DNA of 64,000 bases from Pseudophaeomoniella oleicola. Its lineage: Eukaryota > Ascomycota > Eurotiomycetes > Phaeomoniellales > Phaeomoniellaceae. Shown here piece after piece: positions 1 to 64,000 of the stretch. Where the stretch lies: assembly GCA_003868215.1 (NCBI GenBank), contig QWDQ01000048.1:147607-211606 (forward strand). The letters are read 5' to 3'. Below the pieces are notes generated by a model that was not told the origin of the DNA, ran no database searches, and was given only the letters and a program-made list of their open reading frames with translations. Position 1 is the first letter of the stretch. The number at the start of each line of letters is the position of its first letter. Made by a program: the position numbers and the translations under genes.

Positions 1-2
1 CA

Positions 3-914
3 TTGGGACGACGCCAACTCCCAACAAGTAACGAGACGGCGTCTTATACGGCTGCGACTCTCACCTCCCAACAGTCTACGTCACTACTCCAACAGATCTC
101 CACGGCATTAGTAGTTGTTGAGCAGGTTGCTGCTGGGCAGAACATCAGCACACTCTGCATCGATCTTGAAAATCCAACGACCATTGTGGGACCTACTGCT
201 GTTGGACTCGATTTGACCGTCCTTAGGGATATTGTCTGTTCCCTTGCGAGACTTGAAGCTGGAGATGCGATCTCACGAGTGGATCAACTGGCAGACCTTG
301 CCTCAGCGTTCGCAGTGATGGAGATGGGATCCGATTTCTTGAACAGGACGAATCTCAATGCTCTGTGCCAATCCCTCGATTTCACTACCCTGGCTGTGTT
401 CCGAATCAACTGGCGAGAATTGGAATCTTTCCTCTGTATGGCCACGTCGGGTACCTCTTCCGGTACGACGAATGAAACCATATCTGGAGGTATCGGCGCC
501 AGTGCAATTGCTCCAAAGTCCTCTCCATTTGCGACTACAACGACGTCCGAGCTGCTTACCGCTCCTGTCTTCTCTTTCTACACGTCTTCGGTCGGCATGC
601 TACCTCCTGCCGAGACTATCACTCCGCCCGTGACAACTTCAAGGTCCTCTTCAATGAATGATGGTCCTGCTCCGTCAATGCCTCCGACTTCGAGCCTGGG
701 AAATGCAACGCCTTTGCCACCACCAGCCTCCACTGAGACTACTACAGCCTCTGCTCCTCCGTCGACGGTCTTCGTTATGGTGCAGTCAACTCCAAGCATG
801 GTGTGTGGATACGTAATGCCTTCTCAGCCGCCTATTTCTCCAACGTCGCCGGGAACAGTCGTCACCGTCACTATTTTACCGCTGCCTTTGGTGGTCGGTT
901 ATTCGATTGTGTAA
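3..914 (+). CDS. 3' part of a Ser/Thr-rich probable surface protein (5' truncated by the window)
   Basis: The reading frame is open at the left edge of the window and stops at TAA 912-914, so only the C-terminal ~300 residues are visible. The first half is a helical region with regularly spaced Cys (CIDLENP, IVCSLARL, ALCQSL, SFLCMATSG), which suggests a folded, possibly disulfide-bonded extracellular domain. The second half is low-complexity Ser/Thr/Pro-rich sequence, as in O-mannosylated fungal cell-wall or secreted proteins. The last ~20 residues are hydrophobic, which would fit a GPI-attachment or membrane tail, but I see no clear omega site. No family is recognised; the signal peptide, if any, lies outside the window. 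That this is a gene is fairly secure from the length and composition of the frame; its function is unknown. Confidence 0.6.
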   Translation: MGRRQLPTSNETASYTAATLTSQQSTSLLQQISTALVVVEQVAAGQNISTLCIDLENPTTIVGPTAVGLDLTVLRDIVCSLARLEAGDAISRVDQLADLASAFAVMEMGSDFLNRTNLNALCQSLDFTTLAVFRINWRELESFLCMATSGTSSGTTNETISGGIGASAIAPKSSPFATTTTSELLTAPVFSFYTSSVGMLPPAETITPPVTTSRSSSMNDGPAPSMPPTSSLGNATPLPPPASTETTTASAPPSTVFVMVQSTPSMVCGYVMPSQPPISPTSPGTVVTVTILPLPLVVGYSIV

Positions 915-1392
915 TCCTCTTCTCTTGTATCTTGCTGCAGTGGCATTGGGCCATGCAACCTCGACTTTGAGGCTTCACGAACAATAGGACTACCTTTGCT
1001 GCTGCGCATTGTTTTTACAGGCACTGGGAATAGAGTGGGGGCACCTTGGGAAATGTTGCAGCATGTCTATATCGGATATCATGTATCAGTTATCTGCGAA
1101 CAAGCGGGAGGAGGATCGGGACGTGGTTTGATGAAAAGCATTTGTTGCCCTCTAGTATACACTCAGATTGTATCTTTGCAGAGTTAGGGTGTTGCCATGA
1201 TGGCACGTCAATCAAGGTCAAATAGTCGTGATATACATTAAGAATTCGAGATGGCATTTGGCCCTTTCGTCTGTACATGTAGCCGGAAAAAAAAATATAG
1301 AATAGAAGAGCATCGAAGACCCCCCAAAAGAATAGTCCCAGCTCCGGCTAATGAACGTTCTGATCGCTAAACGCTAACCCAAGCTCGATGGT
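915..1392. other. Intergenic, tail-to-tail spacer
   Basis: This spacer separates the 3' ends of two converging genes. It has only short frames without coding character and no RNA gene that I can recognise. It probably carries both 3' UTRs. Confidence 0.6.
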
Positions 1393-2640
1393 CTATTTGG
1401 CAAAGATGTTGCGTAGATTTTCACATGCAATGTCGTAAAATTGGTCAATGTCCTTTTGCTTTCTCCACGGGTTCACGCTCTTATCCCACGCGTGCGGTTT
1501 GCCCTCGACCAGAGTCTGGGAGACGTTCTTCCCGAGGTCTTGTAACCTGTTCGCAAACGCCTGGCCTTCTCTCAAGAGCATGTCGTATTCGCAGAGGTAC
1601 AACTGGATGTCCTGCGGCAAACCGTCTCTCAGCATGCGATCCGAAGCCCTCGCGGGGGAGACGTAAGGGGATGAGTGGTTGATGCCTGCGGCGCCGGGCA
1701 GGTAGGACTGATCGAACAGGTTGGTGAAGAATTTGGGCATCGTCTTTTTGGGCATGAGGCTGATGGCGCGCTTGTCGTCGCGCGGGGTGGCGAAGTCGAT
1801 GAGCGGGTAGAAGGCGACGATGGAGACGATGGTGAGGTCGCCCGAGGAGCTGAGGAGTTGTTTGGTGGATTCGTAGCGGCTGAGTTCGGCGTCGCTGATG
1901 CAGATGGATCTGCCGCGGCGGATGAAGGAGGATGTGTGATATTTGAGGCGCAGGGGGACCGCGAAGGAGAAGTTCGCGCCGGCGGAAAAGCCGCTGAGAG
2001 CGATCCGCGAGGTGTCGATGCTCAATTCGTAGGCGTGGCAGGAGAGCCAGAGGAGGGTATCGACGCAGTCGTCGACAGGTGTTGGAAAGGGGTGTTCAGG
2101 GGCGCGACGGTAGCCGACAGATACCACGATGGCGGGTGTATTCTGGAGGACCATGCGGAACCAGTAGCGGTCGTCGAGGTTGCTGCCCAGCACGAAACCG
2201 CCGCCGTGATAGTTGACGACTACAGGATAGCGATGGCCCTGGCGTTTACGGGTTTGGTAGTCTGGCGGCACGTAGAATGCTAGGTCAATTGGAGTTGAGA
2301 GGTTACCGTCGACGGTGTGGGTTTCGATCTTGCGATGGAATGACGGTTTGGGTGGAGGAGGTGGTGCCCAGTCGTGTATGCGCATGCCGAGCCGCATACA
2401 GCCTCGCCACCATACCGCTTGCACTCGTAGCCACCATCTTGGTTGTTGTGTCTCAGATGTGAGGTTTCCTGACGGCTTTGGAACCGGTGGTAGGTCGGCG
2501 ACAGAAATCGAGATACGCGGATTGCCGCCAGGGGAAAAAACAGTTGGTGAGGTCGGAGAGGTAGGAGAGGTGGGATTAGCTGTCGCAGTCCGGAGCCATA
2601 ATGGCTCTGGTTGTTTGACCAGTTCGATATGGCCGTTCAT
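1393..2640 (-). CDS. Alpha/beta-hydrolase of the hormone-sensitive-lipase type; candidate ergosteryl-aspartate hydrolase
   Basis: A single-exon 415-residue protein. Seen in sequence: the HSL oxyanion-hole motif HGGGF at residues 145-149, the nucleophile elbow GFSAG with Ser219, a likely acid Asp353 (CEYDMLL) and His383 (GKPHAW). This gives a complete Ser-Asp-His triad on an alpha/beta-hydrolase-3 fold. The N-terminus (about 1-60) is low complexity, with a TSP repeat at 23-33 and Pro-rich stretches, and has no clear signal peptide. ATG at 2640 is the first in frame. Family knowledge: such enzymes hydrolyse small or lipid esters. The gene lies divergently next to erdS, which makes it a good candidate for the dedicated Erg-Asp hydrolase ErdH that works with ErdS. 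That assignment is inference from context and fold only; another carboxylesterase or lipase role remains possible. Confidence 0.88.
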   Translation of the reverse strand: MNGHIELVKQPEPLWLRTATANPTSPTSPTSPTVFSPGGNPRISISVADLPPVPKPSGNLTSETQQPRWWLRVQAVWWRGCMRLGMRIHDWAPPPPPKPSFHRKIETHTVDGNLSTPIDLAFYVPPDYQTRKRQGHRYPVVVNYHGGGFVLGSNLDDRYWFRMVLQNTPAIVVSVGYRRAPEHPFPTPVDDCVDTLLWLSCHAYELSIDTSRIALSGFSAGANFSFAVPLRLKYHTSSFIRRGRSICISDAELSRYESTKQLLSSSGDLTIVSIVAFYPLIDFATPRDDKRAISLMPKKTMPKFFTNLFDQSYLPGAAGINHSSPYVSPARASDRMLRDGLPQDIQLYLCEYDMLLREGQAFANRLQDLGKNVSQTLVEGKPHAWDKSVNPWRKQKDIDQFYDIACENLRNIFAK

Positions 2641-5492
2641 GATGACTTTCGGTCACGATAATCGATTCATGTTTGCCCAATGGGGCTTACGAGGAAAGCA
2701 CACGATACTCGGTCGGCAGATGTTCGGGTCAAGTGTCGGATTGTAGACTTTTGTATAAAGAACAACGCGAATTGATAATAGTAACGGTTCTTTCGTTAAG
2801 TTGACGAAGAAAATGATAGCGTGTGCTCTCAATCGTCTGTTGAAAATACCTTGGAAAAGGTTGTCGCAGGAGTTGGAAGACTGAAGTCGTTATCAATCCT
2901 TAGTCTCTTGTCCAACAGGAGTCGCGGATTGGCAATGACGCAAGCTCAATCAGGTAGTGCTTAATTTGGCGTTCTAGAACTAAAGCCTAAGAATGACTTG
3001 TCAACAGTTGGATGCGATACGTTGAGGACGACAGATGGTAGATGAAGTCTGGATAGAGAAGGATGAGAGATGAGAACTAGAAGAGAATGAATACGGTCTA
3101 TCGAAATGACAATTCTTGAAGGAATCTCGTGCGCGATCACATATGTCACGATCTACTACGTAGTAAGTATCATCATTTGAGATGTCCAGGGCCCTGGTCT
3201 GCCCACTCCGCCTTCATCGGCTATTCTTCCGGTGATACTTCGTAGTATTTCGCAGTAATTACTACGTACTACTTCGTATCAGGCCACTGCGGTTGGCTGC
3301 TGGCGATACGACAAGCACGAGTAGATACAACCCCTGTCCTGTACTACGTAGTATCATAGTACAGTAATATAACTAAGGTACATAGTGACTATTCATCTTC
3401 TTGTTGGGCTATCTGCTACCTGCAATGCCTCAACTCCCTTTGATGGAGGTGTGGTGCACTTTTATCTTGACGCCTCAACGCTAAGTTGTTACAGTAGAGT
3501 ATATAATTAGCAGTATCTTAGCCATACATCAGTATCGATATCGGTCTTGCCTGACATCACGGCACCCAACCATGAGTGTCCAATCTGCCATGTACCGTAG
3601 TAGAAGGATTAAGGATTCCAATCCGCCATTTCGTATCATCCGTGGCTGTGCTCTTCCAGTACACGTTACTCTATTGTTACTGTAACTCGTCGAGAGAAAC
3701 GCTTTGATCAACCCACCGTCGTGGCACCCGTAAAACGGCATCATGTTACTAATTTAATACCGCATCGGATTTTGTTCGCCTTCATTACCTTTTCCCGGCA
3801 GACATCGGTTAGGCAGAGATATATACTATTGGTGACCGTCCTGCTGTTTTGTATGCATCCTCTGTACACCCCCTATCTCGATCTTCGTCGCCGTCACCGC
3901 GGTTGCACAATCGCTTCCAGTCATAAAGACGCTTCTTCTCACGATTGGAACACGAGGAGTACAGTATGTTTTTGATCAGTCGATGAGATATGACAGCCTT
4001 CTGTCTATGTTGGAAGCCGGAGAAGTATGAAATGCGAAATGGGTCACTTGCACAGCACTCAGTCCGAACTCTGTGGTGAACAATGACCATCAGATTGTCT
4101 TACAGCCTCCCCTGATCATTGGACTCAAAACTCAGCATTGTTTGCTACGGGCTTCTTCCTGGTCTGTGGCCAGAACCGCCTCCACGGTCAGCAAATTGGC
4201 GGTTACCTTCTTATTTGTAAGCGTTGTGCATACACCATCTGCATGAGCTTGAGTCAGCATCTCTACAAGAAGGGGATCGGCCACAATGTTGTCTGCCCTA
4301 CCACGCTGCCCAGTGCTTCGGGGCACAAAATATCGATGTGGTAGACCGACCATCCGAGGTCTGACAAAAACATCCGACACCTTGTTTTGCTAGCAGCATT
4401 GCCAGGTGCTCTTGCTGGCAATCTACCAATCCCATCCCTCCTCGAGTAATTACCTTGAACTGATTTCAACCCGACGACCGATTTACTTCACAGCAGAGAT
4501 CCCGTCCGCTGCGGCGGACGCATCGCAAGACCACGGCGCCGATTAACCGTGCCTCGGTGTTATTGTAAAGTCCAGGGCGAATGAAACGACGATCCTAATT
4601 GTCGCCTAAACAGACTACGGTGCCCTAGCCTTCCGGCGATCCCTAACAAGCAAAATCAACAACAGAGGTGACTTTAGTTATGAATTTTGGTTTTCTAGTT
4701 AAATGTTGGGCTCCGAGTTTGATGCCTAGGTAATGTATCCCGAGGGAGTTCCATTCTCTTCCATTCTACCTTAGTGATTACCTTCCTTACCTTACTCATC
4801 TTACCTAAGGCGAGTTAACGGTCTCTTGTTTTATGCACCTTGTACGCTATTATGTTGCCCCCCTCGATTATTCAGATGACCTCACTTCTCATAAATTGAC
4901 AGGATTTATTGACCTCGCCCTCTGTCTGCACTACGATACGACGACAACATCACAGATTGCCCCTCGGACACCACGGATATCACTCCTCGGATACAGCTTC
5001 GACTTCCTATCAAAACAAAAATATCGCGGAGGAAAGCAAAAGTATTGCCCGAAACGGCCGGTGGAGCTGGATGAGCGACGGGGACCCCAACCTCGTACCT
5101 TTCTCTTTTCGTTGGTAAGTTCTGTTCTATCCGTCGAGGCCCATACTTCAGCAAAACATGATCCGGTCGCATCGACTATGCAATCATATTCCAATCTTAT
5201 ATGACCCGGCTTGCTCCTCTTTACGTGCATTTCTTCGTCCTTGTCCATCTGTTTGTCTTGTTTACCAAGATTATCTGACGCTGATTCCCGAGCAGACTGG
5301 ATCTCATTCCCGCTCCATTCGTAGCCTTGTTTGCATGGTCGAATAAGATTCCTGATTACCCCACCATAAGCATTGACAAACCTGGTTACGTCAAACTCGC
5401 CATCTCCCGGGGCGCTTGTTCCCTCGTTTCAACTCTCCTTCGCCTTGGGGAAATTTTGTCGCGGTCGGCATCTTATCCAGCACTGATTCAAG
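2641..5492. other. Long divergent intergenic region with TACTACGTAGTA palindromes
   Basis: This is 2.85 kb between two divergent genes and should contain both promoters. It has only short, non-conserved-looking frames. Perfect 12-bp palindromes TACTACGTAGTA occur at 3154-3165 and 3342-3353, with a related run of TACTACGTACT/TTCGTAGTA near 3238-3275. A TACCTTA/CTTACC-rich stretch lies at about 4770-4810. I see no tRNA, transposon ORF or other gene. Confidence 0.6.
5115..5295 (+). other. Possible intron in the erdS 5' leader
   Basis: A consensus donor GTAAGT starts at 5115, a CTGAC branch-like site lies at 5275-5279, and an AG ends at 5295 after a short pyrimidine-containing stretch. Splicing would remove an upstream ATG at 5158 that otherwise opens a ~60-codon frame before the erdS start at 5493. 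This is a sequence-based guess without transcript support. Confidence 0.3.
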
Positions 5493-8381
5493 ATGGTTGA
5501 TCGCGCCGTCTCCGTCAAGAAAGCCCTCTCGAGGGTGATCCCTCAGCTCGGCGAAGAGCGCCATCGCGATGCCAATTCTTCGCCGGCGTCGCCACGTTCT
5601 AGCACCTCTTCACCCCATGGTTGGAAACGTCGTTCTCTCGCAATGGTCTTTGCCAAAGACAATGATTATGTCTCCAGCAGCGACGACGTTAGCGATGACC
5701 CCAGCATGGATAGTATGAGCAAGAACGCGCTGAAAAAGCAGAGAAAGAAGGTTGAGCGCGAGTCAAAAAGTAGTCGTCTCAGCGTTGAGCACAATGTTGA
5801 AGACCAGAATCGACTGAAAGAAAAATTGGAGGAAGCCCAAAAGGCAGAAACCCCAGAGATGAAAGCGCGATATGGAGAAATGCCCCTGGTCCAATCGACA
5901 CATCGTAACACAGACAATCGCATCAAGATTGATACAATCACCGAAGATATGATGGGCCAAGAGGTCTGCTTTCGTGCCAGATTGCATGTCGTTAGGAACA
6001 TGAGCTCCAAGCTCACGTTCCTCGTATTCCGTCAGCAGATCAGCACCGTACAAGGAGTTCTACATGAGGTCCCTGGCGAGAAGACCATATTGTTCATTCA
6101 TTGGGCGGAAAAGCTTCGCACTGGCTCCATTGTCCGGGTCAAAGGTGTAGTGAAGAAACCAGAGGTCCCGGTCAAGGGAGCAACCATCCACAATCTTGAG
6201 ATAGATATCAAGGAGTTGCATGAGATTGTCCATCGCGACGCTAGCGCTCCCTTCTCTGTTTACGAGGCGGAATTGGCAACTTCCGCTGAGGAATCCATCG
6301 AAGGACGACACAGTCATATTCCTGATCGTACTCGTCTCGTTAACCGCATCCTTGATCTTCGGACTGGAACCTCGCAGTCGATATTTCGTATCCAGTCTGG
6401 CGTACAGAACTTCTTCCGAACCACCTTGGATGATTTAGGTTTTATTGAAATCCACACGCCGAAACTACAAGGCGCTGGTACTGAGTCCGGCGCGAGTGTG
6501 TTCAAGCTCGGTTACTTTGGTCGGGATGCTTTCCTTGCTCAGAGTCCCCAGTTGGGCAAACAGATGGCTATTGCATCTGATTTCGAACGGGTTTACGAGA
6601 TTGGGGCTATCTTCCGCGCGGAAAACTCGAATACTCATCGTCATTTAACGGAATACACAGGTCTAGATCTCGAAATGGCCATTGAGGAGCATTACCACGA
6701 AGCACTAGATATTATCGATCAGACGTTGAAGAATATTTTCGCCGGTGTTTACAAGAGATATCGAAGAGAGATTGACATAATCAAGGAGCAATTCCCGCAC
6801 GACGATCTTGTCTGGCTCGAGAAGACGCCCGTCATCCCTTTCAAGGACGCGGTTCAGTTGTTGATAGATTCGGGTTGGTTAGATGAAGAGGGCAACCCGC
6901 CTAGTCCCCTCGAAGATCTCCATACACGCGACGAAATACGCCTTGGCGAGTTGATGAAAGAGAAATATGGAACCGATTACTACATTCTTGATCAATTCCC
7001 CCGTTCTGCTCGTCCATTTTACACCATGCCGTCTCCCATAGACGACCGATTTACGAACTCGTTTGACATCTTTGTTCGTGGTCAAGAGATCATATCAGGT
7101 GGGCAACGTATACACGAAGCCAAAAAGCTCGAAGAAAACATGAAGTCCATGGGCGTTGATCCGGGCACTATGGAAGACTACATTGAAGGTTTCCAATGGG
7201 GCGCACCCCCACATGCTGGTTGTGGTATCGGCCTGGAGCGTATTGTCATGTTGATCTTACAACTCGGCAACATTCGGCTTGCGTCCATGTTCCCGAGAGA
7301 CCCGAAGTCGTTCCCTCCCAAACCAGTTGTCGAGAAACTCCGGTTCCCAGATGCCGATACCCTTCACCCCGTGTGGGCTCGGAAGAAGGAGCACCCTGAC
7401 GAAGAGATTGAGCATATGTTACCTTCGGTGGAAGACCTTGTTGCTAATTATGGTGATTCAACGTCCACTTCTTGGGGTGATGAACGCTTCAAAATTTGGC
7501 GACACAAAGAGACCGGAGCGGCAATGGCCTACGTCCAAAGCCACGGATATGCTATTCTCCCTGGAGATCCACTTTGCGATCCAAGTCAATTCTACAAGGT
7601 TGCATCGGCGTTTTTGCACTATTTGAGGAAAGAGACCAAACTCAAACCTGTATGGCTCTTGTGCTCTGCGCAATTGGAAGAGGTCTTGGGAGAGAAACTA
7701 GGTTGGAAGACTCTATCTTGCACTGTTGAGGAACGTGTCGACGCTACCAAGAACCGAGCAGAACGTGATGCTGAAATCCAACGCAAAATTCGTCACGCTC
7801 AAAGTGAAGGCGTCAAGATCACTGACTGGCCAGAGGGGAAGCCAATTCCAGAAGAACTCAAAGCTCGTTGCGAGAAGCGGGTCAAAGATTGGCAGTCCAA
7901 CCGCAAAGGCACTCAAGTCCATTTGTCCGAAATCCACCTCTTCCGTGATGAGCCTCATCGCCGTTACTTCTTCGCCGAAGACAAGAGTGGTGAGATCTGT
8001 GGTGTAGCGGTACTCTGCTGGCTTGCACCCCGTTACGGCATGCAAGCGAAGTACACTCTGGATTTCCCAGGCGCACCGTCCGGTACGATCGAATGGATCA
8101 CCACCCACGCCATCTCAGCGGCTGGTGCCATGGGTGTGAAGCACATAACTTTCGGAGGTGGTGCAGCAAGTCATCTCGTCCCAGGTCATCACATTAGCGG
8201 TGCGAAGATCAGGTTCCTGCAACACACTTATGACGCGCTTGTCAGGCAGTTCAATCTCAACCGAAAGTCCGAGTTCCGACAAAAGATGGGTGCTGAAGAG
8301 GATCCTTCTTATATCGCTTATCCACCTCACGGTATGGGAAGTAGAGCTATTCGAGCGATCATGGACTTCTTTGAGGATTAG
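5493..8381 (+). CDS. erdS: Ergosteryl-3beta-O-L-aspartate synthase: aspartyl-tRNA synthetase fused to DUF2156
   Basis: An intronless 962-residue frame. Residues 1-130 are a charged Ser/Lys-rich extension. An OB-fold anticodon-binding domain spans roughly 155-245 and a class IIb AspRS catalytic core roughly 275-610. Motif 2 reads FRAENSNTHRHLTEY at 374-388 and motif 3 GIGLERIVM at 578-586; QSPQLGKQ at ~350 is the typical archaeal/eukaryotic AspRS signature. From about 655 to the end is a complete DUF2156 (GNAT-like, bacterial MprF/LysX-type) aminoacyl-transferase domain, including an FGGGAASHLV turn near residue 890. Established knowledge: this AspRS-DUF2156 fusion is fungal ErdS, which charges tRNA-Asp and moves Asp to the 3beta-hydroxyl of ergosterol, making Erg-Asp in membranes. 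Ordinary cytosolic AspRS is expected elsewhere in the genome. Both domains look intact. ATG 5493 is the first in frame and gives the full fusion. Confidence 0.95.
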   Translation: MVDRAVSVKKALSRVIPQLGEERHRDANSSPASPRSSTSSPHGWKRRSLAMVFAKDNDYVSSSDDVSDDPSMDSMSKNALKKQRKKVERESKSSRLSVEHNVEDQNRLKEKLEEAQKAETPEMKARYGEMPLVQSTHRNTDNRIKIDTITEDMMGQEVCFRARLHVVRNMSSKLTFLVFRQQISTVQGVLHEVPGEKTILFIHWAEKLRTGSIVRVKGVVKKPEVPVKGATIHNLEIDIKELHEIVHRDASAPFSVYEAELATSAEESIEGRHSHIPDRTRLVNRILDLRTGTSQSIFRIQSGVQNFFRTTLDDLGFIEIHTPKLQGAGTESGASVFKLGYFGRDAFLAQSPQLGKQMAIASDFERVYEIGAIFRAENSNTHRHLTEYTGLDLEMAIEEHYHEALDIIDQTLKNIFAGVYKRYRREIDIIKEQFPHDDLVWLEKTPVIPFKDAVQLLIDSGWLDEEGNPPSPLEDLHTRDEIRLGELMKEKYGTDYYILDQFPRSARPFYTMPSPIDDRFTNSFDIFVRGQEIISGGQRIHEAKKLEENMKSMGVDPGTMEDYIEGFQWGAPPHAGCGIGLERIVMLILQLGNIRLASMFPRDPKSFPPKPVVEKLRFPDADTLHPVWARKKEHPDEEIEHMLPSVEDLVANYGDSTSTSWGDERFKIWRHKETGAAMAYVQSHGYAILPGDPLCDPSQFYKVASAFLHYLRKETKLKPVWLLCSAQLEEVLGEKLGWKTLSCTVEERVDATKNRAERDAEIQRKIRHAQSEGVKITDWPEGKPIPEELKARCEKRVKDWQSNRKGTQVHLSEIHLFRDEPHRRYFFAEDKSGEICGVAVLCWLAPRYGMQAKYTLDFPGAPSGTIEWITTHAISAAGAMGVKHITFGGGAASHLVPGHHISGAKIRFLQHTYDALVRQFNLNRKSEFRQKMGAEEDPSYIAYPPHGMGSRAIRAIMDFFED

Positions 8382-8962
8382 TCGAATATAAAGCTGCAGC
8401 GGAGTCATTGCTGGGTTGTTCCAAACGTGGTTTGAGAAGAAGACATACCCCGAAGAGCGTTTCTACATTCGTTGCTATGTGCTTTTGGCTTTTCTCTCAT
8501 TGGGCAGTGGTTAATGATGATGTTCTGTTCCGTACGCATTAGATATGGTCTGATTTCTTTTCTTCATGACGCTGCCTTCAGCTTGATTAAAACGTACATG
8601 TGTATTATGTATGGAAATCCCTTGGGTATCAATACCTTTTCCACCATCCGTTTTGGATGTTTTCGTAGAAATGTAATACACATGCCCTGCCATGGTAATC
8701 GATGTAGGAAGCAGATGTAGTAAGCAGTGCTAGCTGCCTCTGCAATGCATTTGCATGCGATCCCTCCGGAATTTTATTTATTTTGCGTGCCATATCGAGA
8801 TATCTCTCCTCAGTTCTCCGCTCAAGACGGAGTACTCCACCTATTCTCAAAGCAACATGGTCGCAACGAAACATTCCCAACATTGATGCACGGCCAGAAC
8901 AGGCTGTCAAGGGATTCGCGGATTGTCGATAGAGATAGCGAGCGAGCGAGCGAGCGAGAGAG
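8382..8962. other. Spacer between erdS and the ZIP transporter gene
   Basis: Holds the erdS 3' UTR and the ZIP promoter/leader. A short GCGA tandem repeat (about 8938-8958) lies directly before the ZIP start codon. I looked for a Zap1-type zinc-response element (ACCTTNAAGGT) and did not see one. Confidence 0.6.
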
Positions 8963-10366
8963 ATGTCGGCGGAGGCTCACCATGGCATTGTCCGGGGTAT
9001 GCGCATTGCAATCACAGCTCTGCTCCATTCTTCTACCTACGTGTACTAACCCCTTCCCTCAGATATTGTCGGCGATGGCTTGTTAGCGACTATCGGATCT
9101 GAAGCCCTTCTGGCAGAACTACAAAGGCGACAAGATGATCTGCCAAAGCCACAGTGTGGCTCCAAGAAAGAAGCCTCTTACAACACTCCCCTGCACGTCT
9201 TCGCCCTGGCCCTGATCCTATTTATCAGCACCCTTGCTTGCGCCTTTCCGATTCTCGCACGACGATTCCCCAAGCTACCAATCCCGCGAAACTTCCTATT
9301 CTTCTCCAAACATTTTGGCACCGGCGTGTTGATCGCAACGGCGTTCGTGCATCTGTTACCTACCGCCTTCGTCTCGCTCACAGATCCATGTCTGCCGTCG
9401 TTTTGGAACCAGGGATACCCGGCTATGGCTGGTCTGATAGCCATGACGTCGGTATTTTTTGTCGTCAGCATTGAAATGGTCTTCGCTATTAAAGGTGCAG
9501 GACACGTACATGGAAGCGAATGGGATGTTCTCGGGGACGAACCCGACATGCACCACCACGCATCGATACGGGGAGGGGACATTGGACGAGGACGAGGCGA
9601 TTCATTCGGCATGCGCATGCAGCGTCTGGACGGATCTGCCGAGAACCTCGTCAAAGGCAAACAAAAGGTAGATCAGCCGAATGGCGGCTACCGCGATGCA
9701 GCAGGAGCAGACGATGAAGACGAAGAAGAAGACGACATAGACACCGACCTCGATCTCGAAGACCTCGACCCGGCTACCGCGCCAACACAATCATCTCACA
9801 CGCACCGCCCTCACAACCACCACCGTGGCTACTCGGCGACCACCGACACGATCGACGCTCAAAACCCGCAAAAGCAACTCCTCCAATGCCTCCTCCTCGA
9901 AGCCGGCATCCTCTTCCACTCGATCTTCATCGGCATGTCCCTCTCCGTCTCGACCGGCTCCCCCTTCATCGTCCTCCTGATCGCCATCTCCTTCCACCAA
10001 ACCTTCGAAGGCTTCGCGCTCGGCTCCCGCATCAGCGCCCTCATCCCGACCTTATTCCCCCCCTCGTCCCCCAAACCGTGGCTCATGGCGCTCGCCTACG
10101 GCACGACCACGCCCATCGGCCAAGCCATCGGCCTCATGCTGCACAACCTGTACGACCCCGCGAGCGCGACCGGTCTGCTCATGGTCGGCATCACAAACGC
10201 CGTCAGCAGCGGCCTGCTCCTGTTCGCCGGGCTCGTCGAATTGATCGCCGAGGACTTTCTGAGCGATCGCTCCTACGAGGTGCTGCGGGGGAAGAGGCGG
10301 CTGCAGGCCTGTGCGGCGGTCGCGGGCGGGGGTGCGTTGATGGCGCTGGTCGGGGCTTGGGCTTGA
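8963..10366 (+). CDS. ZIP-family zinc/iron transporter (Zrt-like)
   Basis: Two exons, 8963-8996 and 9063-10366 (intron 66 bp, GTATGC...CTCAG, phase 1), giving about 445 residues. The spliced start reads MSAEAHHGIVRDIVGDG and joins a membrane protein. TM1 follows HVFALALILF; the next helices include HFGTGVLIATAFVHLLP and a helix ending in SIEMVFA. A long cytosolic loop rich in His, Asp and Glu follows (acidic run around EDEEEDDID, HTHRPHNHH). The last helices carry the ZIP metal-site residues HSIFIG and HQTFEG in TM4/TM5. Family knowledge: plasma-membrane or vacuolar Zn(II)/Fe(II) uptake into the cytosol. The 3' half is strongly C/G-ending in codon use compared with the 5' half and neighbours. 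The upstream ATG 8982 is out of phase, so 8963 was chosen. Confidence 0.93.
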
Positions 10367-11267
10367 CCCTTTGCTTGACCTTAACATAGAAGAAGTATTT
10401 TTCCTTATATTTCTTCAAAGCCCGTTTTGCTGTATGTATGTATGTATGTATGTATGTATGTATGTATTTATGTATGTATGTATTTATGTCTGTATAGTCG
10501 AGAATATCAGGTAGGTAGGTAGCGAGCTATTGAATGCCTGTGACAGTACTGACACACTCATCCATCTCCCCATTCATTCATTAAACACCGTACATGCGCC
10601 TGGTTACTCTTTTCTTTCCAATTTCCCCCCCCCCCTCTCATTTTCAAGAGATACGTACGTATAAAGAGGGAAAAAAGTGGGAGGCCTGCCTAACTTGGGA
10701 GGAACAGACAGGCACGTAGGACATACATCACCACCAAATATCAAAATTTATATACTATTGTTACCTTGCTACCCTACCTACCTTAGGTAACCTACCTACC
10801 TACTTAATGCTATGCTATGCTATGCAAAAGATCAATCAAGGAAAACCTTCGAATACGACATAAGAAGTCGAAGCAAAAGCAAGAAACCAAAATAAAAGGG
10901 GGTTAATACAGAAATAAGGAGAAATTGGTCGTAAAAAACTTCATTTCATTTCGAGGTTTGCATATAGGAGCAAGTCTTCTCCAATGGCTGTTTGCGCCCG
11001 AGTTCCGGGGTGATGCCCATTTCTCTCTCTCTCTCTCTCCCTGTGGGCTATCCGATGAGACGTGAAATGGCGAGACGAGATGGACGTCTTGGGTAGTGCT
11101 CGGGTTGGAGAAGCCTGATAAGCGCTGCATCGAATGGAATTGGCGTTGAATGCCGGTGATGGAGGTAGTGATGAGCATGATTCCAGAGTTCGACTGTCGT
11201 ATAACAACTCTGAGGTTATATTAGGCTCGTGGTCGTTATTGCATTCACTGTCTCTGTCCAGGTCTCG
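10367..11267. repeat. Spacer with microsatellites
   Basis: No gene seen. It contains a (GTAT)n run at about 10431-10496, a poly-C tract near 10625-10635, a CCTA/CTAC-rich tract at about 10765-10805 and a (CT)n run at 11022-11040. The ZIP and SDR genes converge on this spacer, so it probably holds two 3' UTRs. Confidence 0.7.
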
Positions 11268-12585
11268 TCAAGGCCACCATCCCATTCTCTCATAACTAGC
11301 CACCATCTCTCTTACCCCTTGCGCATCGAGCTTTTCCCTCTCGTACTTGAAGCCTGTAGCTTTCTCAAATGCCTCTCCGTCCATACTCAAGTCCCGCTCT
11401 TTAAGCAGCTCCTTCTCCAAGAAAGGGCTCAATCTACAATTCAATATATTCTTCTCCTTCAGCATTTCTGCCCATGGAGTTAAAACGTCTTCATTTAGGT
11501 CATCCACCACATAATCCAAATTGAGCTTTGCAAATTGAGAGATCAATTGCCCCTGAAATCCAGTCTTGATCCCGAAAACCTCAGAAATGACATTCGCGAG
11601 CGTACCTTGAGATGTAGCACCATGGTCGACAATGTTGAAGACGGGCACATGAGGTAGAGGTCCTGGTTCACCTGAAGACGAAATAGAAGGTCGCCGAGGT
11701 GGCGCTGGGGTTGAGTCGGCAGATGGTGCAGCTGGCAATTTGGCCCGATATTCTGCCGCAGTCCACAATGCGCGAGCAGCGTCAAGGACATGCACGGTGT
11801 TCGTCCGTAATTCCTGTGTCCACAGCCACTTCAATTCGAGATCGAGTTCTTTGTACACGCGACCCATACATAGAGCCTTGGCGATGTAACCGTTATCATA
11901 CTCACCATAGACGTGAGGGAAGCGAAGTATTATCAGGTTGAGTCCATCGACTTTGCTCAAGTCCACTTCGGTTTGTAGTTTCGACTTCGACAGCTTGAGC
12001 CAGGGCTTCAACTTGTCGGATTCTTTCTTGGGATTTCTCGACGGCGTGTATACCATCCCTGTGCTTACTTCGACAAAAACCTTGACCTTTCGTTTCGCGG
12101 CTTCACGGCCCAGAGTCATTGACAAGTCGTAGGAGCGCAGTTTGTATATTTCGTGAGTTTGCGACAATGCTGTTTCTCCTCCCAGATTGAAGACGTAGTC
12201 CCACGACTCTCTACCCGGTGGTGGTTCGAATATACGATCCATCGACGTCTCGCGCGATGCATCGGCTTGAATGAAGTTGGCGGGCGTGCATGCCTCCGAG
12301 AATTCAGGGGCTAACCACGCAAGTTGCGGCAGGACTTTGTCAACGAGTCGTATGTGTGAGGCGAGGTTATTGTCGTGGATGTGCTTTGCGAGAAAGCGAC
12401 CGATGAAGCCTGCAGGATGATCGTGTTAATGCGCATTCTCTATGGGTGTGGTCTGTCCGGTTGATCTGGAGGGGTAAGGTGGCTATGGATAGGGATCAGG
12501 GGTTATAGATAGGCTCACCTAACCCGCCGACAATCAGCACGGATGGCTTATCGGCGTCGGTCTTTGGACCAGCATCATCCGCCAT
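11268..12585 (-). CDS. Atypical extended SDR (NAD-dependent epimerase/dehydratase-like), catalytic Tyr not conserved
   Basis: Two exons on the minus strand, 12585-12519 and 12409-11268 (intron 109 bp, GTGAGC...CTGCAG, phase 1), giving about 402 residues. The junction restores the Rossmann motif VLIVGGLGFIGRFLA, which strongly supports the splice. Further extended-SDR marks are FNLGGETALSQ, FVEVSTGMVY and LRFPHVYGEYDNGY. In the usual YxxSKxxxE active-site segment the Tyr position is Leu (KLSKSKLQTE), although Ser, Lys and Glu remain. A nucleotide-sugar or steroid epimerase role is therefore doubtful; it may be a cofactor-binding non-catalytic member. No signal peptide or membrane segment. Substrate unknown. 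Confidence 0.85.
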
Positions 12586-14229
12586 GATCCCGGGATGCTC
12601 TGCAGGTCAAGAAAGAAAAGAAGTGAATCTGCAGACGGTCGAAGTCGACCGCGGTCGGTGGATGGCGGGAAAATAGAGATCGAAGCACGAGCGCCGGTAA
12701 GTGGGATGATGTTGATGATGAGATGAAAGTTGAGGATACGATGGAATGGAAGGCAGGATTGAGCTTGAGCTTGAGCTTGATCTTGACCTTGACAAGCATT
12801 GAGTTTCATCCATGCTCCAAGGTTCTTTCCGCATGGTCAGTGTCTCGGTGTTCAGTACGTTAAGGAGCCCTAAGGATCTTGGACTTGGATAGTACGGAGT
12901 AGTACGGCAGTAAGTAGATTAATGGGCGCTCCACCATTGGTAATGCCATTAGTTGTACGGAGCAATAGATAGTAAATAGTAAATAGTAAATGCATTGATT
13001 GACTCATGGCCCACAAGGGAAGGGAACGCGGCTCACGGCTGTGCCCGTGGCATACTACGTACACAGCTCGAGACAGGATGATGATGGGGTGATGGGGTGA
13101 TGGGGTGATGGAGTGATGTCTTTAGGGTAACAGTCTCGGTGGCATAGGTGTACTTCGTAGTAGGGATATAAGTGGCCCAGCGTACACAGTATACAGTAAA
13201 TGAGAAGCAAGTCCAATATCCGACATCCTCCATTCGGAGCATTGCGATGGAGACAAACAAGTGTCCGGTGTGAAGTGTGAGGTGTACGATGTAACAATAA
13301 TAGAGCCTCTAGGCAGCGGGATATTGGATCGAGCACAATGACCACATGTCGATTCATGCCCAAACAATTCCTTTGTCTCGACGACGCCAACTTCCAATAG
13401 TTGAACCTTAGCCATCGACGCTAATTTCAGGTACACCAGCAACCCAACAGCAACAAGTCCAGCGAGCCAGCGAGACAGGTCGGACTGGAGATGGATCATG
13501 TAAGCGTCCAGATCATACTGTAACATATAAAGCGCCATAGAGCTAATCAAATACAAGTCAATCCGGCCATCTATAAAAACGACCCCAATTTCCCCCAACA
13601 CGCAGGCATCGGCTGTCGCAGAATAGCCGTGCAATCTCAAATGTGGTAATATACAGAATCTTCTAAAAGTACTGGCGCAATGCCCTAGGCGTCAGACGAT
13701 ATTCACTGACCCTCAATTGTATCTGGGGAACCCCCCTTGGACGCCGAACACAGACGCGAGATTAGGGTCGCCGTGTGTCGTATCATATATATCCATGAAA
13801 GGCTTCTCATGTCGCCCACATCAGCTCGCACCTTGATAACCCCTTCTGCGCTGCTCTACCACAAGAGAGCCTGCCTGAGTGCACCTATCTATCTCCTCAT
13901 CGGCTCTATCGTAGTACGAGTGGGGTGCAGTGTCACATACTCGCATACTAGATCTTCATCACCCCGCTATAATTGTCACCATCTAGCCAGGAGTAATCTG
14001 ACCCCATGAATCATCTAGACGCGCGCCATGTCTAGCGTTCCAATGAATACTCATAAGTATCCACATCCTCGACTCAGTCACTGACTGTCGATAAGAGTGC
14101 GCAGCCTGCCGCTTTTCGAAGGCTGCATCAAGCCAGGTGCTATGGGGATAGACGAACATCGCTATGCTAAGCGTGTGTGCTCGGTGTAGCCACGTGACAC
14201 TCGACTACGTTTAGATCAAAGAGGCAACG
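12586..14229. repeat. Intergenic with small tandem repeats
   Basis: Only short frames; no convincing gene. It holds a TTGAGC hexanucleotide run (about 12759-12795), a TGATGGGG array (about 13078-13117), TAGTAAA repeats near 12968-12990 and a TACTACGTA motif at 13053-13061. The part nearest 12586 should contain the SDR promoter. Confidence 0.6.
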
Positions 14230-17200
14230 TCAAGCCGAGTCGTCGAGGAGCGCCTCGACCTTGGCTACAAGTTCCGGAATTCGAAAAGGTTTCGCTACAA
14301 CATCGTCCTATGTGAATGTCAATGGCAAAACCAGATCGAGTGGTAGTAACTCTCCCTTACCATTCCAGATTCACGTGCCACTGCAACTTGTTCCATACGA
14401 GCGTTGGCTGTAATGGCGATGATAGGGACGTGGGATGAGATCTGCCCCTCAGACTCGAAGCGTCGAATTTCTCTTGTGGCAGCAGTACCATTCATTATCG
14501 GCATTTCTAACGTCCCCAAGTCAGCATTAAGAGTCTCCGCAGACTCTTACAACGCGCACTCACCAACGTCCATAAGGATCAGCGTCAACGGGATACCTGA
14601 CGCTTCATTACCCTTCCAAAACGTCGTTGTTTTGACAAACTCAACAGCTTCTTGGCCATTGTTGGCGAGGTAAACGGTCCAGTTCAGATTTTTGAGCTGT
14701 TGCCTGAGAACTTTTTGGTTCACTAGATTATCTTCGACAACCAGAACCTGGACGCTTATCCTTTCAAGGGACGTTGCTACCTGCCTTGGCGCAGGATGAA
14801 TGGGTATCGCCATGCCGCTGGGGGTTCCCACACGTTGCGGCGTGCCTGTTGTTTTGACACTCTCTGAAGGCGGGTCTACCCGCCGTGCTTTTATGCAGAA
14901 TGCAAACGTGCTCCCCTTGCCTGGTACGCTGGCGACCCCGATCTCACCACCTTGCAATTGTGTGAGTAATTTGGCAATGAACAGGCCCAGTCCAGAACCA
15001 CCGTATTGAGTGTGCGTTCGCGGTGAGGCTTGTGAGAATCGTTGAAACAGACTACTCATCTCCTGTTCACTCATACCGCGCCCAGTGTCTTCTACAACAA
15101 ATGTAAGATAGATCTGCTCTCCAAGTCCCCAGTCCTCTCGGAGTGTAGGGTCCTGTTCTTTTGCTTCCCGTGGCAACCATTGAACGCCGTATTTGTCCCC
15201 TATTGGGGCTGTTGAAGAAGCACCCAAGACGACTTCAATATTCCGAGTCTCTCCAGTTGCGGTGAATTTGATGGCGTTGGTACAGAGGTTGATCAATATC
15301 TGAAGAAGCCTGCTGGGGTCCATTTTCACCCAATCGACTCTCAATGCATGGAAGCTTTCATCCGTGATTATCCGCATTTTTATCTCGTTGGAGGCGAGCT
15401 CAGCTGCAAACATCTTGAGGCTTTGTTCGATAAGCGTCTGCACCTGCACTTCAACGGGGCTGATTTCCAGTCTGTTTGCATCCATCTTCGATAGGATGAG
15501 GACGTCATCAACTATACGTTTCTGGTGCTGCGCGCACAATGCAATAGTTGCGGCAGCGTCAATCGCAAACGCTATCTTTCCTTCTGCTCGGTCGAAATTC
15601 GGACCAGGAGACGAAGTTCCTGCGAGGGAAGTGATAGATGATTTCCGAGATGACAAGGAGTTATCATGTTGTTGATAAGACGTAAGGACTGATATGATGC
15701 CATCGGCAGACTGGAATATAGCGGAAAGCGGATTACGCATTTCATGACTGGTCATATCAATGAAACTGTCATCAATCAGCGGACGTATACAAAGGCCTCC
15801 TGCAGCAACACACTTTTCCTGTTGACGTTTGAGCTCTACAGCCTCCTCTCGTCGCTGCCTTTCCTGCTCCTCATTCCACTTCTGCCGACTGATATCCGTC
15901 ATACTAGCTTAGATTAGTCTGGCTATTGTGCTTCCTTGTTCTTCAAAGGGTTCTCACCAGCCAATCACGTAGTCAGCACCATCAATGGTCTGTATAGTGG
16001 CATCTGCAAGAACATAGGAAGGTCCATGGATGAGTTCACCTGTCACAGGGTCCGATCCTTTCCAGACTTTCCTCAAGCGAAGTTCAAACCTTCGTGGCCT
16101 CCGTTCCTTGATCAACATCTCCCACTCTCTTGTCATCAGCCCCTGGTGTTCATCCACCAAAACTTGCATCCATGACATGGGGGTCTGGTCGTTCTGATAC
16201 TTGTTATACTCTGTGAGATCGTACCATGTTGGATTAGCATAAAGGATTTCGCCTTCCAATGTGATGAGATATGCGCCCCTTTCGGCAAGTCAGCTGAACG
16301 ATGCACATCAAAGTATGCTGATCGACCTACACTGGAGCGACATTGAGCATGCCTTTAGCGACCTGTTCTCCATGAGCCGCTTCCAGCGTTCTCCTAGATG
16401 CCATGTTCAGTAGCATCACCGACGCCAATGATGACGAGATAGACCGACTTAATGAGCGTACAAAAGTCATGTACTCGGAATTTAAAGGAGCTCTTGTATT
16501 GACCCCAAGCACCAGAAGAGCCGCGGTTGTCTTTTGTGTGGTTGGCTCTATGGGACAAAGGACCACCTTGTCAGGAGGATCACCAAATCCGCGTCGCGAT
16601 GCTTCGTTAATGATATCATGCCTCAAATGCGGATTAATCTCGAACGTGACAAATTCTCCCAAGCGACATGCCTTTCGGAAAGCTGCCCTAAAATGTTCGT
16701 CCTGCAATAACTCTGCAACTGGCTTGCCATCATCGGATAAATTTATACCAACGGTTCCTTCTAACTTCGCGAACCTAAAATCTGTTTTGTCAACTTGGGG
16801 TGGATGTTCAGTGTCTTCTTCATGTTGTCGATCGGAGTCAACAGAGTAGACGATAGCGTAAGGTATATCGTAGAGATTATCATGGAGGGCGTCTATCATG
16901 CGAGAAAAGAAATCATTGATGTTCTGAACACCTGCAGTGTCCTCCGCCACTTTCATGATGCTCATCTGCCTTCGTGAGTTCACATAATCTTTGGTCACAT
17001 CGGTCAGAGGCTCATAGAAGCCTTCAACAGTACCATCATCTTCGAGAATGGGCTAAATCAAGACATCAGCTATGGCGGGCTGCGAGCAACTTCGGACTGA
17101 CCAGCATGCCCAGAGTGAAATATTTCTCTTCAAACCTGCCATTGAGTAGCAGATGGTACATTTGATGATCCTGACGAATGCCCTTACCGGTTTCGTAGCC

Positions 17201-18134
17201 AGTTTCCCAAAGAGAATCGACGAGTCTCCCCACGTCAGGCTGATCGTAGAGTTCCTTCCATGTCTCTCGGAAGGGTTGCCCAAGGCTTTTTGGATGCTTT
17301 CCAGCTACTAGTGGGAGATATGCCTCATTGTATATACCTAAAGCCTAGATGAGCCACTGCTACAGCCAATACTCCCGGAATTGTCTTACCGGCCAATTGA
17401 GGACCCCAGAAAAGAACTGCAGGGTGACGGTCGGAGATAAGTAGGTTCACCGCGGTTCGAAGCCGAGACGACCAATTTTGCATCGGTCCCAGTGCGGTGA
17501 GCGACCAGTCATGCTCCCGCAGCATTGTAATGTGAGCAGATGGGCAGTTTGGGGGCAACTCATGCGTAATGTCATGCCCAGGCGGCGTCTGAAATGGCAT
17601 GCCGCTCGAGCGATGGCTGTGCTTTCGTTTCCGTGCAGGTGGTTTCTCCTCATCTCCTTCGTTCCTCGGAATGCTGGACTCAATTGAGAGGCTCTTGCCA
17701 GCGCTTGTCGAGTGCACCGAGTCTCCCTGCCAATCTCTGCCCTGTACGGTTCGCAGAGATGAGACTTCAGTCCCACTTATTACCCTCCATCTCTCCTTGA
17801 TTGTTGAAGCTGACCAACTCATACCACGGTACATATGTCTTTTACTATCGAGTAGTGGAGAAGAAGCCCACTGGTAAAATGCATGCTGTACGCCATTTTC
17901 GAGAGAGGAATCGTTGTCTTGGAAGGTGCTGCGAAATACTGCGTTGGTATAGAGGAGACGGTCGGATTCTGGAGAGCGCATGAGATCGACTACCATGGCT
18001 GGCCTACTATCAACGTCTAGATATTGGTGCAGGCCAATTGAAGTCCAATCATCCTGTTTCTGTACTGCTTCCCATTGCATCCGAGAGTCATTGCCGGGTT
18101 TGGCTGACGACGGCGGAGATTGAGAAAGAGACAT
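14230..18134 (-). CDS. Hybrid sensor histidine kinase with PAS domains and C-terminal receiver
   Basis: Seven exons on the minus strand: 18134-17390, 17337-17102, 17052-16331, 16278-15958, 15903-14564, 14506-14361, 14307-14230. All are phase-consistent, with introns of 49-57 bp and a total of about 1195 residues. N-terminal PAS-like regions occur near residues 30-75 and 210-330 (LFWGPQLAGIYNEAYLPL spans the first junction). A GAF-like stretch is followed by a PAS around LEGEILYANPTWYDLTEYN. The HisKA box is SHEMRNPLSAIF with His about 728. The ATPase has N-box NLCTNAIKFT, DTGRGMS and GSGLGLFIAKL. The receiver has VVEDNLVN, phospho-acceptor Asp about 1120 in LILMDVEMPIMNG (across an intron) and the conserved Lys in VAKPF. 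No transmembrane helix is evident, so it is probably cytosolic. Family role: multistep phosphorelay to an Ypd1-like protein. All catalytic boxes are present. Confidence 0.92.
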
Positions 18135-19087
18135 GCGTAGGAAGGCTATGAGCCCATATCCTCATCGTCAGCAGTGCGTCGCAGTGGCTACTTTACAATT
18201 TGTACGCGACGTCTTAGACTCGTAGTCGTAGTAATAGCTATCGAGGGCACTTCGGATTCAGTTCGCTTTGTATGATTCTGGCACTGGACAACAACAGGAA
18301 CGAGGGTCTCCTAGGTATCAGAAGCCACAAGTCCTTAGGAAGAGAGTTAAGAAAGATATACGGAAGTAATAGCCTGGAGAGGAAGTTCTTGCCGCGAAGA
18401 ATGGCCACGCAGTAAAGTCGATCATGACCTCGATGGATTGCTTTAAGAGGCGCACTTTGACTTTCACGGAAAGTTCACACCTCTCCAAACGTCAACTTTC
18501 GCATAAGATGATACATGAGATGGATGACATAAGGTCTGTCTGATGTACTTGCCAGAGGATGAAGGTACATTTGTATTCAATGCAGTATCTGATAGCGTCC
18601 GGAATTGTGTTAACTCCATGTTGTTATTCATCAGAAGAATCATCTACATGGAAAATATTACTGGGCTACTCCGGATCATGGGAATGTGAGCAGCCCGATC
18701 GCATCTTGCAAGGATTAGACGGGTGACTAGGTAGCTAGGTTCATATGAACAAGAGAACTAGCATTCGGCTGCTTTATTCTAGCCAAAGAGGATTACCCAG
18801 TCTATCGATCGGATCTTACCTAATCTTAGCCTGTGCGGCTATTATAGGGCCTGCGAATCAAAGCATATGCCAGACTGCGATATAACATGGTAGCGGCGTC
18901 AGGGAATGGCTCTTGATACCACCAATGGATAACAGATATTGCATAATATAGTCCAGTCCTGGGTTTCATCTCCTATAGCCCTATTCCAGACTCAGCTGGC
19001 TTGAGTGATGAATCACGCTTTCCATATGACGTGCTCGATCGGACATAAATCATCTTACGATCAAAAAAAATCCTCCATCAATAAGAT
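18135..19087. other. Intergenic, histidine kinase promoter side
   Basis: About 950 bp upstream of the kinase and downstream of the aminopeptidase. I see no ORF with coding character, no RNA gene and no clear repeat. Confidence 0.6.
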
Positions 19088-20742
19088 TCATTCTGCAAAA
19101 ATAGTCTGTTCCAACGTTCCATAGTGTTGAAAGAAGCTCTTGAACAACCGGATCGCATAACCAACATCCTCGGTACCACCCGTCTCTCTGATGCTGTGCA
19201 TACTTAGCTGCGGGTTACCCAGATCTAGAGCCTTGACTCCTAATTTAGCTGCCATCATGGGTCCAATGGTGCTACCGCAGAGGGAGTCGTTTCGAATGAC
19301 AAAAAGTTGGAGTGGAACGCCCGTTGTGTCTCTGTCACTTAAAGGAGCGGCTTTCCTCGCGATCTCCTGGATCAAGGCAATCCCGACAGAGTTGGTAGTA
19401 TATTTGGCATTGGCATTGATCTTAAGGACAGGGCCTTTGTTCATCTGAGGCCTGTGATCAGGCTCGTATCTCCCTGCGTAATTTGGGTTCACCGAGTGAG
19501 CCATATCGGCCGAAATAAGGAATGAGCTTGCCAATGATTGCTCGTAAACAGTTGATAGATCAGGATCAACAGTCTTGTCGTAGGACTTGTCTGAATCGCC
19601 GTCTTCGAAATGGTTGGGGGGCAACACAGAAAGCCGTCTCAAGACGGCGGGGAGCAAATGTGAATCGGCGCCCTGTGTCGTGGTGCTGCCAATTTCCTCG
19701 TTATCAAAGCAAGCAATAAGTCGGATCGTGGGGTCTTCGTCGAGAGCAGCTGCATCAGCAAGAGACTCTAACATACCTATGGTTGCGCAGTAGGTCTGAT
19801 TGAGGTTATCCTGTCGGGCAGAAAAGATGAATTCGTCTTGAAGACCTCCGAGGCAGGCCTTCTGAGTATCGAAAAGAACGATCTCAAAATCGACAACATC
19901 ATCTGGCGAGACTCCTGCATCCTTTGCGATCAGCTCGACAATATGAGAATGGTGGCGCTGCGTAGCTGCTTTAAGTGGTGCGAATTCCTCTGTTCCTGAT
20001 GTACTATCGCCCTGCTCATCACTCTTCAATTTCAGCTCATCTTTCCTCTTAAGCTCGGCATCGATCAGTCCGGCGATGGGGAATAATTGGTCTTGCTTGT
20101 TGAATTCGAATTTCTCCTGGCGATCAAAGTGAATTGCCAACGTCGGTATCCGCAGTACTGCAGAGTGTAAGTGGGATGATGCAGCACGACAGCCACCGAG
20201 GAAAACATACTCGGTTTGCTAATATGTACCAGTTTTGAAATGATCGAACCCGCACTCTCCTTGACCATCACCCGCCCTGCCAGGCCCAAGTCTCTGTCAA
20301 ACCAGGTGTGCCACAACCCACCGCCGTAAGTCTCAACTCCGACTTGCAAGTAGCCACTCCCTTCTTTCTTGCTCACTGGCTTCAGCCGCAACGTGGGAGA
20401 ATCGGTGTGTGCGCCAATCATGGCTACTGGATTTCCGGGTTTCCACTTCTTGCCAACGGCGAAAGCGACAATTGTTGAACCGTTCCGGGTCAGTACATAC
20501 TTCCCACCTGGCTTGCATAGTGACGACCAGGATTCTTTCTCCTAGAGAAGCACAGAGTCAGTGGCGATCCTCGATATGGAATTCCGGAAAGTGTAGGTGA
20601 ACGTCTGACGTACACTAATCTCTTTGAACCCAGCTTGCACAAGTCTCTGCTTGGAGTTGCGAACGGCATGAAACGGAGTTGGAGAGGCATTCACATATTC
20701 AAGGAAACCCTCTGCCGCCGCTGTCTGTATCACACGACTCAT
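19088..20742 (-). CDS. Aspartyl aminopeptidase, M18 family
   Basis: Three exons on the minus strand: 20742-20614, 20541-20211, 20157-19088 (introns 72 and 53 bp), giving about 509 residues. ATG 20742 gives MSRVIQTAAAEGF and then FLEYVNASPTPFHAV, the usual M18 start; the frame upstream of it has no ATG before a stop. Zinc and catalytic motifs: GAHTDSPTLRLKP (His88, Asp90), CFDNEEIGS (Glu-Glu pair), ISADMAHSVNPNY and the C-terminal MHSIRE. The second junction restores KPILRIPTLAIHF. Family knowledge: a dimetallic, multimeric cytosolic enzyme that removes N-terminal Asp/Glu; yeast Ape4 is also delivered to the vacuole. The length matches DNPEP/Ape4 (~490-510). All metal ligands appear to be present. 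No unusual features. Confidence 0.94.
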
Positions 20743-22499
20743 ATTGGCAGTGTTCTGCAACGCCTGTCGAACAGTATAAGGATATTGATCCGACCCACGG
20801 GACGTCACGATGAGTTCAACGTCAAAAAGATTGTGGTTGAGAGGACGGAAACGTCAAGAGATACTATTCTGCTAAATATGTATCGAGCTGTCAAGACGTC
20901 AGAGCGTCCGTCAGTCAAGGCTTGGGGGAGCTCGCCTACCAGGCGGATATTCCCGCGCTCAGCTTGATTGCATAATACCCGAGGTACAACATAAGGTAGC
21001 TTCATGCTTCATCACGTAGTTCAAGTCATAACTACTACGTACTCGCCTAATATTATCCTCTGAGCAGCAAAGTGAGTACCTAGATAGTTACAGTAGGTAT
21101 GGCATAATGAGAGGTCACTACCTCCTAGATAACATATACCTCTTCGTCCTGTCAGTACTCTTGCTGTTGCACAATTGAGTACAGCTGGTACGTTTTGGGT
21201 CCCCTTAATTACTAAAGAGCATACTACGTAATTAGTAAGGTACCTAGGTAGGTAGGGAGGGAGATAAAAGGGACCTAAATCTGGACCGTGCGAGTGTAAC
21301 TACTACGTACTGTATCTTGACGTGTCCATAGTAAACACGCCTAAGGCACGACCACTGGCGCCGCAGAACCCGAACTTATCGCCAAAACCGAAATAGTTCA
21401 GCGGCTCCAATGCTCCTAGGGCTTCTGCAAGCCAATTGTTACACCACCCCTCGCGTCTATCTAAACCATCCCTTCCATCCACGACAACCTTGGATGACAA
21501 TATTGACAACCCGCCCGTTCTTCAGGTCTCCCACTTCTCCTCCATTGACGTGCACCGCGACCTTTGTTTTGCTTCATCGTGTGTCACCTTTTGACTACTG
21601 TGACCGCGTACCGTGACTGTGATCGCGCGACACCTCAACAGCGAAATGGCTAACGAATCTTATCCCTACCTAAATGTTGAGATGGATTGTCGTGATAGAC
21701 TCATCCGAGTACAACCTATGATACTGGACAAGCAAATTGAGGTTTGGAGAAAGTTGAAATGATTGTGAGAAAAGCAAGCAAGGGTTCTTGTCTTGTCCAT
21801 TGTTGGTTCTCATTCCACGTACCGTTATGTGTATGCTCGTAGAGACAATGGCCATTCTCAGTGCAAGGTCACTAAGAAACCCTTTAACTTAGCAAGGGTC
21901 GCTTTTCGTAGTAGTCGTAAGGTAATTAATTAGTTTTGGATAGGGATGGGCGATGGGACTGGGACTGGACTGGGATTGGGACTGCGAGACTGGCTCACTG
22001 GCTCACTGGGACTGGGACTGGCGACGATCCCGTTGACCCACGCTAAACCACTTCCGCTTCCAGCGCATCTTCCTGCCTCTCGACTTTCCCTGGCCGACCG
22101 TACAGTATCAATATCACTATCGTGAACTGCCACAACCACCAATCCCACCTCCACCTGGCGACTGTATCTCCTCAGACCAAACCTAGGCCTCATATTGCAA
22201 CAGCGTCACTTGAGCGCAGCGCTTGTTATACGCCAAATATCCGAGTTGAAGTTGCCTGGAGCTGTAGCCGACATTCCAACCAGTTTCACTAGCTACCTAA
22301 CTCACTTCGAGAGGGGCTAACGCATCAGCAAGGCGACGAACATAGAATCTACTCGCACGACATCGCCTCAGATCTTCTTCTTCGACTTCGGCGGACATTA
22401 CTAGAACTATCACGATCTCCACGAATTGTCGTTGCGCAAACGATCGGCGGTCCAGAGCGGACCAGTCAGTCCAGCTCTCGGAAGCGCTGAGCTAGAAAC
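20743..22499. repeat. Divergent intergenic region with palindromic motifs and a GGGACT repeat
   Basis: 1.76 kb between the divergent aminopeptidase and cdh1 genes. TACTACGTA-type motifs occur near 21033, 21222 and 21300, and a perfect TACCTAGGTA lies at 21241-21250. A degenerate GGGACT/GGCTCACT tandem run covers about 21953-22021. No gene or RNA is seen. The final ~250 bp is probably the cdh1 leader. Confidence 0.65.
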
Positions 22500-24340
22500 A
22501 TGGCCGACGTTGAATCTCAACCAAGCGTAGCAGCTCCAGAGAGAGAGCCATCTGAACTAGAACGACCTCGAACTCCTTCTTTACATACTCCTCCGGGATC
22601 CAAAACCCCTCCAACAATTACCAGCAGGAAGGTACATACGATCGCGAACAATGTAGCAGTTTCGGACTCAATAGACGCCGAGGCGCTGTCAAAGAGGCTA
22701 AAAGACTTTGAGCCAGGACGACAAAGGGATAGGACACCCGGGCGGAGTCCAAGCAGAAAGCGTCAGCGGGTATATGGTGACAGGTGAGGCAACCCAATAG
22801 ATTGCCAGAGAAGAATTACATTGCAATTTCGGGCGCCAGTGATCATACGATGAATAATCTGCTAACCAAAGTTCATTTCAGATTCATTCCCAACCGTGAA
22901 GGTCAAGATCTCCAGGCGAGCTATAGCTTACTGCACGATGAGGGCTCGCCAGCAACACCGTCAAGAAACAAGAAGCGAACACCCCACGGCGAACTACATT
23001 TTCAGCGAACAGAAGAAGCGAATCGGACGTACTCAAAGGTGCTTCGAAATGAATTGATGGGAGATTCAATTCCCCAGTCGCATCGATCATCTGAAAATTT
23101 CTCAACTACAATACATGATCCGACAAGATCCCATACCCCTCCAAGTCATCACTCCGCCAGTTTACCTCCTGCTAGTCTGACGCCCTCGACACCCCACAAA
23201 AATTTATTTTCTTATGCTCGTCGAGGTTCCGGGCAGCCTACTCCTTCACGTACTCCACATTCTCGGCACACAGCGAATTTCAATGTCAATTCAGATCTAT
23301 ACAGCGTCTCTCCAATAAACTTCGACTCCCAAAGGATATTACAATCTCCAAGAAAGCAGCCGCGGAATGTTTCCAAAGTACCGTACAAAGTTCTGGACGC
23401 TCCGGACTTAGCTGACGACTTCTACCTAAATCTTGTGGACTGGGGGTCCAGTAACGTTCTGGGCGTGGGCCTCGGATCTTGTGTATATATGTGGAATTCA
23501 CAATCCGGGAGGGTTACCAAATTGTGCGAGCTACAAGACGACCTGGTGACCTCGGTCTCTTGGATACAGCGTGGTTCGCACGTTTCAATAGGGACCAACA
23601 AAGGGTTCGTGCAAATATGGGATGCCGAGCGTTGTCGACGATTACGGACTATGACTGGCCACACTGCTCGAGTTGGGGCGCTTGCGTGGAATGATCACAT
23701 TCTTACATCTGGCTCGAGAGACCGTCTGATATATCATCGGGACGTCCGTTCCCCAGACCAATATCTTCGCCGTCTCGCCGGTCATAAGCAAGAAGTCTGC
23801 GGTCTACGATGGAATACCGAAGATGGCCAGCTTGCATCTGGTGGCAATGACAACAAACTTATGGTTTGGGATAAACTCTCCGAAACACCATTGTATCGGT
23901 TCTCTGAACATACCGCTGCTGTAAAAGCAATCGCCTGGTCTCCTCATCAACATCATCTCCTCGCCTCGGGAGGAGGAACAGCTGATCGGAGCATCAAATT
24001 CTGGAACACAGCTACAGGCCAAAAGGTCAAGGAAGTTGACACTGGCTCTCAAGTGTGCAATCTTGCATGGTCGAAGAACAGTGATGAGATTGTGTCTACC
24101 CACGGTTACAGTCAGAATCAAATCGTGGTTTGGAAGTATCCAAAAATGGAACAGGTAGTAAGTCTCACCGGGCATACGTACCGGGTTCTTTATTTGGCCA
24201 TGAGTCCCGACGGACAGACGGTCGTCACGGGCGCAGGAGATGAGACATTGAGATTTTGGAAGGTCTTTGGGAAGAAAAGCGGGCGGGAAGGAGAGGGAGC
24301 GGGTGCTGGCCGATTAGTCGACTGGGGAACAATACGGTAG
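22500..24340 (+). CDS. cdh1: Cdh1/Fzr-type activator of the anaphase-promoting complex
   Basis: Two exons, 22500-22783 and 22882-24340 (intron 98 bp, GTGAGG...TTTCAG, phase 2), about 580 residues. Splicing creates the C-box DRFIPNR at residues 94-100, which docks on APC/C and confirms the junction. The N-terminal ~260 residues are disordered and rich in SP/TP sites (PRTPSLHTPP, SRTPHSR), consistent with CDK control. YKVLDAPDLADDFYLNLVDW leads into a seven-bladed WD40 propeller that recognises D-box and KEN degrons. The last residues are WGTIR, with the Ile-Arg tail that binds a TPR subunit. These features separate Cdh1/Fzr from Cdc20 only by overall resemblance (Cdh1-style N-terminus and linker), but I consider Cdh1 more likely. 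Nuclear; acts at mitotic exit and in G1. Confidence 0.93.
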
Positions 24341-24581
24341 CAAACCTCCTTTGATGGACTCGCAGGGAATCTTTCCGGATCGTTTGATCATTGTCATGTA
24401 TTTTGCTAGCTTATCACGCTTCATATCAGGGAAACTGAAAAAGATATTTTGCGCTAGGTGTTCCGGGGGCGGCGGCATGACATGAAGACCAGGCCTGCCG
24501 CGGGATGGAAACTCGTGCATTTTTGGGACATTGCATTTCAGGGATGGCAAGATTAGAAATGAAGTCATGACAAACCTTTTT

Positions 24582-24623
<42 letters not shown>

Positions 24624-25033
24624 TCCTTCCCTTTTCTTCCCTTCTCCCTCTCTCTCTTTGATCTTCTAAATGCCTTTTTCCTTTCTGTGGCGACAATACA
24701 TACCTGCAGATCTTCTGACAACATGAGGTATCTAGAAGTGTGGCCCACGTATGTATTACCAAAGGGAGAGACGAGGATACTGGAACTCGTATAATGCATA
24801 CATTGAGATAAATAAATCAAGATAAAACTCATGAATAGATATATCTACCTGATAAAGCTATCTATCATCGGATATATTAGATATGTAGTTGAAAAACTAC
24901 GGAAAGAGACACTTGCCCTCCCCCGTTCTCCCTTTTTCCACCTACCGTCTGCCTGAGATGAGACATCGGTAAGGATAACTAGAAAGTTGAAAAGGGGTTG
25001 GGAGTTTCAAAAAAACAAAGAAAAACTATTTAG
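24341..25033. repeat. Convergent spacer with a TA microsatellite
   Basis: 3' regions of cdh1 and pdx1. A (TA)n run occupies about 24584-24619, followed by a pyrimidine-rich tract (24620-24660). No gene seen. Confidence 0.7.
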
Positions 25034-26368
25034 TTACAGGACCAATCTACCCGGTTCGACTTGAAGGACCGTCTTGACCCGTTCCAAAAACGTTCTTGCT
25101 CTCTTCGCTTCACTCTTGGGCACGGTGACGCTGAAGACGTTGACAGCGCCGCCGGTTGATGCGGAAATTGGGGTTGTTGTCGTTGCGATTGAAGAGGTGA
25201 AGGTTGCCGAGGGTTTTGTAGATTTGACTTTGCCGCTTAAGATGTCGATAATGTCTGGTTGTTTGCGTGATGCGCGGCTTGGTTTGGGGGAGGGTGCGGA
25301 AAAGGTGGATGGGGGGAGAGCGGTAATTTGAGGGATGTAGGTTCCACGGCTGGTCTTGGGGTTGAGGGTGTCAAGGCCGAGCACTGCGTTGAAGAGGTCA
25401 TCTTGAGTGGTCTTTGTGCGAGGCAGAGCATCATTGGCAATGTCGGTTGCTCGTGCGAGGAAGGTGGTGAGCGGTATTATGACACCGATCGTGTCTTCAA
25501 TGCGTTTTTGGGTTGCGAGGACGGCGGAGAGTGAGATCGGGAGTGACACTTCGGTGAGAGGTGGGAGTTCCGGTTGACTTGGAACCGCTGCAGCGGGCTT
25601 AGCTTCGGGTTGCTTCGCTGGAGCCGCCAGCTTAACGTTCGAGAGATCCAAATGGCCCATGTGTTCGATCCGTTCGGATTGCTTAGATGAATAGTCCGCG
25701 GGAATTGATCCTAGGTATGCCAGGACATCGCCTTTGAGCAGACGACCTTGCGGACCAGTGGCAGCGATCTTGGATATTTCGGATTCTGGGATATGCTTTT
25801 CGTGAATCAAAGCAATGACGGAAGGGTAGAGAGGGTATTTCTCGTTTTGGCCAGATCCTTGAGGTGCAGCGGCAGACTTCTTCGGTGGCTCTGTTGGCGC
25901 ACTCTCCTTGGGCTGAAGGGCTTTGGCATCTTCGCCTTTGGATTTCTTCTCCTCCATGTCGCCTTTCGGACCCTCTTCTGAATTTGAAAGAGGCTTGCTG
26001 TCGTCCTGTGGTATTTCCAGCGACTTTGGATCGTCGCCTTCTTCGCCGATGACAGCTATCCTCGATCCGACTTGAACAGACTTTTCGCCATCTTGCTTGA
26101 ATATCTTTACCATAACTCCTGGATCCTGCGCTTCCACATCCATAGTAGCCTTGTCGGTCTCGATCTCCAGGAGAATATCCCCAGCTTGGAAAGAATCACC
26201 TTCTTTGACCTTCCAGGTGGCTATGTTTCCTTCCGTCATAGTCGGTGACAAAGCTGGCATTGTAAAATTCTGTGCATCCAGCCGTGACACTGACGATGTA
26301 AAGGCTCGCCGGCATACGTGAGATCGGAGTTGGCGACCAATCAGTCGCGCGGGTAGACGAGATGCCAT
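25034..26368 (-). CDS. pdx1: Pyruvate dehydrogenase complex protein X (E3-binding protein)
   Basis: A single-exon protein of about 444 residues from ATG 26368. Residues 1-30 (MASRLPARLIGRQLRSHVCR...) form a basic, Ser-rich mitochondrial presequence. A lipoyl domain covers about 32-108, with the lipoyl Lys in EIETDKATM (about Lys73). An acidic/Lys-rich linker follows, then an E3-binding domain around YPSVIALIHEKHIPE to DVLAYLG. The C-terminal part is a weak remnant of the E2 acyltransferase fold without the catalytic HxxxDG motif, which is what separates Pdx1 from the E2 Lat1. Family role: anchors dihydrolipoamide dehydrogenase (E3) to the E2 core in the mitochondrial matrix. The frame extends 28 codons upstream of this ATG without another Met and gives no targeting benefit. 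Confidence 0.92.
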   Translation of the reverse strand: MASRLPARLIGRQLRSHVCRRAFTSSVSRLDAQNFTMPALSPTMTEGNIATWKVKEGDSFQAGDILLEIETDKATMDVEAQDPGVMVKIFKQDGEKSVQVGSRIAVIGEEGDDPKSLEIPQDDSKPLSNSEEGPKGDMEEKKSKGEDAKALQPKESAPTEPPKKSAAAPQGSGQNEKYPLYPSVIALIHEKHIPESEISKIAATGPQGRLLKGDVLAYLGSIPADYSSKQSERIEHMGHLDLSNVKLAAPAKQPEAKPAAAVPSQPELPPLTEVSLPISLSAVLATQKRIEDTIGVIIPLTTFLARATDIANDALPRTKTTQDDLFNAVLGLDTLNPKTSRGTYIPQITALPPSTFSAPSPKPSRASRKQPDIIDILSGKVKSTKPSATFTSSIATTTTPISASTGGAVNVFSVTVPKSEAKRARTFLERVKTVLQVEPGRLVL

Positions 26369-26827
26369 GTTGAGGATGTCGTCCAGAGACTGCGCAGGAG
26401 TATAAAGCACGGGATCGCTCAATGAGGAGATCGCACAGCTCTCCCGATACACCTAGACCGTCTTGACGCCGAGCATACCCAATTGACCGAGTCGTCGAGT
26501 GTTGAGATAAGTCAAACGTCGGAGATCAAGATGGTTGGGAAGCCCTGATGCGGGCCGAAAGCTCGACGAGAAATTGCGGACGAGAAAGCTTCGGAGCGGA
26601 ACCAATTGGAGATACCGATTGGCCGGAGAGATCCACTAGAGCTCTTTTACTTCTTGTACAAATAGTCAAGCATCTATTCAAGAGACATCTTTCTACAGTA
26701 TAGTGGTCTATGGCCGTTGGTACCTCATGGACCCGTACTGTAGCTTTTCAGACTCAATCATCACCGACTGCTGCTTCTGTCCAGCCTGAATTCGAACGTT
26801 CCCTTGGAGAAGCGTCAAGTACGGAAC
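26369..26827. promoter_or_regulatory. Short divergent promoter region shared by pdx1 and a two-TM protein gene
   Basis: 459 bp between two divergent start codons, both of genes with mitochondrial-type N-termini. No specific factor site was recognised. Confidence 0.5.
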
Positions 26828-27637
26828 ATGGCCCCCCAAGCAGCTCTCCTGCGGCTCCCGCTACAAGCTTGCAATGGGCCAGCAAGGATCTCTATGAGAA
26901 GACCGCAGATATTTCAGAGTATCAAATCAGTCCATTGGCGCAATGCCTCATCTCCGTCAACCTCCAATTCCACGTCACATACTACGCGCAGATCAAGCAA
27001 ATCAATACCTACTGGGCAGTTCATGAGCCAGGCTGCATTGGATGCCGAGTACAATAGGAGAATCGCAGAACAGGGGACAACTCGAATGATTTACGACAGC
27101 CCACGCGCTGTTGGGTATTTTGCTGGCATATATAGTCTTTCCGCATTCTCGTTGGGGTATTCGATGGTTCTCGCCCACGACTATGTTTTCACAGGTCTGC
27201 CAGGTGTCCCGGTGTGGGCGCAGTACACCTTTGCAATCCCTGCTGTGGCTCTCTCACTATTTGGGACATATGTCTTCCTCAAGAGCACCAACATTATACG
27301 CAAGATTCAGGCCGTTCCCAGTCCGTCAGGGCTCAACTTAAACGTATATGTGAGACGGACCTTTCCACTTCCCTATACAAAGGACAAAGTAATCACCGCT
27401 AGACCTGGGGACATCAGGTTGGAAAGAAGGCTAGTCCAACTGACAAATGAACCCGAGTTTATCGCCTCAAAAAGTATTCTACACAGTCTTTTCGCCGGGT
27501 CCAGAAGAATATTCACATCTGAAGACTTTGTCAACGTGAGAATGGTGGATGTTGACGGAACCTTCAAACTTGACTTGAGGGGTTCGTTCGAGAAAGATAA
27601 ACGGTTTCTCAGGTCGGCTCTCCGGTTTGAGGACTAA
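26828..27637 (+). CDS. Two-pass membrane protein, probably mitochondrial, family unknown
   Basis: One exon of about 269 residues from ATG 26828 (the frame continues upstream only through non-ATG codons). Residues 1-60 are rich in Arg, Ser and hydroxylated residues with no acidic residue, as in a mitochondrial presequence. Two hydrophobic helices follow at about 95-115 (VGYFAGIYSLSAFSLGYSM) and 131-152 (AQYTFAIPAVALSLFGTYVF). A ~115-residue hydrophilic C-terminal domain ends in RFLRSALRFED. This two-helix layout with a soluble tail recalls small inner-membrane assembly factors of the TMEM186/TMEM223 kind, but I cannot show homology. Shares a divergent promoter region with pdx1. Function not assigned. 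Confidence 0.8.
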   Translation: MAPQAALLRLPLQACNGPARISMRRPQIFQSIKSVHWRNASSPSTSNSTSHTTRRSSKSIPTGQFMSQAALDAEYNRRIAEQGTTRMIYDSPRAVGYFAGIYSLSAFSLGYSMVLAHDYVFTGLPGVPVWAQYTFAIPAVALSLFGTYVFLKSTNIIRKIQAVPSPSGLNLNVYVRRTFPLPYTKDKVITARPGDIRLERRLVQLTNEPEFIASKSILHSLFAGSRRIFTSEDFVNVRMVDVDGTFKLDLRGSFEKDKRFLRSALRFED

Positions 27638-28591
27638 GCGTAAACTTTTACATTACAGGGATCCATCATCAAGTTATATCGAACGTTGAACGGAGTGCAG
27701 AGAGAGATCTGTGCAGATCACTGTCGATAGACATCAGGTTCGATGTCTCGTCCGAGTCGTCGCATGCTGTGCTTCATATTTGTCAAGCTTGGAGAGACTA
27801 CGTGGCGATGAGATCACAGAAGAAGGCCGAACCCTTTCTACGCACTCTACCTACATCGTTCAGTCCTGACAGCCACTGTCAACTGCGGGTACCAAGTTCA
27901 AGTGCCTGGGTATCCATGGCTGGTAGGCAAATGCAATCCATCTCTATTGAGCCATCAACTCGCCACATCATATCTCTCCATCTTTTCGCACGAAGACAGC
28001 GGTGAGCCAGATCGGCTTGGTGGACAGACAAAAAATATACACGAGGAAACATCATGTTTGCAGCCTGCACCAGTGAAGGGTACGAAAATGGACGCTCCAT
28101 GAATAGGCAGGCGCCTTCCGTGAAACTCGTTGATGCGCTGGAAGGCTCGTGGCATTCCCAAGGAGGGTTAGCCCTCTGGAGCTTCCCCGGTCACACGTCC
28201 AGGGAATTTCAGTTGCAGGCGTTGATTGCATCACGATAGCTGGGAGGATTAGAGACCAACGACAGTGCAAACTTCCAACTTTGTCCGAGGGAAATACTCC
28301 TGGACTAGATTGATACAGAAATGGCTTTAGATGGGAGCTTTGGGAGCGGGGTGGGGGGAGACTACAGTTAGGGCCGAGATGATAGTTCGAGGCTATCAGC
28401 ATTCGGTATATTCGCTTGATTACCATCTACCAGGCTTGACGTGTATATAAGTACGGTCACGAGTGGAATTAGCCAAGAAGACCTGTACTGATATCTTGTA
28501 CGATAAAAGAACATGTACGTAATCCCTTGGCTGGATCCAAGGACCTCTAGAACCAGAACAACGAATATGCAATCTGAATCTTTCGCTCCCC
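27638..28591. other. Convergent intergenic spacer
   Basis: About 950 bp between two 3' ends. Short overlapping frames on both strands, none with domain-like content. No RNA gene or repeat recognised. Confidence 0.6.
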
Positions 28592-31500
28592 TCATTGATA
28601 CTTCCGCAACTGCAGTCCTGATTAGTCGTCGTTTTACGCCATCGAATTGGGGAAATACTCACATCAAGCGTCAACGCCTTTGAACTATTCGCGACCTGGT
28701 CCCTGTAGATCCCAACCAGAGCTTCACTTTGCTGGAAGAACACGGGTTTCAGTGAGATGGTCAAGAACTGCAGACCGGGACCGGCATGCTCGCGGATGTA
28801 TTTGGCAATCTTCGCGACATTGGCGTTGTCGAGCGCTGCATCGACTTCGTCGAGGACGAAGAACGGAGATGGTTGGAATGAATGGATGGCGAAGAGGAGA
28901 GCGAGTGCGGCCATCGTCTTCTCACCACCAGACAGGTGTTCCATGTCCCGAAATCTCTTCAGTGGAGGCATGGCGTGGTATTTGATGCCGTCCAAGTAAG
29001 GCTCCTCCGAGTCTTCAATGTCGAGATAAGCTTGACCACCTAGTGGATAATTAGGGCTTTTGGTAAGATCGCGGTAGATGGGAGCAATATTCTCCGATAT
29101 GTGATTGAAGGCCCGGTTGAATAACTCCTGGCGCTTTTCTTTGAGGTCCTCGAATTCCTCTTTGAGCTCGCGGTAGTTCCGGCGCGATTGTTCATATTCT
29201 CTTTCCGCTGAACGAAGCTTTTGTTCTGTACTGTCAAGGCGATCGATAGCACGCATATTTGGAGCCATCTTGTCCAAGTCGGTAGTTAGTGACTTTATAG
29301 TGTCCTGAAGTCTCTGTTCCACTCCTTCGTCATCTTCGTCCTCTTTCAGCTCTTCATCTAAAGCATCAAAGTCCGGTTGAATGCCGTAATCTTGAATCCT
29401 GGGGGACTGAATTGCCGACGACTGAGGATCTTCATCGAGGTCCATAACATCTTCATCTCCTTGTGGTACATCATCGATAGGTAATCTTTCAAGTTTGGCA
29501 GAACTGGAGCTCAGAGGAATTTTGATGTCCTCGAGCTTGCACCGTTTGAGAAGGTTATAGCGATTCAATGCCGTCCTCTGTATGTCGCCCTCGTACTGGG
29601 AAATTTCTCTCATGGTTCCCTCCACGTGCTTGCTCCTCTTTTGAAGTTGCCGACGAGCTTCTGTGACATGCTCCGATGCTACGTTCAGCAGCTCCTTCTG
29701 CTTGTCCAAGTCTTCGCCAAGTTGCTCAAGCTCGGCGTTCAGAACATCAAGCTCTTCTTGGATGGCTTCGCGTTGCTCTTCGAGGTCTTCAATAAAAGCT
29801 TTGTCACTCTCAATCTGGTTTTGCAGAGCTTCGATTCGATTCTCTGTAGACTCCAAGCGTTGTGTTTCGAAGCTGAGCTGATTATCAATCCGACTCCTTT
29901 GTGTTGTGAACTCTAGCCTCTTCTGTGCAGCTTCTTGCTGCAACTGTCCTTGACTGGATTCGTATTGACGAATGTCATCGAAGCCCAATTGCTGGCAGAA
30001 GTCAGCAAACACCTCGTCTTCAATGCTACCGACAGCATCTTGATATTCTTGGATTTCCTCGTCGAGGCTGTCCAACTCTCGCTGTTCTTTGTCATATTTC
30101 GGCCTTATCTCTTGCAGTTGTTGTTTGGCGAAATCAACCTCTTTCTTCTTACTATCGAGGTTTTTGGTCAAGGCATCGATCTCATCCTTTTCTTGCCTAT
30201 ACCTATCGCTAAAAGCGTCAAGTTCGGCCTTTGCACGCTCTTCTTCGGGGTCCAAATGATGCGTCTTTGGAAGAGCGGCAAAGTCTGCCATAAGCTTCTC
30301 CTTCAGGCGGTACAGGTTGTCGACCTCGGTATCATCCCATTTCCGTTTGTTATGGTCCGAACCCTTGCCACCGGTCAACAGACCGCCTTTGTGGACAACA
30401 AAACCATCGATCGAGACGGCTTTGGCGTCCACTCTTCGCTGGTAGACCAATTCTTTCGCGATATCAAAGTCATCGCAAACGATGGAATCCCCACATGCAT
30501 ACATGATTGCCTTCGCCAGAGAATCGTCGTAATTCACAGTATCAATGGCCGGTCGCATTCCCCGGTGCATCCCCCTAAGGCTAGAGTCTGGCTGCTGAAC
30601 CTTAATGCTGTCCAAAGGAATGAATGTAGCCTGGCCCGCCCTTTGGTCTCGCAGATGTTGAATGCAGTCTTTCGCAGTCTTCTCAGTATCAACCACGACC
30701 GCGTCAAAATGGCGGCCCAGAATGATTCCAACGGCTTCCTCATATTTCTTCTGCTTCGGCTTACACAACTCGTGCACCCGACCCTTCACCCCAGGAAACA
30801 TGCGTTTAAGAGTTGAGATGGTTTCCTTCATGCGAAGCTCCTTTTCGTTTTGTTTCCGGCCACCATCTGCTTCGAGGAGTTTGCTAGCAACCTCGGCGAT
30901 CTTCTCATCCAGCTCAGTACGTATCTGTGCCGTCCGAGTCCTCTCTGAACTGAGCGTGTTTACCTCCTTTTTCTTCTCCTCAAATGTGCGTTTTGTTTGT
31001 TTATATGCCTCGCTACGATCCTTCTTCAGCTGCTCAATATTGCGATATTCGGACTCTTTGGATTTCAATTGGTATTCGTACTCATCGAGTCGGCTCTTGA
31101 GACTGCCTACAGTGCCTTCATTCGCTGTTTGGAGTCGCTTAAGATTGTCAACGCGAATTTGATCTGTAGACGCACGTTTGTTGACCTCCTCTTTGAGTTT
31201 GTTGTATTGCAGGAGATCAGCCTCAGACAAGTGCGCTCCTTGCTTGCTAGCAGTCTTTGCCCACTCTGCTTCCCATTGGGCTTGTGCTCTTTCTACAACC
31301 TTAGCATCCTTCTGAAGTTGCTGGACCGTTGCTGCTTGCCCATCCCTCTCCTTCGAGATTTCGGATACTCGAGCGCTGCTCTTCGCAATCTTTCTATTGG
31401 TAACTTCGATTTTCTCATCAAGAGGCACTAGAGAGTTCGTCTTCTCATTGATAGCAATCTCCTTTTGCTTGATGGCCCTCTCGACTCTATTGACATCCTT

Positions 31501-32524
31501 ATTAATGCGCGCTTGCTCCTTCTTGGTGTTCTCAAGGTTCTTCTCGTACTTCTCGACATTGCGCCTGTGTTCCTTGAGTTCTTCTTGGTGCTTTTGGATC
31601 TCAGTACTGGCTTCGTCGATGGTCTCTTGAAAGCGATACAACTTCCAGAGCACGTGATTAATTATGGCCTGGTCACGTTCATCGGCTTTTCTTGCATAAT
31701 TCTCTGCTTCACGCTTTTGCTCTTGATATTGCTTGATCTCTGAGTTGATTCCACGCCGACGATTGAGTTGAAAGGTCTGTTGTTCAGCAGCCTCTTCCGT
31801 CTCAAGCTTCAGCTTGTCGTATTCCGCTTTGTATTCCAGACTGCCCGAGATCTGTTCGATCAGGCGTGTCAAGTCCTTGGGGGATTGCGAGGCGATCGCT
31901 TCGACGTCACCTTGAAAAACAAGGAAATTCCTTGCTTTGATTAAAATGTTTTCCTGTTCGAGCGCTTCATTGTACTGTTGGGCAGTGACGACGCGATTAT
32001 TGATACGATATTCGCTAACACCTTGACTAGTGATTGTGCGTTTCCATTGCTGCTCATCGCCAGCATCGTCTTCATAAACTGCCATCACCCATGCAGATTT
32101 GGGATCATTCCGTTCACCGGCTGTTTCTTGAGTGCTGGCTTGCGTCGCCTCATCTTGCTGAGTGTCGGCCCCTTCCACAGTTGCCGAACCGTCATCGTTG
32201 ATTTTCGAAGTCTTCAAGACTCGGCCCCTGTAGACAAGGTCGCGCAAGTGGGTCGAACGTAAATGTGAGGACTTGATTCCTAGTACGAAGGAGATCGCAT
32301 CCATACTACCTCAAGTCAGTCACTGTCCAGTGTATAGCCATCAATAACTAACGAATTGGATTTACCGGACCCATTGGGTCCAATGATGGAAGTGAAATAA
32401 GCATCTCCAAAGAGCAGAGTATGATGGCCCTTGTAAGACTTGAAATCTATGGATGTTCAGCGCATGCGACAGTTCGAACTGATGTTGACCTACTGTAGAC
32501 TTCAAGACGTATGAGTTTCCCCAT
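28592..32524 (-). CDS. smc1: Cohesin ATPase subunit SMC1
   Basis: Four exons on the minus strand: 32524-32494, 32446-32353, 32305-28663, 28609-28592 (introns 47, 47 and 52 bp), about 1261 residues. The spliced start MGKLIRLEVYNFKSYKGHH leads to Walker A GPNGSGKS at 33-40, then MDAISFVLGI and the SMC1-typical LRDLVYRGR. A long coiled coil surrounds a hinge near 540-700 (KGRVHELCKPK, GRHFDAVVVDT, KGGLLTGGKGSDHNKRKW). The C-terminal head has LSGGEKTMAALALLF and Walker B FFVLDEVDAALD. The tiny 18-bp last exon supplies LRKYQ, giving the conserved SMC1 end LTLDLRKYQ. Family role: pairs with SMC3 and closes with the kleisin Scc1/Rad21 to hold sister chromatids. Length and motifs are standard. Divergent from gpc1, with an ACGCGT box ~190 bp upstream of the ATG. 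Confidence 0.96.
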
Positions 32525-33151
32525 GTTTGCAGATTCACTGTGATGCGTGAGGGCGGCAGAATTCTACGCTCACAGGGATGAAATATTACTTGATATTAAA
32601 AACCCTCAGCGACTATACTCCCGTGTCTCCTACTGCCCTGACGATGCGAGGCAGGAGTGTTACTTCGACTGAGAGTCAGTTGGGGAATCCAAATCGCCAA
32701 AAACGCGGGTCCTCGACGCGTTCCGCGAATAAGTTACTGGAACTGTACGTGCTTGGCACTCTACGGTTAGGATGTGGGGAATGAAGTTTGTGGGGAGTTC
32801 AGGTGTTAAGATAATTGTTTGGACAAGACATATGACGCTGGTTGGGTGCAATCGATTCCCTGGATATGGACACGCCCCTTCAGTGTGGACTGTTCCGGGA
32901 ACAATCTTCAGTCAACAACCACCATCCCAAGAATCGACACCGTATGATGCATGGTCATCTGCTAAACCTATCACTTCACCCCGGCTTAGCTCGGCTTGAC
33001 TACAGGGGTTACTAATACTTACCTTGCGCAAATCGCTCTTTTCCAACTTATTTCTATCAATCTTCGACGACAGTCTGTCCTGTAAGGGGCAGGAAGAACT
33101 TCACTTATCTGCTTCAGGATACCTGGTTACACATAATACATCTGTCTCGAA
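32525..33151. promoter_or_regulatory. Divergent promoter region smc1/gpc1
   Basis: 627 bp between divergent start codons. Apart from the ACGCGT element it shows no recognisable repeat, RNA or ORF of substance. Confidence 0.5.
32716..32721. promoter_or_regulatory. ACGCGT (MCB-type) box upstream of smc1
   Basis: A perfect palindromic ACGCGT lies about 190 bp before the smc1 start codon, with a second ACGCG-like core near 32702. ACGCGT is the MBF site that drives G1/S transcription of replication and cohesion genes in yeasts. It also lies ~430 bp upstream of the divergent gpc1, so the target could be either gene. Confidence 0.45.
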
Positions 33152-34767
33152 ATGTCGTCCGACTTCTCATCAAACAGAGCACCCTCCCTGCCAAGAGCAT
33201 CCTCCCAGCCGAGTACTCTGAACGAGGCGGTGGCTGCCGAGCTCGATCATGCTGCCCCCGTTTCAAGTAGCTCATCCGAGAACTTGTTGGACGACGGTCC
33301 ATTGACACCGGCGCTGTCAGCGTCACCACCAAGTCCAAACCTTTCTCGTCCCGCTTCGTTCTCGGGAAATAGTAGTTATCACGAAGACTGGGACGCTTTT
33401 CCCCCTCTAGAGAAGCTTACGGTTTTCGATTTTCTCGATAATATCGCATTGCCGCAACGAATAGAGAAATGGCAGCAGTCTATATCGGCGCAGACGGAGA
33501 GGATGTTGAAACAGCGGCAAAAACTAAGAGCGCAGGGCACCAAGACTAAGGAACGAGCCATGGCAGAATGGAAGAAGCGGGCGCCAACAGCAGATGAGCA
33601 AATCGAAAAATATAGGGCCAGGATTACTCGGTTGACCAAGCGCTTCAGCGAGGCTACCACAGTCACCGTCAGAGAAAAGGCTTCATTCATAGCAGGTGTG
33701 CTGAATGTATTCATATCCGGCTACCTCATTGGTGCATATCCAGAACATTTCTACCTCTGGTTCACCGCTCAGCTGTGTTATTTCATGCCGATCCGATATT
33801 TTACCTACCACAAGAAAGGGTATCACTATTTTCTGGCCGATCTGTGTTACTTCGTCAACTTCCTCTGTGTACTCTCACTCTGGGTTGCACCGAAGTCTAA
33901 GCGACTATTTATCAGCACATATTGTCTCGCATACGGTAATAATGCCGTTGCGATCGCTATGTGGAGGAATTCCATGGTTTTCCACAGCCTGGATAAGGTC
34001 ACAAGGTCAGCTACGCGTAATCTTGGGTGCTACTTGTGCTGACTTTTCACAGTCTTTTTGTTCACATAATGCCGCCTGTGACACTCCATTGTCTGGTGCA
34101 CCTCACCTCAGAGTCTATCCTTCAGGAGCGTTTCCCGGCTATTCACAGTATCAAGTTCAGTCCAAAGGGATCTCCAGAACATTATTCTTTGTGGGCAATG
34201 ATAGTGTGGGCAACCGTACCATATGCGGTGTGGCAGCTATCCTATCATTTCTTGATCACCGTGCGTCGCAGAGAGAAAATCAAAGCCGGTCGACCGACTT
34301 CGTTCACCTGGCTGCGAAAGTCATACGCAAACACATGGATTGGTGATTTCGTGCTCAATCTGCCGGAATACTTGCAAGAGCCGGCATTTATGATGATCCA
34401 GTACTCCTATGCTCTATTCACCATGATTCCATGTCCACTCTGGTTCTGGTATCGTTGGGCAAGTGCAGCGTTTCTATTCTCTGTTTTTTCGTGGAGCATT
34501 TATAACGGTGCAACCTTTTACATTGACATATTCTCGGGGCAGCGATTCCAAAGAGAGCTGGAGAGTCTGAAAAAGGAGGTTGCGAAATGGCAAGCGAACC
34601 CTGACGTCACCGCCAGCCCCTCTCTTTCAGCCGATAAGCGGACGACAGGAAAATCGGATGAGAATATTGACATGTTGCCTGCGTTGGATGGAGGTGCAGT
34701 TAGTGCATCGACTGGCTCCGATCGTGGTGTTGAGGAATCTGCAAGAGAGCGAAGAACCGGCGAGTGA
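33152..34767 (+). CDS. gpc1: Glycerophosphocholine acyltransferase Gpc1 (DUF2838 family)
   Basis: Two exons, 33152-34005 and 34053-34767 (intron 47 bp, GTCAGC...TTCACAG, phase 2), about 522 residues. The N-terminal ~100 residues are Ser/Pro-rich and disordered. A basic helical stretch follows (RMLKQRQKLRAQGTKTKERAMAEWKKRAP). The DUF2838 membrane core carries about eight hydrophobic helices; marked segments are YLWFTAQLCYFMPIRYFTY, FLADLCYFVNFLCVLSLWV, LAYGNNAVAIAMWRNSMVFH, HIMPPVTLHCL across the junction, and YSLWAMIVWATVPYAVWQL. Established knowledge: yeast Gpc1 uses acyl-CoA to acylate glycerophosphocholine to lyso-PC in the ER, part of phosphatidylcholine turnover. The C-terminus is a charged coiled region. 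Membership is clear from the family core; activity here is inferred. Confidence 0.9.
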
Positions 34768-35253
34768 GCGCTTTTGACTCTGTTTTTTGAGCTATTGCTT
34801 TTTTTTGTCCTGGTTTTGAAAGCGTCGGCATTCTTTTTAGATACCCTTGCCTGAAACTGTAATCCCTAAGACGAGAAGAAAATATCGCACTTAACGTTAT
34901 CGCCTCAGCGTGAGGTAGCGAAGACATGCCAGCCTGTTTCAAACCCACCATAAAACCCGGGATTTCCGCTCGTCATCCAGAGCAGCAACTTCTGATCAAT
35001 TCCGTTTCGGTGACTGGCTGAATAATACGAGTCAATAGAAAAAACCTCCTCTGGACGATGTGCCTTCGACTGACGACTTCTTGAACGCTACGGTCAAATG
35101 TACTAGTAAATGTTGGACAGTTTAGTCGCAATACTATGGCAGCGGAATCACCAAATCCTCCGCTACCTGGCCTGACAATGCAATGAGTCACGTCTGTACG
35201 CAAATCGTTATGTGTGCTTGTAGATTGCGAAACACAGGATTTGGTGTAAGCCG
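34768..35253. other. Spacer between gpc1 and the N-acetyltransferase gene
   Basis: 486 bp with no coding signal; holds the gpc1 3' UTR and the promoter of the next gene. Confidence 0.6.
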
Positions 35254-36276
35254 ATGGATGCGACAGCAGTAATGGCGTCAGCATATAGTCCAGAACAGAT
35301 CGATCGCTATCTCGAATACATCGACATCCCATCTCGGTACCGTCGTGCCGCAAATCCCTCTCTCGGTTTGGAATTCCTTTCTACCTTGCACAAATACCAC
35401 ATCTGTCACTGTCCCTATGAGAACCTGAGCCTGCATTACTCTCCTAGCCATGCCATCTCCCTCGATCCTCAGCAGCTGTACGAAAAGATCGTCGGCAATG
35501 CACGTGGACGTGGAGGGTACTGCATGGAGAATTCCATCTTTTTCAATCATGTCCTCCGCGGATTAGGCTTTCGCGTGTACACGGCGGGCGCAAAGATACG
35601 GCACCGAGTTAATGGGAGCCCTCAGGGGGATTACATCGGCTGGGTCCACGTTGTCAACATCGTGATATTCGATGTGCAAACGCCGGACGGTACGGTTCGG
35701 GAAAAGCAGAAGTATGCGGTCGACGTGTCGTTTGGCGGAGATGGGCCTAGAAGTCCGCTGCCCATGATCCATGGGCATGTCGTGCAGAACATTGGTACCC
35801 AACAGATACGCCTTGTCCATGACTTCATTCCATCTCAAGTGCACCGTAGCGAGGAGGATGGGGCCCAGAGAATGTGGATCTATCAGTACAGAAATCAGTC
35901 GGACTCGCCTTGGAATTCATTCTACGCTTTCCCAGAGTTCGAGTTCACCCAGCAGGACTTCGAGATCATGAATTTCTACACCAGCCAGAGTGCGGAGAGT
36001 TTCCAGACGTTCGCCGTGTTGGTGGTGAAGTTCCTCAAAAAGCCACTAGAAGGGGATCAAGAGGGCAAGGAAGAGGTCTATGGGAAAGTCATGCTCGTCA
36101 ATGGAGATGTCAAAATCAATCGTGGAGGGCGCACGGAATTGATTAAGACGTGCAGAACTGAAGCGGGGAGGGTGGCAGCTCTAGAGGAATATTTTGGCAT
36201 TACTCTCACTCCTGAAGAGATTGAGAGCATCAAGGGACGGGTCAGCGATCTTGGGAAGACAGAGCTCAGTGCTTGA
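35254..36276 (+). CDS. Arylamine N-acetyltransferase (NAT)
   Basis: A single-exon 340-residue protein. The catalytic triad of the NAT family is visible: Cys90 in RGRGGYCMENS, His132 in GWVHVVNIV and Asp157 in YAVDVSFGGDGP. The N-terminus has the family segment IDRYLEYIDIPSRYR and the PYENLSLHY motif. Either ATG 35254 or the in-frame ATG seven codons on (before ASAYSPEQ) could start it; I kept the longer. Family knowledge: ping-pong transfer of acetyl or other acyl groups from CoA to arylamines and hydrazines. In plant-associated Fusarium a NAT detoxifies benzoxazolinone breakdown products using malonyl-CoA. The donor and substrate here cannot be read from sequence. Cytosolic, with no targeting signal. 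Confidence 0.93.
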   Translation: MDATAVMASAYSPEQIDRYLEYIDIPSRYRRAANPSLGLEFLSTLHKYHICHCPYENLSLHYSPSHAISLDPQQLYEKIVGNARGRGGYCMENSIFFNHVLRGLGFRVYTAGAKIRHRVNGSPQGDYIGWVHVVNIVIFDVQTPDGTVREKQKYAVDVSFGGDGPRSPLPMIHGHVVQNIGTQQIRLVHDFIPSQVHRSEEDGAQRMWIYQYRNQSDSPWNSFYAFPEFEFTQQDFEIMNFYTSQSAESFQTFAVLVVKFLKKPLEGDQEGKEEVYGKVMLVNGDVKINRGGRTELIKTCRTEAGRVAALEEYFGITLTPEEIESIKGRVSDLGKTELSA

Positions 36277-36655
36277 TGTAGCTAAGGAGATTTCCTTCTA
36301 TATGAGATGAGCACATAAACCAACTCGAGGCTATGGCAAAGTACGCAGTGCCCAAGGAATGGATGGCCTGCGGTATATATTCCTATGCCACGTAAAATGA
36401 AGTACACGGGCCAAAACAGGGTCAATTAAAACAAGTGCAGAAACAGAATGTGCAAGCAATCAGAACTCTCATCGGTTAGATCGCATCTTTCAAGCGACCC
36501 TTTTCCGTAAAGCCCATCGTTTTTTTATCATCCATCATGTCGTCTCATCATTGGTTCATGAAGGCTGAGTGCTGGTCGTTCCGGGAAAACTAAATCTTCC
36601 AGCATCTCCTATCCGATCTAAGCCGATGATGTACCAAGGCACATCAACTCGTGGT
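36277..36655. other. Convergent spacer
   Basis: About 380 bp between two converging genes; nothing recognisable. Confidence 0.6.
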
Positions 36656-36937
36656 TCACTTGGGTCCTGACTCGGATCTCTTGCCTTGCAGTGGGTCTCC
36701 AATCTTGTTGGTGGTTCCGGAGACACCATTTCCAGTGCCTTGAGCAGTGTCTTTGATGCCAGAAGAAGCATCTGTTACAGTCTTTCCCACGCCTTCACCC
36801 AAGGTCCCCACTGTAGAGCCAACGGTAGAGAGCACGTTGCCGCCGATACCTCCGGCTGTCTTTACGGTCCCTCCAACTGCACTCCCGATACCACCCAACA
36901 AAGAGCCACTCTTTTGTTGTTCGGTGCTGTCTGACAT
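36656..36937 (-). CDS. Small Gly/Thr/Val-rich repetitive protein
   Basis: A 93-residue frame from ATG 36937 to TGA. After a polar start (MSDSTEQQKSGS) the protein is a run of loosely periodic Gly-rich segments (GGIGSAVGGTVK, TAGGIGGNVLS, TVGSTVGTLGEGVGK) and then polar repeats (DASSGIKDTAQGTGNGVSG) with a basic end. It has no aromatic residue and no Cys. The amphipathic, glycine-spaced pattern resembles stress hydrophilins, LEA-like or lipid-surface amphipathic proteins. No family is recognised with certainty. The frame stands alone, with no overlapping gene, and its composition is clearly non-random, which is why I accept it as a gene. Conservation in related fungi would settle this. Confidence 0.65.
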   Translation of the reverse strand: MSDSTEQQKSGSLLGGIGSAVGGTVKTAGGIGGNVLSTVGSTVGTLGEGVGKTVTDASSGIKDTAQGTGNGVSGTTNKIGDPLQGKRSESGPK

Positions 36938-38328
36938 TGTGGCGTCTGTGGTTGAGTGAATCTGACGAGGTTTGAGTGAGTTTGTTGATATCTTCGAAGT
37001 CCTACAGTAGCTAGCCGATATTAGCCTTGATTCCCAGCTTGCCAGGCTACTCTTGTCCTTTCAATTGCCTTTCCGAAGAACTTACTTTGAGGGATCTGTT
37101 TCGATGAGTTTTTGGATGAGTACCTAGGTATGAAAATGAGAAGCTGCGTCAGAAACAGTCACATTGTATTCTGTTCTTGTACTTGGAATCTGACCTTGGA
37201 GTTGAATTGACGTCAGCGGGGATGGCAGCTCAGCAAGGAACGAAAAAGTTGCTGACTTAGCATGACTTGCTGACTTAGCATTTTGCAGTGTTGCAATTGC
37301 TTGGCTGCTTGAACGTGTGAACGACTTTCCCCTGTCCATTCTTCTGATATATCGTGATACCCCTTGTTTTCTTTACCCCACGACCACACAATTCCATCAC
37401 TCCCTCATCCTTGGTTGAGTACAGTCAATGGTCGGTATTGCTCAAATTCATCTAGAGAAGAAGGAAAAGCGTTGGATTCCTACTCTTCGAACCCATTAAA
37501 TATTGAAAATTTACTTCTGCACAGGCGTAATTTTCTCGCGTGGGCTGGGCACAGAGGGTCCTGGTTGCACCTTTTGTCCGAGTCATTTCCAGGAGATAGA
37601 GTCGATCTATGAATCTGTCGCGTCTCGGTTGAATTCAAGCTGCATGCTTGCACTTCTTTGGGGTGGAGAGAGTCACGGAGGAAGTTGCGGGTTCGGACGC
37701 CAAGGCGCTCATCTAAACGACACCAGAGAAGCCCTGCGTAAGCAGGTGTTTTGGTAGAAGTCAATCAACGGAGACCTGTATCGACTCTTCTTTGGTGGTG
37801 TCTGTCTCGTAGGAGACCCAGAGAAGCAGGCTCAGAGCTCGTATTATTGTCGAGGTTGGAAAAACTTACCAAAGTGTATCGACAGTCACATCTCGCAGAC
37901 CGAGGCCGTGAGATTGCTGTGTAGTGAAGCTATCAGCTTCCGCTCAAGTCGGCAAGACACCTGCGAGGAAACCATTGGCCAGATGGAAACACCGAAAGTG
38001 TTTACGTTGATGGGGTACTAGAATCCACGATTCATGGAGAAGCGTCAGACGTAGAGCATTATTGTAAACGCTGATAGAAGACGACCAGGCTCAGGAAGCC
38101 GTTCATCGTCGACTTAGGACCCGAGACTTTTTATCCAAAGGTGAGATCTCCCGCATTATCCCACAATGCCTGCGTTGCATCACGAACCTTCCTCGGCGTA
38201 CACATCTCATACAATTCTTTCACTTCTTCCTCTCGTCTTCCCCAACATTCCCTCCTTCATATCACCATCAATCTTTCCATCCTGTTCTTGCCATATCCCT
38301 CAACCACTCGCACCTCTTGTACTCAGCC
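36938..38328. other. Intergenic with a perfect TACCTAGGTA and a short direct repeat
   Basis: 1.4 kb promoter region for the small Gly-rich gene (left) and the STE20-type kinase (right). TACCTAGGTA lies at 37121-37130. A TTGCTGACTTAGCAT segment is repeated in tandem at about 37249-37282. The ~95-codon frames around 37480-37764 overlap each other and lack protein character. Confidence 0.6.
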
Positions 38329-41300
38329 ATGGTGCCCAGAAAATCTGAGAAGAGCTCTGGCTCTCGCAGGAACCTTTTCTCCAGTCGGTGCTGTTACTTG
38401 GTGAAGCCCTCTCTTTCCTGACTGAAGCTGACCTTATCCGTGTACAGACATCGTCCAGAACCTCAGGCACAGGCATCGGAGCCAGCGACCCCACCTGCAC
38501 CTTCGACTGAACAATTACCACCTATTCGTTCTGTATCTCCGCTTCGGGCGTCGGTAATATTTGGCGTTGCGGGCAACGTTTCTCACCCAGAAAGCACGCA
38601 GGCTGGGCCAGTTTTACCTGTGAGACGTGAACTGACTCTCCTTGAGCGAAGGCTTGGATCATCATTTTCAAGATCTATCCGACTAGAGCCTCCTCCTCGC
38701 TCTCCACTCAGACTTCGTAATAGTCCTCTCGCCCATCAGACTACTCATCCAAGAGAAGTTGTAAGCCCTATACCGACTGTTCCTGGTGGGACAAGTAGCT
38801 CAGCACAGCAATCTCTTGCGGTAGAGAGCAGTCGCGTTCCCCTTGAGTACACTTCGTCGAACAGAGGTACAGCTGAAGGTGAAGGTCGACCATCGGTAGA
38901 GACCAACAGGATCGCTGGTAGTTCTGTTGAACCTGGAAATCAACCAGTTGGGAACCATCGCACATCTGTTGGGGCAGGCGGTCCGGACGCAAGGGGGCTC
39001 GTATCTGATCGCTCGAATTCTGCTCACGCTCCTATCCCACGAACGTGTTCGGTAACGTCTCCTGTCGCGTTAGCTGAAGGCAGCGTCCAAGGAAGACAGC
39101 ATCCAAGCTCCGGTGCAAAGTCTGAAGCAGAGAAAGCTGTTCCCAGAGGTATAGTTGCTCAGAGGACATTACACTTCGAATTAGCAGACACCCTCGAGAG
39201 GCTTGAATCTCCAAGCACACCGAAGACTGGTATCTTCCCCCCTTTCGCAGACTTCTCCGACTCCAGTCGTAGCTATTCGAGCGCAGTAAGGTACCGGTTA
39301 GCAAACCCAGGGCCACTATTTCAGGTGTCAGGTGGCTACCGAGATCAATATTCTGAGCCAGGCACTCCAACTCCAGCCACACAGCAGTCGTTTGAAAATC
39401 CAGACACCAATCCTGCACTCGTAGCTGGTGAACAGAGTCCTGCAGAACACGAAGGGAGGACATTACCAGAGATTATCTTCGAAAGTCTTCGTGGAGAAAG
39501 CTCTGACGGTGAGGAATTCGACAGACCTGCGGATCTGAAGGATCCTCCATCTGCTCCAGGTGTGTACTCTCAGATAGCCGCAAAATCCCGATACAACGAG
39601 GCTTACTGGTCAAAGAAACGAAAGCCAATCCCAATGGCGTTTCTAAATCCTAATTCGAACCTCTCGATGACAGAACATCGGCGTGAGGCAATACACTTAG
39701 CGAAGCAACAAGAAGCAAATGTGAAGGCGAAATGTGCTCGCAACAACGTTGATTTTCCGCCGTACACATTTGAAGAACTGGTTGGGAAAGGAAGCTTCGG
39801 AAGAGTGTACAGATGGTAAGTGTCGATCATCCTATGAGAATACCTTAAGTAACCGTGCCGTTCACAGTCGTCAGGTAGAGACGAAGAAAGTCGTGGCTAT
39901 CAAAGTCATAGATATTGACGATGCGGATTTCGCAGCTGTTGGTGTTGAAGCGGAGGAGCAGATCAAAGACTTTAACAAAGAGGTTCGCATTTTAAAGGAC
40001 CTGAAGGAATCCGGGGTACCCAATCTGAATACGATCATTGAAGCAAGAAGTGTACATTCTCAGCTCTGGATGGTTTGCGAGCATGTACAGGGAGGGAGTG
40101 TGAAGACACTGATGCGTGCCACACATGACAAACTTCAGGAAAAGTACATCATTCCTGTTGCTCGCGAGGTCGCCAAAGCCCTTGCTGGTCTTCACAAAGC
40201 GGGCTTCATGCATAGAGATGTCAAAGCAGCGAACATTCTCGTTCATGAAGTAGGAGCCATTCAACTCTGTGACTTTGGCATAGCAACTCATATGACACAT
40301 CACACTGATAAACGAAAGACCTTCATCGGAACTTTACATTACATGGCACCAGAGATATTCGTCGATGATAACGACCGAGAGTATGATTTCAGCGTTGATA
40401 CCTGGGCTTTTGGCTGTTCGTTGTATGAGATGGCGGTTGGCAGACCCCCCAACACAGATCTTCGTGAGCCGAGACAATTACAGTCCCGTATGAGGCGACT
40501 GAACAAAGGTATTGAGTTACCAGCTAATGAAGAGTACTCGGGTGGCCTACGCAAACTTGTCTCTGAGATTCTCGTTCCAGATAAGGATGAACGACTTTCA
40601 ATGGAAGATGTTGTCAATCATGAATATTTGGAAGATACGGAGATTTCACATCCAACAGAGTCTTTAAGAGAGGTGATTCAGGAATATTACCGATGGCTTA
40701 TGGGCGGCGGAAACCGCCTTTCACTATTTGTCCCATTCGGAGCAAGAGGAGCTGAAGAACCAGACGCTGATGACATGCCAGCTGAAGACTGGAACTTCGA
40801 TGTCTCGTCCAGCTTTTCAAAGAGAATGTCGACCATGTTCAACATCCCTGACTATTCCAACGTCGAAGTAGACTTCATGCCAGAAGCCGAAATAGAGGAT
40901 GAGGATAGTCTAGATTCAGCAATCCCGGAAGGATCAACGATCGACAAGAAGAACTTTGAACTTCGTGTCGCACGAGGAGCGGAGGCCTTGGGCAATATCT
41001 TTGATCCTACCGCAACAGACTATCGATATGAACACAAGAGGGATTTTGTTGGTGTTTCAGCAGAAGCAGAACGACGACAGTCCGACCTCCCATTACGTCA
41101 AGAAGATGACAGACCTTACTCAATCGCGTCAAATGTCATTGATCTCGGAGATTTCGACTCTGAAGGTTACCGTGCCGTTGACACAGCTGTGAAACTTGCC
41201 GACCCTGCGACCATCCGAGCAAACAGATCAAGCAGCAAGCTATCGAAAGAACCGACAGCTGAGCAACCACCACCTCTGCCGGATACACTTGATGACTATG

Positions 41301-42160
41301 AGAATGCATTCAACGATACTGATCGTCCAGCAACGCAAGACTTCTCGTTCCCGCCAAAAGAATGGCTTCAAGGTGCTGCAGCGACCGAAGATCAAGAAAC
41401 TGCCGGCGGTCCTAGCACAACTGACAACAAAGCCACGAAACACAAGACGATGGAATGGTCCTTTGCCAGCGCTATGGCCGAAGCAGCTGAGACAGAAGAT
41501 GAAGGAGGAGCACAAGATGCTAGCACAGGACTAGCAGGACCGTCATCCAACACTCCATCCCGCCAACCTCTGCTCCGGTCGCAAACCGAGGTCGTGACAA
41601 CGAGGGACCTGCAAGAAGCGGCGTTCATCGCCAACGAGACCTCCCGGCCGGGTACGGCCATGTCTGAGACGGACGCCGACCCATTCCACTACGACCAGCA
41701 AGGGCCGCAACCTCGGTTCGGCAATGACATGGTCCCCCTCGCCCTCCAAACCGGTCTCTCAACGACCGAATTTTACAACTCCACCCTGCGCTCCTCCTCC
41801 ACCTCCTTCTCCGAGCTCGGCGCTCCAGGCCCGGACCTCGATCCCGCTGCCGCCGTCGTCGCAACCGGCCCCCGTCGTCCCTCTGCTGGCCCTCCACCAG
41901 CAGCAGTCGGTGCGAGCGGCGGACCGATCGCGCGCGGTCGCGGACGAGGTCGCGGCGTCCCTCTCCTTCCTGGAGGCGTCGACTTCCCCGACGTTCCGGC
42001 CCCGTCTGCCGCAGTGTTGGGGGCGGCGGCCTCGTCGGAGGTGTTGGAGGAGGAATTGGGTGGGTTGTTGAGCGGGTTGGTCAGTGGGTTGGCGGCTGCG
42101 GAGGCGGCGTTGGGTTTGGAGGGTGGAGGTAGTGGTGGGATGAACGGGGAGGGATTGTGA
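38329..42160 (+). CDS. STE20/GCK-type serine/threonine protein kinase with long disordered flanks
   Basis: Three exons, 38329-38387, 38448-39815 and 39868-42160 (introns 60 and 52 bp), about 1239 residues. The first exon (MVPRKSEKSSGSRRNLFSSR) is phase-compatible but uses a weak GTGCTG donor, so the N-terminus is less certain. Residues ~20-455 are Ser/Pro-rich and disordered, ending in a basic block with YNEAYWSKKRKPIPM. The kinase domain spans about 461-735: GKGSFGRVYRC across the second junction, AIK with Lys488, HRDVKAAN with Asp593, DFG at 611, and GTLHYMAPE. These are STE20-group hallmarks. The C-terminal 500 residues are acidic/disordered and turn Gly/Ala/Pro-rich, with an RGRGRG run and a jump in GC content over the last ~450 bp. 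Such kinases act in septation, polarity (MOR/SIN) or MAPK signalling; the exact ortholog is not assigned. Confidence 0.88.
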
Positions 42161-42491
42161 GGGAGGGGAGAGGGAGGAGAAGAAGAAGAAGAAGTCCGCT
42201 GGTTTTGTTTGTTTGTCCGTCTTTTCTTTTTGTATCTATTGATTTATTATTTCAAAAATGGAGCCAATTGATCGGTCAAAGAGAAATACCCTACAGTATA
42301 CCCCTTTCTTCCCCCATGAAGGACTATACACTAGTACACGTAGCGAGAGGGTATATATAGATAATCTAATAGAGTCTACCACGACGAGGAAGGTTCGATT
42401 TCCCACACTGTCCAAGGAGGGTGAAAACAAAAAGGGAAAGATGCTCATAATCTACAAACTGAGTAAGTACATTTAAAAGACCTCCCGACTT
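42161..42491. other. Convergent 3' spacer
   Basis: About 330 bp between two kinase genes pointing at each other. T-rich and GAA-rich tracts, no gene. Confidence 0.6.
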
Positions 42492-43940
42492 TCATAGATC
42501 TGCCTGATGATGATCTTCGTCGGGCAAGACCTCGATGACGTTTTCGATCAACGAGATCAAGTCGTCAATGTCCGGTCTCTCGGCCGGTTCGACTTGCAGG
42601 CATCTCCTGACGACTTCTTTGACGTCTTCGCTGATGGTATGTGGTGCGGGCGATGATCCGTCTGCTTGACCGTTTTGCTGCTGCGTTCGGATCGGTTGAC
42701 CCTGTCGCTGTTTGCCTTTGTTGTTGTTGGTATTACTGTTGTGGCCTTCGTCAGGGAAGCGCCAGTCGCCGCCGAGCACGCAGATGCTGAGGCTGCCGCC
42801 GGTTTCTTCGCTGCGGGCTTCGAAGGGGGATTTGCCGACGAGGCAGGCGTAGAGGGTGCAGCCGAAGGACCAGATGTCGACTTTCGTGTCGATGACGGAG
42901 CCGGTTTTGACGTCGAAGAGTTCGGGGGCACGGTACGGCATGGTCGAGTGCTCGGCGGCTGTGTCTTGGATGGCGAGCGCGAGGGATCGTGAGGTTATGG
43001 GCGTGGGTGACGGGGCGAGGGAGCCGAGGTCCATCAGGACTGGGTCGGTGCCCGAGTCAGAGATCATGATGTTCCCTGATGATAATAGATTAGCGATTCA
43101 TGCTAGCGAGTACTCGGGGGTATGTCAACATACCGGGTTTGATATCTCTATGAGCATAGGATCTCATTTCTCCTTCTCCTACGCCTTCCTGTGCTCGCAT
43201 GACCTCTCCCTCCATGAGTGGTGCTCCTGCCTCGGCATCTGCATCGTCCTGTGGTTCTGCTCGCATCTCCCTCTTCCGATTCTTCTTCGCTTTTCTAGCG
43301 GCGTCGCGATCTTCCGCCGCTGCTTCATCTCTTATCGCCTTTGCTTTCCCTCTGTTTGAGCCACTCCTGACTCTGTATTGGTGCATATCCTTCAGCGCTT
43401 TTGCGACACCTAGCATGAGGATCATTAGACGCTTTTCCGGGAATTTGGTTCGATTTACGAGATTGGCGTTGATTGCATCTTGCAGGTTGCCTCTTCGGTA
43501 GTATGGTAATAGTATGTACACTGTTTTCGAACCTGCGGAGTTGTCGTTACCAATGCCTGATATCTTGACGCCGCTATCGTTTTGTACAGAGTGGTCGATC
43601 GCATGTATGATGTACGATGAATTTGAAAACAGCGTGTATGCTTCGACTTCCTTCAGAGCTTGCGAAACAGATTCTTGACCAAAAGGACATCTTATCTTCT
43701 TCAACGCATATAACTGTGACGTCGAAGTATCTTGGACGAGGTAGACATACGAGAAGCCGCCCTGTCCAATGTTAGCGACTGAGCATTGGCTACAGGCAGT
43801 AACAAGCGTCGCATTCATACTTCACCCAGTAACCGGAGCAGCTTGAAACTGCGACCGTTGATTTTCAGCTGTGGCGATCCCGGGAAACAGTAGAGGCAAT
43901 TGGAAAGCGAATATAATAGATCGTAGAATAGCTGCGCCAT
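42492..43940 (-). CDS. env7: Env7/STK16-family (NAK) protein kinase
   Basis: Three exons on the minus strand: 43940-43821, 43761-43134, 43075-42492 (introns 59 and 57 bp), about 443 residues. The start MAQLFYDLLYSLSNCLYCFPG carries Cys residues suited to palmitoylation or membrane attachment, as in Env7 and STK16. The first splice restores the Gly loop LLGEGGFSYVYLVQD, the second the catalytic loop HRDIKPGNIMI. Further motifs: LYALKKIRCPFG (catalytic Lys), LMDLGS in place of DFG, PYRAPELFDVKTG and VDIWSFGCTLYA. A highly charged ~65-residue insert (rich in Arg, Lys, Glu, Ala) separates helix E from the catalytic loop, and an Asn/Gln-rich insert lies near the C-lobe end. Family knowledge: vacuolar/Golgi membrane kinase; yeast Env7 restrains vacuole fusion. 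DLG instead of DFG is usual for this family. Confidence 0.92.
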
Positions 43941-44795
43941 CGTAAGCTGCTCAGCAGTAGAGCTGCGCCAAGTTACCAAAGAGGTATGCCAACAGTATAG
44001 CTTCGTTGTAGTTGTATGGACGAAAAACTGGAAAACACTCAGAACAGGAGAATTGAGTTGCGCGCCTTCACGGAGAATGGATCGTCAGCAGTAATTAGTA
44101 GTTGATTGTTGATTGCAAGTGATTCTCTCGACAAAGCTGCAACATGTCCTGATGCGTATCTCAGAATCCGGGGGCGGAAACGGGCCGCATAGTAACAATA
44201 GAAACGCCCGAGGTCAATGGTCAACCCATACACATCACATTACATTAGGCTACACGTACAGCAGGCACGTCTACTGATCGGAAGGAGAAAAGTATGAATT
44301 TTGTGAAGTTTTCTTCTTGGCCCACCACCGCCTCTCCATCCCATTGCCGCCGACCACTGTCTGTTGAAGAAAAAGGTTGGATCATCGAACATGGAAAGAA
44401 GAGCTGACTGCCAACTGCGGAATCTCGCCTCTGCTCCTGTTGAAGGCATACAAGAAGGATGATCGAGCCCAGCCAGAAGACAGTGACTAAATACAAGAAA
44501 GCAGAACACCTGAACGCCCAAGAACAAAAGAGACTGACTATGCAGAGGATCACTCTAACCCGCCAGAGTACGAGCGCCGTAGCACCCCTGTGTACTCTGG
44601 AAAATCGAGCTTCGAGGAGAGCCAACTCCAATATCACAAAGCAAAGAACTCCCTCCCAATCTCCCACTCCATCCCAATGCAAGAACAAAAACCGGACACA
44701 ACATGAAAAGCCACAGCCAGATGATCCCAGTACACCCAAGATCCCTCAATCCTAAGCTCCCCGGACCACCCCAACAACCCCAGTAAGTGTTGCAT
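43941..44795. other. Left flank of the gene-poor repeat region
   Basis: The proximal few hundred bases upstream of 43940 should hold the env7 promoter. Frames of 90-160 codons on both strands overlap one another between about 44240 and 44755 and look non-coding (no domain, odd composition). No RNA gene recognised. Confidence 0.5.
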
Positions 44796-45510
44796 GCCAC
44801 CATCCCCAAGAGACCCTCAGGGCTCATGAGTGTGAGCCGATGCACATCAAGATCCACCACCTTCCTCCCAATGAGCCAACTGCTGTACATAGTAAGCCTG
44901 GGCAAATTGTCAAAAATGTACATGCCACCATCCCCGAGGAGTTTCCCAGACTCGCCGAGTGCATGCTGATGTACATAGAACCACCGCCATCCTCCTGTAG
45001 AGCCAACACTCACGCACAGTGCCAGCCTAGGCTATTTACAAGTGAGTGATACATGCCGCCATCCCCATGAGATTTCCCAGGCCTCAAGAGTGCGAGCCAA
45101 TGCACACCCATCCATCAATCCCAACCGCCATCCTCTCCAATGAGCCAACTGCTGTACATAGTAGGCATAGAGCAACTTGTCAGTTACATACCTGCTGCCA
45201 TCCTTACGAGGCTTCCTAGACCCCGTAAGTGCATGCCAAGATACACATGTCCACCCTCCATCCTCCCTGTGAGCCAACTGCAGTGCATAGTTAGCATGGG
45301 CAATTGACTGTACCTGTCGCCATCCCCGCGAAGTTTCCCAGGCTCCGCGAGTGCGTACCAAAGTACTCTTCAGCCATCCATCCATCCAGCCCCTATGAGC
45401 CAACTGCTGTACATAGTTAGCCTGGGCAGATTGTCACTGTACCTGTCGCCATCCCCACGGAGCGTCCTAGACCCCGTGAGTGCGTACCAAAGTACTACAC
45501 CCTACATAAT
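44796..45510. repeat. Degenerate tandem array, about 128-bp unit, six copies
   Basis: Units begin with GCCACCATCC or close variants (GCCGCCATCC, GCTGCCATCC, GTCGCCATCC) at 44796, 44924, 45055, 45194, 45316 and 45445, a spacing of 122-139 bp. Each unit then carries TCCTAGACCC/TTCCCAGGC-like text, a GTGAGTGCGTACC-like segment and a GAGCCAACTGCTGTACATAGT block with GCCTGGGCA after it. The last unit is partial. No reading frame is kept across units (lengths are not multiples of three), so I regard it as a non-coding minisatellite. Confidence 0.85.
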
Positions 45511-45913
45511 ATCACTATGCCCATAGGCCCTTGTCTATTGAACCGTCAGCTGCACATGCAATCTCAACACAAGTGAACAAGAGGAAAGACTGAATGAATG
45601 GACGCCGACAGTGTGAGGGGCGCCACTCAGCACTGCCTGCATACTTACCACCCTGCTCGTGCAATCATATCCCGTCGCATGAAAGCCCTCATCTATAGTA
45701 CCATCAGCTGCACAACATGTTTCACACAAGGCTACATAAACAAAAATGAGGAAGGGGATGACAAGGCTGGCCAGCAGCCCATGTCTGGGGAAAAAAGAAA
45801 GAAAGAAAGAAGAGGAACAGAGAGAGAGATGAGTGGGTATTTATGATTGAGAGAACCTGGGAAAACAATGCAAAGTCAATGTATTTCCTACGTAAACAAC
45901 ATCAGGTTGTCGG

Positions 45914-46240
45914 CCAGGTGACAGGAGATGGTAATCGTGGATGCGATTGACCAGGTAACGGGATATGTAATCCGGACGTTTAGTCAACCAAGCAGTGAGA
46001 AATGGATACCGTGAACACAATTGACCAGGTAACAGGATACATAATCCGGAGGCTTAATCGACCAGACAGTGAGAGATAGGTACCGTGGACGCGATTGACC
46101 AGGTAACAGGATATGTAATCCGAAGGCTTGGTGATCAGGCAGTGATAAATGGATACCATAAACACGATTGACCAGGTAACAGAGGTTGAAGAGTGCCCAA
46201 GTATCTGTACGGGTGTGGTCGACCAGGTAACAGAAGAGGT
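45914..46240. repeat. Second tandem array, about 74-bp unit
   Basis: ATTGACCAGGTAACRGGAT occurs at 45945 (as GATTG...), 46019, 46093 and 46166, with a 73-74 bp period. A diverged partial copy (CCAGGTGACAGGAGATGG) starts at about 45914 and another (GTCGACCAGGTAACAG) lies near 46210. Units also share TAATCCGGANGNTTNGTNNANCAGNCAGTGA and GGATACCGTGAACACRATTG blocks. It is unrelated in sequence to the 128-bp array that ends ~400 bp to its left. Confidence 0.85.
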
Positions 46241-47505
46241 CTGCGAAGGCGAAGGTGTGCTAGGGAAAGCATAATGGTGGTTCTCCGGGAGTAGTAAGGG
46301 TACTGGAGAACGGTAGCATAACGACTTGTGAGAAGATCAGCATGAACGAATCTGATGGACGAATGCAGCGACAAAGAGTATTGGATGTCGATGCGAAATG
46401 TGTGGGGGCTGTTCTCTTTAAACCCAAGGAGTGCCATGTACGAATTCCGAAGGCATGGGATGAAGGGTGCGTGGATGCTCTAGCTGCTAAACTACGGCAC
46501 ATGGCAGACAGTTCGCAGAGCACTCCACTCCAGCCGCCACCTATCGAGATCGAGCCATTTTGCAAAGCAAGTATCGCAGTGGCAGCTCAATTGCGGAGTT
46601 GACCTCTGAAGTCTCTTCTTTGCTCGAAGTTGAGATTAGGTGATTGAGTAATGCAAACCCCCGACTGAGGACTGACGGTAGACAAGATTGGAGTACCAGG
46701 CGCTATGCACTCAACATGTAATTCCTACACATGTATTTAATCAGTATTTTTGTTTTTGCTCAAAAATAGCCATCCAGGACAAAACATCATCATTGTATGC
46801 AGCGGTCCAATGCATAGATCACAGTGGCCATGTTTTCAACAGATATTGAATAGATGTAGAGACTGCCATCCGGTAAATCCCAATATCGTTGTATATGGCC
46901 ACACCATGCGATATAATCCAGAACATCGGCTGCCACTTTTTGAGATAACATGAAAACCGTCATAGAGAGACTTTTGCCGTGCAAAGAATGCGGTTTGAAA
47001 CATAAGAACGGCAGAGGAACAAGCGAGACAATAAAGGGAGAAAATTTAAGGAACTCCGTTGTCACTGCCGATCCGACTGCTTGAAGTTGAAGTTGAAGTT
47101 GAAGGCAAGGTGCAGCGCCTCAAAGCGCCTATATCATCATTTTCTTATTGGCTTTATTGCTTTTATACAGGACGATCACACGGTAGTGTTGTTACTGCTG
47201 GTCCATTTATTAAGTCGTGCAGGTTGCCTTCTGCTGGCGCCGACGATGTTAAAGATGGGACGTCAAAACAAAAAGCGGCACTCGGAACCTGTACAGTATC
47301 GTCGGGGAATTTAATGTGGAGATACTATGCTGTAGTTCTACGATAAGGCATGGCCTGTTGTTGTCTTCTCTTGACCAAGGATCAAGGTATGTGAGTACAT
47401 TTGCCGAGGTTAAGAGCGACGAAGATGTGCTTCTCTTTCCGATCATAAGCTTCTCTCACAACGTCTCCAGAGGAGCAACCTGCTCTGTGTGATTTTGGAT
47501 CCTCC
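46241..47505. other. Gene-poor stretch between the arrays and the Nudix gene
   Basis: Contains an 86-codon plus-strand frame (46342-46602) without recognisable features and overlapped by minus-strand frames, so not called as a gene. A short TGAAGT repeat lies at about 47083-47105. No RNA gene seen. The right end should include the Nudix gene promoter. Confidence 0.5.
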
Positions 47506-48526
47506 ATGAACAAATCATTCTGGCGACACTTGCCACACGTAAGGCATCTGTCTTCAGCTTCATCAATGCCGAAACTATCAACTCGTTCTCAGGTAGGGTT
47601 TGGATTTATCTTGAGAAGTTCTGGGTGGCATCTGACTACAATGACAGCAAGCGTTAGATCGCCTACGAACTTACAAACCTCCACCAACTCAGTATGAAAA
47701 TGTGCCATTATCACGCCGTGCAGCCGTGCTTTTGCTGTTGTTCGCAGACAAATCGGGCGACTTACGAGTTGTACTAACAATGAGGGCTCCTACTTTAAGT
47801 TCATACTCAGGTCATGCTGCACTGCCAGGCGGTAAGGCTGAAGCCAACGAGACGGCGATACAGACAGCTAGAAGGGAAGCCTGGGAGGAGATTGGTCTTC
47901 CTGCCGAGGATGGAAAACTTCCCCATCCCTTCACAATTGAGCACCTCTGCGAATTACCCGCGAATCTTGCCAGAACCGAGCTCGTAGTGCGCCCATGTGT
48001 GGCGTTCCTACATTCGCATGATGAGAAGACTGGTGCCGATGCAGCAGCAGATGAGACATTGATCCCCCGTCTGGATGCAAAGGAAGTCGCGGCTGTGTTT
48101 TCGGCCCCTTTTCACAACTTCTTGCTAGACCACGACGAAAAGATTGACTCTAGGCTTCCAGGCAGACCACAAGATTGGTATAAAGGCTCCTGGGCCGACT
48201 GGCATCAAACCAGATGGAGGATGCATTATTTCTTCGTCCCAGTCACCAATCAATCTGTGACGAAACCACAAAAGACCGAGGGTCAGAGGAAAGCCGCGGA
48301 CAGGCTTTCGGGAAAGGAGCGTTACCAGGTGTGGGGTATGACAGCACGCATATTGGTCGACTGCTCGACAATGGCTTACGATGAGACGCCGAAATTCGAA
48401 CACAATGCACATTTTGGCGATGAGGACATGATCGATCGACTACGGCAGATGGGCCGCCTCAGCGAGATCCATAAGCCGACAGACCAGTTGACAAGCGATG
48501 TGATGGAAAAGGCCGCAAACCTGTAG
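47506..48526 (+). CDS. pcd1: Nudix hydrolase of the CoA diphosphatase type (Pcd1/NUDT7-8-like)
   Basis: Two exons, 47506-47592 and 47648-48526 (intron 55 bp, GTAGGG...GACAG, phase 0), about 321 residues. The intron joins SMPKLSTRSQ to QALDRLRTYKPPPTQY, the usual start of this family. The CoA-type signature LTMRAPTLSSYSGHAALPGG runs into the Nudix box G(K)AEANE...REAWEEIGL, with the EE pair that binds Mg. The first 20 residues (MNKSFWRHLPHVRHLSSASS) are basic and Ser-rich, like a mitochondrial presequence; a second in-frame ATG at 47566 would give a form without it. There is no C-terminal peroxisomal SKL signal. Family role: hydrolyses CoA, acyl-CoA or oxidised CoA to phosphopantetheine and 3',5'-ADP. 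About 100 residues beyond the Nudix core are longer than in bacterial members. Confidence 0.9.
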
Positions 48527-49024
48527 TGTGCCTGCTCTTGCGATGGGCTCCATGACAAGCGCTCATAATTGCAGATAACACTACAGTCTCTATGAACAAG
48601 CGCACAGACCCTCACGTGCCACTCGCCAACATTGAAGGCCGTGGCGCAAGCACAGACATTCCCGCTGGAGAGTACGGTTTGGTATCACCAGATTCTATTA
48701 TTATCTCCTTGAACCCGATTCAATTGATCCGGGTCTTCAATGCGGACCCGGATCGTAAAGACTTGAGATCTCAAGGGAGTGCTCCGCATTCGGTCAATTT
48801 GTTGGCTTCCTTGAATGAGTAACAGTACCTTTGTTATCGGAATACAATGAAGATCGCATACCCACGGCGAATGGAGGAGACTTTAATGGTACGATGTTCT
48901 CGAACACTGGGAAGAGCTCAATGTCTGTTGAGCAGTGCATGTGTATTCATGCATTCCCCTACTCATCCCATCGAATTCAGTCCTGGGTTCTTGCCGTATC
49001 GAGATAATCGTTCCATTATAGAGT
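48527..49024. other. Spacer
   Basis: About 500 bp between two same-strand genes; nothing recognised beyond likely 3' UTR and promoter sequence. Confidence 0.6.
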
Positions 49025-50476
49025 ATGGTTGTTCCCGTGAGAACGTCTCTCCGCCCGCTACCGCCTCCTCCTTCTCCGTCTCGGTCCTTGCAGGGACTTG
49101 AAAGAGCGATCCCTCCTACGAGCCATTCTCCAAAGACGTCAAACACAGCATCACTTCCAGATACGAACAAGCCATTGCCTTCCGAGCCGCGCAGGAGCTC
49201 AAGCACGTATAGCGACGACAGTGGATACACAAAGATCATAGAAAGTTACGAGGACAGCGATCATGATGAAGTAGAAAGCCCTTTGGACAGAGATCTTTTA
49301 CAACCAGTTGCTTACCGGGAAACAATATCTGCCCTGCTCAACAGAAGACTAGGGGAGCCCAGATCCCCGACTACTGTACCATCAATTCTCAGCCTTGAAC
49401 GAGGTTCTGCAATCTCTACCATCTCCAGTCCAGTCTCGTTTCCATCTTCCGTCTATCCAGAACCATTTCGTGAGGATTGTGACATTGCGCCTCATGAGAC
49501 GACGTCAACGAAATCAAAATCTACATCTCATGGAATATCACCATTGCCAATAAATCCACCGAAAGAGCTACGAACTCCTTTGACGGAGACAGCAGGTCCC
49601 CGAACCGTCTCGAAAGGTAGGGTCCGTCCAAGAGACGTTGAATTCCGTGCAGTCTCATACGGGACCGCTGAAAAGTACCTGCCAGGGCCTTTGTCCCCAA
49701 GGATCACGGACGTTGTAGATCCTTCGATGGTCCCCGAACCTCTCAGTATACCCAAGCAAGGCGAAGAAGAGCGACCGAACAGCCGTTTTTCCCGAACATC
49801 TTCTTCTGAGAGCAGTGTCGTCTTTTACCAAGGGATGAAGGAGTCTATCAAAGGCTATCTGCACGAGAAACGCAAGCGACGCAAGAAGAACGCCGAAAGG
49901 AGAGAAAGAGATCAAGTACTCTCCACCGCTTCAGCCGAATATCCACACATGAGGCTCTCATCCGATAAGAAATATTCAAACTCCGTTTCGCGACGAGGAA
50001 GCTTCCAGCAAGGTCTTGATCACATACGGGACAGAATCAGGAACTTCTCGCTGTCTGGATCCTCCGACCATAGTGATGAGGTCAAGGATTCTAGGAGGAG
50101 ATCCAAACAACATGCCGTGCCGTTGAGCCCGTATCAGAAATATGGTCCAAGCATATGGGACAGTCCCAAAAGACGTAGGAAGGAGAAGCAGAGGATCCGA
50201 GAGGAAAGACAGCGTGCGATGCTCGGACAGGCGAACAAGTCTGCAGGTGGATCTAAACGAACGTCCCTTGCAGAAAGCAAGCACAAAGATACGCCTCCAC
50301 CGCTGATATCAAGCTTTCACAGTGGACAAAAGCAACTTGTATCGGTGCTGGACGAAACGAAGCAGAGATTGAAGATGGCAGACTCGGATAAGAGACGAGA
50401 AGCACTGAAGAAGAGTATTCGCATGATTGGGCCAGCCGATCAGTTTCCGGATGGGAGAGTAAATTATTGGATATGA
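49025..50476 (+). CDS. Uncharacterised disordered protein with basic C-terminal half
   Basis: A single-exon 483-residue protein. The N-terminal 60% is Ser/Pro/Thr-rich (LRPLPPPPSPSR, EPRRSSSTYSDD) with acidic patches. Residues ~275-400 are strongly basic (KRRKKNAERRERD, KRRRKEKQRIREERQRAM), suggesting helical nucleic-acid or nuclear-localisation segments. A compact C-terminal motif closes the protein: SDKRREALKKSIRMIG, then PADQFPDGRVNYWI. That last block looks like the conserved part because it contrasts with the low-complexity rest. No catalytic domain, membrane helix or zinc ligand set is visible. I do not recognise the family; a nuclear or cytoskeletal scaffold is possible but unproven. 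Confidence 0.82.
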   Translation: MVVPVRTSLRPLPPPPSPSRSLQGLERAIPPTSHSPKTSNTASLPDTNKPLPSEPRRSSSTYSDDSGYTKIIESYEDSDHDEVESPLDRDLLQPVAYRETISALLNRRLGEPRSPTTVPSILSLERGSAISTISSPVSFPSSVYPEPFREDCDIAPHETTSTKSKSTSHGISPLPINPPKELRTPLTETAGPRTVSKGRVRPRDVEFRAVSYGTAEKYLPGPLSPRITDVVDPSMVPEPLSIPKQGEEERPNSRFSRTSSSESSVVFYQGMKESIKGYLHEKRKRRKKNAERRERDQVLSTASAEYPHMRLSSDKKYSNSVSRRGSFQQGLDHIRDRIRNFSLSGSSDHSDEVKDSRRRSKQHAVPLSPYQKYGPSIWDSPKRRRKEKQRIREERQRAMLGQANKSAGGSKRTSLAESKHKDTPPPLISSFHSGQKQLVSVLDETKQRLKMADSDKRREALKKSIRMIGPADQFPDGRVNYWI

Positions 50477-51323
50477 TGAATATATTTTCAGTCTTGGCCA
50501 TTACGATGCCAGCATCCACGAAAATTGCATCATCTATCATATACGAAGCTACAATTTAAGTAGGATCCGACCATTGCTGTAGCCAGTAGATACAGGACTA
50601 AGTTACCAGTGGAAAGGACTATTGAAGAGACCGAAAACACCGATAGTCGGGTCATACAATAGAAAAAGGTCCGAGGCTGCAAATCACGTATTGTCCGCTT
50701 ATTGCAATTGTTCCTTACAGGGAGTAGTAATTCGATATCTTGAGAAATGATCTAGGTAATTACTGCAAGCAGAATACTACGCAGTATGGCGGTCTAGATA
50801 TCCTTCAGATGAGATGAGATGAGATGAGATGCGGGGTGAGGGAGCAGGATGATGATGCCTTGAATCGGACAAAAGAATCTCGGCGGTCATGAGGAACGTT
50901 TAATGATCATCGGCATCAGCAAGTTATTACATAGTACTATCTCGCCTACTGCATACTACAGTATCTGAGCTCCACCCCGGAAACTCATCCCCAAACCGTT
51001 GGGGCGTGCCTGGTGCGTATTATACCTCATTAATAATAAAGCTATCAGTAAATCATCCGACTTTCTTTCTACCTATCCTTCCAACCCTCCATCGCACTTC
51101 TCGACCCTACCTAGGTACGCATTGCCAAGCTGGCCATAGGACGTACAGCTTTCTCGACGTCCGTCTAAATCCAATCCTGCGCCAGCTTGCAATGTCGTAC
51201 ATCATGGGCACCTGACTGGACTTCGAGCTCTCCGCTTCGTGGACTCGCCATTGAGTTCCGCCCACTCAGAGTTGCGAATTGCCCATAAACCACACGCATA
51301 CAGCCGAACCCCGCTAATTCACC
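50477..51323. repeat. Spacer with GATGA microsatellite and TACCTAGGTA
   Basis: 850 bp without a gene. A GATGA pentamer run lies at about 50811-50832, a TACTACGCAGTA-like motif near 50777 and a perfect TACCTAGGTA at 51108-51117. The last few hundred bases should be the adenylate kinase promoter and leader. Confidence 0.65.
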
Positions 51324-52211
51324 ATGGTCTTTCAAACATCAACCAGGCAGCTTAAAAAGGCAGCGCGCATCATTCTTGTCGGTGCACCTGGTGTGGGCAA
51401 AGGAACTCAGACCGAACGACTATGTCAACGCTTCCCTCAACTGTCGGCTATCAGTTCTGGTGACCTGTTGAGGGAAAATGTTCGCAATAAGACACCCCTC
51501 GGTATGTCCGGCTAGTTGACACGATGACTGCGATTCCCTCTTGCTGACATTACAATAGGTCTACAAGCCGAAAGCCTCATGCGCACCGGCTCTCTGGTCC
51601 CGGACGATCTCATGCTCCAACTCATAGCCTCATCTCTCCGTGCCCGAGGTTGGCTCAAGAATACGGGCGGTTCTACGACGACATCAACGGCGACCACAAC
51701 AACCATGCACCATCATATAAGCACATCCGCCTCTCATCCCACCGCATCAATCTCTCAGCATGCCAATTTCACCACGTCGACCCCAGCTTCTCCCTCGACC
51801 TGCCCATCCTCGTCATTCATCCTCGACGGCTATCCACGCACAGCGCCCCAAGCTACCGCACTCGACACACTGATACCTATCAACTTGGTTGTTCACCTCG
51901 TTACACCTGTCCCCATTATTCTCTCACGTATCGCCTCACGATGGATCCATCCCGCATCAGGCCGAGTTTACAACACAACATTCAATGCACCTGTGGTCCC
52001 TGGCAAGGATGATGTTACCGGTGATCCACTGGTGCAACGGGACGATGACAGTGAAGCGACATGGAGAGAACGTCTAAAAGGGTTTGAGGAGACAAGTTTG
52101 CCGCTTCTGAAACACTACGAGGGCAAAGGTGTTTTGTGGAGAGTGAAGGGGGATAGCAGCGATGAGATCACCCCGAAGTTGTTTGACGAGCTAGAGAAGA
52201 GATTTGGGTGA
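51324..52211 (+). CDS. adk2: Adenylate kinase, mitochondrial (Adk2/AK3-like), with a Ser/Thr/His-rich insertion
   Basis: Two exons, 51324-51501 and 51559-52211 (intron 57 bp, GTATGT...CAATAG, phase 1), about 276 residues. P-loop GAPGVGKGT at 20-28, AMP-site SSGDLLRENV near 44-53, and FILDGYPRT about 146-154 carrying the Asp-Gly-Arg motif. The LID is RWIHPASGRVYN...DDVTGDPLVQRDDD, of the zinc-free long-LID type seen in yeast Adk2 and mammalian AK3/AK4. The N-terminus QTSTRQLKKAAR fits matrix import. Family role: GTP (or ATP):AMP phosphotransfer in the mitochondrial matrix. Odd point: residues ~95-145 are a Ser/Thr/His-rich insert between helix and FILDGYPR that standard enzymes (~220-230 residues) lack; it might hide an in-frame weak intron (51670-51786). 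Confidence 0.92.
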
Positions 52212-53224
52212 GAGGAGAGTTGGTTGCAACCTTACGGCCACATCTTGAGTGGAATGTTGGGTCAATATTGTATGTATTATGAAAGTGTTTGTATTTGGGA
52301 ACGAATGATATTGATTTTTGGTCTATGGATATGAGTATCGACCTATCGAATGAGTCCTGACGTGTTATAATTGTTGGACATTGCATGGGGTTCCCAGAAC
52401 ATGTGAATTGTAGGCCAGGCCAACACCACCCAATGCACCATGCCCAATATCGTTCTCATCATGTATACAATTTCTCGGTTTGAGATCGCCGTGCAATTAT
52501 CGAGGAGAGCCCATCTCAACCTTTCATCGAAGCTGAAATCGACATTCTCAACTGCAACTGCCAATTCGCAGAGTAACGGATATATGACGAGAACTTTCTC
52601 AGGCATCGTGACAATCGGAACAAACTGTGCCAGACAGGCACAGTGATACCTGACGGTCACAAGAAAGGCTCTACAGTGGCAACAGAATAGAAAAGGGGTA
52701 TGTAACCGCCGCTGATTCCCAAATCCTCGTCAGAATCGGAACGATTCTTCAAATCCAGGTGCCCAGCCATGGGTCAATATGGTCTACCGCCAACGCGAAA
52801 ACAATCCATGTACTGAAAGACGAAAGGACTGGCATCAGTAATCTGAATGAGGTCGGCGATGACTGTTAATGTAGATGAAGAAAAGGAAAAGAAAAGGATC
52901 CGAAATATTACGGTAGAAAATGTGGATGTAAATAATCAGCCATGTTGGGGATCTGCATGTGGAAAGTTAGCCGATCCAACCCACCCCCGGTTGGCGTCAG
53001 AACACAGTTGACATAAAGTCCAAGCTTGGGACAGAACATCAAGGTGCGCCCTCTTCGAAAGCAGCGGGCCACACGTGGCAATTCTCATCTCAACCCTCTT
53101 CGCGCCTGTTCTCGACGATGCCCTTATGATCGACGTTGTCGTCCTCTGATAACACGCTGAATAGTCTCAACATAAACATACATATCCGAGCCTGAGTGAC
53201 GTGCAACCCGCACTCCCTTCCACC
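52212..53224. other. Spacer upstream of sec23
   Basis: About 1 kb. A 105-codon minus-strand frame (52343-52660) is open, but it has no recognisable domain and overlaps a plus-strand frame; not called. The promoter of sec23 should lie in the right half. Confidence 0.55.
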
Positions 53225-55692
<2,468 letters not shown>

Positions 55693-56470
55693 AACGCCAG
55701 CATATCGATTCACAGGCTTATCACAACTGCGGATTGGTCCGGAAGATCAAAATCTCTTCTGCTACTATGGTCGATCTAGCAACTCTGCAGAGAGTTGGGG
55801 GGAACCGTCTGGTGTCCTTTTATAGGTCGAGCCGGGTTGAATCACACCTAGAGGGCTGGGTGGCAATTTCCTACCCATAACTCCTACACGAGAGCATTTG
55901 ACAGCAACCTGGTATCCTTGTAAAACGAGTAGCTAAGATACACGATGAATATTATATGTCGATTATCCTTTTCTGTCCTTGCTTGTCGATACTGCTATCT
56001 AGGTACCTACCTACCTAGGTAAGTCATGATTCTTGATATCATTATCTGACATAACCCGGCCTTCCTCTTTATTTGCTTGCTTGTAATTAAAGTTACTTTC
56101 TGTTTTGAAATACCCTTCCTGATCTTTTGATTAAATGCTCTTCCATCATGTGACGAGGGTCCAAGCCCAAGCCCAAGCCCAAGCCCAAGCCCAAGCCTCG
56201 GAACCATAGTATCTATCAATCCATTGAAGATGCTACGAAAAGGCAGCAGCAACGGGCGGTATTTTTCTCCCCATACTAACTAGTTACCACTTAGTCCGTA
56301 GTACTCCTTCCACGACTTACTCCGGACCCGTATTATGGAGTACAAGACGAGGAGGGTTTGAGGAGGAGGGAAGGTGTGAGGTTGTTTCAAGGTATGGAAA
56401 TCGGATTTGATGTATGTATCACCACCCGCTGGGGGAGGGAGGGAAAAAAAAACAAGGGCAGGGCAATTTT
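55693..56470. repeat. Convergent spacer with AAGCCC repeat and TACCTAGGTA
   Basis: 780 bp without a gene. A perfect TACCTAGGTA lies at 56012-56021, directly preceded by overlapping AGGTACCTACC. An AAGCCC hexamer is repeated about six times at 56161-56197. An A-rich run lies near 56445. Confidence 0.7.
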
Positions 56471-57901
56471 TCAAGGCGACGAACATAACCCAAGATCGAG
56501 AAACAGGTCACCAGCAACGACGTCGATACCCGCCGTCCTCGAATCCTCGATGCCGAAAGCAAGAAAGAGCACGTCGTCGATGTACCCATGATACCGCTGG
56601 CCTTGTGTCTTCCAACTCATCGACGTGACGTAGAACATTTCTGTCTGATTCCAGGATGCCGCGACGTCCGCGTCGAGACCGGCGGGTTTGCGTCCTGTGC
56701 CCTGTTTGCCGCGGCCGTGGATCCAGAGCGGTTTGGTGGAGATGGCGTGGAGTTCGAAGGGGTGGCGTTGCTCGAAGAGCATGACGTAGGGCTCGTAGAC
56801 GCTGTGGAAGGAGTGGAAGGTTTTGTGTTGGAAGATGGTGAAGATGAAGGTGTTGGAATCGTGGGGGCTGCATGAGGGGTCTGAGCGGGCGCAGAGTGTG
56901 ATTTGGAGGGAGTTCGTGGCTTGGTGGATGGACTCGTGTTCGCGGAAGTCGAGCTTGGGCATGTATTTTGCCATGCAGAGATCATCGCCGGCCGTGGCGG
57001 CGAGGGGTGCCAGGTCCTGCTGCATCACCGAACCGTCGGGCTCGAGCTTCGTGAACGCACGTTTTGGCGCAACGTCGTAGTGGACGTAGAGCTGTCCGTG
57101 TCGATCCCAGAAGACAAACCAGTTCTTCTCAAGCTTTCCGTACGGGATCGGTCGCTGGAGTTCTGTCGCTTTTCGGAATTGGTCTCCTGCGAACATGTCG
57201 AGGTCGAATCCCCAATCGACCAACAGCCTGAAGTCCTGCATCCACTGTCCGAAGCAGGTATATTCCGAATTGGACCCGTATATCGTGTACGGCGCATTCG
57301 GTCCGTAGAACACCCGTGCATCGTGCGGACCGACGTTGAGCGCGAAGTAATCCAGTTCACCGTCGCAGTGGTCACCAAAGGTTGCCGCGATAGGCAGGAT
57401 CATAGGCGGCTGCACGCAGCGAAGTGCTCCCTCTTTGTTGAAGACGGCATTGCACACCAGCTCCGCGAACCAGACAGAACCCTCGACGGAATTCTGCTGC
57501 TGCGCAACGATAATCCAGGTATCGTTCAGAGATGGATGAGGGATGATACTTGGGTTGATCGCGTCCTGGTCTCCAAACTCGATCTCGAAATACTTCCCGT
57601 TCGCCGTCGAGACCGAGAAAATCTCCCGGTGTAGAAGACCGCTGCTGCCGGAATCATCGTCGTCATAAATGGCAACGAGACCCTCCTGCGCTTCGGTGAT
57701 TCCAGATCGCCCTCCTCTGTCCGTACCTGCCGTCCTACCGAAGACGTTGTCTATCGTCCCGTGGCCACTCTCAACGCCGTCTTGCCCTACAGATATACCG
57801 AGCAAATCCCTTCCGTCGTAGAATTTCAGGATAACGAAGATGACGATGAGCAAAGGGGCGCACACGAGAGGTACGAGACGGTTCCGTCCTCTGACCAACA
57901 T
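56471..57901 (-). CDS. Type II membrane protein of unknown function, lumenal/extracellular domain
   Basis: One exon of about 476 residues from ATG 57901; the open frame runs 27 codons further upstream without an ATG. A single signal-anchor helix lies at about 9-26 (LVPLVCAPLLIVIFVILKF), preceded by basic residues, which fits type II topology. The rest is a lumen-type globular domain with several Cys. It contains HPSLNDTWIIVAQQQNS, FGDHCDGELDYFALNVGPHDARVF, ENWFVFWD-like and SWKTQGQRYHGYIDDVLFLAFG, and alternates beta-strand-like stretches in the way a beta-propeller might. NDT and NQT give possible N-glycosylation sites. I suspect a fungal Golgi or cell-surface glycan protein but cannot name a family; no DXD metal site of a known glycosyltransferase family is certain. 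Confidence 0.82.
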   Translation of the reverse strand: MLVRGRNRLVPLVCAPLLIVIFVILKFYDGRDLLGISVGQDGVESGHGTIDNVFGRTAGTDRGGRSGITEAQEGLVAIYDDDDSGSSGLLHREIFSVSTANGKYFEIEFGDQDAINPSIIPHPSLNDTWIIVAQQQNSVEGSVWFAELVCNAVFNKEGALRCVQPPMILPIAATFGDHCDGELDYFALNVGPHDARVFYGPNAPYTIYGSNSEYTCFGQWMQDFRLLVDWGFDLDMFAGDQFRKATELQRPIPYGKLEKNWFVFWDRHGQLYVHYDVAPKRAFTKLEPDGSVMQQDLAPLAATAGDDLCMAKYMPKLDFREHESIHQATNSLQITLCARSDPSCSPHDSNTFIFTIFQHKTFHSFHSVYEPYVMLFEQRHPFELHAISTKPLWIHGRGKQGTGRKPAGLDADVAASWNQTEMFYVTSMSWKTQGQRYHGYIDDVLFLAFGIEDSRTAGIDVVAGDLFLDLGLCSSP

Positions 57902-59229
57902 CACAACCGTGGAAACGAAAGGACTTGAAGCTTGGATGAAGAAGTTTGTAATCCCAGCAACAACAACAATAGCAACAAGCACAAGAGTAGACTAGCTAGA
58001 TAGGTACTCACCACCACCGAGCGAGCCAGGATGACGGACTGACGTAGTAACGATTTCTTTCTTGACCGTCACTAGCTAGGTACCTATGCCTGCAGAGCAT
58101 CGAGTATCCCTCAAAAAAAGACACATGCTTCCAATGTGTCTTAGATACCTACCTTGCCTCTCTCGCCGAGCTCGCCTACCCCCACCTAAGATCTTTCTCG
58201 TATGCGGTATGCATGATGCTTCCAATAACCGAGGTTCCAGCATATCGCATAATACATACTCGCAGATCCTTGCTAACCGCCCAACCCCGAACCCCTGTTT
58301 CCTTACTAACGCACCCAGGTATTCAGTACGTAGTGAACCATGGATGGCTAGGATGTAGTAGATCAGCGCTCATGCACCCATGAACCCCCTCGCCCCCCTC
58401 GGCGATCTTTATTCACGGTGGTCGGCTCGGTGGTTGGTGAAGGAGGGGTTTACAGTACTTCGGGTTGGTTGCGTGGAAATCCAACAAGGAAACGCTAAAT
58501 CATGTGGTGTATGCATTGTCGATCGTTTAGTAATAAACCGGTGATATCAAGCTTCTCAAGGTTCGTCACAATTTGGGAAGAAAGACAATACTAGGTTTAC
58601 ACATGAGAAAGTTGTAGTAAATATTATACGAGGGGTTGATTGTTGGTTTGTTTACTTTTATGGATGGCTGTGATGGGTCGGGGTCCGGGGAGAGAAAGTG
58701 TGGAGGATACAGTAAGGTAATTAGGTACCTAGAGGTAGGTATTACTGATATCCATCTTTTTGTACAATATAATTTTCAAAATCCCATTTCAGATATCAAT
58801 CAAATGGGAATGGTGTCCTAGTGGTCAGAGCATCGCCTCTGAGACTATAAACAGGACAGAACTCAGGTTAACGCGACGGCTTAACTTTGACTTGGACCTT
58901 TCACTCCGCCCATGGGATTTGATAGAAAATCCCCTAGGGGGGACTTTCATAGTACTGAGACCTGCGACGGCTATCGGCCAGAATGAACTTTTTGCCTGAT
59001 TTACCTATGAGGTTGAAGGTTCGATCCTGGCTGTGACCACGCGCCTGGGGACCTTTATTCTTTTTGTCTCTTCGCGTGTATCATTTAGCGAGAAGTGAGG
59101 ATTATGACACCGTGCAGTAGATTACTGTTGCTGCTTCTAGCATATCACATACACAGTAGGACTAATCACCTATGTAGGCTCTTGCTCGCTGCATGTGGAT
59201 CCCATGCTCCTCACATGCATGATCTCCGT
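57902..59229. other. Spacer containing a degenerate tRNA-like unit
   Basis: 1.3 kb. TAGGTACCTA-type palindromes occur near 58076 and 58724. A Pol III-like unit (separate entry) occupies about 58811-59065. No protein gene seen. Confidence 0.55.
58811..59065 (+). other. tRNA-like Pol III-type unit, degenerate or with an unusually long intron
   Basis: An A-box-like TAGTGGTCAGAG is at 58819-58830 and a consensus B-box GGTTCGATCC at 59018-59027. A TTTTT terminator-like run follows at 59061-59065. TGGTGTC (58811-58817) and GTGACCA (59033-59039) can pair at five of seven acceptor positions, and GCCTC (58835-58839) with GAGGT (59009-59013) as an anticodon-type stem, which would imply an intron of ~160 nt. 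The T-stem beside the B-box pairs poorly. It may be a tRNA pseudogene, a tRNA-derived SINE fragment or an intron-bearing tRNA; I cannot decide, and no anticodon is assigned. Confidence 0.3.
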
Positions 59230-60708
59230 TCATAGTTTGGTCGATGGCCCTGAGGGAGCCAATGTATTCCCATACATCCACTTTGCAAACTTGACACTAG
59301 GGTCGTCGACCAGTTTCGTGACGACCTCTGCGACCCAAAGCGTCACGGGCAAGAGGATCAGATGGGGGAGGAGAAAACTCAACTCGAGTCCTGTTGGTCC
59401 GACCTTGGAGATGGGGAATCGGTTCACCCATCCGGGTATGCCGGTCTCGTGGGCGCTTCTGGTCCAGCCGGCAGCGGCGTAGATTCTGTCTCCCAGCGTC
59501 CAGAGGATGGGTCCGTGGACGAGGTAGAACGCAAACGATACTCGGCCGAGGTAGAGATTGAATCGCGTCTCGAAGAAGTTCTTGAGCCATGGTAGACGTT
59601 GAATGGATGCAACGAGGAGTGTCGAGGCCCAGAATAGATAGAACCATTTGTAATCGTAGACAGCCTGCGGCTTCAGGAAGGATAGATAATACCATCCGTT
59701 GTACTTCCTTAAATCGTTGACCTCATTTGTAAGGGTAGGAACACCTCCGAGGTAGATGGCGACAATGAACAGATTGAAATAGATCAGCTCTTTGAAAGCT
59801 TCCAACCGGTAGGAGAACCGTGGCAACTTGTTTGAGATGGCGAGTAGATCAAGGTCGCAGAGGAGCATGCCAGCGACGAACATGGAACAGTATGACCCAT
59901 CCACAATGTACATAAAGTAGAACATCAAACCCACTTGACACCATAATCGAGCGTTGGTAGTGCATCTCGAAAACGCCAGGAGGGACGTATATACCACGAT
60001 TGACCCTCTGAACTCTACCGGAATGGACCATGCATGAAAATTGTACGTGATCCATGGATCACCACCGGTTCTGAAAACGAAACTGAAGTTCTTCAATTGC
60101 ACGTACCAATTCCACGCTTCGTCAGGGTATGTTGACATTCGATCACTCTCTGTCCAGATCCCCAAGGCATGCCAGGAAGTCATGTACAGAAATGTCGTGA
60201 CGATAATGGGGAAGTAGAGCCGTGGCCACCTGCGAAATAAAGCCGATGCCAGATTATCCCCAAGCTTCGTATGTTCACCGGCATGGATCAGGGTCAACGG
60301 CTTTGCGGACAGCACATATCCTGACAACACGAAAAAGACGGTTACAGCGAAGTGACCACCGGTGAAGAACGTCCGTATGCCCGGAAAGGAAATGAGGTAG
60401 TACTGTTTCTCATAACCGAAGGACGTGTCGAAGATATGCCCTGCATCATCGTGAGCCCAGAGCTCGTGGTGTTGAATATACACCAGAAGAGAAGCAAATC
60501 CTCTGAGACCGTCGAGCCATGCCGTTCGTCTGATCTGGTTCCGTGGACCGTTCGGCTTGGTCATAATTGACGGGCGAACAAGATCTATGCACCATTTTGA
60601 AGCACGCTGTGGTATAGAGACCTGAAGGTCTGGTTTTGCCCCTTCCCAATAGCCATTGTCCAAAATGCTGTCATGTCTAGGAGGCATCGAGGACCACTGA
60701 ATGTTCAT
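59230..60708 (-). CDS. Acyltransferase-3 family multi-pass membrane protein
   Basis: A single-exon 492-residue protein from ATG 60708. The first ~60 residues are cytosolic. The family start follows: AWLDGLRGFASLLVYIQHHELW, with the RGxA motif and the His thought to take part in acyl transfer. About ten hydrophobic helices follow, including GGHFAVTVFFVLSGYVLSAKPL (the SGYVLS signature), FPIIVTTFLYMTSW, VGLMFYFMYIVDGSY, LYLGRVSFAFYLVHGP and LELSFLLPHLILLPVTLWVAEVV. Family knowledge: OatA/NolL/Oac-type enzymes move acetyl or other acyl groups across or within membranes to sugars or lipids. In filamentous fungi, members include hard-surface-induced proteins and secondary-metabolite or cell-wall acetylases. 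The substrate cannot be read from sequence. No neighbouring biosynthetic cluster is visible, apart from a GT32 gene 1.3 kb away on the other strand. Confidence 0.92.
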   Translation of the reverse strand: MNIQWSSMPPRHDSILDNGYWEGAKPDLQVSIPQRASKWCIDLVRPSIMTKPNGPRNQIRRTAWLDGLRGFASLLVYIQHHELWAHDDAGHIFDTSFGYEKQYYLISFPGIRTFFTGGHFAVTVFFVLSGYVLSAKPLTLIHAGEHTKLGDNLASALFRRWPRLYFPIIVTTFLYMTSWHALGIWTESDRMSTYPDEAWNWYVQLKNFSFVFRTGGDPWITYNFHAWSIPVEFRGSIVVYTSLLAFSRCTTNARLWCQVGLMFYFMYIVDGSYCSMFVAGMLLCDLDLLAISNKLPRFSYRLEAFKELIYFNLFIVAIYLGGVPTLTNEVNDLRKYNGWYYLSFLKPQAVYDYKWFYLFWASTLLVASIQRLPWLKNFFETRFNLYLGRVSFAFYLVHGPILWTLGDRIYAAAGWTRSAHETGIPGWVNRFPISKVGPTGLELSFLLPHLILLPVTLWVAEVVTKLVDDPSVKFAKWMYGNTLAPSGPSTKL

Positions 60709-62011
60709 GGAGAGCTTTGGGATTATGGCCGAGTTCGTAGTGACTCATATGTTGAGGCAGCGTTCCGTCCAACGCTTGCACAACAACGGCTGTATTGGAG
60801 AAAGGGAACTAGAGGAGAGGATCCGATCGAACAGATTTAACGAGGTCAGTAATTGAACGAAATAAACGTACTTCGACTAGGTCGCGTGCTCTGCTTTGTC
60901 TGGCTCCGGAATCACATCACCGTAATGCAAGCGTACCCGAGGACCAGGTATCGAAGTGGACGTCTTCGACGTCGACAACTCTGTCATTTGAGGAGGATAT
61001 ACGACGATCGTGTGATTAGTTGCTTTAGCAATACTACATCCATGTTCCTGGCCCTGGCATAGCATCCGTCGTCACATGCAGGCCGAGGCTTGCCGTGGAC
61101 CGAATAGAGGACAGGACAATCCCCCGCTCTCATCAGCATCCTCCAGACTGTTGGACAGCCGAGGGGACACAAAGAACAACGTTCTTCTAGTCAGCAACAG
61201 GCGAAGATGGGCAAGCCATACTTTCAATAGTCTGGTAGGTAGCGTTTAGTTCTCGCGGGCCGTTGTATGCTATCTCCACGTTTGCTGCATCTTATATGCC
61301 TGATTTGGCGAATGGTTCTATTGTATTACGTTTGTTCGCATTGTTTTCACACAATAGCGTGGCTGGGGTCGAACCGGGGTAGAAGTACGAGAGTGGATCT
61401 GCACTTCCGAATCCCGGTCGAGTGATATCTGACTTGAGCACACCGGGATTGAACACCTATGAATTTAGCATCAAAGCTGAGCGACGAACGATCCCTGCCC
61501 CCAACTCCAATGCGATTGCAGCGGTGAAATCAAGCTTCATCACACACTCCCCCTGTCCACTGAGATAGTCGTGGTAACCACATTTGGCAGCGTATCCGAG
61601 ACCAGCATAACGTAGCATTGGGATTGTCATCCAATGTCCCGTCGATTGACGTCAATCAGCTGCCCTCATTTTCCTCAACGGCCTCGGTGTTACCTAGTTT
61701 ATACACGATAGGTAAGCAAAATCGATAGCTAAGACGTCTGGACATCTCTGCATGGGACAATCCCCGCAAGTGATGGCTCGCAGACTCCGAACAAAGCGAG
61801 AGAGCTCGATGGTAGACCTCGGAATGGAAATTCATACGATCAACTCTATCCCAGCACTCGCGAGAGCTCAAGCAATTGTAAACCCCGCAATTGGTACTAA
61901 GAATCTGTCAAAGTGACCACTGAGTCCCTAAGATGTAAGTGCTCTTCTTCTCCCACTATTCAGGTTTCGTTCCACTGAGAAGAAGTCAAGGTCGACACAA
62001 CCAAGACGAAG
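60709..62011. other. Divergent intergenic region
   Basis: 1.3 kb between the acyltransferase and the GT32 gene, expected to contain both promoters. Short frames only. A GGTTCGACCCC-like B-box (minus strand, ~61370) has no matching tRNA arms and is not called. Confidence 0.55.
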
Positions 62012-63325
62012 ATGCAGTCGCCAACCTTCAACTCGAGGATCCCATCCCCAGCATCGCAATTGGGTGGACGTCTACCAAAGCAGATCAAAAGAGCCTTGCC
62101 AGTATACGTCGCATTGGTAATCGTCATCACTCTTTTCTCATATGCAGATTCCTTTGGTTCATCTAAGAAAGATACCAACGTTGTCAGGCGGGCCATATCT
62201 TACGAGCCATCACCAGTATCCATAGGATACAAATTCCCACGGAAGATATGGCAAACGTGGAAGGTCGATCCTCTAGACTTTGAAGAAAGGGATCTGGTGT
62301 GTGCAAGGACGTGGACGGCGAAGAATCCGAGTCACAGATATGAGGTCTTGACAGATAACAATGACCTATATTATGTAGAGACGCATTTTGGCCCGGGTGG
62401 TCTTGATCGACCTGACATAGTAGAGATGTACCGACAACTAACTGCGAAGATCATCAAAGCAGATCTTTTGCGGTACCTCGTCATGTACGTGGAAGGAGGC
62501 GTCTACGCCGACATTGATGTTGAAGCTCTCAAGCCTGCTGAGCGATTCATTCCGGATCGATACAACGAAGAAGACATAGACATGATCATCGGGGTCGAGA
62601 TCGATCAACCCGAGTACAGCGAGCACCCGATTCTTGGCAAGAAATCGAAATCTTTCTGTCAGTGGACAATGATGTGCAAGCCGAAACTTCCAGTCATGAT
62701 GAGACTGGTTGACAACATCCTCGCATGGCTCAACGAGGTCGCGCGGCAGCAGAATGTGCCAATCTCGGACATTGTTCTTGATTTCGATGAGGTGATAAGT
62801 GGCACAGGTCCGTCTGCTTTCACCGGGGCGGTCTTGGCTGAGATGAGTGTACGGCACGGTTCTGAAGTGACGTGGGATTCTTTCCACAATATGGGAGAAT
62901 CGAAACTGGTCGGTGGAGTTTTGGTTCTTACAGTTGAAGCCTTTGCTGCCGGCCAAGGGCATTCCGACTCCGGGAATCACAATGCCAGAACAGCGCTCGT
63001 GAAACACCACTATCATGCTTCAAAATGGCCTTCAAGCCATCCTCGTTTCAACCATCCGGTCTACGGTGAGGTTGAAAGATGCAATTGGGAACCTGATTGC
63101 GTCAGTGCATGGGATGCCAATACTGCTGCATTTGCATCGTTGTCCCCTGAAGAACAAGCTACAAAGATCGCGATCAAAGAGGCAACAGAGGCAGCACAGC
63201 AACTGCGAGACGAGGCACAGGAGCAGCAGCAGCAGCTACCACAGCTGCCTTTACAACAGCTACAGCCGCTCCAACAGCAGCCAGAGCCACAACCTCAACA
63301 ACCTCAACAAGCGCTGCCCATATGA
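62012..63325 (+). CDS. OCH1-like glycosyltransferase, family GT32
   Basis: A single-exon 437-residue protein. Type II topology: a short basic tail, then a signal anchor at about 29-44 (LPVYVALVIVITLFSY), then the lumenal domain. GT32 marks are FPRKIWQTWKV at 75-85, HRYEVLTDNND, and KADLLRYLVMYVEGGVYADIDVEALKP with the DXD metal motif (Asp167-Ile-Asp169). The C-terminus is a Gln/Pro-rich tail (about 390-437: EQQQQLPQLPLQQL and similar) encoded by CAG/CAR repeats, not seen in the classical enzyme and probably variable in length between strains. Family role: Golgi alpha-1,6-mannosyltransferase initiating outer-chain mannan on N-glycans, or a paralogous hexosyltransferase. Fungi carry several GT32 paralogs, so I do not give a symbol. 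Confidence 0.93.
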   Translation: MQSPTFNSRIPSPASQLGGRLPKQIKRALPVYVALVIVITLFSYADSFGSSKKDTNVVRRAISYEPSPVSIGYKFPRKIWQTWKVDPLDFEERDLVCARTWTAKNPSHRYEVLTDNNDLYYVETHFGPGGLDRPDIVEMYRQLTAKIIKADLLRYLVMYVEGGVYADIDVEALKPAERFIPDRYNEEDIDMIIGVEIDQPEYSEHPILGKKSKSFCQWTMMCKPKLPVMMRLVDNILAWLNEVARQQNVPISDIVLDFDEVISGTGPSAFTGAVLAEMSVRHGSEVTWDSFHNMGESKLVGGVLVLTVEAFAAGQGHSDSGNHNARTALVKHHYHASKWPSSHPRFNHPVYGEVERCNWEPDCVSAWDANTAAFASLSPEEQATKIAIKEATEAAQQLRDEAQEQQQQLPQLPLQQLQPLQQQPEPQPQQPQQALPI

Positions 63326-64000
63326 TGACGCGGTCACCAGTGCAGACCCCAACGAAGAGATCACGCACTTGCAAAAGGAACCCACCTATCCGAAACCACG
63401 CGCAATTCCCCCAGATCCTATGTCCACATACAGAACCACCTGCCATATCTAATACAACCTGTGTCCTTCTCAGATACAGTCGTCAAAGGTGTTAGAAGAC
63501 GATGCATTGAGAAGAGAAACAAGAAGCAAAGGCATAGAAGGAAAAGAAAAGAGTAACCCTACCCGCCAAGCCGACCCAACCCAATCCAACAACACATGGA
63601 AACCAACAGCCCTACCTTACTTCCCCTATCCTCCTCATCGTGTTATTTCGTACCTGATCCATTCAATTTTCTTCATCCGCTCCTGATCGAACCTACTACC
63701 TCACCCATCCACCCACTACCATTCATTCATGATGTGCAAGCGGACGGTTCTGCTGGAGAGAGAGAGAACACCGACCGGGGAAAGGTGAGGGGTTCGATTC
63801 AGTAGGGATGTCCTCCAAGGGGTAAGGGAGGGAGGAAGGGTTGGGGGGGGGGGGGGGGGGGGGGTTTTTTGGAAAAAAAAAAAAAAAGGGGGGGGGGAGG
63901 GGGGAGCCCCATAGCCAATTAAAATTGTTATTAAAAAAAAAAGAGAAAATTTTTTTTTTTTTTTTATATTGTTCTTTTTTTTTTTTTTTTTGTTTTATAT
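63326..64000. other. 3' region and low-quality contig end
   Basis: No gene is recognised after the GT32 stop. From about 63828 the sequence becomes long homopolymer runs (poly-G at about 63843-63863, poly-A and poly-G after it, then poly-T to the end). This looks like read-end or assembly artefact and not natural DNA. Confidence 0.75.

What the first reader, a model, noticed from the sequence alone, without database searches (positions are those of the whole stretch)
1393..8381. erdS and a divergent HSL-type hydrolase: a candidate synthesis/turnover pair for aspartylated ergosterol
Seen: a complete AspRS-DUF2156 fusion next to a complete alpha/beta-hydrolase (Ser219, Asp353, His383), in divergent orientation with no gene between. 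Established: fungal ErdS makes ergosteryl-3beta-O-aspartate from Asp-tRNA, and a separate hydrolase, ErdH, removes Asp. Inference: the neighbouring hydrolase is ErdH, so the window would hold the whole Erg-Asp cycle as a two-gene cluster.
Basis: partly seen in the sequence, partly recalled or inferred. Interest (0 to 1): 0.75.

Follow-up and report, generated by a model that had tools for sequence, protein, structure and literature searches.

The report
Fungal ergosterol-aspartate enzyme pair, probable
Two neighbouring fungal genes look like the maker and the probable remover of an amino-acid tag (aspartate) on the membrane sterol ergosterol; the maker is a known kind of enzyme and the remover is a good but unproven candidate.

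Summary
Window 5493-8381 (+) is an intact 962-aa AspRS-DUF2156 fusion with a full-length match to fusion chains in the PDB (9w9f: residues 7-962, 1369 bits), so an ErdS by architecture. Window 1393-2640 (-) is an intact 415-aa HSL-type alpha/beta-hydrolase with HGGG, Ser219, Asp353 and His383. They are divergent, 2,852 bp apart, with no recognisable gene in the part of the gap scanned.

The inference (hydrolase = ErdH) is plausible but untested. The window's genome is not held, no characterised ErdH sequence was reachable, and the two primary papers are not held. The relatives found are generic HSL esterases: 51 prokaryotic proteins at 21-31% identity and PDB esterases, two of them fungal, at 20-26%. 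They neither support nor exclude sterol-aspartate specificity. A predicted basic amphipathic helix (67-84) and a roughly 30-residue insert lacking in nearly all 51 relatives would suit a membrane substrate. SREBP-like sites in the gap are a weak, post hoc lead.

The pathway is published; this is another occurrence of a known pair, if the inference is right. Interest is low to moderate.

The parts
1393..2640 (-). HSL-type alpha/beta-hydrolase, 415 aa, candidate ErdH (Erg-Asp hydrolase)
   Evidence: Abhydrolase_3 E=2.8e-41; HGGG 145-148, Ser219, Asp353, His383; AlphaFold2 model pTM 0.79 with esterases as top structural matches
2389..2442 (-). codons of residues 67-84, predicted basic amphipathic helix, possible membrane anchor (inference)
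   Evidence: second highest hydrophobic moment among the 18-residue stretches kept in the scan, 0.548, hydrophobicity 0.799, net charge +4; helix 65-84 in the model, at low confidence (pLDDT about 44-60)
2641..5492 (.). divergent intergenic region, 2,852 bp, no recognisable gene in the frames scanned
   Evidence: no Rfam family
3278..3288 (+). SREBP(SrbA)-like site ATCAGGCCACT (fits the published A. fumigatus consensus); weak lead
   Evidence: consensus from PMC4223079 (passage)
3707..3717 (+). near-SREBP-like site, one position off the published consensus; weak lead
5115..5295 (+). candidate 5'-leader intron of erdS (GTAAGT ... CTGAC ... CAG); pattern match only
5493..8381 (+). ErdS: aspartyl-tRNA synthetase fused to a DUF2156 aminoacyl-tRNA transferase domain, 962 aa
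   Evidence: tRNA-synt_2 and LPG_synthase_C; full-length match to 9w9f_A, 9w9g_A and 9w9e_A

Best explanation
The two divergent genes are most likely the ergosteryl-aspartate pair of a filamentous fungus. ErdS charges tRNA-Asp with its AspRS half and its DUF2156 half moves the aspartate onto the 3-beta-hydroxyl of ergosterol. The neighbouring HSL-type serine hydrolase (Ser219-His383-Asp353, HGGG oxyanion hole) sits on the membrane through a basic amphipathic helix and cuts the aspartyl ester, giving back ergosterol and aspartate (ErdH). Shown here: both genes, their domains, the catalytic residues, the adjacency. Established in the literature for ErdS: the synthesis reaction. Inferred: that this hydrolase is ErdH, its membrane attachment, its substrate.
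For: Domain architecture and full-length PDB match of ErdS. Intact HSL catalytic machinery in the neighbour and an HSL-type predicted fold. Direct divergent adjacency with no recognised gene in the frames scanned. With some 30-60 such hydrolases among about 10,000 genes in a filamentous fungus (recalled figures), an Abhydrolase_3 gene would flank a given gene by chance in roughly 1% of cases. The N-terminal helix 67-84 is strongly hydrophobic, amphipathic and basic, and a stretch around 236-268 is missing from at least 48 of 51 prokaryotic relatives at each sampled position, both compatible with a membrane-lipid substrate. That a deconjugating enzyme exists is stated in PMC8172173 (passage).
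Against: No sequence test against a characterised ErdH was possible. The hydrolase's nearest detectable relatives are ordinary prokaryotic HSL esterases (21-31% identity), it falls below the cut-off of all 7 NCBIfam models it touches, and its top structural matches are general esterases. The 2.85-kb gap is long for a co-regulated pair. Its third-position GC (0.70) differs from erdS (0.53). Conservation of the adjacency was not tested.
Confidence: 0.68

Rival explanations
1. The hydrolase is an ordinary HSL-type carboxylesterase or xenobiotic/secondary-metabolite esterase that lies next to erdS by chance; the true ErdH is elsewhere in the genome.
For: Abhydrolase_3 is a large family in fungi (recalled); all relatives found are generic esterases; long gap; different third-position GC from erdS.
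Against: Chance adjacency of this family to erdS is only about 1% by a recalled estimate; N-terminal helix fits a lipid substrate.
Confidence: 0.22
2. The hydrolase acts on a related conjugated sterol (for instance a steryl acetate, as yeast Say1 does, or ergosteryl-glycine) rather than on Erg-Asp.
For: Same superfamily and a sterol-ester type of chemistry (Say1 recalled, not tested); ErgS makes ergosteryl-glycine in ascomycetes (PMC10449517, passage).
Against: The neighbour is the aspartate-specific ErdS, not ErgS; no Say1 sequence was available for comparison.
Confidence: 0.1

Closest known systems
ErdS, ergosteryl-3beta-O-L-aspartate synthase (A. fumigatus AFUA_1G02570; PDB chains 9w9e/9w9f/9w9g are, by their architecture, this enzyme)
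   Same: AspRS plus DUF2156 in one chain; full-length collinear match; gene name and locus seen in PMC11619415 (passage)
   Different: Sequence divergence only; no difference in architecture seen
ErdH, Erg-Asp hydrolase (Yakobov et al. 2020; not held, recalled)
   Same: Hydrolase partner of ErdS in turnover; here an HSL-type hydrolase next to erdS
   Different: Not compared: no ErdH sequence was reachable
HSL-family (Abhydrolase_3) esterases with solved structures, e.g. 2yh2, 1jji, 7wol and the Rhizomucor miehei esterases 4wy5/4wy8
   Same: Fold, HGGG motif, Ser-Asp-His triad
   Different: 20-26% identity in the structural alignments listed; the window protein has a longer N-terminal region, and against the 51 prokaryotic relatives an insert around 236-268; GFSAG instead of the GDSAG found in 35 of 51 relatives
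Bacterial LysX / MprF-type aminoacyl-lipid synthases and their aminoacyl-PG hydrolases
   Same: Synthase plus hydrolase logic for tRNA-dependent lipid aminoacylation (PMC10580965, passages and reference titles)
   Different: Glycerolipid rather than sterol; weak LysX match to the synthetase part only (61.5 bits against a cut-off of 742)

Membership tests
ErdS | AspRS domain of class II fused to a C-terminal DUF2156/LPG_synthase_C domain in one chain | tested here: met
   (residues 279-603 and 656-943); full-length match
ErdS | Transfers Asp from Asp-tRNA to ergosterol | not testable with these tools
   needs enzymology or lipid analysis
HSL-type (Abhydrolase_3) hydrolase | HGGG oxyanion motif, GxSxG nucleophile, Asp and His of the triad, alpha/beta-hydrolase fold | tested here: met
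ErdH | Orthology to the characterised ErdH | not tested
   no ErdH sequence reachable; primary papers not held
ErdH | Hydrolyses Erg-Asp | not testable with these tools
   needs an assay
ErdS-ErdH gene pair | Adjacency conserved in other fungi | tested here: inconclusive
   scans with hydrolase and ErdS in viral contigs and hydrolase in prokaryote genomes gave no fungal locus; no fungal collection was available and the own genome is not held

The most novel reading that the evidence does not exclude
The complete Erg-Asp cycle is a divergent two-gene module under sterol-sensing (SREBP-type) control, with a membrane-attached HSL hydrolase dedicated to removing aspartate, so that the fungus adjusts the charge of its ergosterol when sterol or oxygen falls.
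Probability: 0.08. Interest if true: 0.5.

Novelty: new member of a known kind. Interest (0 to 1): 0.3.

Why it matters
If the neighbour is ErdH, the pair allows the maker and remover of a recently found fungal lipid to be studied, co-expressed and deleted together, and gene adjacency becomes a way to find ErdH in other fungi among many similar esterases. The pathway itself is already published.

Tried and rejected
Own genome: not held, so a search for a better ErdH elsewhere could not be made. Primary papers, Yakobov 2020 and 2022: asked by DOI and by PMC id, not held. ErdH in print: the searches list no paper that by its title concerns a fungal ErdH; others (A. fumigatus locus tags; Erg-Asp phrases) gave no account of erdH or of the erdS neighbourhood in the listings and passages I looked at. 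Note that only openly licensed papers are held. My recollection that the 2020 paper itself notes a link between the two genes is not verified.

All 80 titles are bacterial or archaeal. Of these 80, I took 58 by hand (chosen without a fixed rule, several close relatives left out), dropped 7 for length outside 250-420 aa, and aligned 51; the 5 viral-contig loci were not used.

Regulatory motifs: eight patterns tried in the gap (first-order Markov shuffles). ATCANNCCAC: 2 found, 0.085 expected, 0 of 200 shuffles as high. SltA AGGCA: 5 found, 4.45 expected. CCAAT: 10 found, 5.98 expected. CGG-N12-CCG: 1 found, 0.33 expected. Two other sterol-element patterns: 0 each. TACTACGTAGTA and TACGTA are over-represented but are a local repeat. 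With the published SrbA consensus only 1 of 3 window matches lies in the gap, so this is a weak lead: pattern picked after looking, no correction for eight patterns.

Structure second look with VIA-align: library absent. Possible in-frame N-terminal extension of ErdS through a leader intron: rejected because a stop lies three codons before the ATG in that frame.

Full report
Observation. The window carries an uninterrupted 962-aa ORF at 5493-8381 (+) and an uninterrupted 415-aa ORF at 1393-2640 (-), both preceded by in-frame stops. Pfam gives tRNA-synt_2 (E=2.9e-71, residues 279-603) and LPG_synthase_C, the DUF2156 family (E=6.6e-14, residues 656-943), for the first, and Abhydrolase_3 (E=2.8e-41) for the second. 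They are divergent and 2,852 bp apart.

ErdS. The fusion protein aligns from residue 7 to its end with PDB chains 9w9f_A and 9w9g_A (947 aa; 1369 and 1344 bits) and from residue 104 with 9w9e_A (862 aa; 1318 bits). The next best are yeast-type AspRS chains that cover only the synthetase half (456 bits). The PDB listing names these chains 'Aspartate--tRNA ligase, cytoplasmic' without organism; that they are ErdS is my inference from the DUF2156 half. 9w9g differs from 9w9f at several residues of the synthetase site, so it looks like a designed mutant. ErdS catalysing Erg-Asp synthesis through AspRS and DUF2156 activities is stated in PMC9437257 (passages); the A. fumigatus gene is AFUA_1G02570 (PMC11619415, passage). 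Membership by architecture is met; activity was not testable.

Hydrolase. Catalytic features: HGGG 145-148, Ser219 in GFSAG, Asp353, His383. In 51 prokaryotic relatives Ser219 and His383 are kept in 51 and Asp353 in 50. An AlphaFold2 model from that alignment has mean pLDDT 77.3 and pTM 0.79, with 206 residues at 90 or more; the first 47 residues are almost all under 50. Its best PDB matches are HSL-type esterases: 2yh2, E=6.6e-20, target TM 0.77, 24% identity; the 50 rows shown of 1819 are all esterases or lipases and include the fungal Rhizomucor miehei esterases 4wy5 and 4wy8 at 21-22%. By sequence, 111 distinct PDB chains match at E<=0.001, best 2yh2 at 8.8e-23, among them a hormone-sensitive lipase (8zvq). 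All 7 NCBIfam models that it touches score far below their cut-offs. So the protein is an HSL-type hydrolase with no closer assignment.

What might make it a sterol-ester enzyme. Residues 67-84 form a predicted basic amphipathic helix (moment 0.548, hydrophobicity 0.799, charge +4). It has the second highest moment of the stretches kept in the scan (those with a proline after the third residue were left out); the highest, 396-413, is acidic and less hydrophobic and is a core helix of the fold. The model has a helix at 65-84, at low confidence. Residues around 236-268 are absent from at least 48 of 51 relatives at every sampled position and lie in a low-confidence part of the model. Both are compatible with a membrane substrate and prove nothing about aspartate.

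Gap. Of 18 stop-to-stop frames of 65 aa or more that overlap the gap (two gene frames aside), 10 were scanned with no Pfam match at E<=1. No tRNA or Rfam family was found in the window. An 11-base site at 3278 fits the SrbA consensus (A/G)TCA(T/C/G)(C/G)CCAC(T/C) of PMC4223079 (passage), and a second at 3707 is one position off. The strict consensus has 3 matches in the 64 kb, 1 in the gap; the relaxed RTCANNCCACY has 4, 2 in the gap, about 1% by a hand binomial, after eight patterns had been tried. The passages of PMC4223079 that I searched do not mention an aspartyl-tRNA synthetase. This is a lead only.

What could not be tested. The window's genome is not held. The collections at hand are prokaryotic or viral; scans gave no fungal locus. 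Yakobov 2020 and 2022 are not held.

Judgement. The pair reading is the best explanation (0.68), resting on ErdS identity, the right chemistry in the neighbour and the low chance of such a neighbour (about 1% on recalled gene counts). An unrelated esterase is the main rival (0.22), another conjugated sterol as substrate a smaller one (0.10). The cycle is published (a set of conjugating and deconjugating enzymes is mentioned in PMC8172173, passage), so this is a new member of a known kind.

Setting. The neighbours are ordinary fungal housekeeping genes: ZIP transporter, epimerase, histidine kinase, M18 aminopeptidase and Cdc20-like protein, SMC, DUF2838, NUDIX, Sec23 and others. The source as a filamentous ascomycete is my inference; no call named it.

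Noticed in passing
window 3154-3353 and 21029-21311: Short palindromic repeats TACTACGTAGTA / TACTACGTACT: four copies in the erdS-hydrolase gap with spacings 82, 24, 82 and two 15-base copies near 21.0-21.3 kb; possibly a dispersed short repeat.
   Followed up: partly
window 5115-5295: Candidate 5'-leader intron of erdS by splice-site pattern; several upstream ATGs precede the ErdS start.
   Followed up: partly
window 1393-2640 and 9080-10366: Third-position GC is about 0.70 for the hydrolase and the ZIP transporter ORF against 0.52-0.56 for erdS and four other ORFs measured.
   Followed up: no
window 33152-34767: DUF2838 membrane protein, recalled as the family of yeast glycerophosphocholine acyltransferase Gpc1, another lipid-remodelling gene, about 25 kb from erdS and interrupted in the reading frame, probably by an intron.
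   Followed up: no
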